Part shown: piece after piece, positions 1 through 64,000 of the stretch
How positions within the stretch are numbered: position 1 is the stretch's first letter
How the letters are laid out: each line of letters opens with the position of its first letter
Assembly: GCF_000424465.1 (NCBI RefSeq)
Contig: NZ_AUJY01000002.1
Span: 248,001 to 312,000, forward strand
Direction of reading: 5' to 3'
DNA from: Butyrivibrio hungatei NK4A153
GTDB taxonomy: Bacteria > Bacillota > Clostridia > Lachnospirales > Lachnospiraceae
Length of the DNA: 64,000 nt
The notes under the pieces: generated by a model
Databases searched by the model: none
The model's input: only the letters and a program-made list of their open reading frames with translations
What the model was told of the DNA's origin: nothing
Position numbers and translations under genes: made by a program

Positions 1-1
1 C

Positions 2-142
2 GATGCGGGCAACAACATAATGACAGATGACAAGGCGCCTGTGGAGCTTCTAGGAATGAGGCAGATTGACTCGATAATTAAGGATGAAGTCAAGTATTAT
101 AAGGAAATATACAAGACTCAGGGACTTGATGGTCTGTTTTAA
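2..142 (+). CDS. C-terminal fragment of a spermidine-synthase-like protein (5' end outside window)
   Basis: An open frame enters from the left edge and stops with TAA at 140-142, giving the last 46 residues of a protein. The segment TDDKAPVELLGM followed by a helix rich in Lys, Tyr and Glu resembles the C-terminus of the spermidine/spermine-synthase-like methyltransferase fold, often found fused to an MFS transporter in Lachnospiraceae. This identification rests on a short tail remembered from the family, and the catalytic part lies outside the window. An A-rich stretch follows the stop, but no clear terminator hairpin was seen before the next promoter. Confidence 0.5.
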   Translation, partial: DAGNNIMTDDKAPVELLGMRQIDSIIKDEVKYYKEIYKTQGLDGLF

Positions 143-150
143 AAAAAGTA

Positions 151-179
151 TGGCAAAAAATATGTGTTATCATTATAAT
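151..179 (+). promoter_or_regulatory. putative sigma-A promoter for the first MBOAT gene
   Basis: A perfect TATAAT lies at 174-179, with a weak -35-like TGGCAA at 151-156 and 17 bases between them. It is about 33 bases upstream of the MBOAT start, in the only gap between this gene and the upstream fragment. The -10 is convincing and the -35 is poor. Confidence 0.45.
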
Positions 180-211
180 GTTATTAATAACTTGAAAAGG
201 TGATAACACAA

Positions 212-1648
212 ATGCCTGTTTATACAAAATTATTTGTCGCTTTTTTTCTGGCAATATTCTTTATTAATTATATAAAACACTTATCGATAAGGCTTTCCAA
301 TGTATTGTTATTATTGGCAAGTCTTATTTTTTATGCGTGGAGCGGAGTTGTATTTGTTCCTGTGATAATAGGCTTTGGGCTTGTGACATACGCTTCAGGT
401 TTTATAATAGAAAAACTTGGAGCGGATTCAAAATATGATTCTATAAGAAAAGCGGTCATGATTGTCTTTGTGGCTGTTGAACTGTTACCTATCTGCATTG
501 TAAGAGTGTTTGGGTTAATATTTAGATATTCAAATCACAAAGAAATGCTGATTCCTCTTGGCCTTTCATTTTTTTCTCTACAGATCGTGACTTATACGGT
601 GGGAGTTTATAAAAAGAAAATTCCCGCAGAAAAAGATATTTTGAATATTCTCTTGTTTGTCTGTTTTTTTCCATGTGTTTCCAGCGGCCCGATTCAAAGG
701 GCAGAGAATCTTATTCCTCAGATAAAAAAAGAAAAAGCTTTTGATTATGAAAGAGCGGTTAGAGGTCTGATATTGATGGCCTGGGGCTTTATGAAAAAGC
801 TGGTGCTTGCGGATAATCTGGCATTGTATATCGATTCCGTGAGGGGAGCCGAGGGCGAAAAATATGGAACGGCTCTTTTACTTACGGTAGTTCTATATTC
901 ATTCAGACTTTACTTTGATTTTTCGGGATACTCAGATATTGTTACAGGTTGTGCAAAGGCTATTGGATACGATCTTGGCAAAAACTTCGATCATCCTTAT
1001 CTTTCGCATTCTGTTGGAGAGTTTTGGCGAAGATGGCATATATCACTTAGCAGTTGGCTAAGAGACTATGTTTACATACCGCTTGGAGGCAGCAGAACAC
1101 AGGAGTGGAAGATTTACAGAAATCTCATTATAACTTTTGCGATAAGCGGAATTTGGCACGGAGCTGGAATTACATGGATCTTGTGGGGATTGTTTCATGG
1201 AATATGTCTATGCTTCGAGAGGGCATTTGGAAGTAAAAACAAAGAAAAGTCTGCATTTTCTGTAGTTACGACATTTATACTTGTGACTTTCGGATGGATT
1301 ATTTTTTCCGTCGATACGCTTGGTGAGGCTGTAAGTATTATTGCATCATTTTCGCGTATTCCCAATGAGCTGTTCGGTGTTATGCCAAAGCTCTTGGGAA
1401 GCGGACTTACGATAAGCATGGCGTTAAGAGAACTGTTAATGGTTCCCGCGAGTTTTAGTATGTCGGTTATGCTTGCCGGAATCGTTATATATATGGTTAT
1501 AAGCGTGATCACATATAAGAGACCGGGAATAGACATTCTCAGGGAAAAGAAATCCGTGGTGAGGTGGAGTGCATATTTTGCCCTGATCCTGATAATTCTT
1601 TTCCTTGGGCAGGCAGGTGTAGAAGAGTTTGTATATAACAGGTTTTAG
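212..1648 (+). CDS. MBOAT-family membrane-bound O-acyltransferase (copy 1)
   Basis: Polytopic membrane protein of about 478 residues, the normal size for AlgI/DltB/PatA-type MBOAT enzymes. These pass an acyl group (often acetyl) across the membrane to a surface polymer. The family motifs are present: FWRRWHISLSSW, then DYVYIPLGGS, then the active-site histidine in SGIWHGAG. A GTG at 200 is also in frame, but AAAAGG at 195-200 reads as the ribosome binding site for the ATG at 212. The next gene, an SGNH-like partner, begins within 10 bases of the stop, so the two form a classical MBOAT/SGNH pair. The acyl donor and polymer are unknown. Two more MBOAT genes occur at 35488 and 46045. Confidence 0.93.
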   Translation: MPVYTKLFVAFFLAIFFINYIKHLSIRLSNVLLLLASLIFYAWSGVVFVPVIIGFGLVTYASGFIIEKLGADSKYDSIRKAVMIVFVAVELLPICIVRVFGLIFRYSNHKEMLIPLGLSFFSLQIVTYTVGVYKKKIPAEKDILNILLFVCFFPCVSSGPIQRAENLIPQIKKEKAFDYERAVRGLILMAWGFMKKLVLADNLALYIDSVRGAEGEKYGTALLLTVVLYSFRLYFDFSGYSDIVTGCAKAIGYDLGKNFDHPYLSHSVGEFWRRWHISLSSWLRDYVYIPLGGSRTQEWKIYRNLIITFAISGIWHGAGITWILWGLFHGICLCFERAFGSKNKEKSAFSVVTTFILVTFGWIIFSVDTLGEAVSIIASFSRIPNELFGVMPKLLGSGLTISMALRELLMVPASFSMSVMLAGIVIYMVISVITYKRPGIDILREKKSVVRWSAYFALILIILFLGQAGVEEFVYNRF

Positions 1649-1657
1649 GTGATGAGA

Positions 1658-2731
1658 ATGAAAAAGTTGGTGATTCGTCTTTGCTTTTTTATAATTCCGG
1701 TGATGATATATGCCGGCGCATGTGTATTTGTCGATGCGTACAATGTCTTTCATGTGGATAATGTGAGACTGACAGATATTACGCCGAACCAGAATTTTAT
1801 TAAGACAAAGTATCTTTTGCAAAATAAAGGGAAATTTAATGCGCTTTTGCTTGGCTCATCAAGAGTGGCAAATCTTCCGAAAGAAGGACTTCCGGAAAAG
1901 ACGGATGATGGCAGGGAGCTTAACTGGTACAACATGACTTATGCCATGGGGAGCTCTTCAGAAAACTATGATACTGTTAAAACGCTGATTGACGGCGGAG
2001 TGAAACTCGATGAATTGATCATTCTTATCGACGATGTATCTATGTGGAAGGGAGTTACCAAAGGCTTAGACAATCCGATCTTTACAACATATCAGACGTA
2101 TGAAGAGTCACCGATAAGGTTTTACTATTCGTATCTTAAGCTAAAACCTGTATGGAGAATTGTACCGCAGATATTTTTTGAGTACAGGCTAGGAGAGAAC
2201 AACGAGGGAAAAAAGCTTTTTTACAGCTATGGCGTGGATGTTAACAATACAAATATGGAGATCGGAAGTGCAGGAGATATGCCTGAACCTGAGAATTCTC
2301 TTGAATACGATGGTGGTTCGGGAGCAGTTGGGGCAATCAAAGACCTTTCTGAGTTGTGCAAAGAGCAGAACATTAGGCTTATTGTGGTAACATCCCCGAT
2401 TTTGGAGTCTACATATGAAATGGCGATCTCAAACGGATATCTGGATTTTCTTTATGATGTGGCACAGGTTACGGATTATTATCTGTTTTCGGGAATAAAT
2501 ACATACACAGTAGGTCCTGAATATTATTTTGATGCTTCTCATTTCAGACCCGTTGTCGGCCTTGAGATGGAAAAGGTCATGTTTGGCGACGAGGATGTAA
2601 GGAATATGGCAGTTGAAAAAGCAAAGAATGATATGAGCCTAGTGGAGTTTGGGCACCTTGTTACCAAGGAAAATTCGGTAGATGTGATTGAAAATCTGGA
2701 ACAGGAAATAAACGAATTGAATAGAAAATAA
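1658..2731 (+). CDS. SGNH/DltD-AlgJ-like partner of MBOAT copy 1
   Basis: A single N-terminal hydrophobic segment (about residues 3-22) is followed by an extracytoplasmic domain. A GSS motif in LLGSSR (block-I-like nucleophile) and a C-terminal Asp-x-x-His in FDASHF match the catalytic Ser and Asp/His of SGNH acyl-transfer proteins that work with MBOAT enzymes. The gene is tightly linked to the MBOAT gene. GTG 1649 and ATG 1652 are also possible starts, but AGGTGA at 1647-1652 is well placed for ATG 1658, which gives a clean Lys-Lys signal anchor. The acetyl-transfer role is inferred from motif and context, as overall similarity to DltD or AlgJ is low. Confidence 0.75.
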   Translation: MKKLVIRLCFFIIPVMIYAGACVFVDAYNVFHVDNVRLTDITPNQNFIKTKYLLQNKGKFNALLLGSSRVANLPKEGLPEKTDDGRELNWYNMTYAMGSSSENYDTVKTLIDGGVKLDELIILIDDVSMWKGVTKGLDNPIFTTYQTYEESPIRFYYSYLKLKPVWRIVPQIFFEYRLGENNEGKKLFYSYGVDVNNTNMEIGSAGDMPEPENSLEYDGGSGAVGAIKDLSELCKEQNIRLIVVTSPILESTYEMAISNGYLDFLYDVAQVTDYYLFSGINTYTVGPEYYFDASHFRPVVGLEMEKVMFGDEDVRNMAVEKAKNDMSLVEFGHLVTKENSVDVIENLEQEINELNRK

Positions 2732-2854
2732 AATGTTACATCAGTATTTATGTTTTATGAGTTGAATTAAAGTCGAAATAGCGAGTTGTGCACAATTAAC
2801 AGCACTTAGTGATAAATAATTAGCAATTTTTGGATACCTCTTTGTAAAATAATA

Positions 2855-2887
2855 TGTTACAATATTTTTACCCAATGGGGAATGGGT
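2855..2887 (+). promoter_or_regulatory. putative extended -10 promoter and operator-like inverted repeat before the xylanase gene
   Basis: The 183-base gap before the xylanase gene holds TGTTACAAT (2855-2863), an extended -10 (TGn plus TACAAT), without a good -35. Just downstream, ACCCA (2870-2874) and TGGGT (2883-2887) form an inverted repeat around an 8-base centre, close to the expected transcription start, where a repressor could sit. A 10-bp palindrome, TTGTGCACAA, lies further upstream at 2786-2795. No match to the cre consensus was recognised. Confidence 0.35.
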
Positions 2888-2914
2888 TTAACATATTATT
2901 AACGGGAGGATGCT

Positions 2915-7803
<4,889 letters not shown>

Positions 7804-7931
7804 TAACTTTAAGTGAAAAATAAAAAAAATCTAATAATTTATGAAATTTTGTCTAAAATATGATATTATTTAGTAGAAGATGTACTTAGCGTATTCAACC
7901 GTGTTTTTTGACGAGAAAGGAGCGACTTCCT

Positions 7932-8204
7932 ATGGAAAACAGCCGGCTTCAATATTCTCCGTTCAAACCGAATTTGAAGACAGCCGAAGTATTTGCGTGG
8001 GGCGATCCGGAGTATAATCTTTTTGACCAGCTCAATGAGAAGTATGAGAAGAGTCATCCGGAGTTTCATGATCTTTCTGCATATGAGAAGATGGTCATAA
8101 GAGAGCAGATTCATCATGAGGCAATAGGGCTTACACCTTTGAATCTCATTATGGATTTTGTGGAAGACCCACAGTTTGATGAGTTTAGAATCATATCGAC
8201 CTGA
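7932..8204 (+). CDS. small protein of unknown function (90 aa)
   Basis: ATG 7932 has a good binding site, AAAGGAG, about nine bases upstream, and the frame ends just before a strong terminator, so this is a real single-gene unit. The product is soluble and acidic, rich in Glu, Phe, Tyr and His, with no signal peptide or membrane segment. The segments AEVFAWGDPEYNLFDQLNEK and SAYEKMVIREQIHHEAIGL look like a small helical protein. I do not recognise the family. It sits between the xylan-degradation genes and a convergent membrane-protein gene, which says little about its role. Confidence 0.7.
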   Translation: MENSRLQYSPFKPNLKTAEVFAWGDPEYNLFDQLNEKYEKSHPEFHDLSAYEKMVIREQIHHEAIGLTPLNLIMDFVEDPQFDEFRIIST

Positions 8205-8220
8205 TAAATAAGACAAAACA

Positions 8221-8258
8221 AAAGACCTAAGCACTAAGAGGCTTAGGTCTTTATTTTT
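8221..8258 (+). terminator. rho-independent terminator (probably bidirectional)
   Basis: A perfect 12-bp stem (8221-8232 with 8241-8252) encloses an 8-base loop and is followed by ATTTTTAC. It lies between convergent genes ending at 8204 (+) and 8282 (-). The A-rich bases before the stem would give a short U-rich tail on the other strand, so it may serve both genes. Confidence 0.88.
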
Positions 8259-8281
8259 ACTTTATATAGAGATTAAATTAA

Positions 8282-8785
8282 TCAAGTCTTTAGTAACTGT
8301 GCTTCACGGATCTGTTCATTTACGTCCGATAAAAACTCGTGATTTGTGGGATCTGTGATGAAGGTGAGAAAATCGGTTGCTTCTTTTACCGAGAGATTCT
8401 GTATACCTATAAGATAATCGAGGATTTCCTCGTTCGTCTTGCCCTCGCTCAAATAATGATCGACTATATCAAAGAGAAGCATGAAACGGCGCATTTTTGC
8501 CCGTGTACTTATCTGATGTAGCTCAACTACAATCGAAACAAATATAAACATTGATATTCCCGAAAAAAGAAAGAATAAAATGCCATAGATATATTTGGCT
8601 GATTGAATATGTATGAATCCCGAAGAAAAGCCGGACACTGCGAAAACAAGCAGTGATGTGAGTACAATCCCAAGCCTTGCTTTGTTCTGTTCATAGACAG
8701 TCAGAGTCATAAATTTAACGGTAATACCGAAGATTAAGTAGAAGACAAATGCAAAAGCAATCCCCAAGTAAGACAACTGAAGCAT
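8282..8785 (-). CDS. small integral membrane protein of unknown function
   Basis: 167 residues on the minus strand. The first ~85 residues hold three hydrophobic segments. The rest is cytoplasmic-looking and helical, with the motifs LLFDIVDHYLSEGKTNEEIL and SVKEATDFLTFI, which resemble a small helical interaction domain. The start ATG (8785 going down) has AAAGGGGGA nine bases upstream. It is the only clear minus-strand gene in the window and is convergent with the 90-aa gene across the terminator. I do not recognise the family, and nothing shows a transport or enzymatic function. Confidence 0.72.
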   Translation of the reverse strand: MLQLSYLGIAFAFVFYLIFGITVKFMTLTVYEQNKARLGIVLTSLLVFAVSGFSSGFIHIQSAKYIYGILFFLFSGISMFIFVSIVVELHQISTRAKMRRFMLLFDIVDHYLSEGKTNEEILDYLIGIQNLSVKEATDFLTFITDPTNHEFLSDVNEQIREAQLLKT

Positions 8786-8914
8786 AATTTTATTCCCCCT
8801 TTAGCTAATTGTAGCAAGCATAAGTGATTAATGCAACGTAAATAGAGCTAATATTGCATTATTAATTAGTTTGATGTACTTTATATGTATTGTTTTGGGG
8901 GTTCGGTACACGTG

Positions 8915-10984
8915 ATGACTAGAATAAAAGCCATTTTATTTGCGGTTAATTTTGTATTTCTGGTAGCACTGGTCTTTTTGTGCATAGGAAGTGAAGATTA
9001 CCTCTCTGATCATATAATTGACAGCAACAAGTTCGAAAAAATAAAGAAATCAAGGACTCTTTCGGATGATATGAACATTCAGCCGGTCTTTGATGAACAG
9101 AAACTTTTCTATGATAGGGCAGCAGGAGCTTTTTTCTATTCTCTTATAGATGATGATAAAACGGCTTATAACCCGTCTGTTGATGTAGCGGGCGATTCAA
9201 ATGTGCGATTCGCCTTTCTTAACTTTGGGATCACAGATGATGCGATCGCGAATAGTATTCCTCTTACATGTATTTTTTATGACAATAACAGTTATTGTGT
9301 CCGCAAGATTTTCTGTACCTTTTTGCCAATTATGAATATAGATTTCGATGGTAAGATAACAGAATTCGATACAGAGATGAGCATGCAACTTTATGATAAT
9401 GGGGAGCAGTGTGAGACAAGGGATGTCTCATCTGACGGTATGATCAGGATTCGAGGCGGCAATACGAGATCTTTTCCCAAAATGCCTTTGAAAATAACAT
9501 TGATACACAGGAAGGAAGGCAACAATTATCAGAAGAATAACATGTCGCTTCTTGGGATGCGCAAGGATGACGATTATATTCTTTATCCTGCATATAACGA
9601 TGCCGAGAAAGTGAGAAATGTTTTCAGCCAGAATCTTTGGTACAACAGCTGCAGAAAGAATAATCGCTACGGAATCACGACAGGAGTGGAATACAGATTT
9701 TTAGAGCTTTTTATAAACGGGGAGTACAGTGGACTTTATGCACTCGGATACACTCCGGATGAGAAGATGGTCGGTATTTCCAAAGATGATGAGCATACGG
9801 GGTTTTTTAAAAAAGTTGTAGGTATTGATTCATCAAATATAATATATGACCAATACGGCGGGATATTCGGATGGCGCGCCGAAAATGTGCCTGCAGGCGC
9901 CGGTGCTGAAAGCTATGCGGAAAAAAGATGGAAACTTCTGAGGGATTATCTTGAAAATCTTCAGGCTAATTCAGAGAATGTGGAGGAACTTAAAAAGAGT
10001 ATTGATATAGATAATGCGATTGATTATACGCTTTTTACCAATCTGGTTCAGGGTGATGATAATCTTTTGAAGAATTTTTATCTTTGTGTAAAAGAAACAC
10101 CGGGCGGATATTATTCATATTTTTGCCCGTGGGATCTTGATGTTACATGGGGAAATATGTGGGTTCCGAATGCTGAGAACGGCTATCTGCAGTATGGTCA
10201 CAAACCTTATTACAATCTTCTTTTCGAGGACCTTTATTTGGGGCAGATAATGGCGGGAAACAGTAGTGACATTGTGGAAAAGAGTTGTGACAGATTTGCG
10301 GAACTCAGGAAAAATGCCTGGTCCGATGATACAATCCAAAGTATGCTCGATGAATATGAAAAGGATGTATGCTTTTCCGGTGCATATATCAGAGATAAAG
10401 AGCGTTGGAGCGGCGGAAGCTACAGAGCTGACGATGAGCCCGATAATTTTGACAGATTCAGGAAATATGTGGCTCAGAGACTTTCGGAGGCCGATGAATA
10501 TTATGCCCGATTAAAGACGCTTGCCGCAGAGGATATCTTTATCAGAAGAGCGGCGCAGTATAAGTATTTTGATGATTCAAGCTTTGTTATTGAGATAAAT
10601 GACAGAGAGTTTCTCGGCAACAGCGCTTATGTGGCACTTTTGAACAGAATCGGCGGTATAGATGTTGAAAAGATAGACGAAGATGTAAAGTATGTGATCA
10701 AGATTCCCGGAGAAGATGTTATATATCTCGAAGATTTTGCAGAAGAAACTTCTCCTTGTGAGAAGCCGGTCGAGACAACTGTCGAAGGTCATAAGCTTGT
10801 ACTAAAGCAAGGAGCCGAGCGCGATTACCTGGATGAAGACGCGGGATATACCGTGTATCTTGACGGAGTGGCTTGCTATGATGCTTATACCGATGATAAG
10901 GAGCCGTTTATTGTTTCGCTGTTTTATGAAGGATTCGGAGAAAAGATGAATCTTAAGAGAGAATACAGAATAGATTTTAATTAA
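8915..10984 (+). CDS. CotH-family protein (atypical kinase fold), membrane-anchored, copy 1
   Basis: About 689 residues with one N-terminal membrane segment and a large extracytoplasmic CotH domain. CotH proteins have an atypical protein-kinase fold; Bacillus CotH phosphorylates spore-coat proteins. Family signatures are IRIRGGNTRSFPK, LFINGEYSGLYAL and the metal-binding-type PWDLDVTWG. About 170 extra C-terminal residues follow the CotH core. The start is uncertain: ATG 8885, GTG 8912 and ATG 8915 are in frame; GGGGG at 8897-8901 favours 8912 or 8915. Unlike the copy at 36972, it has no VTC or DUF4956 partner next door. Its substrate and source of ATP outside the membrane are unknown. Confidence 0.8.
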   Translation: MTRIKAILFAVNFVFLVALVFLCIGSEDYLSDHIIDSNKFEKIKKSRTLSDDMNIQPVFDEQKLFYDRAAGAFFYSLIDDDKTAYNPSVDVAGDSNVRFAFLNFGITDDAIANSIPLTCIFYDNNSYCVRKIFCTFLPIMNIDFDGKITEFDTEMSMQLYDNGEQCETRDVSSDGMIRIRGGNTRSFPKMPLKITLIHRKEGNNYQKNNMSLLGMRKDDDYILYPAYNDAEKVRNVFSQNLWYNSCRKNNRYGITTGVEYRFLELFINGEYSGLYALGYTPDEKMVGISKDDEHTGFFKKVVGIDSSNIIYDQYGGIFGWRAENVPAGAGAESYAEKRWKLLRDYLENLQANSENVEELKKSIDIDNAIDYTLFTNLVQGDDNLLKNFYLCVKETPGGYYSYFCPWDLDVTWGNMWVPNAENGYLQYGHKPYYNLLFEDLYLGQIMAGNSSDIVEKSCDRFAELRKNAWSDDTIQSMLDEYEKDVCFSGAYIRDKERWSGGSYRADDEPDNFDRFRKYVAQRLSEADEYYARLKTLAAEDIFIRRAAQYKYFDDSSFVIEINDREFLGNSAYVALLNRIGGIDVEKIDEDVKYVIKIPGEDVIYLEDFAEETSPCEKPVETTVEGHKLVLKQGAERDYLDEDAGYTVYLDGVACYDAYTDDKEPFIVSLFYEGFGEKMNLKREYRIDFN

Positions 10985-11040
10985 ACAAAGTGTTGACTTT
11001 TTTCCTATGATAATTTAACCTTTTAAAATAAAAACAAGAT

Positions 11041-11056
11041 TGTATACAAATATACA
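11041..11056. promoter_or_regulatory. operator-like inverted repeat upstream of livJ
   Basis: TGTATA - CAAA - TATACA is a perfect 6-bp inverted repeat about 37 bases before the livJ start, downstream of a TTGACT (10993-10998) that could be a -35 although no good -10 follows at 17 bases. The position fits a repressor site. No known regulator consensus was recognised. Confidence 0.4.
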
Positions 11057-11092
11057 TTTTGATTTTGGTATTGTGATTAGGAGGAAAAAATT

Positions 11093-12304
11093 ATGAAGAA
11101 GTTTAGCAAAGCAGTTAGTGCGCTTATGGCTTCCGTAATGGCAGCATCAATGCTTGCAGGCTGCACAGATGCAGCAAGCACAGAGACACCTGACACTCAG
11201 GCGCAGGCACAGGGAACAGAGAGCTCGGCAAATGGCGGAGCTACATTCAAGATTGGTGCTATAGGACCTCTTACAGGTGCAGCAGCAGTATATGGTAATG
11301 CTGTATGTAACGCAGCGGAGCTTGCAGTTGAGGAGATCAACGAGGCAGGCGGTATCAACGGATATCAGGTAGAGTATAGCAAGGAAGATGACGAGCTCAA
11401 TGCAGAGAAGTCAGTAAATGCGTACAATACTCTTAAAGACTGGGGCATGCAGATTCTTGTAGGATCAACAACAAGTGCATGTTCAATCGCAGTTTCAGAA
11501 AATACAAAAGCTGACAATATGTTCCAGCTTACACCTTCAGGATCGGCTGAAGAATGCGTTAAGTATGACAACGTATTCCGCGTATGCTTCTCAGATCCTA
11601 ACCAGGGTATTGCTTCAGCGCAGTACATTGCAGATCACAATCTTGCAACTAAGGTTGGTATAATCTACGACAACTCAGACGTATATTCAAACGGTATTTA
11701 TCAGAAGTTCAAGGAAGAGGCAGCAGGAAAGAACTTTGAGATTGTTTCAGAAGAGGCTTTCACAGCGGACAATGCAACTGATTTCTCAGTTCAGCTTCAG
11801 AAGGCAAAGGATGCAGGCGCAGACCTTGTATTCCTTCCTATCTACTATCAGGCAGCATCACTTATCCTTACACAGGCTAACACAATGGGATATTCACCTG
11901 TATTCTTCGGTGTTGACGGTATGGACGGAATTCTTTCTGTTGAGAACTTCGATACAAAGCTTGCTGAGGGCGTAATGCTTCTTACACCTTTCGCAGCTGA
12001 TGCTAAGGATGATCTTACAGTGAACTTCGTTAAGAAGTATCAGGAGAAATATGGTGAAGTTCCTAACCAGTTTGCAGCTGATGCTTATGATGCAGTATAT
12101 ATCATTAAGCAGGCACTTGAAGCTAAGAGCGCAACTCCCGATATGAGTACATCAGATATCTGCGAAGCTGTTAAGGCAGCTATGACAGAGATCGAGGCAT
12201 CCGGCCTTACATCTGCGAAGATGACTTGGGATGCTTCAGGTGAGCCTAACAAAGAGCCTAAGGCTGTTGTTATCAAGGAAGGTGCTTACGTTTCAGCAGA
12301 GTAA
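11093..12304 (+). CDS. livJ: branched-chain amino-acid ABC transporter substrate-binding lipoprotein
   Basis: Periplasmic-binding-protein fold type I (LivJ/LivK family) that captures Leu, Ile or Val and delivers it to LivHM. The signal peptide ends in the lipobox LAGC (Cys about residue 23), so the protein is lipid-anchored. An Ala/Thr/Glu-rich spacer precedes the mature domain starting near FKIGAIGPLTGAAAVYG; GGINGYQVE and FAADAYDAVY are further family signatures. Length (403) is normal. TTAGGAGG just upstream sets the start. The genes livH, livM, livG and livF follow. A hairpin after the stop (12369-12399) would let this protein be made in excess over the membrane components. Exact ligand specificity cannot be read from the sequence. 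Confidence 0.93.
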   Translation: MKKFSKAVSALMASVMAASMLAGCTDAASTETPDTQAQAQGTESSANGGATFKIGAIGPLTGAAAVYGNAVCNAAELAVEEINEAGGINGYQVEYSKEDDELNAEKSVNAYNTLKDWGMQILVGSTTSACSIAVSENTKADNMFQLTPSGSAEECVKYDNVFRVCFSDPNQGIASAQYIADHNLATKVGIIYDNSDVYSNGIYQKFKEEAAGKNFEIVSEEAFTADNATDFSVQLQKAKDAGADLVFLPIYYQAASLILTQANTMGYSPVFFGVDGMDGILSVENFDTKLAEGVMLLTPFAADAKDDLTVNFVKKYQEKYGEVPNQFAADAYDAVYIIKQALEAKSATPDMSTSDICEAVKAAMTEIEASGLTSAKMTWDASGEPNKEPKAVVIKEGAYVSAE

Positions 12305-12368
12305 TCGGCTAATCAACGCTTATTAAAGTGTTTAACGCGTAATCCGCGTAACTGCACAGTGAAGTGCT

Positions 12369-12403
12369 ACGCAGGATACCCTCAAAAGGTGTCCTGCGTT
12401 TTC
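12369..12403 (+). terminator. intra-operon terminator/attenuator between livJ and livH
   Basis: A 12-bp stem with one G-T pair (12369-12380 with 12388-12399) encloses CTCAAAA, followed by a short TTTC. The short T-run suggests partial read-through, which fits high expression of the binding protein and lower expression of the permease and ATPase genes. Confidence 0.72.
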
Positions 12404-12488
12404 ATATCACGGAATAGGATAAAAGTCCTGTTTGTGTGGTATTATTTATAACATAAGAAATATTAGGAATTATTTTTGGAGGTATACG

Positions 12489-13385
12489 ATGAGCTTTCTT
12501 ACTTATCTCATCAACGGACTTAGTCTTGGTAGTATTTATGCCATCATTGCACTTGGATATACCATGGTTTACGGAATAGCCAAGATGCTCAATTTTGCTC
12601 ACGGTGATTTCATCATGGTAGGATGTTACGTGATATTCTCTGTGATCGGAGCAATGGGCGGCAATTCTACAACGGGAGTTATCATTGCTGTGGTGGTTTC
12701 CATAATTTTGTGTTCTCTTCTCGGAATCACAACTGAATTTATCGCGTACAGACCGCTCAGAGGAGCAGCATCTCCGCTGGCAGTTCTTATTACCGCTATA
12801 GGTGTCAGCTATTTCCTTGAGAATCTTGCGCTTATTATTTTTGGTGCTGACGTTAAGTCTTTTTCATCTGTAATAACATGGAAAGGAATTTCTTTTGCAA
12901 ACGGAGAACTCAAGATCCAGGGTGTTACCATCGTTACTATTGCGGTTAGTATCATTATTCTTGTATGCCTTCAGCTTTTTATCAATAAGACAAAGCAGGG
13001 ACAGGCAATGCTTGCTGTTGCAGAGGATAAGGGCGCTGCAACTTTAATGGGAATAAATGTAAATAAGACTATCATGCTTACATTTGCGATTGGTTCTGCT
13101 CTTGCAGCTGTAGCCGGTGCGCTTTTGTGTTCGGCTTATCCGAATCTGTCTCCTTATGTCGGAGCTATGCCCGGTATTAAGGCATTCGTTGCGGCAGTTC
13201 TTGGAGGAATAGGTTCTATTCCCGGAGCGATGATCGGCGGAATTGTACTCGGAATCGTAGAGATTCTCAGTAAGACATATATTTCTTCACAGCTGTCTGA
13301 TGCCATAGTTTTCGGAATACTTGTAATCGTGCTTATTGTTAAGCCAACAGGAATTCTCGGTAAAGTCATTCAGGAAAAGGTTTAA
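12489..13385 (+). CDS. livH: branched-chain amino-acid ABC transporter permease LivH
   Basis: Polytopic permease (298 residues) that with LivM forms the membrane channel of the leucine/isoleucine/valine importer. It starts MSFLTYLINGLSLGSIYAI, the usual LivH N-terminus, and contains ALGYTMVYGIAKMLNFAHGD and the C-terminal GGIGSIPGAMIGGI loop that contacts the ATPase. TTTTTGGAGG six bases before ATG 12489 fixes the start over an earlier in-frame GTG. It lies between the binding-protein gene and livM, 13 bases from the latter. Confidence 0.95.
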   Translation: MSFLTYLINGLSLGSIYAIIALGYTMVYGIAKMLNFAHGDFIMVGCYVIFSVIGAMGGNSTTGVIIAVVVSIILCSLLGITTEFIAYRPLRGAASPLAVLITAIGVSYFLENLALIIFGADVKSFSSVITWKGISFANGELKIQGVTIVTIAVSIIILVCLQLFINKTKQGQAMLAVAEDKGAATLMGINVNKTIMLTFAIGSALAAVAGALLCSAYPNLSPYVGAMPGIKAFVAAVLGGIGSIPGAMIGGIVLGIVEILSKTYISSQLSDAIVFGILVIVLIVKPTGILGKVIQEKV

Positions 13386-13398
13386 AGAGGTGACGACT

Positions 13399-14445
13399 AT
13401 GCGTATAGACAAAAAGACAAAAGACAATCTGATAACTTACGGAATCGTTGTTGCAACTTTCCTTATCGTACAGGCACTTGCTTCAACGGGACATCTTACA
13501 AATCATATCAAGGGACTTCTTGTTCCGATGACATATTATGCGATAATCGCAGTTGCGCTTAATCTCTGCGTTGGAATTCTCGGAGAGCTCAGTATCGGAC
13601 ACTGTGGATTTATGTGCATCGGTGCTTTTACAAGTGCCGCTTTTTCCAAGATTACTGCGGAGAAGATACCTTCAGGTCCGAGATTTCTTATCGCATTTGT
13701 TATAGGAATAGCATTTGCGGCATTGTTCGGATTCCTTATCGGTATTCCTGTACTCAGACTTAAAGGCGACTATCTTGCAATTGTTACACTTGCTTTCGGT
13801 GAGATTATTAAGAACGTGATCAATGCTTTTTATATCGGAATAGACAGCAAGGGAATGCATTTTTCCATGGAAAACCAGATGGCTCTCGGACTTGAGCCGG
13901 ATGGGCTGATGGTTGTAAACGGAGCGATGGGAATTACGGGAACTCCACATGATGCAAGTTTTACCATAGGAATAGTAATGCTTCTTGTTTCACTTGTGGT
14001 AGTGCTTAATCTCATCAATTCAAGAGACGGCCGTGCGATCATGGCAATCAGGGATAATTACATTGCTGCAGAGGCATCGGGTATTAATGTGACAAGATAT
14101 AAGATGCTCGCATTTACCATTTCAGCTGCGATCGCAGGTGCTGCAGGAGTTCTTTATTCACATAACATTACGACACTTACTGCTTCATCACAGTACTTCG
14201 GATACAATGCATCTATTATGATCCTTGTATATGTGGTTCTCGGAGGAATAGGAAACATCAGAGGAAGCGTTGTTGCTGCCTGCATATTGTACCTTCTTCC
14301 CGAGCTGCTCAGAGGCCTTAACAAGTACAGAATGCTTATTTATTCAATCGTTCTCATTGTAATGATGATCGTGAACTGGTCACCGAAGGTAATAGAGTGG
14401 AGAAAGAAAACATTTGCAAATTTTGGGATTAAGAAAAAGGTTTAA
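13399..14445 (+). CDS. livM: branched-chain amino-acid ABC transporter permease LivM
   Basis: Second permease subunit, about 348 residues, with eight or more membrane segments. Signatures include YYAIIAVALNLCVGILGELS, SIGHCGFMCIGAF, RLKGDYLAIVTLAFGEI and the EAA-like coupling loop with GVLYSHN. AAAGAGGTGA before ATG 13399 sets the start and rules out the longer frame that overlaps livH. livG follows after 12 bases. Function is read from family membership and complete operon context. Confidence 0.95.
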   Translation: MRIDKKTKDNLITYGIVVATFLIVQALASTGHLTNHIKGLLVPMTYYAIIAVALNLCVGILGELSIGHCGFMCIGAFTSAAFSKITAEKIPSGPRFLIAFVIGIAFAALFGFLIGIPVLRLKGDYLAIVTLAFGEIIKNVINAFYIGIDSKGMHFSMENQMALGLEPDGLMVVNGAMGITGTPHDASFTIGIVMLLVSLVVVLNLINSRDGRAIMAIRDNYIAAEASGINVTRYKMLAFTISAAIAGAAGVLYSHNITTLTASSQYFGYNASIMILVYVVLGGIGNIRGSVVAACILYLLPELLRGLNKYRMLIYSIVLIVMMIVNWSPKVIEWRKKTFANFGIKKKV

Positions 14446-14457
14446 GGTGGTGAAATA

Positions 14458-15216
14458 ATGGCACTTTTAGATGTAACCAATCTGAGCATTTCCTTCGGTG
14501 GACTTCGCGCGGTTGACGATTTTAATATGACGATTGAAAAGGGCGAGCTTTACGGACTTATCGGACCAAACGGTGCCGGTAAAACTACGGTGTTCAATCT
14601 TCTGACAGGCGTGTATAAGCCAAACGAAGGCAAGATAAAACTTGATGGCGAAGATATAACAAGAAAAAATACGATAGAGATAAATCATGCGGGAATAGCC
14701 AGAACGTTCCAGAATATCAGACTTTTCAAGCAGATGTCTGTTATTGATAACGTTAAGGTTGGCCTTTCCGAGAGATTCAAATACAGCACTCTTGAAGGAA
14801 TACTTCATGTAGGAAGATATAAAAAAGTGGAGAAGCAGATAGATGATGAAGCTATGAGACTTCTTAAGGTATTTGATCTTGACGGGGAAAGAGATACTCT
14901 TGCATCAAATCTTCCTTACGGAAAGCAGAGAAAACTTGAGATTGTAAGAGCAATGGCTACAGATCCAAAGCTCCTTCTTCTCGATGAACCCGCTGCGGGA
15001 ATGAATCCCAACGAGACAAAAGAACTCATGGAAACTATCGCGCTTGTCAGAAAAGAATTTGAGATGACGATTCTTCTTATCGAGCATGATATGAAGCTTG
15101 TTTCAGGAATCTGTGAGAAGCTTACGGTTCTGAACTTCGGTAAGGTTCTCTGCCAGGGCGAGACAAAAGAGGTTCTTTCCAATCCGGAAGTAATTAAAGC
15201 TTATTTAGGTGAGTAG
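14458..15216 (+). CDS. livG: branched-chain amino-acid ABC transporter ATP-binding protein LivG
   Basis: One of two ATPases that power import. Walker A is GPNGAGKTT, the LivG-specific ARTFQNIRLF follows the Q-loop, and Walker B is LLLLDEPAAGMNP with the H-loop His in IEHDMKLV. The ABC signature is divergent: where LSGGQ is expected the protein reads LPYGKQRKLEIVRA, normal for the LivG subfamily. AAGGTGGTGA precedes ATG 14458. The stop codon runs straight into the palindromic repeats at 15218-15292 that separate it from livF. Confidence 0.95.
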   Translation: MALLDVTNLSISFGGLRAVDDFNMTIEKGELYGLIGPNGAGKTTVFNLLTGVYKPNEGKIKLDGEDITRKNTIEINHAGIARTFQNIRLFKQMSVIDNVKVGLSERFKYSTLEGILHVGRYKKVEKQIDDEAMRLLKVFDLDGERDTLASNLPYGKQRKLEIVRAMATDPKLLLLDEPAAGMNPNETKELMETIALVRKEFEMTILLIEHDMKLVSGICEKLTVLNFGKVLCQGETKEVLSNPEVIKAYLGE

Positions 15217-15217
15217 A

Positions 15218-15292
15218 GCACTTGCCGAGGTATTATCGAGGCTAGTGCGAACCATGGGGATACACTTAGCGAGGTTTTTTCGAGCTTAGTGT
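15218..15292. repeat. pair of 31-bp palindromic repeats (types A and B) after livG
   Basis: Unit A1 (15218-15248) begins GCACT and ends AGTGC. Unit B1 (15262-15292) begins ACACT and ends AGTGT. Both have a central CGAGG...CGAG region, joined by GAACCATGGGGAT. Each can fold into a hairpin with the same internal mismatches. GAGTAGAGCA, which precedes A1, returns at 15301-15310, then the livF binding site follows. The same A-GAACCATGGGGAT-B arrangement recurs after livF, so this is a repeat family rather than an ordinary terminator; no T-run follows. Confidence 0.85.
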
Positions 15293-15337
15293 ATATCCAA
15301 GAGTAGAGCATTTACCATAAAAAATTAGAGGTATTAT

Positions 15338-16051
15338 ATGGAATCAATTTTAGAAGTAAACGATCTAAGCGTATATTACGGAGTTATCCAGGCTCTCAAG
15401 GGTATCTCCTTCAAAGTAAATAAGGGTGAAGTTGTAGCACTTATCGGTGCAAACGGTGCGGGAAAAACTACAATACTTCATACGTTGTCAGGGCTTATCA
15501 AAGCGGATGCAGGTCTGATAAAATATAAGGGAGAGGAGATAACCAAAGTTCCCGGACATAAGATCGTGTCTATGGGAATGGCTCAGGTTCCCGAGGGAAG
15601 ACGAGTATTTGCTGAGATGACGGTTCTACAGAACCTTAAGATGGGAGCTTATACCAGGGATAACAGCGCAGAGTTTCAGGAAACACTTGAGAAAATCTAC
15701 ACACGTTTCCCAAGACTTAAAGAGAGATCCGGTCAGCTTGCCGGAACACTTTCAGGTGGTGAGCAGCAGATGCTTGCTATGGGAAGAGCACTTATGTCTC
15801 ATCCCGACATTATCCTTATGGATGAGCCTTCAATGGGACTTTCTCCCATATTTGTAAATGAGATTTTTAATATCATCAGAGACGTAAACAAAGACGGCGT
15901 GACAGTTCTTTTGGTTGAGCAGAATGCAAAGAAAGCTCTTTCAATCGCGAACAGGGCATATGTCCTTGAGACAGGCAAGATCGTAAAAGAAGGAAATGCA
16001 GCCGATCTTTTAAATGATGAATCGATAAAGAAGGCTTACCTTGGTGAGTAG
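15338..16051 (+). CDS. livF: branched-chain amino-acid ABC transporter ATP-binding protein LivF
   Basis: Second ATPase of the importer, 237 residues, normal length. Walker A GANGAGKTT, signature LSGGEQQMLAMGRAL, Walker B IILMDEPSMGLSP, and the LivF-typical MAQVPEGRRVF. ATTAGAGG before ATG 15338 sets the start. Its C-terminus YLGE followed by TAG is the same as that of livG, and in both genes the stop codon is the edge of the palindromic repeat, including the shared GGTGAGTAGAGCACTT bases. This suggests that the repeat copies extend slightly into the coding ends. Confidence 0.95.
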   Translation: MESILEVNDLSVYYGVIQALKGISFKVNKGEVVALIGANGAGKTTILHTLSGLIKADAGLIKYKGEEITKVPGHKIVSMGMAQVPEGRRVFAEMTVLQNLKMGAYTRDNSAEFQETLEKIYTRFPRLKERSGQLAGTLSGGEQQMLAMGRALMSHPDIILMDEPSMGLSPIFVNEIFNIIRDVNKDGVTVLLVEQNAKKALSIANRAYVLETGKIVKEGNAADLLNDESIKKAYLGE

Positions 16052-16052
16052 A

Positions 16053-16175
16053 GCACTTGGCGAGGTTTTTCCGAGCCTAGTGCGAACCATGGGGATACAC
16101 TTAACGAGGTTTTTAACGAGTTTAGTGTATATCCCAAGAGTAGAGCACTTGGCGAGATTTTATCGAGTCTAGTGC
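16053..16175. repeat. three palindromic repeat units (A-B-A) after livF
   Basis: A2 (16053-16083), B2 (16097-16128) and A3 (16145-16175) have the same sequence types and linkers as the units at 15218-15292: GAACCATGGGGAT between A and B, and a TCCCAAGAGTAGA-type linker between B and A. The stem ends (GCACT/AGTGC and ACACT/AGTGT) are constant, while the loops vary (GTTTTTC, GATTTTATC). This resembles bacterial interspersed palindromic (REP/BIME-like) elements. Confidence 0.85.
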
Positions 16176-16181
16176 GAACGT

Positions 16182-16209
16182 GTCATGGCGAGCGAAGCGA
16201 GAGCATGAC
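16182..16209. repeat. 28-bp palindromic repeat of the GCGAGCGAAGCGAG type
   Basis: GTCATG (16182-16187) and CATGAC (16204-16209) flank GCGAGCGAAGCGAGAG, forming a hairpin directly after the A3 unit. It differs in sequence from the A and B units and lies upstream of the cytidylate-kinase-like gene. GCGAGCGAAGCGAG cores are common in intergenic palindromes of many bacteria. Confidence 0.6.
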
Positions 16210-16239
16210 TTCATTCAGCTTAGTGTAGGGGGGTATCGT

Positions 16240-16866
16240 ATGAAGAACATTACTATCACTATTGCAAGACAGTATGGAAGCGGCGGAAGGACAGTCGGCA
16301 AGATGCTGGCAAAAGAGCTTGGAATCAATTACTATAACAAAGAACTTTTGCGTCTTGCTTCCGAAGAGAGCGGAATAAATGAGGATCTCTTTTTGGATGC
16401 CGATGAACGTTGCAGAACTATAGGCTTTTTTAAGATGCCTGCAAATGTTTATACGGGCGAAATACTTGGGCCTGACAGCAAGGATTTTACTTCGTTTGAT
16501 AATCTCTTTAACTTTCAGGCAGCGACTATCAAGAAGATTGCTGCAACTACAGGCGGTGTAATAATCGGAAGAGCTGCCAATTTTGTGCTCAAAGATTATG
16601 ATAATGTAATAAGCGTATTCGTCCATGCTCCGCAGGATTTCCTTATGGAGCAGGCAGGAAAGGTGCAGAGCCTTGAAGGCGAAGAACTTGAGAAGTTCAT
16701 TGCCAGAGAAGATAAGTACAGGGCTGACTACTACGAACATCACACGGGATGTAAGTGGACAGATGCCATGAACTACGATCTTTGTCTTGACAGTAGTAAG
16801 CTTGGCTTTGAGAAATGCGTTGAGGCTATAAAGGCTTATGCCAAAGTAAGATTTGGGGAAATATAA
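16240..16866 (+). CDS. cytidylate kinase-like family protein
   Basis: A P-loop nucleotide-kinase-like protein of 208 residues. The N-terminus ITIARQYGSGGRTVGK is the signature of the cytidylate-kinase-like family widespread in Firmicutes; it differs from housekeeping Cmk, and its substrate has not been established. The central IIGRAANFVL and the late Arg/Tyr-rich region (REDKYRADYYEHHTG) fit the LID and acceptor regions. AGGGGGG at 16227-16233 sets ATG 16240; a longer in-frame start would run through the palindromic repeat and is rejected. A strong terminator follows, so this is the end of the liv transcription unit or a single gene. Confidence 0.85.
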   Translation: MKNITITIARQYGSGGRTVGKMLAKELGINYYNKELLRLASEESGINEDLFLDADERCRTIGFFKMPANVYTGEILGPDSKDFTSFDNLFNFQAATIKKIAATTGGVIIGRAANFVLKDYDNVISVFVHAPQDFLMEQAGKVQSLEGEELEKFIAREDKYRADYYEHHTGCKWTDAMNYDLCLDSSKLGFEKCVEAIKAYAKVRFGEI

Positions 16867-16884
16867 TATAGTTTTACAGATGAT

Positions 16885-16916
16885 AAAAACTCCACGAAAT
16901 ATGTGGAGTTTTTGTG
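16885..16916 (+). terminator. rho-independent terminator after the cytidylate-kinase-like gene
   Basis: Perfect 11-bp inverted repeat AAAAACTCCAC / GTGGAGTTTTT (16885-16895 with 16903-16913), loop GAAATAT, with the T-run built into the 3' arm. It would work in both directions. Confidence 0.9.
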
Positions 16917-16941
16917 CGTTTTTTGGGGAATGTAGTATAAT
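16912..16941 (+). promoter_or_regulatory. putative promoter for the 16981 gene
   Basis: TTGTGC (16912-16917) and a perfect TATAAT (16936-16941) are 18 bases apart, directly after the terminator and about 40 bases before the next start. Confidence 0.5.
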
Positions 16942-16980
16942 GTCTGATGATGTCAAAATGAAAAGATTTGGGGATGCTTT

Positions 16981-18237
16981 ATGGAACGGATACAGATAAT
17001 TATAAAAAGAACTCTTATTCTTTTTTCAATGTTGGTAGCGTGCGGAGTTATTGGCCAGTTGTTGCTTATAATGGCGTACTGTCTTCCGACAGAAGTTATT
17101 GCTCTTAATATTGGGAGAGGTGCTGAATCGCTGGTTCATCAAGGTGCAGAATACAATTATGCAGAGGATTATACCGAGAGCATTTTGGATAATGAGACAG
17201 ATGCTATTATGTTAAGTGAAGCGCTGTTTCCAAGTGAGTCATGCGTGGAAGGCGCGGCATTGGTTCCTCATTATGTTTATGCTGATAAGGAGTCTCAGGT
17301 TTTTTCACTGATGGCTTTCCTTAATCATGATGATTTGTCAGATGTGACAATACTAAATTATCCAAGATACTGGCATGGATATTTGACGATATTAAAGCCG
17401 TTGTTTTGCATGTTTGATTATTCGGATTTTAAGATCATAAATCAGGCTATACAATTGACGATTATTTCAACAGTGTTGGTTTTGATGATGAAAAAGGGGC
17501 TGGAAAAATATATTGTTGCATTTTTACCCATGCTCGTTATATGGAATCCTGCCACAATGGGAGTTAGTCTTCAGTATGCAGCATGTTTTTATGTTTCGAT
17601 GATTGGAAGCATAATTGTGCTTTGCAGGGAAACAAAGAAGGACTGGTTGCTATTTTTTGGGCTGGGAGTTGCTACTTCATATTTGGATTTTTTGACATAT
17701 CCTATAGTGACATTTGGCATTCCGATGATATTCCTGATAATAAAAAAAGCTGAGAATCTTGAAAAACCGATTGAGAGAATTTTGGTTAACGGAGTACATT
17801 GGGCTATCGGATATGTTGGCATGTGGGCTTCAAAATGGATAATAGGTACAACCATTAGTCATGAAAATATCATTTCTGATGCGTTTTCCAATATTGAATC
17901 AAGAACGTCAATAGCTGTTGATGGCGAGAATATCACCAGAATTGGTGCGGTTATAAGGCTCACCGATGCAGCATTTTTTAAGTGGACGTATGTCTTGATG
18001 TTACTTGGAGTTGTAGTATATCTTTTTATCAAAAACTATAAAAAATTTAAATTGAATCCGGCAACAATCGCATTACTGGCGATTTCTATTATGCCAATAG
18101 TTTGGTTCATGTTTACTGCCAATCACAGTTACATACATCCCAGATTGGTTTATAGAAACTGGGGAATAACTGTTTTTGCCTTATTGAGCGTTCCGGTGAC
18201 CGGAGCGAGAGAAAAGGTGCAAGGAAAGGATGAGTAA
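16981..18237 (+). CDS. polytopic membrane protein of unknown function
   Basis: 418 residues. One membrane segment near the N-terminus is followed by an extracytoplasmic region of about 110 residues and then eight or so hydrophobic segments; the C-terminus is cytoplasmic and charged. The layout (TM1, large outside loop, many helices) is that of GT-C-like polyprenyl-sugar transferases or polymerases, but no catalytic motif is recognised. The following gene, 21 bases on, encodes another large membrane protein of that kind, so the two probably act together in surface-glycan work. GATTTGGGGAT before ATG 16981 is a weak binding site. Function not assigned. Confidence 0.72.
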   Translation: MERIQIIIKRTLILFSMLVACGVIGQLLLIMAYCLPTEVIALNIGRGAESLVHQGAEYNYAEDYTESILDNETDAIMLSEALFPSESCVEGAALVPHYVYADKESQVFSLMAFLNHDDLSDVTILNYPRYWHGYLTILKPLFCMFDYSDFKIINQAIQLTIISTVLVLMMKKGLEKYIVAFLPMLVIWNPATMGVSLQYAACFYVSMIGSIIVLCRETKKDWLLFFGLGVATSYLDFLTYPIVTFGIPMIFLIIKKAENLEKPIERILVNGVHWAIGYVGMWASKWIIGTTISHENIISDAFSNIESRTSIAVDGENITRIGAVIRLTDAAFFKWTYVLMLLGVVVYLFIKNYKKFKLNPATIALLAISIMPIVWFMFTANHSYIHPRLVYRNWGITVFALLSVPVTGAREKVQGKDE

Positions 18238-18258
18238 ATATATTTTCAGGTAGTGTTT

Positions 18259-20544
18259 ATGAAGAAATTTTTTGTTAATAAGAAGAACATTGTAATAACT
18301 ATAGTCCTTGCAGAACTTATCTTACTTGTTTTAAATGCTTTCAGATTCAACAGAAGTGAGAGTTATTCTTTTACGCAGGATGATTTTCTGGTTGATTATT
18401 TGAATCGCGAAACAAATGAATATGAACGTGAAAGCGGAGCTTATGCGGATCACACCGACAAGGAGCAGTCATATGTTGTAACTAAGCCGCTGCGCCTGGG
18501 AAAGGGTATATATAACATCTATGTGAGTTATAGTTCGAATGCTGATGATAACTGGCATTTATGTTATACAACGCTTCAGGCATGTCTTGATGTATCAAAG
18601 GATAAGGCTGCACATCTTGCTTATTGCGATCATATAGCACTACCTATGGAAATGACTGAAGTCAGCTATGATTCATGGGTCAGATACGGAACAGATTTTG
18701 AAGTGAGAATGGGACCCGAGAGAGATGAAACCGGAGACGGTTTCTTTGTCCTTGCAAATGAAGTACGCATCACGTATTTAAGGGGGAGAACAATAATATA
18801 TGAGACGGCTAAGCTCATATTATTGTTCATGGCTCTTGATATTGTGCTTTACCTTATTTTGACAAAAAAAGAAGAGACAAAGCGTTTCTTTGAGGACAAA
18901 GCTTTTATTGTCGGAGTGCTTCTTTTTACTGTTCTTTTTGCAAGCTATCCGCTTCTTAGCGATAAGCTTTATTTTGGTGATGACATTTTTTACCATCTTA
19001 GGCGAATCGTATATCTTGGTGAAGGACTTAAGTGTGGTCAGTTCCCTGTGCACATATATCCCGGATGGGATAGGGGCTACGGTTATGCTGCAGGTGTTGG
19101 CTACGGGGATCTGCTTCTTTATCCTTCGGCGATATTGGTGAATCTTGGTTTTACGTTGCAGGCGGGATATAAGTTCTATATTTTTTTGACAAACGTGTTG
19201 ACTACACTTGTTTCATATTATTCGTTTGGAAAAATAGCCGATGATAAGAATGTGGGATTTGCTTCATCGGTTCTTTTCACGCTTATTGGATTTAGACTTC
19301 ACAGCGTTTACACAGGGGCAACGGTTGGTGAGTTTGGGGCGTTTACTTTCTTGCCGCTTGTTATACTTGGCCTGTGGGAAATATATTCAAAAAAGAGTAA
19401 GAACGCTTATATCTATCTTGCATTAGGAGTTACGCTTACATTGTCGTGTCATGTGCTTTCGACATTTATACTTGCACTTGTGATACCGGTTTTTTGTCTG
19501 GTTCTTGTGGAAAAGACATTACAAAAAGATATCCTGATTCCGCTGTTAAAGGCAGTTGCAGCTATTATACTTTTAAATCTGCATTTTGTGGTTCCGCTCG
19601 TAGATTATATGGTATCTAAAAATGTGAGTGGAAACAGTATAACGGATATGATCTGGGCAAGAGGCAGAGATCTTGTTACGTTCTTTGGCTATTCGCAGGC
19701 AAAAGACCTTGACACGAGCGGGTTTTTGGGGCTTGGAATTTTTTCGATAGCAGTACTTACAATTGCATTTGGTTTTATTATTGCAGGAAAGTTTGAAGGG
19801 AAAAGCCTGATATATGCAAGAGTATTTGCTTTGAGCATTGTTTTTGTGCTTCTTAGTACCAACTCGATGTTTTATTTTGCGCTTTATCAGGATGTTCCGA
19901 TTCTTTACAAACTCCTCGCAAATATGCAGTTTCCATGGCACTTTTTGGATGTTTCCTGTGGTATGGTTGTTTTCTGGTTTGCGGTAACTGCGAAGAATGC
20001 GGTATGCAAACCTAATATAAAGAATGCGACATATGTTGCGATGACAGTCATATGCTTTGCCTGCGTTATTCAGGGCAACACACTTCTGGAGGATGTTGTG
20101 AAGACGGCGCATCCCATCACAATGTATGATGAAGCTGAGCTGGACAGAGTTACAACTGCTGAGTTCAGTATTCCAGACGTAGAAAAATCTATTCCGTACA
20201 CTGACAAAGATATGATAATAAGGGGAGACGTTGGCGCGACTGCACAGATACTTAAGAAAAACGGAACGACCATTTATGCGCAGGTGGATAATCCTACGGA
20301 AAATGCGGTTGTGACGGAAGCACCTCTCTGGGGATACAGACACTATGCCGCTAAAGCGGGCGGAAAAAAGCTCAAAGCATTTATGGGAGATAACAAGAAG
20401 CTTTGGGTAGAAATTCCTGCAGGATACAGCGGAAAAGTAAAGATATGGTTCAGGGAACCGCTTTTGTGGAGATTATCGGAACTCATCACACTTGCAACAT
20501 TAGTCTTTATCGTGCGAGAATATATGAAGACTAAAAAGGATTAA
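18259..20544 (+). CDS. large membrane protein with 6-pyruvoyl-tetrahydropterin-synthase-related (PTPS_related) / GT-C-like domain
   Basis: 762 residues. A signal anchor and an extracytoplasmic region of about 170 residues precede roughly ten membrane helices and a C-terminal outside beta-rich domain ending in a final helix. The motif FGDDIFYHLRRI after the second helix, with the following YPGWDRGYGYAAG, matches the PTPS_related membrane family, whose Asp/His first-loop motif resembles that of GT-C glycosyltransferases. A role in transferring sugars from polyprenyl phosphate to a surface polymer is an inference. ATG 18259 (with CAGGTAG before it) is preferred to the GTG two codons earlier. Confidence 0.75.
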   Translation: MKKFFVNKKNIVITIVLAELILLVLNAFRFNRSESYSFTQDDFLVDYLNRETNEYERESGAYADHTDKEQSYVVTKPLRLGKGIYNIYVSYSSNADDNWHLCYTTLQACLDVSKDKAAHLAYCDHIALPMEMTEVSYDSWVRYGTDFEVRMGPERDETGDGFFVLANEVRITYLRGRTIIYETAKLILLFMALDIVLYLILTKKEETKRFFEDKAFIVGVLLFTVLFASYPLLSDKLYFGDDIFYHLRRIVYLGEGLKCGQFPVHIYPGWDRGYGYAAGVGYGDLLLYPSAILVNLGFTLQAGYKFYIFLTNVLTTLVSYYSFGKIADDKNVGFASSVLFTLIGFRLHSVYTGATVGEFGAFTFLPLVILGLWEIYSKKSKNAYIYLALGVTLTLSCHVLSTFILALVIPVFCLVLVEKTLQKDILIPLLKAVAAIILLNLHFVVPLVDYMVSKNVSGNSITDMIWARGRDLVTFFGYSQAKDLDTSGFLGLGIFSIAVLTIAFGFIIAGKFEGKSLIYARVFALSIVFVLLSTNSMFYFALYQDVPILYKLLANMQFPWHFLDVSCGMVVFWFAVTAKNAVCKPNIKNATYVAMTVICFACVIQGNTLLEDVVKTAHPITMYDEAELDRVTTAEFSIPDVEKSIPYTDKDMIIRGDVGATAQILKKNGTTIYAQVDNPTENAVVTEAPLWGYRHYAAKAGGKKLKAFMGDNKKLWVEIPAGYSGKVKIWFREPLLWRLSELITLATLVFIVREYMKTKKD

Positions 20545-20560
20545 GCGGGGAAAAGATAGT

Positions 20561-21601
20561 ATGAGTGATAACCAAAAATTTATTCTTATAGACGGAAGTT
20601 CCATGCTGGTTACAAACTATTACGGCAACCTTCCGAAGGCTCTTTTATTTGAAAAAGATCCTGTGAAAAAGGAAAAGCTCTTTTCACAGATAATGCATAA
20701 TGACGCAGGGCAGTACACAAACGCTATGTACGGAATGATGCGTGCAATCCTTAAGATAATCAAGGAGCAGAAACCGACGCATATGATGTTTGCCTTTGAT
20801 ATGACGAGGGATACGTTCAGAAGGGAAAAGTACCCGGATTATAAAGGAAATCGCAGTGAGACGCCGGAGCCACTTAAGGAGCAGTTTGTGAATATGGAAA
20901 AGCTGCTTGAAGATATGGGATTCCAGGTTATGTATGACATGCAGTATGAGGCCGATGACATTGTCGGTAGCGTTGCCGCAAAGTTTGAGAAGGAGATACC
21001 TTCATATATCATCACCAAGGATCACGATTATCTTCAGCTTGTAAATGACTACACAAGAGTGTGGCTTATTCAGACCAAGCAGGAAACAGCTGATGAGCTC
21101 CTTAATAAGTATGGTGCGGAATACGGATTTAACAGTAAGATGGTGTCAATCCCCGATAAGGCGTTTGAAGTGACACCGCCTCTTTGCCTTTCGGAATATG
21201 GAGTTCGTCCTGAGCAGATTCCCGATCTTAAGGGCATTCAGGGTGATACAAGTGACAACATCCCGGGAGTTAAGGGCGTCAGCAGCGCGGCAATGCCGCT
21301 CCTTGCAAGATACGGAACGATGGAAAAAATCTATGAAGCGATCGAGGAGTGCAAGGATGCCAAGGAACAGAAGGCGCTTAACGCAATGTGGAAAGAAGAG
21401 CTTGGAATCACAAGGAGCCCTCTGAAAGCAATGATCCAGTACAAAGAGATGGCTCTTTTGTCCAAGGATCTGGCTACAATCAGAAGAGACTATGAGTTTG
21501 GAAAGTCTCTTGATGATTTCAAGATAAATATAGATGCAGACAAAGCGAAGAATGAGTTTGAAAAGTATGGGTTTAAGTCGTTAATAGATAAGATTATATG
21601 A
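20561..21601 (+). CDS. stand-alone 5'-3' exonuclease (DNA polymerase I N-domain / FEN type)
   Basis: 346 residues with no polymerase domain. FEN-type signatures are FILIDGSSML (first metal Asp), FDMTRDTFRREKYPDYKGNR (helical arch Arg/Lys), YEADDIVG and ITKDHDYLQLV (metal-binding acidic cluster), and GIQGDTSDNIPGVKG (helix-hairpin-helix DNA binding). Such proteins remove RNA primers or flaps and back up the Pol I exonuclease. It is longer than the roughly 280-290-residue Pol I module, with an insertion about residues 190-220. GGGGAAAAG precedes ATG 20561. The surrounding glycan genes suggest no specific link; co-transcription with plsC downstream is likely. Confidence 0.9.
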   Translation: MSDNQKFILIDGSSMLVTNYYGNLPKALLFEKDPVKKEKLFSQIMHNDAGQYTNAMYGMMRAILKIIKEQKPTHMMFAFDMTRDTFRREKYPDYKGNRSETPEPLKEQFVNMEKLLEDMGFQVMYDMQYEADDIVGSVAAKFEKEIPSYIITKDHDYLQLVNDYTRVWLIQTKQETADELLNKYGAEYGFNSKMVSIPDKAFEVTPPLCLSEYGVRPEQIPDLKGIQGDTSDNIPGVKGVSSAAMPLLARYGTMEKIYEAIEECKDAKEQKALNAMWKEELGITRSPLKAMIQYKEMALLSKDLATIRRDYEFGKSLDDFKINIDADKAKNEFEKYGFKSLIDKII

Positions 21602-21641
21602 TACAATGAATATCATGATATAAGATACAGCGCAGTAATTC

Positions 21642-22421
21642 ATGGAATTTGGTAAAAGATCTAGTCTTAAAAATTTACAGGAAAAGAACACACTGATGCG
21701 GAATTTTTATCACACAATCATAATCAATATTCACAGAATTATTTTTTATCTTATTAAGTCAAATATATGGCTTAGGCATATCGAGAGACATTCAGCAGAA
21801 GAGCGATATGCTCTTGCGAATGAGATGGTCGCTTGGTCGAATAAGTCATCGGGGTATAAGACGATTGCTTACGGATACGAGAATCTTCCGAAAGAAGGCG
21901 GGTACATGCTCTATCCGAATCATCAGGGGAAGTACGACGTACTTGGAATTTTTAATACTCATAAGAGACCGGTCTCATTTGTGATGGATGAAAAGAGATC
22001 GCATCTGATATTGGTCTCGGAGTTTCTAAGGCTTGTTGAAGGTAAGACGATTGAGCTTAACGATCCGAGACACACAATAACAGTTTTTAACGAGATGGCG
22101 GAAGAACTTAAGCAGGGCAGGAAGTTCATTCTTTTTCCGGAAGGAGGATACAAGGAAAACAACGGCAATGTAGTGGAGCCATTCAAGGCGGGAAGCTTTA
22201 AGGTCGCGCTGATGGCGAAAGTTCCGATTGTGCCCGTGGCGCTTGTTGATTCTTATAAAGTGTACAACAGCGATCACGTTGGGCCTGTCACAACATATGT
22301 CTATTACCTTGATCCAATCTATTATGACGAGTACAAGGACATGCGCAGTCACGAGATTGCGGCCATGGTTGAAAAGATCATAAAAGAAAAGATTGCGGAG
22401 CATCTTGCGAATAATAAATAA
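21642..22421 (+). CDS. plsC: 1-acyl-sn-glycerol-3-phosphate acyltransferase (PlsC family)
   Basis: Membrane-associated lysophosphatidic-acid acyltransferase-like protein. The HX4D motif is NHQGKYD and the second motif is LFPEGGY, both intact; the N-terminal hydrophobic helix is about residues 24-42. About 259 residues from ATG 21642, or 241 from ATG 21696, which has AGGAAAAG upstream but with long spacing; the true start is uncertain. PlsC makes phosphatidic acid for phospholipids; other members acylate different glycerolipids, so the acceptor is inferred. A 60-aa membrane protein follows after 17 bases, probably in the same operon. Confidence 0.85.
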   Translation: MEFGKRSSLKNLQEKNTLMRNFYHTIIINIHRIIFYLIKSNIWLRHIERHSAEERYALANEMVAWSNKSSGYKTIAYGYENLPKEGGYMLYPNHQGKYDVLGIFNTHKRPVSFVMDEKRSHLILVSEFLRLVEGKTIELNDPRHTITVFNEMAEELKQGRKFILFPEGGYKENNGNVVEPFKAGSFKVALMAKVPIVPVALVDSYKVYNSDHVGPVTTYVYYLDPIYYDEYKDMRSHEIAAMVEKIIKEKIAEHLANNK

Positions 22422-22438
22422 ATCTTCCGGAGGTTGTA

Positions 22439-22621
22439 ATGAACAAGCTATTTGCGGTTTTTGCGGCGCTTACCTTTATCGCCGGCGTTATCGTTTTTAC
22501 TCACGGCGAGCTCAATAAGAACAGTGAGGATGAGCCCGAGACCTATAAGTGGATGAGGGTATTCGGGGCGATATTAGCGCTCATCGCGATTGTATGTGCC
22601 ATATTATGTAAAAGTATGTAG
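22439..22621 (+). CDS. small membrane protein (60 aa), unknown function
   Basis: Two hydrophobic helices (about residues 4-22 and 40-58) are separated by a charged loop rich in Glu, Asn and Lys. CCGGAGGTTGTA gives a strong binding site for ATG 22439, and it lies immediately after plsC, so expression is credible. No family is recognised. Confidence 0.65.
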   Translation: MNKLFAVFAALTFIAGVIVFTHGELNKNSEDEPETYKWMRVFGAILALIAIVCAILCKSM

Positions 22622-22701
22622 CCTTTCGTATTTCTTTTTTGTTATATTGGGTGTAAAATAATACGTAATTAAGAACACTTTATATTGAGGGAGGGAATAA
22701 G

Positions 22702-22899
22702 ATGGCGGCTACAAGTATCAAAACTAAGGTAGAAATTCAGTACTCAGATCTGACGATTACCGATGATCAGCTTGTTTCAAAGGCTAAGAAGGCCTATGGA
22801 AAAAAAGACATTAAGGACCTCAACATTTACGTTAAGCCCGAGGAGAAGATGGGATATTTTGTTGTAAACGGAAGTGACAACGGATGTTTCGACCTCTGA
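22702..22899 (+). CDS. small DUF6465-like protein (65 aa)
   Basis: GAGGGAGGGAATAAG before ATG 22702 is a strong binding site. The protein is soluble and basic, with QLVSKAKKAYGKKDIKDL followed by NIYVKPEEKMGYFVVNG, a beta-hairpin segment typical of the small DUF6465 family common in Lachnospiraceae. Family members have no established function. It is a single-gene unit bounded by a terminator just downstream. Confidence 0.7.
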   Translation: MAATSIKTKVEIQYSDLTITDDQLVSKAKKAYGKKDIKDLNIYVKPEEKMGYFVVNGSDNGCFDL

Positions 22900-22938
22900 T
22901 AGTAAGGCGAAGTAACAAGTATAACAGATAATTGATCG

Positions 22939-22975
22939 CAGACGGGAAGCTACGGTTTTTCGTCTGTTTTCTTTT
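22939..22975 (+). terminator. rho-independent terminator after the DUF6465-like gene
   Basis: CAGACG (22939-22944) pairs with CGTCTG (22961-22966), the stem extends inward through G-T wobble pairs to about 12 bp, and TTTTCTTTT follows. A TATAAT at 22992-22997 lies downstream and may be the -10 for the glycosyltransferase gene. Confidence 0.75.
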
Positions 22976-23030
22976 GTGCAAAACATGGTATTATAATAGG
23001 GTTAAAGTGTAATCTTGGAAGGACAAACAT

Positions 23031-24188
23031 TTGGGCAAAAAAAATATTTCAGATAAGCAGAAACTTAATATTGCCATGTTAGGGCATAAGAGAGTCCCTT
23101 CAAGAGAAGGTGGAGTAGAAGTTGTTGTAACCGAACTTTCTACGAGGATGGCAAAGCTGGGGCATAAAGTGACTTGCTACAACAGACTGGGACATCACGT
23201 CGCAGGTGAAGAATATGACTCTTTTACAGGCGATACATATGAGGGAGTAAGGCTTATCAATGTCCCTACAATCAACAGAAAAGGACTTGCCGCGGCGACG
23301 TCTTCGCTATTTGGCGCTATTAAAGTAGCTTTTGGAAAGTATGATGTAATTCATTTCCATGCAGAGGGGCCGTGTGCAACAATGTGGATTCCGAAGCTTA
23401 TGGGGAAAAGGTGTGTGGCAACCGTTCACGGACTTGACCATCAAAGACAGAAGTGGAGCAGATTTGCCAGTGCTTATATAATGATGGGGGAAAAGAATGC
23501 TGTGAAATATGCAGATGAGATAATAGTCCTCAGCAGAAATGTGCAGAAGTATTTTCTTGACAGATATGGCAGAAATACTTTATACATTCCTAATGGAGTG
23601 AACAGGTCTGTTATTACCGAACCTAATAATATAAAGAAAAAGTTTGGCATAAGTAAAGATGAATATATCCTCTTTTTGGGACGTTTGGTTCCTGAGAAGG
23701 GAATAGAGTATCTGATAAAAGCATTTATGAAGCTTGATACGGACAAAAAACTTGTAGTTGCCGGAAGCAGCAGTGATACGCAGGAATTTGTTGACAGAAT
23801 ACATGAACTTGCGAGCAAAGATGATAGGATAATATTTACCGGATTTGTTCAGGGTAGAGTGTTATCCGAGCTTTTTAGTAACAGCTATGTTTATGTAATT
23901 CCGTCTGATCTTGAGGGAATGCCGCTTACGCTCCTTGAGGCTATGAGCTATGGAAATTGCTGCCTTACATCAGATATTCCGGAATGTATTGAAGTGTGCG
24001 GCGATAAGGCTGTTTCTTTTAGAAAAAGCGATATAAAGGATCTTAGGGATAAGTTAAAGATGCTTATTGATAATGAGGATATGGTTAAGAAATATCGCAT
24101 TGAAGCGTCGGAATATGTCTGCGAACATTATAATTGGGATAAAATAGTCGATGAGACCATAAAGGTTTACAGAGGACTGAATATATAG
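23031..24188 (+). CDS. GT4-family glycosyltransferase with DUF1972-type N-terminal domain
   Basis: Cytoplasmic retaining glycosyltransferase with two Rossmann-like halves. The N-terminus NIAMLGHKRVPSREGGVEVV matches the DUF1972-type acceptor half found in rhamnosyl- and related transferases (usual form GTRGVPARYGG). The C-terminal half has FLGRLVPEKGIEYL and the nucleotide-sugar EX7E-like region SDLEGMPLTLLEAMSYG. The start is TTG 23031 with GGAAGGA seven bases upstream; the first internal ATG would remove the first beta strand. Donor and acceptor are unknown. It precedes pseC, so a role in adding an amino sugar or rhamnose to a glycan is possible. Confidence 0.88.
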   Translation: MGKKNISDKQKLNIAMLGHKRVPSREGGVEVVVTELSTRMAKLGHKVTCYNRLGHHVAGEEYDSFTGDTYEGVRLINVPTINRKGLAAATSSLFGAIKVAFGKYDVIHFHAEGPCATMWIPKLMGKRCVATVHGLDHQRQKWSRFASAYIMMGEKNAVKYADEIIVLSRNVQKYFLDRYGRNTLYIPNGVNRSVITEPNNIKKKFGISKDEYILFLGRLVPEKGIEYLIKAFMKLDTDKKLVVAGSSSDTQEFVDRIHELASKDDRIIFTGFVQGRVLSELFSNSYVYVIPSDLEGMPLTLLEAMSYGNCCLTSDIPECIEVCGDKAVSFRKSDIKDLRDKLKMLIDNEDMVKKYRIEASEYVCEHYNWDKIVDETIKVYRGLNI

Positions 24189-24233
24189 AAATAACGTGCT
24201 TAGATGTGCGCTTATAAAGAAAGAAGGAACATA

Positions 24234-25427
24234 ATGGAGAAACTTGCGATAAACGGAGGAACTCCGGTTAGAAAAGAAAAATTATATTACGGAAGACAGT
24301 GGATAGATGAAGACGATGTGAAAGCAGTTGCCGAAGCACTTACGGATGACTTGATAACATGTGGACCTCGCGTAGCGGCGCTTGAAAAAAAACTCTGCGA
24401 AGTTACGGGCGCAAAATATGCGGTGGCAGTAAGTAACGGTACTGCGGCACTTCACTGCGCATGTATTGCGGCGGGTATCGGCGTGGGCGATGAAGTTATA
24501 ACATCACCCATAACATTTGCGGCATCTGCAAATTGCGCGGTATATGTGGGCGCAACACCTGTGTTTGCGGATATTGATCCCGAGACTTATAACATAGACC
24601 CCAACAGTATAGAAGCTCATATAACAGATAAGACCAAGGCTGTGGTTGCGGTTGCCTACACGGGACAGTCGGTAGAGTATGACAGAATACAGGAAATCTG
24701 CGATAAGCATGGACTTATTCTTATAACCGATGCGGCACACGCAATCGGAACCAAGTATAAAGGACAACCTGTTGGCTCTATAGGCGATATGACTTGCTTT
24801 AGTTTCCATCCCGTTAAGACGGTAACATCGGGCGAGGGAGGAGCGATTACAACGAACGATCCTGAATTATATAGGAAACTCAGACTTGCTTCACAGCACG
24901 GAATTGTGAGAAATCCGGACGAACTTGTGCATGAATCCGACGGTATTTGGTACTATGAGATGCAGGAGCTTGGATTTAACTACAGGCTTACGGATATTCA
25001 GGCGGCTCTTCTTATGAGCCAGCTCAGTAAATTGCAAAAATTTTCTGATAGACGAAAAGAGATAGTAAATAAGTACAACGAAGCATTTAAGGATGTTCCC
25101 GAGATAATCGTGCAGAAGGAAATTCCCGAATCCGATACCACAAGACATCTTTATGTGATACAGCTTGATCTTGATAAGCTTAAGTGCACAAGAAGAGAGT
25201 TTTTTGATGCTCTTTCTGCTGAGAACGTTCAGCCTCAGGTTCATTACGTACCGGTTTATTTCTTCCCGTTTTATGAGAAGAGGGGCTACAAGAAAGGCCT
25301 TTGTCCCGAGGCTGAAAAGCTCTACAATGGAATGATGAGTATACCTCTTTATCCGCTTATGACTGACAGCGACGTTGATGATGTTATCACCGCGGTAAAA
25401 AAAGTCGTTGAAGGATATAAGATATAA
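24234..25427 (+). CDS. pseC: DegT/DnrJ/EryC1-family aminotransferase, PseC-like
   Basis: PLP-dependent sugar aminotransferase, 397 residues. The catalytic lysine is in SFHPVKTVTSGEGG, and the PLP-binding Asp is in LITDAAHAIGTKYKG. The LAINGGTPVR N-terminus and YTGQSVEYDRIQEI are typical of PseC-type UDP-4-amino-4,6-dideoxy-N-acetyl-altrosamine transaminases. PseC uses the 4-keto sugar made by PseB, whose gene follows but is broken here. AGAAGGAAC precedes ATG 24234. No later pseudaminate genes (pseH, pseG, pseI, pseF) lie in the window, so the enzyme could serve a different 4-amino sugar. Substrate is inferred from family and neighbour. Confidence 0.85.
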   Translation: MEKLAINGGTPVRKEKLYYGRQWIDEDDVKAVAEALTDDLITCGPRVAALEKKLCEVTGAKYAVAVSNGTAALHCACIAAGIGVGDEVITSPITFAASANCAVYVGATPVFADIDPETYNIDPNSIEAHITDKTKAVVAVAYTGQSVEYDRIQEICDKHGLILITDAAHAIGTKYKGQPVGSIGDMTCFSFHPVKTVTSGEGGAITTNDPELYRKLRLASQHGIVRNPDELVHESDGIWYYEMQELGFNYRLTDIQAALLMSQLSKLQKFSDRRKEIVNKYNEAFKDVPEIIVQKEIPESDTTRHLYVIQLDLDKLKCTRREFFDALSAENVQPQVHYVPVYFFPFYEKRGYKKGLCPEAEKLYNGMMSIPLYPLMTDSDVDDVITAVKKVVEGYKI

Positions 25428-25441
25428 TATTTGGAAATATC

Positions 25442-25486
25442 TGCATTAAGAAAGTAATGCAAAATGTGGACAAGCTTTTATATAAT
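25442..25486 (+). promoter_or_regulatory. inverted repeat and TATAAT upstream of the pseB remnant
   Basis: TGCATTA (25442-25448) and TAATGCA (25455-25461) form a perfect 7-bp inverted repeat with 6 bases between, and TATAAT is at 25481-25486. The right arm overlaps the expected -35 position, as a repressor site would. A leader of about 70 bases precedes the coding start. Confidence 0.4.
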
Positions 25487-25552
25487 GAATTAAAATGAGG
25501 TAGTTGTTAAAAGAAATTTTGATATCTATAATTATAAAAAAACAAGTGATAA

Positions 25553-26571
<1,019 letters not shown>

Positions 26572-26608
26572 GATATATTAGATGATATAAGCAGAAAGGA
26601 GAACCACC

Positions 26609-27229
26609 ATGTACGAACAGATTAAATTACCCTATGCTACAAATGCTCTTGAACCTCACATTGACCAACTTACCGTTGAGACTCATCACGGTAAGCACCA
26701 CGCTACTTATACCAAGACTTTTAATGAACTTGCGGAAAAAGCAGGCATGAGTAATCTCAGTGCGGAGGAGCTCCTTGCATCACTCGATAAAGTTTCTGAT
26801 GAAACTTTGAGAAAAGGCCTCAGAAATCAAGGCGGCGGATATTATAACCACAACCTTTATTTTGAGATGTTTTCACCAAGCCCTGCCAAAGCTCCGTCAG
26901 GAAAACTTGCAGAAGAGATTGACAAGACTTTCGGCAGTCTTGATGCGCTCAAAGAACAGCTTTCCAAGGCGGCAGCAGGTCAGTTCGGTTCAGGCTGGGC
27001 ATGGATTTCAACAGACAAGAGCGGAAAGCTTACAGTTTCAGCATCTCCCAATCAGGACAATCCTATCAGCGAAGGCAAAGGACTAATCCCCATTGTGGCA
27101 CTCGATGTCTGGGAACATGCATATTACCTTAAGTACAAGAATTTGAGACCCGATTATATCAAGGCATTCTTCGAGATCCTCGACTGGAGTAAGGTTTCAG
27201 AGAGATATAACAAGATTATCGGAGCTTGA
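26609..27229 (+). CDS. sodA: iron/manganese superoxide dismutase
   Basis: Converts superoxide to hydrogen peroxide and oxygen. The 206-residue length and motifs fit the Fe/Mn family: the N-terminal metal His in HHGKHHATY, a second His in GGGYYNHNLYF, FGSGWAW, and the metal-binding DVWEHAYYLKYKN. No signal peptide, so cytosolic. AGAAAGGAGAACCACC is a strong binding site. A terminator follows, so it can be a single-gene unit downstream of the pseB remnant. Fe versus Mn preference cannot be decided from sequence alone. Confidence 0.95.
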   Translation: MYEQIKLPYATNALEPHIDQLTVETHHGKHHATYTKTFNELAEKAGMSNLSAEELLASLDKVSDETLRKGLRNQGGGYYNHNLYFEMFSPSPAKAPSGKLAEEIDKTFGSLDALKEQLSKAAAGQFGSGWAWISTDKSGKLTVSASPNQDNPISEGKGLIPIVALDVWEHAYYLKYKNLRPDYIKAFFEILDWSKVSERYNKIIGA

Positions 27230-27303
27230 TTTTAGTATATGTGGAAAGATGGCTGTAAAAGAGAACCGGTCAATTGTAAAAGTTAATTCTGTTTTTTAAG
27301 ACT

Positions 27304-27347
27304 AAATTCCACCTTGTAGAAGTAAATTCCGCAGGGTGGATTTTACT
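27304..27347 (+). terminator. rho-independent terminator downstream of sodA
   Basis: AAATTCCACCTTG (27304-27316) pairs with CAGGGTGGATTTT (27332-27344), with one mismatch and one G-T pair across a 15-base loop; the 3' arm ends in TTTT. Confidence 0.72.
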
Positions 27348-27403
27348 TATTATGGTGAAGATAGGTTCGAAACAAAGGAAATGCTGAATAATGATTTGAA
27401 TTA

Positions 27404-27412
27404 TGTTATAAT
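27404..27412 (+). promoter_or_regulatory. extended -10 promoter for the Fn3-type lipoprotein gene
   Basis: TGTTATAAT (TGn plus a perfect TATAAT) lies 67 bases before the lipoprotein start and after the sodA terminator. No convincing -35 is seen, as often in extended -10 promoters. Confidence 0.5.
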
Positions 27413-27478
27413 GCTATGGATTTATTAATTGTTAAGTGGTTTACCTTTTGGGTGTTTTGACAAAGGGAGATTTATACA

Positions 27479-28501
27479 ATGTCAAAAAAAATAGAATTTG
27501 TTGCAGCATTGTGCATGACAATCGGTCTTATGAGCGGTTGCACTTCTTATAGTGAGGGCTCTTCTGCCGCTATCGAAGGGTTTTCAGACGGAGCATCTAT
27601 AGGCTCATCGGAAGCGTCATCAAAGGAGTCATCCGATGCGTCGGTTGAGGCAGCGACGGCGGCATCAAAGTTATCTTCGGATGATGTTACTTCAAAGATC
27701 AGTGATGTAAGTAAGGATGTGAAGAAAGGCTCGGAAAGCAGCGCGGCGGCTGGTAGCGCATCAACAGGTTCGTCGGTGAGTAAGTCTGCAAGTGACAGCG
27801 CTTCTAAAGGAAAGTCTGCGGACGACAAGAAAGCAGACGGAAAGAATTCCGATGAAAAGCCAAAGGAAAAGAAGAAATCCAAGAACGGAATTATAATACC
27901 GGAGATTGAGGACGGAGTTACCAAGATAGGTGACAGAGGAGTGGAAGTAACTTTCAAATGGGAACCTGATGAGAACGTAGACAGGTATGAAATTTCTGTC
28001 GAAGGAAAACCTCATGAAAGCACATCATATTCTCATATTGAGGATGTGTATTCTGATGAGCCGAGTTATACATACAAAGATAAGATCAATTATGACATCA
28101 GGATTAAAGTAAGGGCATATAAAGGCGATGCGAAGAAAGCCATCTGCGGCGACTTTAGTGAATTTGCATACGGAAATACCTGCGAAGACGCTCTTACAGC
28201 TCCAAAAGTAAAAGACGGAGTTACCCGCAAAGGTGCAACCGGCACGGAAGTTTATTTTGCTTGGGAGCCCGTTGACGGCGCCGAGCACTATGAAGTGGTG
28301 GTCGAGCACAAGAAGAAGGCTGAATCTGAGTATGATCTTAAAGAGGTTACTTATACCAATGCGCCCAATTATACATATACCGGACAGGGCGAATATGATG
28401 TCAGAATAACGGTTAAGGCTCAGACCAATGCCTGGATCAACGGAAAAAAGAAAATGTTTAACAGCGCTGTAAGCGCCTATGCAAAAGGAAAGACATATTG
28501 A
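27479..28501 (+). CDS. lipoprotein with low-complexity Ser/Ala/Lys region and two Fn3-like domains
   Basis: 340 residues. A signal peptide ends in LMSGC, so Cys about residue 21 would be lipidated. Residues about 25-135 are a Ser/Ala-rich then Lys/Asp-rich spacer that could cross the cell wall. Two similar repeats follow (about 140-235 and 240-340), each with a DGVT - V.F.WEP - Y.V - Y.Y - YD.RI.V pattern typical of fibronectin-type-III-like beta sandwiches. AAAGGGAGA precedes ATG 27479. No catalytic motif is visible; a binding or structural role at the surface is inferred. The next gene is a GT2 glycosyltransferase. Confidence 0.75.
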   Translation: MSKKIEFVAALCMTIGLMSGCTSYSEGSSAAIEGFSDGASIGSSEASSKESSDASVEAATAASKLSSDDVTSKISDVSKDVKKGSESSAAAGSASTGSSVSKSASDSASKGKSADDKKADGKNSDEKPKEKKKSKNGIIIPEIEDGVTKIGDRGVEVTFKWEPDENVDRYEISVEGKPHESTSYSHIEDVYSDEPSYTYKDKINYDIRIKVRAYKGDAKKAICGDFSEFAYGNTCEDALTAPKVKDGVTRKGATGTEVYFAWEPVDGAEHYEVVVEHKKKAESEYDLKEVTYTNAPNYTYTGQGEYDVRITVKAQTNAWINGKKKMFNSAVSAYAKGKTY

Positions 28502-28537
28502 TACATTACTGAAATTATTTACTTGAAGAGGATATTT

Positions 28538-29479
28538 ATGGATAAGATTGCAGTACTGATACCTTGTTACAATGAAGAAAAGACTATAGCGAAGGTTATA
28601 AGAGATGCCAAGGCGGCGCTTCCCGAGGCAGTTATTTATGTATATAACAATAATTCGAAAGACCGCACTGCAGAGATCGCAGCAGCTGAAGGCGCTGTTG
28701 TTCGCAATGAATTTATGCAGGGAAAAGGCAATGTTATAAGACGCATGTTCCGCGAGATTGACGCGCTTGTATATGTAATGGTTGATGGAGACGATACATA
28801 TCCCATGGATTCGGCTCCCGAGATGGTTGACCTTGTTCTTAATCATAATTCGGATATGGTAGTCGGAGACAGACTTTCATCAACATATTATCAGGAGAAC
28901 AAAAGACCTTTCCATAACTTTGGAAATAACCTCGTAAGAGGAAGTATCAACAAGTTGTTCGGATGCAATATCAGAGATATCATGACAGGATTCAGAGCTT
29001 TCAGCTATGAGTTTGTAAAGACATTCCCCGTTCTTTCAAAGGGATTTGAGATAGAGACAGAGATGACCATTCATGCTGTTTACAACAACATGCAGATCGA
29101 CAATGTTGTTATCGAATACAGAGACAGACCGGAAGGATCTGAGAGTAAGCTCAATACTTATGAAGACGGAATGAAGGTTCTTAAGACTATTGCAAAGCTT
29201 TACAGGAACTATAAGCCTTTTGGATTCTTTCTCATATTTTCGATGGTACTTGCACTTATATCGATATTCTTTTTGGTGCCGATCGTCACAGAGTATTGGC
29301 GTACGGGGCTTGTACCCAGATTTCCTACATTGATAGTTTGCTGCTTTATCATGCTTTCTGCGGTTCAGAGCTTTTTTGCGGGAGTTATACTGTCCACACT
29401 TGCGGTTAATAACAGACGTGAATTTGAGATGCAGCTTAACATGCTTCAGCGTCACAAAGAAACAGACATGATGAAATAA
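28538..29479 (+). CDS. GT2 glycosyltransferase with two C-terminal membrane helices (DPM1/GtrB-like)
   Basis: 314 residues. The N-terminal GT-A domain has AVLIPCYNEEKTI and the metal-binding MVDGDDTYP (DXD-type). NIRDIMTGFRAFS and EIETEMTIHA are typical of polyprenyl-phosphate glycosyltransferases. Two hydrophobic helices at about 230-285 anchor it. It probably makes a polyprenyl-phosphate sugar for extracytoplasmic glycan modification; the sugar is unknown. GAAGAGGA supports ATG 28538 over the TTG five codons upstream. A flippase-like gene follows after 14 bases. Confidence 0.88.
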   Translation: MDKIAVLIPCYNEEKTIAKVIRDAKAALPEAVIYVYNNNSKDRTAEIAAAEGAVVRNEFMQGKGNVIRRMFREIDALVYVMVDGDDTYPMDSAPEMVDLVLNHNSDMVVGDRLSSTYYQENKRPFHNFGNNLVRGSINKLFGCNIRDIMTGFRAFSYEFVKTFPVLSKGFEIETEMTIHAVYNNMQIDNVVIEYRDRPEGSESKLNTYEDGMKVLKTIAKLYRNYKPFGFFLIFSMVLALISIFFLVPIVTEYWRTGLVPRFPTLIVCCFIMLSAVQSFFAGVILSTLAVNNRREFEMQLNMLQRHKETDMMK

Positions 29480-29493
29480 GGATTAGCGATCAA

Positions 29494-30717
29494 ATGGAAG
29501 ATAGTAATACAAAAAATAAGTCGGGGCTTGTAAAAAAAGCCTCCAAAGACTTTATATTCAGTGTTTTGGCGCTGATTATCTATAACGGTGTTTTGCAGCT
29601 TCTAATCTATCCTCAAATAACAAACAGGATGGGAAAAGAAGCGTTTGGCACCGTTCTTTATTTAATCTCTGCAGTGTCCATAATGGGTGCGGGATTTGGA
29701 ACATCGGCAAGTTATTCAAGAATGATGGCCAAAAAGAACAGAGAGGAAGCAAACGGAGATTATAACATTTTTCTCCTTATTATCGCGGCAATTTCGGTTC
29801 CTGTGACTTTGATAGCTTTGCATGTTGCAAAAGGGGCATCGCTTGGGCTTTTTTTACCCGTACTTGTACTTATGATAGTTACTGTTTTCAGGTATTATGC
29901 GGATGTTCAGTACAGAATGACCATAAGATTTAAGGAATACTTCTTTTTCTTTGCGGCAACTTCACTCGGATATGTTTTGGGATTGATGCTATTTCCTGTG
30001 ACGGGAAGCTGGGTATTCGTGCTGTTTCTCGGCGAGATCTTTGGCATTATATTTACTGTCGCTACTGGTGAGATTTTCAGACCTCCGTTTTTTAAAATTT
30101 CCGGGGCTTTTAAAGAAAATATGGTATCCGTGTGGTACATTTCGCTCAGCAATCTTTTGGCCGCGCTGATACTACACTCCGATAGGATCCTCCTTAGGGT
30201 TTTTAAGGGAGGGAGCGAGGTTACCGTATTTTACACCGCAAGCCTTGTCGGAAAGATCGTTGCGATGATAACAACGCCGCTTAACGGTATAGTTATAAGT
30301 TATCTGACCAATTATAAGATCGTAATGAATAAAAAGAGATTTGCAGGCATCGGTGCTGCATTTATGGGGATTACCGTCATCGGCGCCGCAGCATGCTGCT
30401 TTGTTTCAATGATATTTGTAAAGCTCTGTTATCCTGCCGATGTTTATGCAGAGGCTTCAAATTATTTCTTTTTGGCAAATCTCGGGCAGCTGCTTTACTT
30501 TGTTTCAGGGTCTTTGATGGTGGTGCTGCTAGCATTTACCGAAGAGAAGCTTCAGTTTATTATTAATCTTGTTTACGGAATATCTTTTGCCGTAATAGTG
30601 ATTCCTGTCACTTATATGTGGGGAATAACAGGAATTGCTTATGGTCTTGTTGCGGTTAATACTATAAGATTTGTGACTGTGATAATTCTTGGAATCGGGA
30701 AATTAAGGAAAAACTGA
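29494..30717 (+). CDS. polysaccharide biosynthesis protein / Wzx-like flippase
   Basis: 407 residues with about twelve hydrophobic helices, as expected for the MOP-superfamily flippases that move lipid-linked sugars across the membrane. The N-terminus KASKDFIFSVLALIIYNGV and NRMGKEAFGTVLYLIS matches the first helices of such proteins. It follows the GT2 gene and precedes an SGNH lipoprotein across a 200-base gap. The substrate is unknown. AAGGA upstream of ATG 29494 is rather far (about 13 bases), so translation may be coupled to the upstream gene. Confidence 0.82.
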   Translation: MEDSNTKNKSGLVKKASKDFIFSVLALIIYNGVLQLLIYPQITNRMGKEAFGTVLYLISAVSIMGAGFGTSASYSRMMAKKNREEANGDYNIFLLIIAAISVPVTLIALHVAKGASLGLFLPVLVLMIVTVFRYYADVQYRMTIRFKEYFFFFAATSLGYVLGLMLFPVTGSWVFVLFLGEIFGIIFTVATGEIFRPPFFKISGAFKENMVSVWYISLSNLLAALILHSDRILLRVFKGGSEVTVFYTASLVGKIVAMITTPLNGIVISYLTNYKIVMNKKRFAGIGAAFMGITVIGAAACCFVSMIFVKLCYPADVYAEASNYFFLANLGQLLYFVSGSLMVVLLAFTEEKLQFIINLVYGISFAVIVIPVTYMWGITGIAYGLVAVNTIRFVTVIILGIGKLRKN

Positions 30718-30803
30718 TTGGAGCGATTTAGCTGTCAATCGACGGATGGTATATAAAAACTCGTTTTGGTATTGTGAATGTATATTTTCTTCAAACAGTT
30801 AAG

Positions 30804-30825
30804 TTCTTAAGACTTTCTTAAGATT
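30804..30825. promoter_or_regulatory. 11-bp direct repeat, possible OmpR/PhoB-family response-regulator site
   Basis: TTCTTAAGACT and TTCTTAAGATT are immediately adjacent 11-bp direct repeats in the 203-base gap before the SGNH lipoprotein gene, about 95 bases before its start. A third TTAAG is just upstream. Back-to-back 11-bp repeats are the usual operator form of winged-helix response regulators. The regulator is unknown, and no well-spaced promoter was found between them and the gene. Confidence 0.42.
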
Positions 30826-30920
30826 GATTGTAGATTTCATTAATTTTATTGCTCTTATAGGAATGTTTTGACGGATTGGTGTTAAAATATCTTTTGGTGA
30901 AGTATCAGCGAGGAGGAAAA

Positions 30921-32111
30921 ATGAAGAAGAGAATAATAAGTTTAATTGTGGGTGTGACGACAGTAGCAATGCTAACTTGTGGATGTACTGCGATCAATAA
31001 CGATGCAGACACTGCACTGGAATTTATAAACGACGATCTTGCAACAAGCATGACAGGTAAAAGCGATGAGGCTTCAGAGGCAGGCACATTGGTTTTGGCA
31101 GAAGATATTTATAAGCCTACACTTGATGAAGCAGCAGCCGCAGCTTCAGTGGAGGAAACTAAAGAGGAAGAACCTCAGGAGCAGGTAGATGAAGACAAAG
31201 TAGTAATGGTATTTATCGGCGACAGCCAGATTGAGAACGGAAGAGACAGCGGCAACGATCTTGCTTCTCTTGTATCTGAAAGAGTTCCGAATTCTGTCGC
31301 ATATAATCTCGGAATCGGTGGAACAACCGCTGCACTTGAGCATTCAACTACAGATTCATCATTGTCTAAGTGGGATTCTATTTCTTTTAACGGAATAACC
31401 TACGGTCTTGCGGGAAAGATTGACAGAGACAGAGTTTTTCAGAATTATCCCCACGTTCTGAGTAATATGAATAATATAAATCCTGAGAAGGTTGATTATT
31501 ACTTTATAGAATATGGTGCAAACGATTTTTTTGATAAAATGCCGCTTGATAAAACACAGTTTGAAGGCAATCCGCTTCATTCATATTATGAAGCTCTTGA
31601 AGAAGGCGTGAGAACTCTTAAGGAGATCAGTCCCAATGCAAGAATTGTCCTTATGACTCCTTTCTACGGAATTTATAAGGATACCAATGGAAAGTTCCTT
31701 GGCGATTCTTATGTAGTAAGTTACGGAATAGATACTCTTGCAAATTATGCAAGAAAAGCACTTAATGTAGCGGAAGATCTTGATCTTATCGATTTTGATG
31801 CGATGAACGACGACAAGAAGTGCGATCTCTACCTTGATACGGCGGAAGAGTATCTTTTGGACGGAACGCACCTCACATTAAAGGGAAGACAGGTATTTTC
31901 AAGGCTTCTTGCTCATATCCCCAACTACTATGAGGAAAATGAGCCATTCGCATACCTTGAGAATGACACTATCAAAATTGGCCAATTCGATCCCGATGAG
32001 TATTTCATGATCTCGGATGACAAGCTCAGAGATAATTATCCCGAGGCTTATGAGAAGCTCAAATCCGGAGCATATCCGCTCGCCAGAGAGCACGGCGCAG
32101 GAGCTGAGTAA
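30921..32111 (+). CDS. GDSL/SGNH-hydrolase lipoprotein
   Basis: 396 residues. The signal peptide ends in LTCGC (lipobox), followed by an acidic spacer (about residues 25-90) rich in Glu and Ala. The SGNH domain has block I FIGDSQ, the oxyanion region NLGIGGTT, block III EYGANDFF and block V DGTHLT, so the Ser-Asp-His set is complete. Such proteins deacylate or transacylate polysaccharides or lipids; the substrate is unknown. AGGAGGAAAA before ATG 30921 fixes the start. Its stop codon lies at the outer edge of the first giant palindrome (32106-32371). Confidence 0.85.
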   Translation: MKKRIISLIVGVTTVAMLTCGCTAINNDADTALEFINDDLATSMTGKSDEASEAGTLVLAEDIYKPTLDEAAAAASVEETKEEEPQEQVDEDKVVMVFIGDSQIENGRDSGNDLASLVSERVPNSVAYNLGIGGTTAALEHSTTDSSLSKWDSISFNGITYGLAGKIDRDRVFQNYPHVLSNMNNINPEKVDYYFIEYGANDFFDKMPLDKTQFEGNPLHSYYEALEEGVRTLKEISPNARIVLMTPFYGIYKDTNGKFLGDSYVVSYGIDTLANYARKALNVAEDLDLIDFDAMNDDKKCDLYLDTAEEYLLDGTHLTLKGRQVFSRLLAHIPNYYEENEPFAYLENDTIKIGQFDPDEYFMISDDKLRDNYPEAYEKLKSGAYPLAREHGAGAE

Positions 32112-32371
32112 CGCCGGGGGTATATGTAAACGGACGACCTATATAGCCATTTATAACAGTCGTTTCGTGTGTTGACATTCAAGACATAAAAATTCAGAGC
32201 TACTTATTCTTCGCTCCAAAACTCGCCCATAGATGGGCTCAAACAGTTGGAGCGAGAACAGAATAAGCAGCTCTTCTTTTTTGTGTTCTTGAATGTGACA
32301 ACACGCGAAAAGACTGTTATAAATGGCTATATAGGTCTGTTGTTTATTATGTACCGCACGGCGTTTACTAA
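32106..32371. repeat. giant imperfect palindrome, copy 1 (about 265 bp)
   Basis: The left half (from the end of the SGNH gene) is complementary to the right half almost throughout. A perfect 26-bp pairing joins 32136-32161 with 32312-32337, outer pairing reaches GTAACGCCG and CGGCGTTTAC, and the inner arms carry GTTGACATTCAAG (32171-32183) against CTTGAATGTGACAAC (32288-32302). The centre is a 63-bp core (32204-32266) itself made of TTCGCTCC...GCCCAT and ATGGGC...GGAGCGAG. No open frame of interest lies inside. Transcribed, it would form one very long hairpin. Confidence 0.88.
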
Positions 32372-32850
32372 GGTGTTACTTGCGCTATAGATTCTTAAAT
32401 AATGTAATTGCTATAAAGCAAATATTGTGATAAAATGTTAATACTTTGTTAATGTAGCGTATACTTATGAAGGCGTACAGGTGGGCTATTCGCCACTACG
32501 CAGTTCCATAAGTCAGGTTTTCACAGTATTTATGTGAGTTGTAACATTCAAGAGCATAAGCAAGCGGAAATCTTTATTCTGTTCTCGCTCCGTTTGTTTG
32601 AGCCCATTTATGGGCGAGTTTAGGAGCGAAGAATAAAGATTACCGCTTGCTTATGCCTTGAATGTCAACGAACATAACCCCTGTGAAAACCTGACTTATG
32701 GAACGCATATCGCCAATATCCCCCAAATGTCGCACATGGAGTGGCATGGAGTGCTATCTTGAAGAATGTTATGGGGTAGGGTATACTACTATTATTGTTC
32801 GTCTCCAAGATAATGAACGGACGATTATTTAGAAAATGAGGGTAAATGTG
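32112..32850. other. 739-base gene-free stretch
   Basis: Holds two giant palindromes (32106-32371 and 32472-32733) separated by about 100 AT-rich bases (32372-32471) with TATACT at 32460-32465 but no well-spaced -35. After the second palindrome, TATACT at 32780-32785 lies upstream of the FAD-enzyme gene and may be its -10. No credible coding frame on either strand and no RNA gene known to me was recognised. Confidence 0.7.
32472..32733. repeat. giant imperfect palindrome, copy 2 (about 262 bp, inverted relative to copy 1)
   Basis: A perfect 23-bp pairing joins 32504-32526 with 32681-32703, and a perfect 14-bp pairing joins 32554-32567 with 32643-32656. Weaker outer pairing extends to GGCGTAC and GTCGC. 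The central 63 bp (32574-32636) is the reverse complement of the copy 1 core with about 58 of 63 bases identical, and the same GTTGACATTCAAG-type arms flank it (32538-32552 and 32657-32669). The outer stems of the two copies differ strongly in sequence but each remains self-complementary. Confidence 0.88.
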
Positions 32851-34434
32851 ATGAAGAAGGCCTTAATTATTGGTGCGGGTCCTGCGGGGCTTACTGCTGC
32901 TTATGAGCTTTTGACCAAGTCAAAGGATTATCAGGTAGTAATCTTTGAGGAAACCGACCAGTTTGGAGGAATATCAAGAACTGTAGAGTATAAAGGTAAC
33001 CGCATGGATATGGGCGGTCACAGATTTTTTACCAAGGTTCCCGAAGTTAATGCATGGTGGGATAAGATGCTTCCCGGACAGGGAAAACCCACTTATGATG
33101 ATATAGTTCTCGACAGACCGATGAAGATGACAGAGGGCGGTCCTGATCCTGAGAAAACAGACAGAGTAATGCTTAAGAGACATCGTGTCTCACGTATTCT
33201 TTTTGATTCAAAGTTTTACGATTACCCGATTTCACTTAAGGGTGAGACTTTTAAGAACTTTGGCTTTTTGACTACAATGCAGGTTGGATTCTCATATATG
33301 GCTTCTGTTTTCCACAAGAGACCTGAGGACAATCTTGAGAATCTCTATATCAATAACTTTGGCAAGAAGCTTTATTCAATGTTCTTCGAGTATTATACCG
33401 AGAACCTTTGGGGCAGACATCCAAGCGAGATTGATGCTTCATGGGGCAAGCAGAGAACCAAGGGCTTATCTATTTTCGGAATAATCAAGGACTATCTTGG
33501 AAGACTTTTTAAAGTTAAGAACCGTAAGGTTAACACTTCACTCATAGAAGAGTTCAAGTATCCCAAGCTCGGCCCCGGTCAGCTCTGGGACGTAACTGCT
33601 GAGGAGATCAAGAAACTCGGTGGTACAATTATTGTAAATGCAAAGGTTACCGGAATCAGGAAAGACGGCAATCATATCAAAGGCGTATCTTATCTTGTTG
33701 ATGGAAAAGAGATCGAGATTGACGGCGATGTAGTTATCAGCTCAATGCCGATAAAGGATCTCGTTGCAGGAATGAATGATGTTCCCGCTGATCCCGCAAG
33801 AATTGCCGCAGGACTTCCTTACCGTGATTATATGACTCTCGGTGTACTTGTTCCCAAGCTTAATCTTGAGAATAAGACCAAGATCAAGACTATCGGAAAT
33901 ATCGTGCCTGATAACTGGGTATATGTTCAGGATAGAAATGTTAAGATGGGAAGATTCCAGATTTACAACAACTGGTCTCCTTATCTGGTAAAAGATCTTG
34001 AGAATACAGTATGGGTCGGACTTGAGTATTTCTGCTTTGAAGGCGATAACATGTGGAATATGACCGAGGATGAGTTTGCCAAGATGGCAATTGATGAGAT
34101 GGTCAAGCTTAAACTTATCGACAAGGCAGATGAAGTTATCGACTATCACATGGAGAAAGTTAAAAAGGCTTATCCTGCTTACTTTGATACATATGATGAG
34201 ATGGACAAGCTCATCGAGTATCTTGATACTATCGACAATCTCTATTGCGTAGGCAGAAATGGTCAGCATAGATATAACAATATCGATCATTCAATGTGTA
34301 CATCCTTTGAGGCTGTTAAGAATATCATAAGTGGAGAGACAGACCGCAGCAACATATGGAACGTTAACACTGAGGAGGAATACCATGAAACATCTACTTC
34401 CGAAGATGAAGCAGATGAGGTGGAAATAGATTGA
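32851..34434 (+). CDS. FAD/NAD(P)-dependent oxidoreductase, UDP-galactopyranose-mutase-like
   Basis: 527 residues. The N-terminal dinucleotide-binding motif is [18 protein letters not shown] with [24 protein letters not shown] and the late [18 protein letters not shown] are typical of the UDP-galactopyranose mutase / protoporphyrinogen-oxidase-like family encoded beside glycosyltransferases in surface-glycan loci. It may isomerise or oxidise a sugar nucleotide or lipid-linked sugar; the reaction is not established for this subfamily. GAGGGT at 32838-32843 is well spaced for ATG 32851, so this start is preferred to ATG 32836. The C-terminus ends in an acidic Glu/Asp tail. A terminator separates it from the following GT2 gene. 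Confidence 0.82.
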
Positions 34435-34450
34435 CGATACATTAAATTTT

Positions 34451-34488
34451 AATGCGGTGCTTTATGATGATACAGCACCGCATTTTTT
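34451..34488 (+). terminator. rho-independent terminator abutting the GT2 ribosome binding site
   Basis: Perfect 11-bp stem AATGCGGTGCT / AGCACCGCATT (34451-34461 with 34474-34484), 12-base loop, then TTTT. TAGGAG, the binding site of the next gene, begins directly after the T-run, so read-through transcripts would hold the hairpin next to the start of the GT2 gene. Confidence 0.88.
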
Positions 34489-34497
34489 AGGAGTATT

Positions 34498-35448
34498 ATG
34501 AAAAAAATAAGTGTTTTGATCCCCTGTTTTAATGAGGTGGAGAACGTGGAGGGTATTTCCTCCGCAATTGAAAATGTCATGAAAAAAGATCTTTCAAACT
34601 ATGATTATGAGATCGTTTTCATAGACAATGCGTCTACAGACGGAACAAGAGATAAGATTGAGAAAATCTGCGAGGGAAATAATAAGATAAAGGCGATATT
34701 TAATGTCACAAATTTCGGACAGTTCAATTCGCCTTTTCATGGCATGTGCTCTCTGGACGGAGACTGCGTCATTCCCGTGTGTGCCGATTTCCAGGATCCG
34801 GTTGAGCTTATTCCCGTATTTGTAAAAAAGTGGGAAGAGGGCCACAAGATCGTCAGCGGGGTAAAATCTTCAAGTAAAGAAAACGGATTAATTTATTTCC
34901 TCAGAACTGTCTACTATAAGACTATAAAGAACATTTCAAGTGTTCAGATGATAGAGCACTTTACAGGTTTTGGTCTTTATGACAAGACCTTTATAACACT
35001 TCTCAGACAGCTTAACGATCCGATTCCGTTCATAAGAGGAATCGTTGCTGAGTACGGAGCCGGTTTCAATATGACAACGGTTGAGTATGAGCAGCCTAAG
35101 AGAAGAGCAGGCAAGACACACAATAATTTCTATACCTTATATGATGCGGCAATGCTCAGTATTACATCATATACAAAGGTGGGATTACGTCTTTGTACTA
35201 TAGCGGGATTTGCTTGTGCAATTATAGATATGATCGTTGCATTTGTATATCTTGTACTTAAGCTTACTCACTGGTACAGCTTCCATGCAGGTTACGCGCC
35301 GATGATCATCGGAATGTTCCTTATCGGTGCAATACAGCTCTTTTTCATAGGGCTTACCGGAGAGTATATCCTTAACATCAACACCAGAGTTATCGGCCGT
35401 CCCATAGTTGTTGAGGAAAAGCGCATCAATTTTGAAAATGATAAATAA
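34498..35448 (+). CDS. GT2 glycosyltransferase with C-terminal membrane helices (bactoprenol-linked type)
   Basis: 316 residues. The GT-A domain has SVLIPCFNEVENV and the DXD-like CADFQDP; two hydrophobic helices at about 230-290 and the ending INTRVIGRPIVVEE are typical of the GtrB/YfdH/CsbB group that loads a sugar onto undecaprenyl phosphate. TAGGAG precedes ATG 34498. An MBOAT gene follows after 39 bases. The FAD enzyme and this GT2 probably belong to the same pathway although a terminator lies between them. Confidence 0.88.
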   Translation: MKKISVLIPCFNEVENVEGISSAIENVMKKDLSNYDYEIVFIDNASTDGTRDKIEKICEGNNKIKAIFNVTNFGQFNSPFHGMCSLDGDCVIPVCADFQDPVELIPVFVKKWEEGHKIVSGVKSSSKENGLIYFLRTVYYKTIKNISSVQMIEHFTGFGLYDKTFITLLRQLNDPIPFIRGIVAEYGAGFNMTTVEYEQPKRRAGKTHNNFYTLYDAAMLSITSYTKVGLRLCTIAGFACAIIDMIVAFVYLVLKLTHWYSFHAGYAPMIIGMFLIGAIQLFFIGLTGEYILNINTRVIGRPIVVEEKRINFENDK

Positions 35449-35487
35449 TGTGACATTACACTGATTTACAGACCACAGGGAGAAACA

Positions 35488-36942
35488 ATGACCTTTATAT
35501 CATTTGCATTCATGGTATTTTTGCCATGCGCCGTTTTGATCAACTTCATAGTTCCGATAAAGTATCGCTATATCTGGCTTCTTATAGCAAGTATGATATT
35601 TTATTCAACTGCAGGCATAGGGGCGATGGTTGTCCTCGTACTTTCTATGCTGTCGGTGTATGCAACAGGTATTTACCTGGGAAAAAAGAAGAAGGCAAAG
35701 CTTGTATTTGTTTTGTGCCTGCTCTTTAATCTCGGAATTCTTTTTGTGTTCAAATATTTTAATTTCTTCATGCAGATTCTGGGTATTGCCACAGAAGGAG
35801 CCTATGGAAATATTCAGCTGAATAATATGATCATTCCTCTCGGACTGTCTTTTTACATACTTAAGTCCGTAGGATATCTGATTGACGTTTACAGGGGAGA
35901 TATTGTCCCTGAAAAGAATTATCTTAAATTTGCTCTTTTTGTTTCATTTTTCCCGCAGATTCTTGCCGGACCTATCGAGAGAGCGGGGAATATGCTGGAA
36001 CAGTTCGATAATCCCAAGCCCATTGATTTTGACAGATTCAGAAACGGTTTTCTTCAGGTGCTTTGGGGATATTTCCTTAAGCTTGTTGTTGCGGACAGAC
36101 TTGCTATTTTTGTAAAAGCTGTATTTGATGCCGAAGACGGTATAAGGGGAACGATATCTTTTGTTGCGATCCTGTTCTATACATTTGAGATTTACGCGGA
36201 TTTTGCGGGCTATTCACATATTTCGATCGGAATAGCAAGGATTCTTGGAATTGATGTAATGAATAACTTTGAGTGCCCTTATCTTGCAAGGTCGATCGCG
36301 GAGTTCTGGAGAAGGTGGCACGTTTCACTTTCGTCATGGTTTAGAGATTATCTGTATATTCCGCTTGGTGGAAACAGAAAAGGAACAATCAGAAAGTTTA
36401 TCAATATACTTATTGTATTTACTGTGAGCGGCCTTTGGCACGGCGCAGATTTTACTTTCCTTGTATGGGGACTTCTTCACGGTGTATATCAGGTGATAGG
36501 AAGTATAGTTACTCCTGTCAGGGACAAAATCACAAAGACATTTAACATTGGAAGAGCAAGTTTTTCACACAGAGTTGTAAAGACGGTGGGAACTTTTATT
36601 CTTGTAGCTTATGCGTGGGTGTTCTTTAGAGCGGACGATATAATGCAGGCTGTAAGGATCATCAGATATTCTTTTGTATTCACTCCGTGGAAATATGTTG
36701 ACGGAAGCATGTACCAGTTCGGGCTTACAAGAGGAAACTTCCTCCTTGGTGTATTTGGCATATTGCTTATGATCATCGTTGATCTTGTGAACAGCAGGGG
36801 AATTGTTATAAGGGAAAAGATACTGTGCCAGGGATTGTGGCTTAGATGGATCATTATGATATTGGGAATCGTAGTTACCGTAGTGTGCGGAATCTGGGGC
36901 CCGGGTTACGATGTGTCGGATTTCATCTATAAGCAGTTTTGA
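35488..36942 (+). CDS. MBOAT-family membrane-bound O-acyltransferase (copy 2)
   Basis: 484 residues, about eleven membrane helices. Motifs: FWRRWHVSLSSWFRDYLYIP, PLGGNRKG and the active His in SGLWHGAD. The N-terminus, MTFISFAFMVFLPCAV, has the usual membrane-entry form. CAGGGAG precedes ATG 35488. Its stop overlaps a possible TTG of the CotH gene that follows. The likely SGNH partner (40299) is not adjacent: CotH, VTC and DUF4956 genes lie between them, all in the same direction with short gaps. Donor and acceptor of the acyl group are unknown. Confidence 0.93.
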   Translation: MTFISFAFMVFLPCAVLINFIVPIKYRYIWLLIASMIFYSTAGIGAMVVLVLSMLSVYATGIYLGKKKKAKLVFVLCLLFNLGILFVFKYFNFFMQILGIATEGAYGNIQLNNMIIPLGLSFYILKSVGYLIDVYRGDIVPEKNYLKFALFVSFFPQILAGPIERAGNMLEQFDNPKPIDFDRFRNGFLQVLWGYFLKLVVADRLAIFVKAVFDAEDGIRGTISFVAILFYTFEIYADFAGYSHISIGIARILGIDVMNNFECPYLARSIAEFWRRWHVSLSSWFRDYLYIPLGGNRKGTIRKFINILIVFTVSGLWHGADFTFLVWGLLHGVYQVIGSIVTPVRDKITKTFNIGRASFSHRVVKTVGTFILVAYAWVFFRADDIMQAVRIIRYSFVFTPWKYVDGSMYQFGLTRGNFLLGVFGILLMIIVDLVNSRGIVIREKILCQGLWLRWIIMILGIVVTVVCGIWGPGYDVSDFIYKQF

Positions 36943-36971
36943 TCTATTTTGAAAAGAGGAGTAGTTTTCGG

Positions 36972-38828
36972 TTGATCGGAGGAAGAAAAGTAAAGAGCAT
37001 ATGGCTCATACTGGCTATGCTTGTTGCGGCATTGTCGGTAACGGTTTTTCTTATAAAGGATAAAGAAAGAAGTGCAGAGAAGTACATAGATTCCGATTTC
37101 GCAATATGGGAGAGCGTGGGATTTGTGGCTTACGGCAATCCTGTTGAAACGGCGAGCGGAATAAATGCGCATTTTGACAGTGACGGTAAGCTGTGCTATG
37201 ACGTATATCTTCCTGTGGATGAGGGAGAAGAAATCGAACTTGTTTGTGATGAAGGTATTGAAGTTACTGTCGGTAATGAAACTTATACAGGTGGAGATGT
37301 TTTAAATGTACCTTTATTTGAAAGATTGAACGGTGAGATAAATGTTCCCGGAGTGGGCACCGAAACGGCTGATTTTAGATTTATAGCGGCAAGTGGGATT
37401 CCTTCAGTATATCTGGGAACATATAATGATACAAAAGATTTTTTGAAGGAAGTAAAGGGAAATACCGCTGCAGGTTTTTGCACAGTTTTAAATGGAGATG
37501 ATTCCAAAGATTATAGCGGAAACTGCAATATTCGTGTTCACGGAAATTCATCCTTTTTCTTCGATAAGAGTTCGTATCAGTTCAATCTTGAATCTGATGT
37601 GGGAATACTTGGGATGCCGGCGCAGCGAAAGTGGGTCCTTATATCGGAGTTTATTGATGGATCATTTATGAAAGATGCCATAATGTACAGGCTTTCTAAG
37701 AATACTGGAGATAAGTATTCTCCTGAGTTTCGCTATGTGAATGTCTATCTGAACGGGCAGTATGAGGGACTTTATCTGCTTTTGCAGAAGGTTGATATCG
37801 ATGGCGGAAATATTGATCTCAATAATCTTGAGGTTGTTAATAATGTTGCCGGCGATAGGAAGATGAACCAAAATAATACCGGAGGATATCTCGTTGAGCT
37901 TGGAGCGGCCGATGCTTTTCAGGATACTCCTGAAAATCTTATTGTAGAGACACCTAACAGATGGATGGAAGTAAAGTCGCCGTCCAATCTTACAGAAGAT
38001 CAGCACAAGTATTTGACAGATCTTGTTAATGAGGCGGAACAGGCTCTTTATCTTTCTGACGGTGAAAAGACCGAATCGGGGAAAACATGGTCTGACTATT
38101 ATGATCCCGAATCATGGATGCGCCAGTATGTGTTTCAGGAGATATCGATAAATTATGATACGGAGTATAACAGCGAGTTTTTCCATATTAAAGAAAACGA
38201 TAGGAAGTTATACGGCGGTCCGGCCTGGGACTTTGATAAGTCAATAAACGATTATGTTTCCTTTATTCAGAATGAAAGATTGAATTATATGATCAGATCG
38301 ATTCACAATAATTCAATAGTAGTAAAGGATAAAGACAATTCGGGAGTAATGTGGCTTAGGCAGTTTGATTCGCACAAAGATTTCCATGACGGAATGAAGA
38401 AATTTTTCTTTGAAAAGGCTGAGCCGCAACTTAAAAAGATTCTTTCGGAAGATGTGCCTGTATGGGAAAAAGAAATTGAGAAATCGGCAATTGCAGATAC
38501 TTACAGGTGGTCCGTCGAAGATATTGATAATCCGAATGATCCGGCAGATTCTTTTGCAAATTCGGTAAAGAAAATTACCGGAGTCTTTGCTGACAGGACT
38601 AAGTTCCTTGATGCATATTATAAGAATGAAGATGCTTATTATATTGTGACTTTTGTTTTGGATGAAGCCAGAATTGATCTTATGGTTCCCGTAAAAAAGA
38701 ATGGGACGATAGGCGAAGATTCGCTTCCGATTTACAAGGACAGTAATGATTGGTACTATGGCAAAGAGTTATTTACTCCCGAAACCGTGGTCACAAAGGA
38801 CATGGTACTTACGCAGAAACAGCATTAG
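36972..38828 (+). CDS. CotH-family protein (atypical kinase fold), membrane-anchored, copy 2
   Basis: About 618 residues: an N-terminal signal anchor, a region of about 110 residues with beta-sandwich character, the CotH domain (about 120-480) and a C-terminal domain. CotH signatures are NIRVHGNSSFFFDKSSYQF, YLNGQYEGLYLL and the metal-type GGPAWDFDKSIND. AGAGGAG at 36955-36961 suggests TTG 36972 as start; a TTG at 36939 overlapping the MBOAT stop is also in frame, and no early ATG fits. It is followed by VTC and DUF4956 genes, a recurring neighbourhood for CotH in Firmicutes. It probably acts outside the membrane; its phosphate donor there is unclear. Confidence 0.85.
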   Translation: MIGGRKVKSIWLILAMLVAALSVTVFLIKDKERSAEKYIDSDFAIWESVGFVAYGNPVETASGINAHFDSDGKLCYDVYLPVDEGEEIELVCDEGIEVTVGNETYTGGDVLNVPLFERLNGEINVPGVGTETADFRFIAASGIPSVYLGTYNDTKDFLKEVKGNTAAGFCTVLNGDDSKDYSGNCNIRVHGNSSFFFDKSSYQFNLESDVGILGMPAQRKWVLISEFIDGSFMKDAIMYRLSKNTGDKYSPEFRYVNVYLNGQYEGLYLLLQKVDIDGGNIDLNNLEVVNNVAGDRKMNQNNTGGYLVELGAADAFQDTPENLIVETPNRWMEVKSPSNLTEDQHKYLTDLVNEAEQALYLSDGEKTESGKTWSDYYDPESWMRQYVFQEISINYDTEYNSEFFHIKENDRKLYGGPAWDFDKSINDYVSFIQNERLNYMIRSIHNNSIVVKDKDNSGVMWLRQFDSHKDFHDGMKKFFFEKAEPQLKKILSEDVPVWEKEIEKSAIADTYRWSVEDIDNPNDPADSFANSVKKITGVFADRTKFLDAYYKNEDAYYIVTFVLDEARIDLMVPVKKNGTIGEDSLPIYKDSNDWYYGKELFTPETVVTKDMVLTQKQH

Positions 38829-38848
38829 GAAGGACAGAGCAGAATTTT

Positions 38849-39541
38849 ATGGGTAACAGATACAGAAACGAACAGAAGTATCTTCTGAATAAATCTGACG
38901 TCGCTATCCTTAAGATGAGGCTTGATGCCATGATGGAAAAAGATCCGCATGTGCGTGACGGCACGTCTTATCTGATCCGCAGTGTGTATTTTGACGATCC
39001 GAATAATTCCTGTCTTCATGAGAAAGAAGACGGAGTTTTTTTCCGAAGAAAGTGGAGAATCAGAATATATAATTGCAGCGACAAGGTGATACATCTTGAA
39101 TGTAAAGAAAAACTGGGCAATATGACACATAAAGACAGCATCACTGTTTCAAGAGCGGATGTTGAAGCGGCAATGGCGGGAAATATTGAGCCGGATAAGA
39201 ACAGAGAACCTTTATGGAATGATTTTGCATTGCAGGTCATGACAAAAGGCTTCAGACCGGCGACTATTGTTCAATATGAGAGAATCCCGTATATCTGGAG
39301 GCCTTCAAATGTGCGTGTCACGATTGACAGATGTCTTTCTTCGAGCGAGATGTTTGACCGATTTTTTGATGAAGATCTGCCGGTAAGGCCTATTATGGCG
39401 AGGGATCTTGATCTTCTGGAGGTGAAGTATGATACGCTTTTGCCCGATCACTTAAGACAAGTGATGATTCTTGATAATATGAGATATACTTCTTTTTCTA
39501 AATACGAATTGTGCCGTCGAATGCCAATGCAGGCATTTTGA
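38849..39541 (+). CDS. VTC-domain protein (polyphosphate-polymerase-like, triphosphate tunnel fold)
   Basis: 230 residues forming a whole VTC domain. Tunnel residues can be followed in order: RNEQKYLL (Lys), RSVYFDD, RRKWRIRIYN (two Arg), HLECKEK (Glu/Lys), VQYERIPYIW, RVTIDR and the late LLEVKYD. In yeast Vtc4 this fold makes inorganic polyphosphate from ATP. No membrane helix or signal peptide, so cytoplasmic. Activity is inferred from fold residues, as the bacterial CotH-linked VTC proteins are poorly studied. AGGAAGGA lies about 14 bases before ATG 38849. It sits between CotH and DUF4956 as a three-gene module. Confidence 0.88.
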   Translation: MGNRYRNEQKYLLNKSDVAILKMRLDAMMEKDPHVRDGTSYLIRSVYFDDPNNSCLHEKEDGVFFRRKWRIRIYNCSDKVIHLECKEKLGNMTHKDSITVSRADVEAAMAGNIEPDKNREPLWNDFALQVMTKGFRPATIVQYERIPYIWRPSNVRVTIDRCLSSSEMFDRFFDEDLPVRPIMARDLDLLEVKYDTLLPDHLRQVMILDNMRYTSFSKYELCRRMPMQAF

Positions 39542-39584
39542 ACGGATGGCATACGAAGCATAGCATTATAACGGAGGATGAGAA

Positions 39585-40262
39585 ATGAGTTTTAAGGATA
39601 TTTTAAAGAAATCTTTTTTGGAGAATTACGCTCAGACGGAAATGAGCATCAGGACAATAGTAATTGCGATCGCGCTTACATGTGTATTTGCGGTATATAT
39701 TTATCTTTTTTACAGAGTTGTTACAAAAAAGAGCTTTTATTCAAAGAGCTTTAATATCTCTCTTGCATCGATTGCGATCATAACTGCGGCAATTATTCTG
39801 ACTATCCAGTCAAGCGTTGTGGTTTCTCTTGGTATGGTGGGTGCGCTTTCTATCGTAAGATTTCGTACCGCAATAAAAGATCCCATGGACCTTGTGTTCC
39901 TGTTCTGGTCAATTGCTGTCGGAATCATCTGCGGCGCGGGATTGTTTGGAATAGCACTGGTGCTTTCCGCATCGATCACAATACTCATTCTTGTTCTTGA
40001 GCTGGTTCCTCAGGCGAAGGCTCCTCAGATTCTTTTGATAAGCTTCAGAGACAGTGATGAGACCAATGACGGTGTTGAGAAGATTCTTACAGAGAGCAAG
40101 AGCTATTACAGTGAGAAGAGCAGAACAATAACAAACGGACAGATAAGTCTGGCTTTCGAGATCAGAACATCAGACGGAAGAAAGCTTTGCAGCAGCCTTT
40201 CGGGACTTGACGGAGTAAACAGCGTATCACTTCTTAAGCATGACGGTGAAGTTACATATTAA
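39585..40262 (+). CDS. DUF4956 membrane protein (CotH/VTC-associated)
   Basis: 225 residues: a cytoplasmic start, about four membrane helices (residues 25-145) and a soluble C-terminal domain (about 150-225). The diagnostic segment is GMVGALSIVRFRTAIKDP, followed by the helix containing FWSIAVGIICGAG. DUF4956 genes commonly adjoin VTC and CotH genes; their function is unknown, and coupling polyphosphate or phosphate across the membrane is one possibility. GGAGGATGAGAA gives a strong binding site for ATG 39585. Confidence 0.88.
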   Translation: MSFKDILKKSFLENYAQTEMSIRTIVIAIALTCVFAVYIYLFYRVVTKKSFYSKSFNISLASIAIITAAIILTIQSSVVVSLGMVGALSIVRFRTAIKDPMDLVFLFWSIAVGIICGAGLFGIALVLSASITILILVLELVPQAKAPQILLISFRDSDETNDGVEKILTESKSYYSEKSRTITNGQISLAFEIRTSDGRKLCSSLSGLDGVNSVSLLKHDGEVTY

Positions 40263-40298
40263 GCGTAGTGCTGAAGGCACTGACAAGGGCATGAATTT

Positions 40299-41789
40299 AT
40301 GAAAAGAAAGATAAACATAGCTTTAAAGTGCATATTTTTTACTATAACCGTGGGCATTATTTTATATGCAACGACGATAGTTTTGGAGAGAAAAGACAGC
40401 TTGTATAAGTATGCCGATTTCTTTGAACTTGCAAAAAAAGATCAGATTGACGTTCTTTTTATCGGATCTTCTCACGTAATAAATGCGATAAACCCTACGG
40501 TTCTTTATAATGAGTACGGATATACTTCTTACAATATGGGAGGACACGGTTCGCTCCTTCAATCAACATATTGGGAACTAAGGGAGGCGCTTCAGTACAC
40601 GACTCCGAAGTGGGTTGTTGTTGATGCCTATATGCTTGAGAAGAACTATCGTTACCTCGATGACAGAGATGCAAATCCCGATGAGGATGAGGTAAATACT
40701 TCTGTTGAGCAGCTTCACCTTAATATGGATGTGTGGCCGTTTAACGACCTCAAAGTTGAGGCGGTAAACGATCTTATACAGGATAAATCGATCCGAAGAG
40801 AATTCCTTTTTAATTTCCTTGTTTATCACAACAGGTGGGAATACATTTCCGAGGATGATTTTAAATCGGTATTCGGAGATGAATCAAAGAACGAATTGTT
40901 CGGCGCAGAGATGAGATATGACGTTGAGACTTCTTTTACTTTCTGTAAGGAACCTGAAAAGGGAGAGGTTCTTCCGGAGGAAACGGTTGGAGAACGCTAT
41001 CTTAAGGCTATCATTGAAGAGTGTAAGAAGAGAAAAATCGGAGTGCTTGTGACATTCGATCCTTTTAATCCCGAGTCAAAAGATATTATTGCGGCAAATT
41101 CAGCGGGTGCGATAGCAAAAGCCTGCAAAGTGCCGTATCTTAATATGCTCAACTCGGATGTTATTGATATATATTCAGACTTAAACGATCACGGACATCT
41201 GAATGCTGTCGGATCTACAAAGACAACCAAGGCGATAGGAAAGTGGCTTAAGAGTAATTCAAAGCTTGTTGATCACAGAGGCGACGAGGCTTATGCATAC
41301 TGGGATGAAAAGAGCGATAATTTCTATGATTCGATAAGAGATGATACGACCGATGAGGACAACCTTATTTCCAAATTGAGTCTTTTGTCTCTTGGAGAGT
41401 ATGGCTTTGTTTTATACTGCAATGAAGGTTCTCAGGTTTTTACGGATAAATCAATGGAACATGTCATAAGTGGAATAGCGGATTCAAATATGATCAAAAC
41501 TACGTCTGGGCCGTATATACTTATTAAGGATCCAAAGACGGGCAAGACATATGAAGCTTCCGGCGACGGAAATCTTGAGAATGTTGAGACAGCGATGGGA
41601 CATATGTATTATCAGCCTGTTGAACAGAATTTCAGGCTTTTTTATGAGGCGGACGATCAGGATACAAACTATCTGTATGACGACGCTCATGCGAGTGCCG
41701 ATATTCAGATAATAATATATGATAAAGAAACCGGAGAAGTGGTGGAACATGAGTATTACACTTCAAAAGGAGGAAGATATGCAAGGTAA
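40299..41789 (+). CDS. SGNH/DltD-AlgJ-like protein, probable partner of MBOAT copy 2
   Basis: 496 residues with one N-terminal membrane anchor and an outside SGNH-like domain: LFIGSSHVINAINP (GSS, block I), MGGHGSLL and LNDHGHLNAVGS (Asp-x-x-His). The last ~140 residues form an extra domain beyond the SGNH core, absent from the partner at 1658. It is encoded after DUF4956 and overlaps the uridine kinase start by 11 bases, indicating coupled translation. An acyl-transfer role with MBOAT copy 2 is inferred from family pattern and the shared operon. Confidence 0.78.
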   Translation: MKRKINIALKCIFFTITVGIILYATTIVLERKDSLYKYADFFELAKKDQIDVLFIGSSHVINAINPTVLYNEYGYTSYNMGGHGSLLQSTYWELREALQYTTPKWVVVDAYMLEKNYRYLDDRDANPDEDEVNTSVEQLHLNMDVWPFNDLKVEAVNDLIQDKSIRREFLFNFLVYHNRWEYISEDDFKSVFGDESKNELFGAEMRYDVETSFTFCKEPEKGEVLPEETVGERYLKAIIEECKKRKIGVLVTFDPFNPESKDIIAANSAGAIAKACKVPYLNMLNSDVIDIYSDLNDHGHLNAVGSTKTTKAIGKWLKSNSKLVDHRGDEAYAYWDEKSDNFYDSIRDDTTDEDNLISKLSLLSLGEYGFVLYCNEGSQVFTDKSMEHVISGIADSNMIKTTSGPYILIKDPKTGKTYEASGDGNLENVETAMGHMYYQPVEQNFRLFYEADDQDTNYLYDDAHASADIQIIIYDKETGEVVEHEYYTSKGGRYAR

Positions 41790-42399
41790 GATCTGTATTG
41801 TCGGAATTGCAGGTGGTACCGCTTCGGGCAAAACGACAATAGTAAGAAAGATAAAAGAGAATTTTGGTGATGATATTGTTGTCATCAACCATGATTCATA
41901 TTATAAAGCTCACAACGACCTTTCATATGAGGACAGGTCCAAGCTTAACTACGATCATCCGGATTCATTTGACACTCAGATGATGATAGAGGATGTAAAA
42001 AAGCTTAAGAACAACGAGGAAGTCGATATTCCCGTTTATGATTTTTCGGTTCATAACAGAGCTGATGCAACGGTTCACATTGTTCCTAAGAATGTTATAA
42101 TCCTTGAGGGAATCCTTGTTCTTGAAAATAAAGAATTAAGAGATCTTATGGATATCAAGGTTTTCGTTGATACGGATGCGGATGAGAGACTTATGCGAAG
42201 AATCCGCCGCGATATGGCGGAGCGTGCAAGGAGTATAGAGTCGATCCTTAATCAGTACGCGGATACGGTTAAGCCTATGCATGAGCAGTTCATTGAACCC
42301 AGTAAAAAATATGCAGATATTATTATTCCCAGAGGCGGCGAAAATCTTACGGGAATCAACATTTTACAGCAGCACATAAAGAGCATGCTTGTTATATGA
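41779..42399 (+). CDS. udk: uridine kinase
   Basis: Phosphorylates uridine or cytidine to UMP/CMP using GTP or ATP. The P-loop is GIAGGTASGKTT; INHDSYYKA, LNYDHPDSFDT and PVYDFSVHNR are strong uridine-kinase signatures, and RRIRRDMAERARS is the lid region. The 206-residue length is normal. The binding site AAAAGGAGGAAGAT lies inside the end of the preceding SGNH gene, and the two overlap by 11 bases. The enzyme could replenish UTP/CTP for sugar-nucleotide synthesis, but the linkage may be chance. Confidence 0.93.
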   Translation: MQGKICIVGIAGGTASGKTTIVRKIKENFGDDIVVINHDSYYKAHNDLSYEDRSKLNYDHPDSFDTQMMIEDVKKLKNNEEVDIPVYDFSVHNRADATVHIVPKNVIILEGILVLENKELRDLMDIKVFVDTDADERLMRRIRRDMAERARSIESILNQYADTVKPMHEQFIEPSKKYADIIIPRGGENLTGINILQQHIKSMLVI

Positions 42400-42460
42400 T
42401 AAGCATGGTTTGCCGTGATGCGGTTGTAAGTATAAGAAAATTGCTTTAGGAGAATGACAT

Positions 42461-43555
42461 ATGTTAATGGTTGCATGGTCCGTAGTGCGCCTGATCTATT
42501 GGATGTTAATAGTGCCATATCTTATCGGACAGCTTTTCAACTTTATATTACCTGAGGGAAAAAAGACGGTAGGAATCACTTTTATTCTTGGATTTCTTAT
42601 TTACATTGCTATATTTGAAATGGTCGCGATTCCCTGCATAATCAATTATGTTTACGAGTCGTTTACGCATTGCAGACAGATTTATGTGGTGATCGTATCG
42701 CTTTTGGCAATCGGCGGATCTTTTAGGTTCAGTAAGTCGATCTTTAAGAGGGAGATTGTCTGTGACCTTAATATAGAGACCAAAATTTATTATGGAATCT
42801 TTATAGCACTTGTTCTTTTTCAAGTGGTAATGAACTTTATATATGCACCGTTCAACGGTGATGATGCCGAATATGTGACAAATTCACTTATAGCGCAGCA
42901 GTGGGGATCTATGAACAGGATCGACCCTAATGTTGGAGGACCAATTGACCTTAAAACGAGAAATGTGCTTGCAGCTGTTACAATGTGGATTGCCTTTATA
43001 GCCAAGAGCTCATCTGTACATGCCACTATAGTTTCGCATGTAGTAATGCCACTCTTTGTTTTACCGCTTGTTTATTATGTGTATTATCAGATAGGGAAGA
43101 GTCTTTTTAAGGAGAAAAAAGAAATCGTTCCCGTATTTATGATCTTTATAAATATGCTGTATATGTTTGGAAATGTTTCGCTGAGTACGCCTGCGACATT
43201 CCTGCTAATGAGAAGTTGGCAGGGGAAGGCTCTTTTTTCAAATCTTGCACTTCCGATGATCTTTTGGCTCTTTTTGCTTATGTTTGAAGATGTATCCGCA
43301 GTGAACGAGGCGGCCGGAACTAAAGAAAAACTTAAGATCACCGCACCCTGCTGGATAATGCTTGCGCTTGTAAATGTACTTTCATGTATCTGTACTGAGC
43401 TTGGTGTTGCGCTTGGATGCGGACTTGTTGCAATCCTTACGATTGTTTTATTATATGCATCAAAGAGATGGACTGTGCTTGTAGGAGCTTTTTTGGCGGT
43501 TATTCCCAATCTGGCTTATGTTGCCTTTTATTTAATTCTGGGGGGTGGAGCATAA
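42461..43555 (+). CDS. DUF6077-like membrane protein, N-terminal part (frame ends at a G6 tract)
   Basis: 364 residues with about ten membrane helices. NFIYAPFNGDDAEYV, VHATIVSHVVMPLFVLPLVY and FLLMRSWQGKAL match the DUF6077 family, GT-C-like in layout with the acidic DD motif in the first outer loop. Family proteins usually continue beyond this point. Here the frame stops at TAA 43553-43555 right after a run of six G (43540-43545), and a second frame carries on. Removing one G would fuse both into one protein of about 660 residues. ATTGCTTTAGGAG precedes ATG 42461. Either a split gene, a phase-variable gene or a sequencing indel. Confidence 0.72.
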   Translation: MLMVAWSVVRLIYWMLIVPYLIGQLFNFILPEGKKTVGITFILGFLIYIAIFEMVAIPCIINYVYESFTHCRQIYVVIVSLLAIGGSFRFSKSIFKREIVCDLNIETKIYYGIFIALVLFQVVMNFIYAPFNGDDAEYVTNSLIAQQWGSMNRIDPNVGGPIDLKTRNVLAAVTMWIAFIAKSSSVHATIVSHVVMPLFVLPLVYYVYYQIGKSLFKEKKEIVPVFMIFINMLYMFGNVSLSTPATFLLMRSWQGKALFSNLALPMIFWLFLLMFEDVSAVNEAAGTKEKLKITAPCWIMLALVNVLSCICTELGVALGCGLVAILTIVLLYASKRWTVLVGAFLAVIPNLAYVAFYLILGGGA

Positions 43556-43556
43556 T

Positions 43557-44435
43557 ATGTACGGAATTTTTATGGAATGTTATGTGGCGCTCAGACAGTA
43601 TTTTGGAGGCGAATCGGCCGGAGATATCAGGGCATATCTTAACATGATCGTTTTTATTGCTTCGGCGATATTTATCATGATCAAGGAAAAAGACAGAGTA
43701 AAAAAGATACTTTTTGGAATAATGCCACTTGTGATAATTGTGGGATTTCTTTTGCCGATAACAAGGATAATATATGTCGGTCATGTTGATAAAGACAGCC
43801 CGGAAACGTATTATAGAATATTGTGGTTGATACCCATGTATATTGTTATTGCATACGCTGCATGTCTGATAATGATGAAAATGAAAAGCGATGCGATAAG
43901 AAGAGTGGTAATGGTTGCTGCGGTTCTTGCAATCATGCTTACAGGCAAACTTGTATATACCAACAGATACATGTATAAGGCAGAGAACATTTATCATATT
44001 CGCCAGGATGTTATTGATATATGTGAGCTTATAAAGCCTGCAGAAGGAGAAGATAATCCGAGGGCGGCTTTTCCCGAAGAACTGACATGGTATGTAAGGC
44101 AGTATGATACTCATATCCTTATGCCTTACGGAGCAGATATTATTGAGGGTGAAGCTAAGGGAATGTACTGGGATCCTGTGTATGATGCAATGAAAAATGT
44201 TGAGGTCACATCAGAAGGCGTTGAAATAGTGGATGCCAATGCGCTTGTTGATGCGACAAGAGAAGAAGAGTGTCGATATGTCATCATGCCCGAGGATACA
44301 GAGAAAAGGAAGCTGAGTAAGGATCTTACGACATTCGGTCTTAAGATTGTTGATAAAGTCGATAAGTTTTATGTCTATGAAGATCCTGTTGTAGTTGAGA
44401 AGCTTGAGGAAAAGAAAGCGGCAGAGAAGAGTTAA
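43557..44435 (+). CDS. DUF6077-like membrane protein, C-terminal part
   Basis: 293 residues: about four membrane helices (residues 25-140), then a soluble extracytoplasmic region and a Lys/Glu-rich tail. YRILWLIPMYIVIA looks like the late-helix region of DUF6077 proteins, so it is most likely the other half of the upstream frame. ATG 43557 is one base after the upstream stop and has GGTGGAG six bases before, so independent, coupled translation is also possible; an in-frame GTG at 43545 overlaps the upstream gene. Followed by licD after 13 bases. Confidence 0.65.
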   Translation: MYGIFMECYVALRQYFGGESAGDIRAYLNMIVFIASAIFIMIKEKDRVKKILFGIMPLVIIVGFLLPITRIIYVGHVDKDSPETYYRILWLIPMYIVIAYAACLIMMKMKSDAIRRVVMVAAVLAIMLTGKLVYTNRYMYKAENIYHIRQDVIDICELIKPAEGEDNPRAAFPEELTWYVRQYDTHILMPYGADIIEGEAKGMYWDPVYDAMKNVEVTSEGVEIVDANALVDATREEECRYVIMPEDTEKRKLSKDLTTFGLKIVDKVDKFYVYEDPVVVEKLEEKKAAEKS

Positions 44436-44448
44436 GGAAATAAGTTAA

Positions 44449-45327
44449 ATGGATAAAGAAGTGCAACAATACCTCGACAGGGTGCATGAGTCGGATTTTG
44501 CCATGCTCTCGGAGGTAGACAGAATATGTAAAAAACATAATATACAGTATTATCTTCACGGAGGTACGTTCCTTGGTGCTGTAAGGCATCAGGATTTTAT
44601 TCCGTGGGATGATGATGTGGATATTCTTTTTTTGCGTGAAGATTACGAGAGGTTTATTGACGTATATGAGAAAGAGGCGGATAAGAGATTTAAACTTCTT
44701 AGATTTGAGAGATATCCTCAGTTTTTTGATTTTATAACAAAGATCGCGGATTACGATCTTACTTATGAAGAGACCTCTTTTGGAGCGGAAGATTTCTACG
44801 ATCACAGGTATTCTCATCCTACGCTCGATCTTTTTGTATTTGATAAAGAGGCGGATAATCACAAGTGGCAGCTTATCAGGATGAAGCTTCTCTATGCGCT
44901 TGCCATGGGCCACAGACCGTACGTTGATTATTCGAAGTTTAAGGGCGTGATGAAGATTGTATCTTTCTTTCTTACAACTGTCGGAAGGTGCATACCTTTC
45001 AAGGTTATAGCATATAAATATATTAAGCTTCAGACACTCGGAGGACTTGCAAAGAGAGCACCGGGTAACGAGAAAGGCTCGGGAGATGAGACAACTCTTT
45101 TCATCTCAAATGAGCAGCCCGATCCAAGGTACTGGGGACTTGATTTTGATGCGGATCACCTCATATACGGACCTGACACAGCCATGATAAGGGGCAAGGA
45201 ATTCCCTATTCCGAAGAACCACGACAAGTGGCTTAAGAAGACTTACAGGGATTATATGAGTCTTCCGCCTGAGGATAAAAGAGTTCCCATGCACGTGAAT
45301 GTTATAAAGAAAAACGAGGACCTATAA
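44449..45327 (+). CDS. licD: LicD-family phosphotransferase
   Basis: 292 residues. The diagnostic LicD segment YYLHGGTFLGAVRHQDFIPW plus DDDVDI carries the nucleotidyltransferase-like Gly and Asp residues. LicD proteins transfer phosphocholine or other phospho-groups from a CDP-linked donor onto surface glycans or teichoic acids; the group added here is unknown. No membrane anchor is obvious, so it is cytoplasmic. The next gene, two bases on, encodes an IspD/TarI-type CTP cytidylyltransferase, which could supply the CDP-linked donor. TTAAGGAAATAAG precedes ATG 44449. Confidence 0.9.
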   Translation: MDKEVQQYLDRVHESDFAMLSEVDRICKKHNIQYYLHGGTFLGAVRHQDFIPWDDDVDILFLREDYERFIDVYEKEADKRFKLLRFERYPQFFDFITKIADYDLTYEETSFGAEDFYDHRYSHPTLDLFVFDKEADNHKWQLIRMKLLYALAMGHRPYVDYSKFKGVMKIVSFFLTTVGRCIPFKVIAYKYIKLQTLGGLAKRAPGNEKGSGDETTLFISNEQPDPRYWGLDFDADHLIYGPDTAMIRGKEFPIPKNHDKWLKKTYRDYMSLPPEDKRVPMHVNVIKKNEDL

Positions 45328-45329
45328 TT

Positions 45330-46043
45330 ATGAAAACAATAGCACTTATAATTGCCGGCGGTACGGGAGCCAGAATGAAGCAGGACATTCCCAAGCAGTT
45401 TCTTACGGTAAATGAGAAGCCTGTTATTGTATATACGCTTGAAGCGTTTCAGAATCATCCCGAGATTGATTCTATCGCCGTAGTGTGTGTTGAAGGTTGG
45501 GAACAGATGCTTATGGCTTATGCCCGCCAGTTCAATATTTCAAAACTTGAGTACGTCGTTCCGGGCGGTGAGAACGGGCAGGGTTCCATACGAAACGGTG
45601 TGTATGAACTTGAGAAGAATTTTGATGCCGATTCGATAGTGCTTATCCATGACGCGATAAGACCGATGGTTTCTGCGGAGATCATATCCGATTGCATCAT
45701 GAAGACCAAGCAGTACGGAAATGCCATCACGGCTATTCCTTGTGCAGAGGCTATGCTTACCACAACGGACGGCGAAATGTCTGATAAGACATACCCCAGA
45801 GATAATCTTAAGAGAACTCAGACTCCGCAGGGATTCAGACTCGGAGAGATCTGTGATCTTCACAGAGAGGCTCTTTCAAAAGGAATAACAAATTCTGTCG
45901 CATCTTGTACGCTTATGACAGAACTTGGCAGGAAAGTATATTTTTCACAGGGCTCTGAGAAGAATATAAAACTCACGACAGTAGACGATATTGACATCTT
46001 TAAGGCGCTCCTCATGAGCAAAAGGAGTGAATGGTTGAAGTAA
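45330..46043 (+). CDS. IspD/TarI-family cytidylyltransferase
   Basis: 237 residues. The CTP-binding start IALIIAGGTGARMKQDIPKQ, the central DAIRPMVS and RTQTPQGF are shared by IspD (MEP pathway) and TarI/Bcs1-type polyol-phosphate cytidylyltransferases. Placed directly after licD (two-base gap) and within glycan genes, it more likely makes a CDP-activated group for the glycan than isoprenoids, but sequence alone does not decide. The stop is one base from the next MBOAT start, implying a tight operon. Gene symbol left open for that reason. Confidence 0.88.
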   Translation: MKTIALIIAGGTGARMKQDIPKQFLTVNEKPVIVYTLEAFQNHPEIDSIAVVCVEGWEQMLMAYARQFNISKLEYVVPGGENGQGSIRNGVYELEKNFDADSIVLIHDAIRPMVSAEIISDCIMKTKQYGNAITAIPCAEAMLTTTDGEMSDKTYPRDNLKRTQTPQGFRLGEICDLHREALSKGITNSVASCTLMTELGRKVYFSQGSEKNIKLTTVDDIDIFKALLMSKRSEWLK

Positions 46044-46044
46044 A

Positions 46045-47493
46045 ATGCTTTTTAATTCATATGAGTTCATGCTTTTATTTCTGCCGATATTTCTTGCGGC
46101 GTATCTTCTGATAAGGACAAAGATCAAAGATTATAAGAAAAAAGAAAGCCTTTTGAATATATTGATGATTCTGGGCTCTCTTATTTTCTATAGTCTTTTT
46201 GAGATTAAAAACACAGTTATTTTATGTATGAGTATCTTCCTCAACATAAATGTCATAAATTGCATCAGGTTAAAGAAGAACACGAAGATCTGGATGATCG
46301 CGGGCGTAGCGGTAAACATTGCGATATTGTTTTTCTTTAAGTACAGCGTTGTTTATGCGGGAATGTTCTTTCCTGTTGCAATCAGTTTCTACACATTCAA
46401 CCAGATTTCCTATATTGTTGATTTATATCGGGGTGAGATAAAAGAATATGATCTGATGGACTATCTCATCTATATTTTGTTTTTTCCAAAGATTCTGCAA
46501 GGGCCTTTGATGGGCTTTGCGGCATTTAACGATGGGCTTAAAAAAGCTTATAAAGATGATATGGATTGGGAAAAACTGATGCGTGGATTGCTTCTTTTAT
46601 CCATGGGATTGTTTAAGAAGGTAATCCTTGCGGATACTTTTGCAAAGGCTGTCGAGTACGGATTTTCTGCGATTCCCAATCTTGGAAGGATGGAGGCGAT
46701 ACTTACCGCTGTGTTCTATTCTTTCCAGTTGTATTTTGATTTCAGCGGTTACTGCGATATTGCGGCATCTGTCTGTATGATGATGGGATTTGAGCTTTCG
46801 CTTAATTTCAATTCACCTTATAAGGCTGTTGATATAGGTGATTTCTGGGACAGATGGCATATCACACTCACTAAGTTTTTTACCAAATACGTATATATAC
46901 CTCTCGGAGGTAGCAGAAAAGGGCAGCTTAGGACGTATCTGAATATCTTTTTCATATTTTTGCTCAGCGGAATCTGGCATGGCAACGGAAGTACGTTTGT
47001 TGTCTGGGGAATCATGCATGGCGTTCTGAGTATCATCACAAGAATGTTGAAAAGAGCGAAAAAGAGTGAGGAAAACCAGATTGTCGCAGAGGGTAAAAAG
47101 ATTTGCGGAACTTTTTTTACCTTTGTCTATGTAACTGCTGCATGGGTGTTCTTTAGGGCGAGCAGCATTTCCGATGCGCTTCTTCTTTTTAAGAGAATGT
47201 TTGTCGGCGGAATAAGACCTTTTTACAGCACGTTTGCCGATGGCTTTAATCTCGATGAGATATGGTATGTGATAAAGATGACACCGCTTATGAAGTTTAG
47301 CTTTGCGTGGGATTTTTGTCTATGGCTTTTTCTTATTGCGGGCGGTGTGATAATCTTTTTGGGAAAAAATGCTGTTATGTATTCTAAGGAGTGCAAGATA
47401 AATCTTGGCACGACTGTACTTACTGCGGTGCTTTTAGTTTGGAGCATAATCAGCTTTTCGGGCGTAAGTACATTTCTTTATATGAATTTTTAA
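46045..47493 (+). CDS. MBOAT-family membrane-bound O-acyltransferase (copy 3)
   Basis: 482 residues. It starts MLFNSYEFMLLFLPIFLAAY, the common AlgI-like N-terminus. Motifs: FWDRWHITLTKFFTKYVYIP, PLGGSRKG and the active His in SGIWHGNG. The usual RRWH is DRWH here, and Leu-Thr-Lys-Phe replaces Leu-Ser-Ser-Trp, so it belongs to a different MBOAT subgroup from copies 1 and 2, probably with another acceptor. It begins one base after the cytidylyltransferase stop. The SGNH-like partner is at 47561. Confidence 0.93.
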   Translation: MLFNSYEFMLLFLPIFLAAYLLIRTKIKDYKKKESLLNILMILGSLIFYSLFEIKNTVILCMSIFLNINVINCIRLKKNTKIWMIAGVAVNIAILFFFKYSVVYAGMFFPVAISFYTFNQISYIVDLYRGEIKEYDLMDYLIYILFFPKILQGPLMGFAAFNDGLKKAYKDDMDWEKLMRGLLLLSMGLFKKVILADTFAKAVEYGFSAIPNLGRMEAILTAVFYSFQLYFDFSGYCDIAASVCMMMGFELSLNFNSPYKAVDIGDFWDRWHITLTKFFTKYVYIPLGGSRKGQLRTYLNIFFIFLLSGIWHGNGSTFVVWGIMHGVLSIITRMLKRAKKSEENQIVAEGKKICGTFFTFVYVTAAWVFFRASSISDALLLFKRMFVGGIRPFYSTFADGFNLDEIWYVIKMTPLMKFSFAWDFCLWLFLIAGGVIIFLGKNAVMYSKECKINLGTTVLTAVLLVWSIISFSGVSTFLYMNF

Positions 47494-47560
47494 TGTATTT
47501 TCAAGTTGATAATACATTTGTGCCGGTCGGAAGAACGGACGGCATGGGGCGGAGAAAATT

Positions 47561-48631
47561 ATGAAAAGCTATAAAAAGTACTTTTTCATCTTAATAAGCA
47601 TGGTTCTTGCGGTGTTTATCATCTGTGGGGGAATCGTGGTGTATGTGGATCCTTTTTTTCATTTCCATACTCCTGTTGCGGGATTTCCGTATATTGTAGA
47701 CAATCAGCTCAGTCAGAATCCCGGAATGGCGAGGAATATGGCATATGACGGATGTATCATAGGATCGTCCATGACGGTTAATTTTGACACGGACGATTTT
47801 AAAGATATTCTTGGAACGGATACCGTAAAACTTAGTTACAGCGGGGCATATCCCAGGGATGACTACAATATTCTTTCTTTCGTGTTTGATAAAAATACCT
47901 ATGCGAGGAAACAGAAGCCTGTAAAGCAGGTGTACTTTGCTGTAGATATCCCGACTATGACGGCAGATCCGGATGAAACAAAGTATCCGCTTCCGATGTA
48001 TTTATATGACAAGAGTGTCATTAATGATGTAAAATATCTCATAAACAAGGATGTATTATTTGAGTATATTTTTCGTCCCGTTATCAGAGGAAAAGGTTCG
48101 GATCTTTCGGAAATCTATTTTAGCTGGTGGACACCTGAGTATTACAATATTCAATGGGTTATGCACAATTACGAGCAGCCTGAGATAAATCCTGTGGAAA
48201 CTGAAAAAGATGGGCTGATTGAGAGAACGGAATTAAATCTTTCAAGGAATATTCTTCCTTTTGTGGAGTCAAATCCGGATACGGAGTTTTATTTCTTTTT
48301 CCCTCCTTACAGTATCCTGTATTGGAACAATGTGAAGCGCGAGAATACATTTGAGGCGACGATGAAACAATACAGATATGTCGCCGAGAGGCTTCTTGGG
48401 TATAAAAATGCGAGGGTGTTTTATTTCCAGACTATGGAGGAAACCCTGGACCTTAGTAATTATGCGGATTATTCACATTATAAACCCGCAATTAACAAAT
48501 TTATGGTAGAATGCTTTAAGGATGGAAAATATGAAATTAAATCCGTTGAGGAAATGGATAAGGGGTTGTTAACTGTCAGAAAAATGGTGGCAGATTTTGA
48601 TTATGCAGACCTTTTTTCGAGGAAATGGTAA
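47561..48631 (+). CDS. SGNH/DltD-AlgJ-like partner of MBOAT copy 3
   Basis: 356 residues with an N-terminal signal anchor (about 7-27). YDGCIIGSSMTVNFDTDDF gives the GSS motif and NYADYSHYKPAINKFM the Asp-x-x-His motif; FYFFFPPYSILYW lies between. GCGGAGAAAATT precedes ATG 47561. Its immediate MBOAT neighbour supports paired O-acylation. The C-terminal end overlaps an open frame of the next gene, but the preferred start of that gene is just after this stop. Confidence 0.75.
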   Translation: MKSYKKYFFILISMVLAVFIICGGIVVYVDPFFHFHTPVAGFPYIVDNQLSQNPGMARNMAYDGCIIGSSMTVNFDTDDFKDILGTDTVKLSYSGAYPRDDYNILSFVFDKNTYARKQKPVKQVYFAVDIPTMTADPDETKYPLPMYLYDKSVINDVKYLINKDVLFEYIFRPVIRGKGSDLSEIYFSWWTPEYYNIQWVMHNYEQPEINPVETEKDGLIERTELNLSRNILPFVESNPDTEFYFFFPPYSILYWNNVKRENTFEATMKQYRYVAERLLGYKNARVFYFQTMEETLDLSNYADYSHYKPAINKFMVECFKDGKYEIKSVEEMDKGLLTVRKMVADFDYADLFSRKW

Positions 48632-48647
48632 GAAAGATTGCGGGTAT

Positions 48648-50114
48648 ATGAAATACGAGAGAACGCAAAGAGTATTGAATTGGGGAATGGTGATCGTGTC
48701 GGTTCCGATTATCGCGTTTTTGATAGGGACGATCGTAAGGGCAGCCATGTTTGTTGTGCCGGTATCGGATGATTATTGGTACGCGGTATCGGGAATCGGA
48801 GTCGATGGATTCTTTGATCGAATTGTTTCTGCATGTAAGTTTGCACATGAGGCGTACAGGCATGAACAGGGCGCATATTTCACTTCATTTATAGGTTCGT
48901 TTTTTAATCCCATAATATACGGCGGCTTTTCTGCAATGAAGGTCACTATGGTGATCAATGCGGTGCTTGTCTTTGCGGCGGTTATATTCTTGACCGGTGT
49001 CATAATGAAGAAAACTGCGGATGTTGGCGTGCATGTTGTATTATTTGTGATCGTGATCGCAGTGTTTCCGCTTACGGCGTATGATTCGTTCAGGGAAGTG
49101 TTTTACTGGTTTTCCGGAGCCTGTGCGTATGGGGTTCCCATTTCATTTGGACTTACGTCGATCGGTCTTTTTATCATTTATAACCTTAACAAGGAAGTTG
49201 CGCTGACAGGAAGAGAACCGTTGGTTCTTGCGGCAATACTCGGAGCGGCGACGGTCGGAGCATCCCTTGCAATAACGGGGATATTTGTGTATTTTCTTTT
49301 GTGTACTATTATCTATTTTGCGATTAAGAGAAGAAGACTTGAAAAAGATAATATGATAGTATTTATTACATGTCTTGCAGGGGCGGTTATCAATATGATC
49401 GCGCCGGGGAATTTGACGGGACATGGAATTGAAAACAGCGGCGCAGTTGATGTAAAAGCCGGAATCGGTTATGCGGCAGAGCATTATAAGTATGTGGTAA
49501 GGTGGCTTTTTTTTAACAGGAATTATCTTGTTCTTGTTATCAGCCTTATGGTTGTCGGATATCTTATCTATGACAGGATAAAGCTTTGCAAGACAGCTTG
49601 GATAGTGGTCGGAGCTATGCTTTTTGCTTCTCCGATGGTAACGGCTTTTGCGCAGGTAATGGGATATGGCATGGAGCAGATTCCGAACGGATGCTTTTTT
49701 ATCACAGTGATGGCTACGACTGCCGCATTTGATAATCTGGCATTGTTTATCGGATGGTTAATGGGAAGAGCTTTGAAAGGACATAAGAAGATGTCCGTTC
49801 TTGCGGTTCTTTATGCAATTATTTTCGTGTGCTTTATAGCGACACCTTTTTCACCCGGAAAGTATAGCGTTGTTATGCTTAACAAGAAGCTTTATAGTGG
49901 TGAACTTCAAAAAAATTATGTTGAGACAAAGAAACTTACAGACAGCTTTGCAAATATGAAAGATAAGGATGTTAAAGTTGATGTCCCGACAAATCCTGAA
50001 ACTATCGGGGATTTTTATTCCTTCTTTTTGCTTGACGATCCGGACAGCAGGATCAACAGTGATGTGGCAAAGGTATACGGATTGAGCTCTATATCCAATA
50101 TAAGAGAGGAATGA
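48648..50114 (+). CDS. DUF6056-like polytopic membrane protein
   Basis: About 488 residues with about eleven hydrophobic helices. The first outer loop has FVVPVSDDYWYAV, a paired-Asp motif like that in GT-C-type glycosyltransferases and DUF6056 proteins; FREVFYWFSGACAYGVP is also family-like. The C-terminal ~80 residues lie outside the membrane. The start is uncertain: ATG 48648 is preferred, with only GCGGG upstream, whereas an earlier in-frame start at 48597 would overlap the preceding gene by 35 bases. Probably a lipid-linked sugar transferase or polymerase; not established. Confidence 0.7.
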   Translation: MKYERTQRVLNWGMVIVSVPIIAFLIGTIVRAAMFVVPVSDDYWYAVSGIGVDGFFDRIVSACKFAHEAYRHEQGAYFTSFIGSFFNPIIYGGFSAMKVTMVINAVLVFAAVIFLTGVIMKKTADVGVHVVLFVIVIAVFPLTAYDSFREVFYWFSGACAYGVPISFGLTSIGLFIIYNLNKEVALTGREPLVLAAILGAATVGASLAITGIFVYFLLCTIIYFAIKRRRLEKDNMIVFITCLAGAVINMIAPGNLTGHGIENSGAVDVKAGIGYAAEHYKYVVRWLFFNRNYLVLVISLMVVGYLIYDRIKLCKTAWIVVGAMLFASPMVTAFAQVMGYGMEQIPNGCFFITVMATTAAFDNLALFIGWLMGRALKGHKKMSVLAVLYAIIFVCFIATPFSPGKYSVVMLNKKLYSGELQKNYVETKKLTDSFANMKDKDVKVDVPTNPETIGDFYSFFLLDDPDSRINSDVAKVYGLSSISNIREE

Positions 50115-50121
50115 TGCAGTA

Positions 50122-51675
50122 ATGAGAAATAAGAGAAATAAAAGAGAAGATTTTGATATATACAGCGATGATGATTTTGATATCTTCGCAGGAGACAGTA
50201 TGGAAGAATTCGAAAACGATGATGACTTCAGAGACGCCGACGATTATGAAGATGAAGCCGGATATGACGGCGATTACAGAGATGATTATGAAAACGACGG
50301 CTATAGGGATGACTATGAGGATGATTACGCAGAGGGCTTTGAAGAAGGCTATGAAGATGACTTCAAGGATGACTTCTATGATTTTGATAAAGAGAATGTA
50401 AGATCGTCGGGAAAAAGAGGCCGTTCCGACGATTATGAAGAATATGAAGACGATTATCCTGCAGACTACGAAGATGAAGATCATGATGATGAGCTTTTTG
50501 AAGACTACGAGGATGACGGGCAGGAGGACGAGTATATGAGAGATTACAAAGGCAGCAGACGTAAGGATAGTCGGTCGAAACGTTACAGAGATGATTATGA
50601 CGATGAAGAGTATTATGAGGATAGCAGGAGCGTAAGGAGAAGCGGGAAGAGAGGATACTCCGAGGATGATGACGACGGAGACTACGAGAAAAAAGGTAAG
50701 ATTCCGCGTTGGGCTCACTTTGTTGTATTAGGTGTAATTGTAGCTATTGTCTTATATTTTGTTTTGCAGATCGTGAAATGGGATCACAGCAGTATTGAGC
50801 TGAAAGAGTCCGATGAAAAAAATATTTCTGCAGAGCTTCAGGATTTTATCACCTATAGATCTGACGAGCAGAAGGCAGGACATAAGGATGACGGTGAAGA
50901 GACGATACTTATGGTCGGAAATGACGCTATTACCCATGATCTGGGAGATACGGGAATTGCCGCTCAGATTGAAAAGGCTTCAGGTGCGAAATGTATAGCT
51001 GCGGGATTTCCCGAGACTACCGTTGCGCGTTCAGCAAACGGCAACGATCCTCTTGATGCTTTCTGTTTCCCGAGCGTAATAGATGCAATCACAAGCGGAG
51101 ATTATTCCAAACTTCACGAGGCTACAAGTTCTGTTGATAATTCTTCAATGTTTGAAGACAGTATAAAAACACTTGAAGATGTCGATATGGATAAGGTTGA
51201 TACTCTGGTTATCTACTACAATGCGCAGGATCTTCTTAAGGGAAGAATCGGTAGAAACCCTGACAACCAGTTTGACGAAGTGACATATAACGGAGCGCTT
51301 GCTACCGGAATTAAAAAGATTCAGGAAAAGTATCCTTATATGAGGATTATAGGTATGACCGTTACTTTCTGTTACGGCTTTGACAAGGACGGAAATGTAG
51401 TTGCGGGAGATAAGCTTGAACTTGGAAACGGTGATCTTTTCCAGTATTACCTTGGAATGATGACGGTTTGCTCAGAGGCTGAGAATCCCGGCGTAAGTGT
51501 TGTTGACAATTATAACGGAGATATTTCTGAAGAAAACAGTAAGGATCTTCTTGTTGACAATATTCATGTAAATGCCGAATGTAATAAGAATATAGCGGAG
51601 CATTTTGCGGAAGTCTTTAAGAATATTGTAGATACAGAAAAAGGAACGGGAGAAGAAGGGGAATCGGAAGAATGA
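50122..51675 (+). CDS. membrane protein with acidic Asp/Tyr/Glu-rich cytoplasmic tail and degenerate SGNH-like domain
   Basis: 517 residues. Residues 1-195 are extremely rich in Asp, Glu, Tyr and Arg (DDYEDDYAEGFEEGYEDDF and similar), without signal peptide. One helix (about 199-218, HFVVLGVIVAIVLYFVLQIV) follows, then an outside domain (about 255-500). That domain has the layout of SGNH proteins: ETILMVGND at the block-I place, LVIYYNAQDL at block III, and DNIHVN (Asp-x-x-His) at block V. The GDS/GSS serine is missing (GND). It may be a non-catalytic binding or scaffolding relative of MBOAT partners. The acidic tail resembles that of the GH25 protein at 52571. The next gene overlaps by four bases (ATGA). 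Confidence 0.75.
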   Translation: MRNKRNKREDFDIYSDDDFDIFAGDSMEEFENDDDFRDADDYEDEAGYDGDYRDDYENDGYRDDYEDDYAEGFEEGYEDDFKDDFYDFDKENVRSSGKRGRSDDYEEYEDDYPADYEDEDHDDELFEDYEDDGQEDEYMRDYKGSRRKDSRSKRYRDDYDDEEYYEDSRSVRRSGKRGYSEDDDDGDYEKKGKIPRWAHFVVLGVIVAIVLYFVLQIVKWDHSSIELKESDEKNISAELQDFITYRSDEQKAGHKDDGEETILMVGNDAITHDLGDTGIAAQIEKASGAKCIAAGFPETTVARSANGNDPLDAFCFPSVIDAITSGDYSKLHEATSSVDNSSMFEDSIKTLEDVDMDKVDTLVIYYNAQDLLKGRIGRNPDNQFDEVTYNGALATGIKKIQEKYPYMRIIGMTVTFCYGFDKDGNVVAGDKLELGNGDLFQYYLGMMTVCSEAENPGVSVVDNYNGDISEENSKDLLVDNIHVNAECNKNIAEHFAEVFKNIVDTEKGTGEEGESEE

Positions 51676-52037
51676 AAAAGAACAGTATAGCCGGTATTTT
51701 TCAGTTGCAGGGAGCAGTTATTGTCTATTCTCTTTCGACTGTTGCTGCTAAATGCGCTTCCGAATATCCGACATTATCTCTCGGATGGATTGGCTTTTTT
51801 GCACTTGAATTTGTTGTTTTGGCAATTTATGCCGTTATATGGCAGCAGGTTATTAAGAAATTCCAGCTCTCTATAGCTTATTCCAATAAGGCAGTAACAT
51901 TGATGTGGTCAATGCTCTGGAATTTTGTTATTTTCTCGGAGAGCATTACACCCGGAATGGTGATCGGCGTTCTTATTGTTATCGCCGGAGTTATAGTTAT
52001 GAACAGTTCATCGGAGGAGGAAGCGGAAAGTGTATAA
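51672..52037 (+). CDS. SMR/EamA-like small membrane transporter subunit, first of a pair
   Basis: 121 residues with four helices, one SMR-type half transporter. It starts in the ATGA overlap with the preceding stop and ends in an 8-base overlap with the next, similar-sized membrane gene. Two adjacent unequal SMR-like subunits are the pattern of ArnE/ArnF-type flippases for undecaprenyl-linked amino sugars and of paired drug/metabolite transporters. SLSTVAAKCASEYPTLSLG is the first loop region, and the C-terminal tail is acidic. A lipid-linked-sugar flippase role is inferred from pairing and the glycan neighbourhood. Confidence 0.75.
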   Translation: MKKNSIAGIFQLQGAVIVYSLSTVAAKCASEYPTLSLGWIGFFALEFVVLAIYAVIWQQVIKKFQLSIAYSNKAVTLMWSMLWNFVIFSESITPGMVIGVLIVIAGVIVMNSSSEEEAESV

Positions 52038-52386
52038 GTATTTTTTAATGATGCTTTTGGCTGAGCTTATAGCATCCTCTTCTCAGATCTTTTTGAAGAT
52101 GAGTTCGAAAAAGAGCTATCCATCGGCCATAAGGGAGTATCTTAACTGCCTTGTTATAGGTGGGTATTCGCTGCTTATGGTGTCAATGGTCATTACGGTG
52201 GTCTTTGGCTATAATAAAGAAAAACTTGGATATATGGGAACGGTAGTAATGGAGCCCATAAGCTATGTTTTTGTATTGATCCTGTCGAGGATTGTTTTTA
52301 AGGAAAAGATATCGAAGAGAAAGATTGTGGGGATGAGTCTCATTATATGTGGGATTGCAGTCTTTTTCCTAAATAAACCAATGTAA
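52030..52386 (+). CDS. SMR/EamA-like small membrane transporter subunit, second of a pair
   Basis: 118 residues, four helices. AELIASSSQIFLKMSSKK has the conserved first-helix Glu and the Lys-rich loop of SMR/EamA halves, and VMEPISYVFVLILSRIVFKE matches the third-to-fourth helix region with the conserved Pro. The start is GTG 52030, overlapping the previous stop, with GGAGGAGGAA upstream. Probably a heterodimer with the preceding product. A weak hairpin, GCAGATT/AATCTGC, lies about 11 bases after the stop (52397-52419), without a T-run. Confidence 0.75.
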   Translation: MYKYFLMMLLAELIASSSQIFLKMSSKKSYPSAIREYLNCLVIGGYSLLMVSMVITVVFGYNKEKLGYMGTVVMEPISYVFVLILSRIVFKEKISKRKIVGMSLIICGIAVFFLNKPM

Positions 52387-52464
52387 AAAAGAAAATGCAG
52401 ATTGGGGGCGTGAATCTGCGATATACGATATATAGAAATAAAAAATCCGAATGATAACAAAAAG

Positions 52465-52493
52465 TTGTTATTGTATTTCGAAAATGTTAAAAT
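52465..52493 (+). promoter_or_regulatory. putative sigma-A promoter for the GH25 gene
   Basis: TTGTTA (52465-52470), 17 bases, TAAAAT (52488-52493), about 78 bases before the GH25 start. It fits a new transcription unit beginning after the SMR pair. Confidence 0.55.
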
Positions 52494-52570
52494 GCTATAT
52501 ATGGTATAGGGGGTTATCGAGGGAGGATATATTTAGTTACGTAAATTGATCAATCGTACGAGGAGTGTAT

Positions 52571-55500
52571 ATGAAAAAGATAACTAAGCGCGGATTATTT
52601 GTCGGCCGCAAAACTTCTAAAGACAGAAAAAGACGAGACAACAGGGAATATAGGGAAGAATACGACAGAGATGTTCGTGACGATCGTGAGTACAACGGAT
52701 ATGATGATTATGTAGATGATCGTGGATATGATGATCGTCGCTATGACAGGGAGTATGAGGTTTTTGATGATAATCGCGATTACAAAGTTGAGAGCGATTA
52801 TGATGATTACGATTGCGACCGCGATTATGAAGACAATAAAGATTACGTAGATAGCCGCAAATACAGTGATGCAGGCTATGACTACGACAGAAGATATGAA
52901 AAAGAAGATTATGATAGGGATTATGCCGATGATGATCGTGACTACGAAAACGGAGATGATTACGGTCACGGATATGCGGATGATGATCGCTATTATTCAA
53001 ATAATGCCCGCGGTTATGACGATGAAGTTCGCGGGTATGAGCGCATGATTGATGAAAAGTATGATGATTCTAATTATGACAGAGATTATGCGGATGACGA
53101 TCGCGACTATGCGGAAGATGACAGGCAATTTAAGAGTACCGATCTTGCAAGCGCATTTAATGGCGATAATGAGTATGATACAAGATATTGCGACAGTGAT
53201 TATGAGTATGACGGCGGATATGATGACAGATATGATAATGAAGAATTCGGCCGTGGACATAAGGCATCTAAGAAGGGTGCACGCAGATCCGGAAAGACAA
53301 GAAAGAGTCTGAGTGCGGTAGAAAGAACTGCAGCAGTTGTTGCTGTTGTGATTCTTGGTGGTGCGATCGCGACAGGAGTTTTCTATACAAAAGCGCTTGG
53401 CAGAAGTCATGAGATCAGTGCTTTTGCAGATGTCGGATCGACTATGAGCGATGTTCAGATTGTTGGACAGAGCGGACTTGTTGCGGTTGCCGATGCTCAA
53501 AAAGCAAAGCAGATGACCGCTAATATCATTGATGAAGCAAAAGAAGAAAAGGTTGAAGAAGTAGTAGAAGAGAAGGTAGAGGAAGAAGTTACCGGCGGAA
53601 AGGTAAGCTTTAGTGTTTCTTCTATCAAGAGCGACCTTAAGATAAAGTTTATCGGAAGTAACAAGAAGCTCGTTGCAAAAGTTCCTTTTAAGGTGACTGT
53701 TGAAACTCCCGACGGATCTAAAGTTGATTACGAGGATGACGATAAAGACGGTATCATCTATAAAAAGGATATGAAACCCGGCACATATAAGGTTACACCA
53801 AATGCGCTTCCTGCCGAGTTTTCACAGTACATCCTTGATACATCTACAAAGTCTGTAACCGTAAAAGACAAGGTAGAGATGAAGCCGGTTGATGTCAGCA
53901 ACGAGGTTAAGAAAGAATCACAGATCAACGTTGCAAAAGAAGATACAGCGGTAAAGAACGTTGTGGAATCAACACTTAAAGATACTGTTGAATATGTTGA
54001 GAGTGAGAAGATTCCTGCAGACGGATCGGCTGCCGATAAAAACGGTACATATAAGGAAATTGATAAAAACAGTATTGCTGATCCTATGTCACAGTCATCG
54101 ATAATTGACTTCACTAACTTTAGGACTGTTGCGTTGTTTACTACTGATAGTTCTACTTTACCGGATGCCGACTCGGATAATAGAAGCGGCGACGATTCAA
54201 GTGATGACAGCAAAAATGCTAATAAGGATGCAGCAAGTACAGGATTGAATGGCGGAGGAAGTAACAAGACTTCATCTGAAGATGAAGATGCAGCCAAATT
54301 AGCTAAAGAGAAAGAAGAAAAAGAAAAGCGGGAAGCAGCAGAGGCGGAGGCTTCAAGAATTAAGAAAGAAAAAGAAGAAAAAGAGAGGCAGGAAGCAGCG
54401 GCAGAAGCTTCCAGATTAGCCCAAGAAGCTGCAGATAAAAAAGCGAAAGACGATGCTGCTGCGGCAGAGGCTTCAAGACTTAAGCAGGAAGCTGACAAGA
54501 AGGCACTTCTTGAGAAAAACGGCAAGGTTCCTGTAAAAGAGACAGCAATAACACTTACTGAAGGTGATAAAAAGGCTATAGAAACAAAAGTATCCGGATT
54601 GGTGATTCAGATTACTTCTGACAATACAGGATGCGTATCATGTAGTGGAAATACAATTACTGCCGTGGCTAAGGGAACAGCAAAACTGACTGTTACAGCA
54701 GAGAATTATCAAACTGAATATATCACTGTAACTGTTAATGCCAAGAAAGCCGGAGATCTTCCTATCAATTTCAAGAAGATCACACTCGTACAGGATGAGA
54801 AGACAAATATCGGAATAAATGCAAATGATTATCCGGGATTCTCAGGAAAAGCGAAAGATGCTTCTATCGTAGGCGTTTCAGGAACAGAACTTCAGGGTAA
54901 GAAAGCCGGAAAGACAACGGTCACATATACTGCAACCGGATACAATGCATTTGATGTTGAGGTAACGGTAGTAGATAAGAAGGCACTTCTTAAGACTCGC
55001 GATGGTGAGCAGGTTTATGTAAAGAGCTCAGAAGGTGGCTTCAGAGAGGCAACATATGCCGATTACTATAACAAAGAGAATTTCTTCCTTAAGGACAAGG
55101 GAGAGGGCAACTTCAAATACAAAGGCTGGCAGACAATAAACGGAAAGACTTATTACTACAACAAGAACTGTGAGTACGTAACAGGTAAGCAGGTTATTCA
55201 GGGTGTTGAGTACGTATTTGGAAGCGACGGTGTCCTTACAACTTCTGCGGGAGCAAGAGGAATCGATGTAAGTAAGTGGAACGGTTCTATAGACTGGAAG
55301 GCTGTAAGAAACGAAGGAATCGAATTCGCTATCATCAGATGCGGTTACAGAGGTTCATCTCAGGGTGCACTTATCGAGGATCCTACTTTCAGAACTAATA
55401 TTAAGGGCGCTCAGGCAGCGGGACTTAAGGTTGGTGTTTATTTCTTTACACAGGCTGTAAACGAAGCGGAAGCTGTTGAAGAAGCTTCAATGGTAATAGA

Positions 55501-55840
55501 GCTTTGTAAGGGATATGGACTTTCATTCCCTGTGTATCTTGACGTAGAGGGAAGTAACGGCCGAGGCGATACTATCAGTGCTGAGCAGAGAACTGCCAAC
55601 ATCAAGGCATTTTGCGGAACAATCCAGAATGCGGGATACAAGGCCGGCGTATACGCAAACAAGACATGGTTTACAAGCAAGATCAAGACCAATCAGATTA
55701 CAAACTACAAGATCTGGCTTGCGCAGTATGCTGCAAATCCTACATATAACGCTACAAGATTTGATATGTGGCAGCATACATCAAAGGGTAAAGTGTCCGG
55801 TATTTCCGGAAATGTTGACCTTAACATTTTGTACAGATAA
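52571..55840 (+). CDS. membrane-anchored GH25 lysozyme with acidic Asp/Tyr/Arg-rich cytoplasmic tail
   Basis: 1089 residues. Order: basic start and a cytoplasmic tail (about 15-235) made of Asp/Tyr/Arg repeats such as RDYADDDRDYAEDD; basic patch; one helix (about 253-273); an outside region with an SpaA/CnaB-like beta segment (about 345-425); Asp/Ser spacer; Ala/Glu/Lys-rich helix (about 570-650); two Ig-like (Big2-type) domains (about 650-805); a glucan/choline-binding-type repeat (GWQTINGKTYYYNKN, about 850-890); GH25 (about 895-1089). GH25 residues: GIDVSKWNGSIDW (Asp) and VYLDVEGS (Asp/Glu). It cuts peptidoglycan beta-1,4 bonds. GAGGAG before ATG 52571 sets the start. Confidence 0.9.
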   Translation: MKKITKRGLFVGRKTSKDRKRRDNREYREEYDRDVRDDREYNGYDDYVDDRGYDDRRYDREYEVFDDNRDYKVESDYDDYDCDRDYEDNKDYVDSRKYSDAGYDYDRRYEKEDYDRDYADDDRDYENGDDYGHGYADDDRYYSNNARGYDDEVRGYERMIDEKYDDSNYDRDYADDDRDYAEDDRQFKSTDLASAFNGDNEYDTRYCDSDYEYDGGYDDRYDNEEFGRGHKASKKGARRSGKTRKSLSAVERTAAVVAVVILGGAIATGVFYTKALGRSHEISAFADVGSTMSDVQIVGQSGLVAVADAQKAKQMTANIIDEAKEEKVEEVVEEKVEEEVTGGKVSFSVSSIKSDLKIKFIGSNKKLVAKVPFKVTVETPDGSKVDYEDDDKDGIIYKKDMKPGTYKVTPNALPAEFSQYILDTSTKSVTVKDKVEMKPVDVSNEVKKESQINVAKEDTAVKNVVESTLKDTVEYVESEKIPADGSAADKNGTYKEIDKNSIADPMSQSSIIDFTNFRTVALFTTDSSTLPDADSDNRSGDDSSDDSKNANKDAASTGLNGGGSNKTSSEDEDAAKLAKEKEEKEKREAAEAEASRIKKEKEEKERQEAAAEASRLAQEAADKKAKDDAAAAEASRLKQEADKKALLEKNGKVPVKETAITLTEGDKKAIETKVSGLVIQITSDNTGCVSCSGNTITAVAKGTAKLTVTAENYQTEYITVTVNAKKAGDLPINFKKITLVQDEKTNIGINANDYPGFSGKAKDASIVGVSGTELQGKKAGKTTVTYTATGYNAFDVEVTVVDKKALLKTRDGEQVYVKSSEGGFREATYADYYNKENFFLKDKGEGNFKYKGWQTINGKTYYYNKNCEYVTGKQVIQGVEYVFGSDGVLTTSAGARGIDVSKWNGSIDWKAVRNEGIEFAIIRCGYRGSSQGALIEDPTFRTNIKGAQAAGLKVGVYFFTQAVNEAEAVEEASMVIELCKGYGLSFPVYLDVEGSNGRGDTISAEQRTANIKAFCGTIQNAGYKAGVYANKTWFTSKIKTNQITNYKIWLAQYAANPTYNATRFDMWQHTSKGKVSGISGNVDLNILYR

Positions 55841-55864
55841 TAAATGTGAATATAGGTACAATAT

Positions 55865-57373
55865 ATGAGTAACATCAACAAGGACAAAGGATTGGAATCT
55901 TTTAAGGTTCTGTCCTTTGTTTTGCCTTTAATTTTTTATATCGGAATTGCGGTTTTGGACGGCCCTGTATGGTGCGTTGATTCCCGGAGCTATGTAAGCA
56001 TGGATTTCTCAAGAGAGCCTGTTTACCCGCTTTTTTTGGCGCTTATCAGAAAGATATTTGAAACCTTTAAATTCTCAGGCGAATATAAGGGGCAACCTTC
56101 ATATCTTTTCTGTGCCGTGATAATTCAAAGCCTATTGTGGGTATATGCGTCGTGGCGGCTGGGAAATAAAGTCTGCAATGTTGCAAGCCATTATCTGAAG
56201 ACAGGTGGTGCTTTGTTTCTTGGATACGCGGGTGTCTTTTCGCAGATGGCGGTTGCATCGCTTAACAGATTTGCAGCCAAAAGAGGCTCGATGTATTCTG
56301 AGAGCATTATGACCGAATCACTTGCAATTCCTCTCTTTGTTGTTTTCACAATAGAGCTGTGGAATTTGCACAGAGTGTATCTTCAGAGAAATCTCGTGAG
56401 AGTATTCGTCCTCGCGATTCTTATTGCAAGTATCAGAAAACAGATGCTTATCTGTCTTATTTTATGGGGCTTTTCGGCATTTGTAATTTATCTTTTTATA
56501 AACAGGCAGGAAGGCATACATAAGTTTTTTATAACCATGCTTATGATAGTTGCGGCTATTGCAAGTATAAAAGGAATTGACAGAATGTATAATTCGGCTC
56601 TTCGCGGAAGGTTTGTTGAACATATCGGAAACAACAAGGGCGGACTTGATACGGTTTTATATACGGCAAGAAGCGAGGATGCGGACCTTTTTAAAGATTA
56701 TGAGGGCTATCCGGATCTCGATGCGTTATATACGGATATTTTTAATGCCTGTAATGAGCAGCAACTTAACATAGAATATGCTCCGGGTTATGAAAAGAGA
56801 GATCAGGCAAATGTATTTAATTCGGACTGGGCAGCGATGGCATCTCATTATGCGGAGAGCTATGATGTCATAGGTTTCGATATCGTGCAGGTTAAGTGTG
56901 ATGAATATGTTGCAAGTCATTTTCCGGGACTTGAGCTGTGTGATGCTCAGCTAAAAGAAGATGAGATAGAGGGAATTCTTTTTAAAACTCTTTTAAAACA
57001 CGCCTTTGAGAGAATAAAAAAAGGCGACGGCAAGGCAATAATATATGTATTTACCGCAAATGTACTTAAAGCGTTTGTAATATCTGTTGCAAATATCAGT
57101 CCGAAGATTCTTATTCCGATATCATTCTTTATGTATCTGCTGTTTTTGACTTCGTTTGTGCTCTTGTTCCTGAGCAGCGTTTTTGGAAATCGTGGAAATG
57201 AAAAGGATGTGAAGGTTGATTTTTTGCTGTTTGCGTTTCTTGCGCTTTCGGGAATTGCAATAAACTCTGTGGTTACGGGATCCATGATATTCCCGCAGCC
57301 CAGATATATGTGCTACGGTATGGGACTCTTCTACTTGGCACTGACTTGTGATATAATAGCCACGAAAAAATGA
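55865..57373 (+). CDS. polytopic membrane protein, GT-C-like layout, unknown function
   Basis: 502 residues with about ten hydrophobic helices. The first outer loop contains CVDSRSYVSMDFSREPVYPL, recalling the Asp plus ArgxProxTyr-type loops of GT-C glycosyltransferases. A large outer loop at about residues 235-370 separates early and late helices. No known family motif is certain. It lies 24 bases after the GH25 gene and 19 bases before rmlB, so it may be co-transcribed with the rhamnose genes and use a polyprenyl-phosphate sugar. No strong binding site precedes ATG 55865 (only TAGG). Confidence 0.65.
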   Translation: MSNINKDKGLESFKVLSFVLPLIFYIGIAVLDGPVWCVDSRSYVSMDFSREPVYPLFLALIRKIFETFKFSGEYKGQPSYLFCAVIIQSLLWVYASWRLGNKVCNVASHYLKTGGALFLGYAGVFSQMAVASLNRFAAKRGSMYSESIMTESLAIPLFVVFTIELWNLHRVYLQRNLVRVFVLAILIASIRKQMLICLILWGFSAFVIYLFINRQEGIHKFFITMLMIVAAIASIKGIDRMYNSALRGRFVEHIGNNKGGLDTVLYTARSEDADLFKDYEGYPDLDALYTDIFNACNEQQLNIEYAPGYEKRDQANVFNSDWAAMASHYAESYDVIGFDIVQVKCDEYVASHFPGLELCDAQLKEDEIEGILFKTLLKHAFERIKKGDGKAIIYVFTANVLKAFVISVANISPKILIPISFFMYLLFLTSFVLLFLSSVFGNRGNEKDVKVDFLLFAFLALSGIAINSVVTGSMIFPQPRYMCYGMGLFYLALTCDIIATKK

Positions 57374-57392
57374 AAAGGAAAGGTATACTTTG

Positions 57393-58478
57393 ATGAAAAC
57401 CTATCTTGTAACCGGAGGGGCCGGATTTATCGGTTCTAACTATATTCACTATATGTTCAAAAAATATGGTGACGATATCCGTATCATAAATGTTGATGCA
57501 CTTACATATGCGGGAAATCTGGAGAATCTTAAGGACGTCGAGGATCGTGACAATTATACTTTTGTCAAGGCAAATATTTGCGACAGAGACGCCATCAACA
57601 AGATCTTTGAAGAGAATGACATAGACAGAGTCGTTCATTTCGCGGCAGAAAGTCACGTTGACAGATCTATTGTAAATCCTGAGATCTTCGTTGAGACTAA
57701 CGTTCTCGGAACGGCTACTATGCTTAACGCAGCTAAGAAAGCATGGGAACTTTCTGACGGAACATTCAAAGAGGGTAAGAAATTCCTTCATGTTTCAACC
57801 GATGAAGTATACGGTTCACTCGATGACGATCCGAATGCTTATTTCTATGAGACAACTCCATACGATCCGCACAGCCCTTATTCAGCAAGTAAGGCAAGTT
57901 CGGATATGCTCGTAAAAGCTTATATGGATACATATAAGTTCCCTGCAAATATCACTAATTGTTCAAATAACTACGGACCTTATCAGTTCCCTGAGAAGCT
58001 CATTCCTCTTGTGATCAACAATGCACTTGCAGGTAAGGATCTTCCCGTATACGGAGACGGTAAGAACGTTCGTGACTGGCTCTTTGTTGAGGATCATGCA
58101 AAGGCAATCGACATGGTACAGGAGAAGGGCAAGCTCTTTGAGACATACAATGTCGGCGGACACAATGAGAAGCAGAATATTGAGATCGTTAAGACAATCA
58201 TCGATGTTCTCAGAGAAGAGCTTGATGACAGCGATCCCAGAAAGGCTAAGCTCAGCTACGATCTTATTAAGTATGTAACAGACAGAAAGGGACATGACAG
58301 AAGATATGCCATCGCTCCCGATAAGATCAAAAAGGAAATCGGATGGGAGCCTGAGACCATGTTCAAAGAAGGCATCAGAAAGACCATTAAATGGTACTTT
58401 GATCACAATGACTGGATGGAGCATGTGACAAGCGGCGATTACGAAAAGTATTATGCAAAGATGTATGACAAGAGATAA
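57393..58478 (+). CDS. rmlB: dTDP-glucose 4,6-dehydratase
   Basis: Second step of dTDP-L-rhamnose synthesis: dTDP-glucose to dTDP-4-keto-6-deoxyglucose. NAD-binding TGGAGFIGSNYI, FAAESHVDRSI, the STDEVYGSL active-site segment (Asp-Glu pair) and YSASKASSD (YxxxK) are all intact. 361 residues, normal length. AAGGAAAGG nine bases before ATG 57393 sets the start over the overlapping TTG. It is followed by rmlA after 52 bases. Confidence 0.96.
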   Translation: MKTYLVTGGAGFIGSNYIHYMFKKYGDDIRIINVDALTYAGNLENLKDVEDRDNYTFVKANICDRDAINKIFEENDIDRVVHFAAESHVDRSIVNPEIFVETNVLGTATMLNAAKKAWELSDGTFKEGKKFLHVSTDEVYGSLDDDPNAYFYETTPYDPHSPYSASKASSDMLVKAYMDTYKFPANITNCSNNYGPYQFPEKLIPLVINNALAGKDLPVYGDGKNVRDWLFVEDHAKAIDMVQEKGKLFETYNVGGHNEKQNIEIVKTIIDVLREELDDSDPRKAKLSYDLIKYVTDRKGHDRRYAIAPDKIKKEIGWEPETMFKEGIRKTIKWYFDHNDWMEHVTSGDYEKYYAKMYDKR

Positions 58479-58530
58479 TTGGCGGTAATTGCTTTGAGCC
58501 GATTATTTTAGATAAATACGGAGGAATATA

Positions 58531-59400
58531 ATGAAAGGTATAATTTTAGCGGGGGGTTCGGGAACCAGACTTTATCCGCTTACAAGAGCTATTTCAAAGC
58601 AGATAATGCCGGTATATGACAAGCCGATGATCTACTATCCGCTTTCAACTCTTATGCTTGCAGGTATAAGAGATGTACTTATAATTTCAACTCCGAGAGA
58701 CCTTCCTATATTCGAGGATCTTTTTGGAACAGGCGAACAGCTTGGAATGAATTTCAGCTATGCTGTTCAGGATCAGCCAAGGGGACTTGCCGATGCGTTT
58801 ATCATCGGTGCGGACTTTATCGGCAGTGACTCTGTTGCACTTGTTCTTGGAGATAATATTTTCTACGGACAGAGCTTTTCAAAGCTTCTTCGTGATGTTG
58901 CGGCAAGAGAAAAGGGTGCCACAATCTTCGGATACTATGTAAGAGATCCCAGAGCTTACGGAGTAGTTGAGTTTGATGAGAACGGAAAGGCTATCAGCAT
59001 TGAAGAGAAGCCTGAGAATCCCAAGAGTAACTATGCGGTTCCGGGACTTTACTTCTATGACAACGATGTTGTTGATATAGCAAGAAATGTTAAGCCTTCA
59101 GCCCGTGGTGAGATTGAGATCACGAGCATAAACAATGAGTATTTGAGAAGAGGAACTCTTCACGTTGAGACAATGGGAAGAGGATTTGCATGGCTTGATA
59201 CAGGCAATCACGATTCACTTCTTGATGCCGCTGATTTCGTATGCGCATTCCAGAAGAGACAGGGACTTTATGTTTCATGTATCGAAGAGATTGCCTATAA
59301 GCGCGGCTTCATTGACAAGGAGCAGCTTCTTAAGCTTGCTGAGCCTCTTATGAAGACCGACTACGGTAAATATCTGGTTGAGGTTGCTAACGGACTTTGA
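58531..59400 (+). CDS. rmlA: glucose-1-phosphate thymidylyltransferase
   Basis: First step of dTDP-rhamnose synthesis: dTTP plus glucose-1-phosphate to dTDP-glucose. The nucleotide-binding start [38 protein letters not shown] (metal Asp) and [20 protein letters not shown] are typical. 289 residues, the short RmlA type. CGGAGGAATATA gives a strong binding site. Confidence 0.96.
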
Positions 59401-59432
59401 TCGGGCTTTAATATAAGAATCTGAGGTTGCAG

Positions 59433-59807
59433 ATGGACTATAAGGTATTCAGGACGGCGGTGCTTGCTATTGTCAGTGCGCTAATTTTGGTGCTGGTCAT
59501 AGTCTATGCTACAAATGCCGACAAAATTAATGAGATTTTCGGTAAGGGAGGAGCTTCCGGTGAAGGAGCTTCTGCCGCGACCTCTTCAAGCAGTGATATC
59601 GGTATGTACGGAGAGCAGATAGGTGATAATACGCAAGCCTTTTTGTTTGAAGAAGGTTTTTTTGATGCAAATGAGGAAATACCTTCAGTAGTGGTTACAA
59701 AAAAGGACGAGGCGGGCACTGCTGCTTCTGAAGCGTCTACTGATATTACAGATGATGAAGAATATAATGATTACATAGAACCCGCAGCAGTTGTGGGCTC
59801 TAACTAA
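59433..59807 (+). CDS. small single-pass membrane protein of unknown function
   Basis: 124 residues: a short N-terminus, one helix (about 7-28, TAVLAIVSALILVLVIVYAT), then an acidic, Ser/Ala/Glu-rich tail likely outside the membrane. No domain recognised. It sits between rmlA and rmlC, the place where rmlC or rmlD usually follows directly, with GAGG six bases before ATG 59433 and a 14-base gap to rmlC. Possibly an accessory factor of the glycan machinery; no motif supports a specific role. Confidence 0.65.
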   Translation: MDYKVFRTAVLAIVSALILVLVIVYATNADKINEIFGKGGASGEGASAATSSSSDIGMYGEQIGDNTQAFLFEEGFFDANEEIPSVVVTKKDEAGTAASEASTDITDDEEYNDYIEPAAVVGSN

Positions 59808-59821
59808 ATTGGAGACAAGAA

Positions 59822-60367
59822 ATGGGTAAGATTAGCGTTGAAACATGTGAAATAGAGGGGCTTAAGGTTATAACTCCCACTGTATTCGGAGATGCCAGAG
59901 GCTATTTTGTTGAGACTTATAACAAAAATGATTTTGTTGAAGCCGGTATTGATGTTGAATTCGTTCAGGACAATCAGTCTGCAAGTAAACAGGGCGTTTT
60001 AAGAGGCCTTCACTTCCAGAAGAATTATCCTCAGGATAAGCTTGTTCGTTGCATTAACGGAGAAGTATTTGATGTTGCGGTTGATCTTAGAAGAAATTCT
60101 GCTACATTTGGAAAGTGGTTCGGTGTTGTTTTATCTGCCGAGAACAAGAAGCAGTTCTTTATTCCAAAGGGATTTGCGCATGGATTCTATGTTCTTTCCG
60201 AGTATGCTGAATTTGCTTATAAATGCTCTGATTTCTATCATCCCAATGATGAGGGCGGACTTAAGTGGAACGACCCCGATATTGGAGTAGAATGGCCGCT
60301 TATAGATGGTGTAGAACTCAACCTTTCCGATAAGGACAAAAAATGGGGAGGAATTAAAGAGTTTTGA
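59822..60367 (+). CDS. rmlC: dTDP-4-dehydrorhamnose 3,5-epimerase
   Basis: Third step of dTDP-L-rhamnose synthesis. Cupin-type epimerase of 181 residues with NQSASKQGVLRGLHFQ (active-site His in RGLHFQ), VAVDLRRNSATFGKW and IPKGFAHGFYVLSE, all intact. GGAGACAAG precedes ATG 59822. The final codons overlap the TTG start of the ABC permease. The fourth enzyme, RmlD (the reductase), is not found in this window. Confidence 0.95.
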   Translation: MGKISVETCEIEGLKVITPTVFGDARGYFVETYNKNDFVEAGIDVEFVQDNQSASKQGVLRGLHFQKNYPQDKLVRCINGEVFDVAVDLRRNSATFGKWFGVVLSAENKKQFFIPKGFAHGFYVLSEYAEFAYKCSDFYHPNDEGGLKWNDPDIGVEWPLIDGVELNLSDKDKKWGGIKEF

Positions 60368-61437
60368 ACAAAAGAATGAAAATCGGAAAACCCCCCAAGA
60401 AAAAATTCTTGGGCGTTTTCTATGTATTGGCGTTTGTAGTTGCGCTGATAATTGTTTTGCATAGTAATCCTCTTGCAGACCAACATACAGAGATGCTAAA
60501 AAAAATATGCGGATGCATTTTGTTAGGTGTCGGATGTATTCTGGTCTATTTTTGGTATGACAAACTTACGGTTCTGCCGGTTGAACTCTGGAACAGCAGA
60601 AAACTTATCGCAAGACTTTCCGTAAATGATTTCAAAAAAAGGTATGCGGGATCGGCTATGGGAGCTGTATGGGCCGCCATTCAGCCGGTTGTTACGGTTA
60701 TTCTGTACAGTATTATTTTTGGTAAACTCTTTCCAGCAGGCGATCATATTCTTCCTGACGGAAGGAAAGTTCCTCATTTGCTTTTCCTCACAGCAGGTCT
60801 TGTTCCGTGGTTCTTTTTTGTAGAAGCGCTTAATAACGGAACAACAGCACTTCTTGAATATAACTATCTTGTAAAAAAAGTTCTTTTTAAAATAAGCATT
60901 CTTCCTATTATCAAAATAATTGCTGCAATGTTTATTCATATATTCTTTTTGGGTGTGCTCCTTGCAATGGCATGGATTATGGGATATGAGCCGAGTATTT
61001 ATTGGATCCAGCTCATTTATTACATCGGATGTGAATTTATACTGGTGTTGTCAATCAGTTACGCAACCTGCGCGCTTGTTGTCTTTTTTAGAGACCTCCT
61101 TCAGATCATAAGTATTATAATTCAGCTTCTGCAGTGGTATACACCTATTCTTTGGGATTTATACAGCAATATTCTTGATCCTTTAAGAAAAAAGTTTGTT
61201 GATCAGCATATGCCGATAGAGCAAATAAGAATGTATGAGGATCTGATAAAAATCTTTGTTAAGCTTAATCCTATGGCATATATCGTGGAAGGATATAGAA
61301 GTTCAATCTACGGAGAGACCTGGTTTTTTGAGCATTTTTATTCATCAACGTATTTCTGGCTGTGTGTTGTAATGCTCTTCTGTATAGGAACAGTTTTATT
61401 TAAGCGCCTTAAGCCGCACTTTGCGGATGTACTTTGA
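60364..61437 (+). CDS. wzm: ABC-2 polysaccharide export permease (Wzm/TagG-like)
   Basis: Membrane component of an ABC exporter for a finished lipid-linked polymer. The core (from LWNSRKLIARLSVNDFKKRY to the end, about residues 79-357) has the usual six helices and the amphipathic start of Wzm/TagG. Unusually, two extra hydrophobic helices (about 18-37 and 48-62) precede that core. The start is TTG 60364, overlapping the rmlC stop, with GGGGAGGA about 11 bases upstream; ATG 60376 is an alternative. The ATPase gene follows. The exported polymer is inferred to contain rhamnose from its neighbours. Confidence 0.9.
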   Translation: MNKRMKIGKPPKKKFLGVFYVLAFVVALIIVLHSNPLADQHTEMLKKICGCILLGVGCILVYFWYDKLTVLPVELWNSRKLIARLSVNDFKKRYAGSAMGAVWAAIQPVVTVILYSIIFGKLFPAGDHILPDGRKVPHLLFLTAGLVPWFFFVEALNNGTTALLEYNYLVKKVLFKISILPIIKIIAAMFIHIFFLGVLLAMAWIMGYEPSIYWIQLIYYIGCEFILVLSISYATCALVVFFRDLLQIISIIIQLLQWYTPILWDLYSNILDPLRKKFVDQHMPIEQIRMYEDLIKIFVKLNPMAYIVEGYRSSIYGETWFFEHFYSSTYFWLCVVMLFCIGTVLFKRLKPHFADVL

Positions 61438-61479
61438 TACATAATTTTGAAACAATCCATAGATCATGGAGAAATTTAC

Positions 61480-62886
61480 ATGAAGAATGATATAGCTATT
61501 GAGGTAAAAAACCTCACTAAATCATATACGCTTTACGAAAAGCCGGGGGACAGGATTAAAGATTCACTCGGCCTTGCCAAGAAGAAAAAGTTTAAGGAAA
61601 AGATTGCCCTGAATAACGTAAATCTTACGGTGAAAAGGGGTGAGACTGTTGGTATCATCGGAACAAACGGTTCCGGAAAGTCTACAATCCTTAAGATAAT
61701 AACTGGAGTTCTTACTCCGACATCGGGTGAGGTAAACGTAAACGGCCATATTTCAGCTCTTTTGGAGCTTGGAGCCGGATTTAACATGGAATATAACGGA
61801 ATCGACAACATCTACTTAAACGGTATGATGATCGGCTTTTCCGAAGATGAGATAAAAAAGAGAATGGACGCAATCCTTGAGTTCGCGGACATCGGAGATT
61901 ATGTATATCAGCCGGTTAAGACTTATTCAAGCGGTATGTTTGTAAGACTTGCCTTTGCGGTTGCGATAAACATCGATCCCGAAATTCTTATAGTAGATGA
62001 GGCACTTTCTGTAGGAGACGTATTTTTCCAGGCAAAGTGCTATCATAAGTTTGAGGAATTTAAGAAAAAAGGTAAGACGATCCTCTTTGTGTCACACGAT
62101 CTTTCAAGTATAAGTAAGTATTGTGACAGAGCGGTTCTTTTGAATCAGGGCGTGCTCATCGGAGAGGGAACACCTAAGAAGATGATTGATATCTACAAGC
62201 AGGTTCTTGTGGGACAATATCCTCTTCCGAGCAGCGAAGGCGAGAATCTTCTCTATGATGATGATATCAGGGAAGCTGCCGCCAAAGCAGACAAAAAAGC
62301 TGATTCCAAGATAAAGAAGAGTAGTTCCGAAGGCTCCGCAAATGCCGGTAAAAAAGGAAAAAGAAAAGACGGAAAGGAAACCTTTAGTGAATGGGCTTCC
62401 GAGGAAGATGCGGGTGCAAATCCCGATACTCTTGAGTACGGCGACGGATCGGCTAAGATTTATGAGTACTTTGCTACCGATTCAAACGGAGTGAGGTCGA
62501 ACTCAATAATTAAGGGCACTGAATTTACGGTGCACATGAAGGTCAGGTTCGAAAAGGATGTTGCGGCACCTATTTTTGCACTTACCTTCAAGAATATCAT
62601 GGGAATTGAGATCACAGGTACCAATTCCATGGTTGAGAAAGCCTTTTTGGAACCTGTAAAAGCAGGTGATGAGAAGGAGATAACCTTCACACAGAATATG
62701 TCTTTACAGGGCGGAGAATATCTTTTAAGCTTTGGGGTTACAGGATTTGAGCAGAATGATTTTACTGTATACCACAGGCTGTATGATGCCCTTAATATCA
62801 CGGTCGTATCAGATAAGAATACGGTTGGATATTATGATATGAACACAACATGTAAAGTGAGAGATATAGATGCAGGAACAGATTAA
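61480..62886 (+). CDS. wzt: ABC polysaccharide export ATPase with C-terminal Wzt-type domain
   Basis: 468 residues. ATPase domain (about 1-245) with Walker A GTNGSGKST, signature YSSGMFVRLAFAVA, Walker B ILIVDEALSVGD and H-loop VSHDLSS, all of the Wzt/TagH type. A Lys/Ser/Glu-rich linker (about 265-330) leads to a C-terminal beta-sandwich (about 330-468) of the Wzt_C type that recognises the terminal modification of the polymer. Its presence suggests export of a capped chain, and the next gene is a methyltransferase. ATGGAGAAA precedes ATG 61480. The methyltransferase start lies inside this gene (17-base overlap). Confidence 0.93.
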   Translation: MKNDIAIEVKNLTKSYTLYEKPGDRIKDSLGLAKKKKFKEKIALNNVNLTVKRGETVGIIGTNGSGKSTILKIITGVLTPTSGEVNVNGHISALLELGAGFNMEYNGIDNIYLNGMMIGFSEDEIKKRMDAILEFADIGDYVYQPVKTYSSGMFVRLAFAVAINIDPEILIVDEALSVGDVFFQAKCYHKFEEFKKKGKTILFVSHDLSSISKYCDRAVLLNQGVLIGEGTPKKMIDIYKQVLVGQYPLPSSEGENLLYDDDIREAAAKADKKADSKIKKSSSEGSANAGKKGKRKDGKETFSEWASEEDAGANPDTLEYGDGSAKIYEYFATDSNGVRSNSIIKGTEFTVHMKVRFEKDVAAPIFALTFKNIMGIEITGTNSMVEKAFLEPVKAGDEKEITFTQNMSLQGGEYLLSFGVTGFEQNDFTVYHRLYDALNITVVSDKNTVGYYDMNTTCKVRDIDAGTD

Positions 62887-64000
62887 GATTGGCAATGTCA
62901 CACTTAATTTCAAACATTATTCCGGGGTCGATCTGTACAGTGACGGTGCTGTAGAGAACGATCTTCTTGAGATTGTAAAAAATCATAAAAAAGAAGAGTT
63001 TCAGGAGATCATTGAGAAAAAAGCAAGCTGGCCTATTCTCTACCATCTTTCTGAACAGAGAGCGAATATTGTCGAGTGGATTCCCATGGATCCAAACGCA
63101 AAGGTTCTTGAGGTCGGATCAGGATGCGGAGCGATAACGGGAATGCTTTCAAAGAAAGCAGCGAGTGTTGTTTCGTGCGATCTTTCCAGAAGAAGATCCG
63201 AGATCAATGCCTACAGAAACAAAGAATGTGGAAATGTGACCATTCACGTGGGAAACTTCAGGGACATTGAGCCTGATCTTGACAGAGATTTTGATTATAT
63301 TTTTCTAATTGGCGTGTTTGAGTACGGACAGGGATATATCGGAACGGACAACCCGTACGAGAAGTTCCTCAGAATGCTTAACAGACACCTTAAAAAGGGC
63401 GGAAGAATTGTAATTGCCATCGAGAATCGTCTTGGACTTAAGTATTTTGCAGGATGTTCAGAAGATCATCTCGGAACATACTTTAAGGGAATCGAAGGTT
63501 ATACGGCTGACAGCGTTGCCAAGACTTTTACAAGGAACGGACTTATCAATATATTTAAAAAGTGTGGAATGAATGATTATCATTTCTACTATCCGTACCC
63601 TGATTACAAGCTCATGACAATGATCCACTCCGATTCTTATTTCCCTAAGTTCGGAGAGCTTCAGGACAATGTAAGGAACTTTGACAGGGACAGAATGATC
63701 CTCTTTAACGAGAAACATGCATATGAGGATCTTGTCAAAGACGGAATGTATCCGGATTTTGCCAATTCTTTTGAAGTAATACTGGGACCCGGATTTGATA
63801 CAGTATACAGTAAGTACAGCAACGACAGAGTTGATGAATTCAAGATAAGAACAGATATCGCCATAAGCAGAACGGGAAGAAAAGTTATTAAGAAATTTCC
63901 GCTGAGTGAGGCTGCACGAGAGCATGTTTTCGGTCTAAGGGATGCTTATCTCGGACTTCAGGAGAAGTTCAGGGGCGGCGATTTTGAGATAAATGATTGC
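62870..64000 (+). CDS. class I SAM-dependent methyltransferase (3' end outside window)
   Basis: An open frame from ATG 62870 to the right edge, 377 codons seen. SAM-binding motif I is VLEVGSGCGAITGML, with the acidic end of the second strand in VVSCDLSRRR and motif IV-like DFDYIFLIGVFEY; GGRIVIAIENRLGLKYFAG is the post-strand-5 segment typical of methyltransferases encoded in glycan loci. After the methyltransferase core (about 1-260) the chain continues into a further domain cut by the window. It overlaps wzt by 17 bases, so translation is coupled. A role in capping or modifying the exported chain is inferred. Confidence 0.85.
   Translation, partial: MQEQIKIGNVTLNFKHYSGVDLYSDGAVENDLLEIVKNHKKEEFQEIIEKKASWPILYHLSEQRANIVEWIPMDPNAKVLEVGSGCGAITGMLSKKAASVVSCDLSRRRSEINAYRNKECGNVTIHVGNFRDIEPDLDRDFDYIFLIGVFEYGQGYIGTDNPYEKFLRMLNRHLKKGGRIVIAIENRLGLKYFAGCSEDHLGTYFKGIEGYTADSVAKTFTRNGLINIFKKCGMNDYHFYYPYPDYKLMTMIHSDSYFPKFGELQDNVRNFDRDRMILFNEKHAYEDLVKDGMYPDFANSFEVILGPGFDTVYSKYSNDRVDEFKIRTDIAISRTGRKVIKKFPLSEAAREHVFGLRDAYLGLQEKFRGGDFEINDC

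Follow-up and report, generated by a model that had tools for sequence, protein, structure and literature searches.

Inward-facing twin giant hairpins in Butyrivibrio hungatei as a probable copy of a non-autonomous mobile DNA element

Two giant palindromes, W1 and W2, lie side by side between two genes of Butyrivibrio hungatei NK4A153, and together they probably form a single copy of a mobile DNA element that is non-autonomous and consists of two giant hairpins facing inward. We favour this reading because such hairpins are dispersed, are polymorphic between species at matching sites, and keep their tip across phyla.

The twin hairpins at the locus

The window, that is, the whole stretch of DNA analysed here, is 64,000 nucleotides long. 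Its features of interest and the two flanking genes are as follows.

30876..32111, + strand: flanking gene, GDSL-like lipase/acylhydrolase (context only)
32106..32371, + strand: W1, giant hairpin 1, apical motif on the + strand, nine-copy family; fold energy -151.7 kcal/mol, z -21.4
32134..32161, + strand: W1 outer 5' arm, common to a second hairpin family, Y
32221..32246, + strand: W1 conserved apical motif ACTCGCCCATAGATGGGCTCAAACAG (280221-280246 of contig C2), which recurs across phyla
32256..32259, + strand: 4-nt bulge GAAC in the W1 3' arm, just below the apical stem, placed by alignment and structure
32312..32340, + strand: W1 outer 3' arm, common to family Y
32372..32471, no strand: spacer separating W1 from W2
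32472..32733, - strand: W2, giant hairpin 2, apical motif on the - strand, so that the pair faces inward; fold energy -140.5 kcal/mol, z -16.6
32594..32619, - strand: W2 conserved apical motif ACTCGCCCATAAATGGGCTCAAACAA
32836..34434, + strand: flanking gene, flavin amine-oxidase-like protein (context only)

The first-pass annotation had described two palindromes of about 265 bp each with perfect stem blocks of 26, 23 and 14 bp. Both palindromes are real, and the blocks are exact reverse complements (32136-32161/32312-32337, 32504-32526/32681-32703 and 32554-32567/32643-32656). Folding gave the expected long stems, with no shuffled sequence as good as either W1 or W2. A scan of all 64 kb of the window for exact 14-mer inverted repeats with arms no more than 300 bp apart found them only in the 300-bp bins of W1 and W2. 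W2 is also an inverted copy of W1 (32151-32322 against 32518-32689, 76% over 172 nt). In line with the claim that the palindromes encode no protein, no credible gene was found between the stop of the GDSL-lipase-like gene (32111) and the start of the amine-oxidase-like gene (32836). An Rfam covariance-model search of the window returned no match at the gathering score. A promoter-like site, TTGAAG-17-TATACT, was observed at 32759-32787, between W2 and the downstream gene; the stretch that contains it is also present in relatives, both with and without hairpins.

A dispersed family with a conserved tip and changing stems

Searching the 3.37-Mb source assembly with W1 revealed about nine dispersed copies. 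Among 79 Butyrivibrio genomes searched, three more carried many copies (B. hungatei XBD2006, Butyrivibrio sp. M55 and LB2008), about 25 further copies together. The 35 Butyrivibrio copies have 47-153 stacked pairs around a single centre, mostly about 90-150, and span mostly 213-369 bp; the palindrome of a REP element measures 20-40 bp. Hairpins closer than 600 bp to each other, among 140 distinct hairpins, formed 13 pairs, and all 13 face inward, + then -; two of the 13 are the orthologous pairs of the window and XBD2006. The inward-facing twin is the canonical layout and the unit, and single hairpins also occur and move.

What is conserved in these copies is the tip, not the stem. The tip reads RAACTCG-[mini-hairpin]-CTCARACAG, and beneath it lies a stem of about 10 bp, often followed by a 4-nt bulge on the 3' arm. 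In a core alignment of 27 copies, to which a fifth Butyrivibrio genome contributed one, 95.9% of cells were paired and 40 of 54 core pairs showed two-sided changes. The cells with two-sided changes numbered 188, against a shuffled mean of 49, and sliding the partner columns abolished the covariation signal. Stem blocks of 10-15 bp are swapped whole and simultaneously in the two arms. Three features are nearly constant across copies: the tip (AAACTCGCCC..GGGCTCARACA), the 4-nt 3'-arm bulge and a block TTGAYATTCAAG. The stems are free to change provided that the arms pair. At 3 of 10 sites (site A, L012/L090 and L080/L088), the identity between the arms of one copy exceeded the identity between orthologous copies.

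The copies lie mainly between convergent or same-direction genes: 15 of the 35 sit between convergent genes, 9 between same-direction genes in sense, 9 in antisense and 2 between divergent genes. Divergent promoter regions are nearly avoided, and orientation relative to genes is neutral.

We found two copies with matching empty sites in relatives, which indicates that the element has moved. The copy at L010 in the source assembly is missing from four genomes (G004, G069, G022 and G050), with contiguous flanks in M55, and the copy at L075 in G004 is missing from the source assembly, G069 and G050, where both flanks were found. Both insertions directly follow a terminator-like hairpin, and the empty sites carry this hairpin too. 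An absence can also reflect loss: the 'empty' site A of M55, which has lost most of the unit, is an internal deletion; at site B, only a short remnant hairpin is left in the source assembly and G004. A target duplication is possible at one site only and is at best 3 bp (TTA). Terminal inverted repeats are clear in the G695 clade described below, and the Butyrivibrio units are without clean ones.

At the W1 site, M55 and LB2008 have a hairpin with the outer arms of W1 and an unrelated interior, and this interior together with the W1 outer arms makes up a second dispersed hairpin family, Y. Since the arms at the W1 site belong to family Y, W1 and the copy on contig C4 (L009) are composed of Y arms and a core of the present family, X, and the Y/X join lies at equal depth in both arms of each. 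Family Y itself consists of giant hairpins with arms GGACGACCTRTATRGCC..GGCYATAYAGGTCTGTTG and a tip of about TCCTTTC.ACGTTG.TCAG.GAAGTC, unlike the X tip; it was seen at L085 (about 2568-2758), L186 (the LB2008 W1 site), L016 (near 1076-1316) and L009 (near 2190). A remnant in G050 had suggested a native terminator hosting the hairpin in its loop, an idea dropped because the W1 outer arms are those of the dispersed family Y.

The tip and the twin layout beyond Butyrivibrio

The twin palindromes are neither unique to the W1/W2 locus nor confined to the Lachnospiraceae. The exact Butyrivibrio-type tip was found in one Spongiibacteraceae MAG and three times in Ca. Saccharibacteria YM_S32, in each case on top of long hairpins with unrelated stems (the stem being partly decayed at L045). 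Relaxing the loop of the tip gave a general motif, ACTCGC-N-GCTCARACAG, which matched 30 of 398 Bacillota genomes, several of them with many copies, and 15 of 299 Pseudomonadota genomes; a reversed-pattern control gave only 6 hits in the same 398 Bacillota genomes. Single motif hits are near chance level, whereas multi-copy hits are mostly real hairpins, and by our count the genera of Bacillota with real motif hairpins number at least 11. Ilyobacter (Fusobacteriota) also carries the tip motif. The Butyrivibrio rule of an apical stem of about 10 bp followed by a 4-nt 3'-arm bulge is kept in several unrelated copies from several genera. Judged by sequence, the tip recurs on completely different stems in at least four phyla, namely Bacillota, Pseudomonadota, Fusobacteriota and Saccharibacteria.

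Twin units were also found in G695, where five of them lie in unrelated flanks and have in common a subterminal hairpin, TTACTTTCTTTGC..GCAAAGAAAGTAACC, as well as their ends, about GTTGGCCGGGGNCGCCCGGCAGCG and its complement; more such twins are present in relatives of G695. In a G778 twin (L315:2034-4218), the halves are 1.66 kb apart around an ORF for a lipoprotein-like protein of 421 aa, for which a Pfam search gave no match. This ORF is possibly cargo, or the halves are possibly two separate units. The G778 unit was rejected as an autonomous copy, the enclosed ORF not being a transposase.

A nearly perfect palindrome of about 550 bp was noticed on plasmid pNK81 of Caballeronia sp. NK8 (L298:2481-3030; -482 kcal/mol for 720 nt). 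It has the same subterminal AAAGAAAGTAACCAAAG hairpin as the G695 twin, without the CTCG..CTCARAC tip, and blastn with the G695 twin hit 22 places on pNK81. Phage carriage was set aside: no match was obtained with the Butyrivibrio-type motif in viral contigs or with the G695 twin in a phage collection. A short-loop motif, ACTCGCTNCGCTCARACAG, occurs in sixteen viral contigs (L241-L256).

Mode of spread, alternative readings and known repeats

We propose that each unit would fold into a hairpin when its strand is single at the replication fork, and that a trans-acting enzyme may recognise the tip together with the bulge beneath. Excision or copying of the unit as single-stranded DNA would follow, after which it would join a new site, and copies would survive best downstream of genes, where they may do little harm. 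The complementarity of the arms would be maintained by template switching during replication, with one arm serving as template for the other, by a restriction of mobility to well-formed hairpins, or by both. A near-simultaneous change in two arms is what template switching predicts (PMC8794818), and selection for foldable single strands would give a similar pattern. By analogy, the best guess for the enzyme is an HUH single-strand transposase, although the association was not found when tested. The tip motif was absent beside the Y1/RAYT genes examined; no Y1_Tnp gene was found in M55, which has about 12 hairpin copies, and G325, G086, G440, G145 and the Spongiibacteraceae MAG gave no Y1_Tnp match. 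A Y1/RAYT partner in cis was rejected on these grounds, with the motif absent at the Y1 loci examined and several hosts without Y1_Tnp. A shared neighbour gene was likewise rejected: apart from a few general families, none is found repeatedly near the hairpins of different genera.

We read the hairpins as a DNA-level element in preference to a structured RNA, because two-armed changes occur with almost no G-U intermediates and there is no coding-strand preference. In the core, G-U pairs fill 16 of 1446 cells, about equal to the roughly 19 cells with A-C mismatches. Over whole arms the taxa disagree: G-U-type mismatches favour the motif strand by 130:75 in Butyrivibrio, and the corresponding count in unrelated taxa is 64:88; the copies counted are related, and their events are not independent. 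It is unlikely that the hairpins are a structured non-coding RNA or 3'-UTR element that is co-transcribed with the upstream gene and either has its tip bound by a conserved protein, serves as an RNase III substrate, or terminates or stabilises the transcript. The strong covariation, the conserved one-sided bulges, the position of most copies downstream of genes and the G-U excess on the motif strand in Butyrivibrio would all suit such an RNA. However, sense and antisense copies between same-direction genes are equal (9 and 9), wobble pairs are rare, other taxa show no G-U excess, Rfam holds no match, and the copies at L010 and L075 sit beyond the gene's own terminator-like hairpin. A sense-strand 3'-UTR function was rejected in view of the neutral orientation, and a known RNA family in view of the absence of an Rfam match. 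Of the natures that the first-pass annotation had suggested, a foldback element or DNA cruciform site fits, whereas a very long hairpin RNA is unsupported, there being neither a gene-strand preference nor a consistent G-U signature.

If the palindromes were passive, with template switching making and homogenising the inverted repeats and neither transposition nor selection on the tip, multi-base changes in both arms at once would be the expected footprint (PMC8794818), and such changes are seen. An almost invariant tip on unrelated stems in several phyla, as well as insertion at new sites, nevertheless needs recognition and dispersal. As far as sequence comparison goes, the conserved tip already largely refutes this passive origin, which we regard as very improbable.

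Within the mobile-element reading, the hairpins might be selfish repeats spread by HUH transposases of the Y1/RAYT family, as TIRtron-associated TIR repeats (PMC3733652) whose transposase many hosts have since lost; we hold this sub-case to be possible but doubtful. TIR repeats are long terminal repeats with partial self-complementarity, which are in addition found scattered as inverted dimers (PMC3733652). The hairpins share with them the inverted dimers, the long self-complementary repeats and the intergenic placement, and many host genomes have some Y1_Tnp gene. Yet the hairpins examined have no tyrosine-transposase gene between or beside them, the motif is absent next to the Y1 genes examined, several hairpin-bearing genomes are without Y1_Tnp, and no TIRYT (RAYT-like) gene flanked by hairpins was found in the genomes examined. 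Moreover, the stem sequence is unconstrained here, and GGGGWSAS, a motif common to some TIRs, is missing from all 35 Butyrivibrio copies and present in 1 of 5 G695 twins.

By analogy, the mobile element most likely works like a giant REPIN or MITE. REPINs are inverted REP doublets mobilised by RAYTs (PMC3116915), and the present hairpins resemble them in being intergenic, non-coding dispersed palindromes, often downstream of genes, with an inverted pair as the unit; the 13 of 13 close pairs that run + then - make up such an over-represented doublet. They differ in that the hairpins are about 200-300 bp long, against 20-40 bp in REPINs, that the tip and not the stem is conserved, and that no RAYT is nearby. 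REPs carry a GTAG or CGTC tag at one end; here neither tetranucleotide, read on either strand, reaches more than 4 of the 35 copies in any alignment column, and identity with REP/REPIN fails on tag, size and RAYT partner.

With MITEs such as ERIC, YPAL, NEMIS, RUP and bcr1, the hairpins share non-coding, intergenic and dispersed placement, strong hairpins and empty sites in relatives, and the G695-clade twins share terminal inverted repeats as well. The behaviour fits a MITE, with terminal repeats clear only in the G695 clade. Unlike MITEs, in which the ends are conserved and the interiors vary, here the centre of the palindrome is conserved and the arms vary; there are also two nested palindromes, and the same tip is found in several phyla. 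A possible further likeness is to integron attC sites, which are imperfect hairpins with one-sided extra bases, in which structure is kept and sequence varies; they differ in that no cassette array was seen around our hairpins.

A literature search with the motif and the G695 end strings, among open-licence papers only, so that novelty is unproven, returned no relevant paper, and the repeat is apparently unnamed. The earlier statement that no named class has this layout stands for Rfam and the literature searched but not for behaviour, which is MITE/REPIN-like; the likeness to known MITEs is one of kind and not of identity.

We tentatively extend the mobile-element reading to a class of single-strand-hairpin elements in at least four phyla, with one tip, RAACTCG-[hp]-CTCARACAG, plus a bulge, stems of any sequence, a mobilising enzyme family with no link to such repeats so far, and palindromes kept by template switching. 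The conserved tip points to a binding protein that may be conserved across phyla. In the stems, change in two arms can be followed in many independent cases, which bear on how compensatory changes arise. If the reading is right, the hairpins would be a clean natural test of the survival and symmetry of long DNA palindromes in bacteria, and a widespread repeat would account for many of the long hairpins between genes and perhaps for some breaks in assemblies. Five contigs of G286 (C8, C12, C23, C29 and C42) end within tens of bases of the hairpin motif, and from these contig ends the palindromes may be breaking assemblies.
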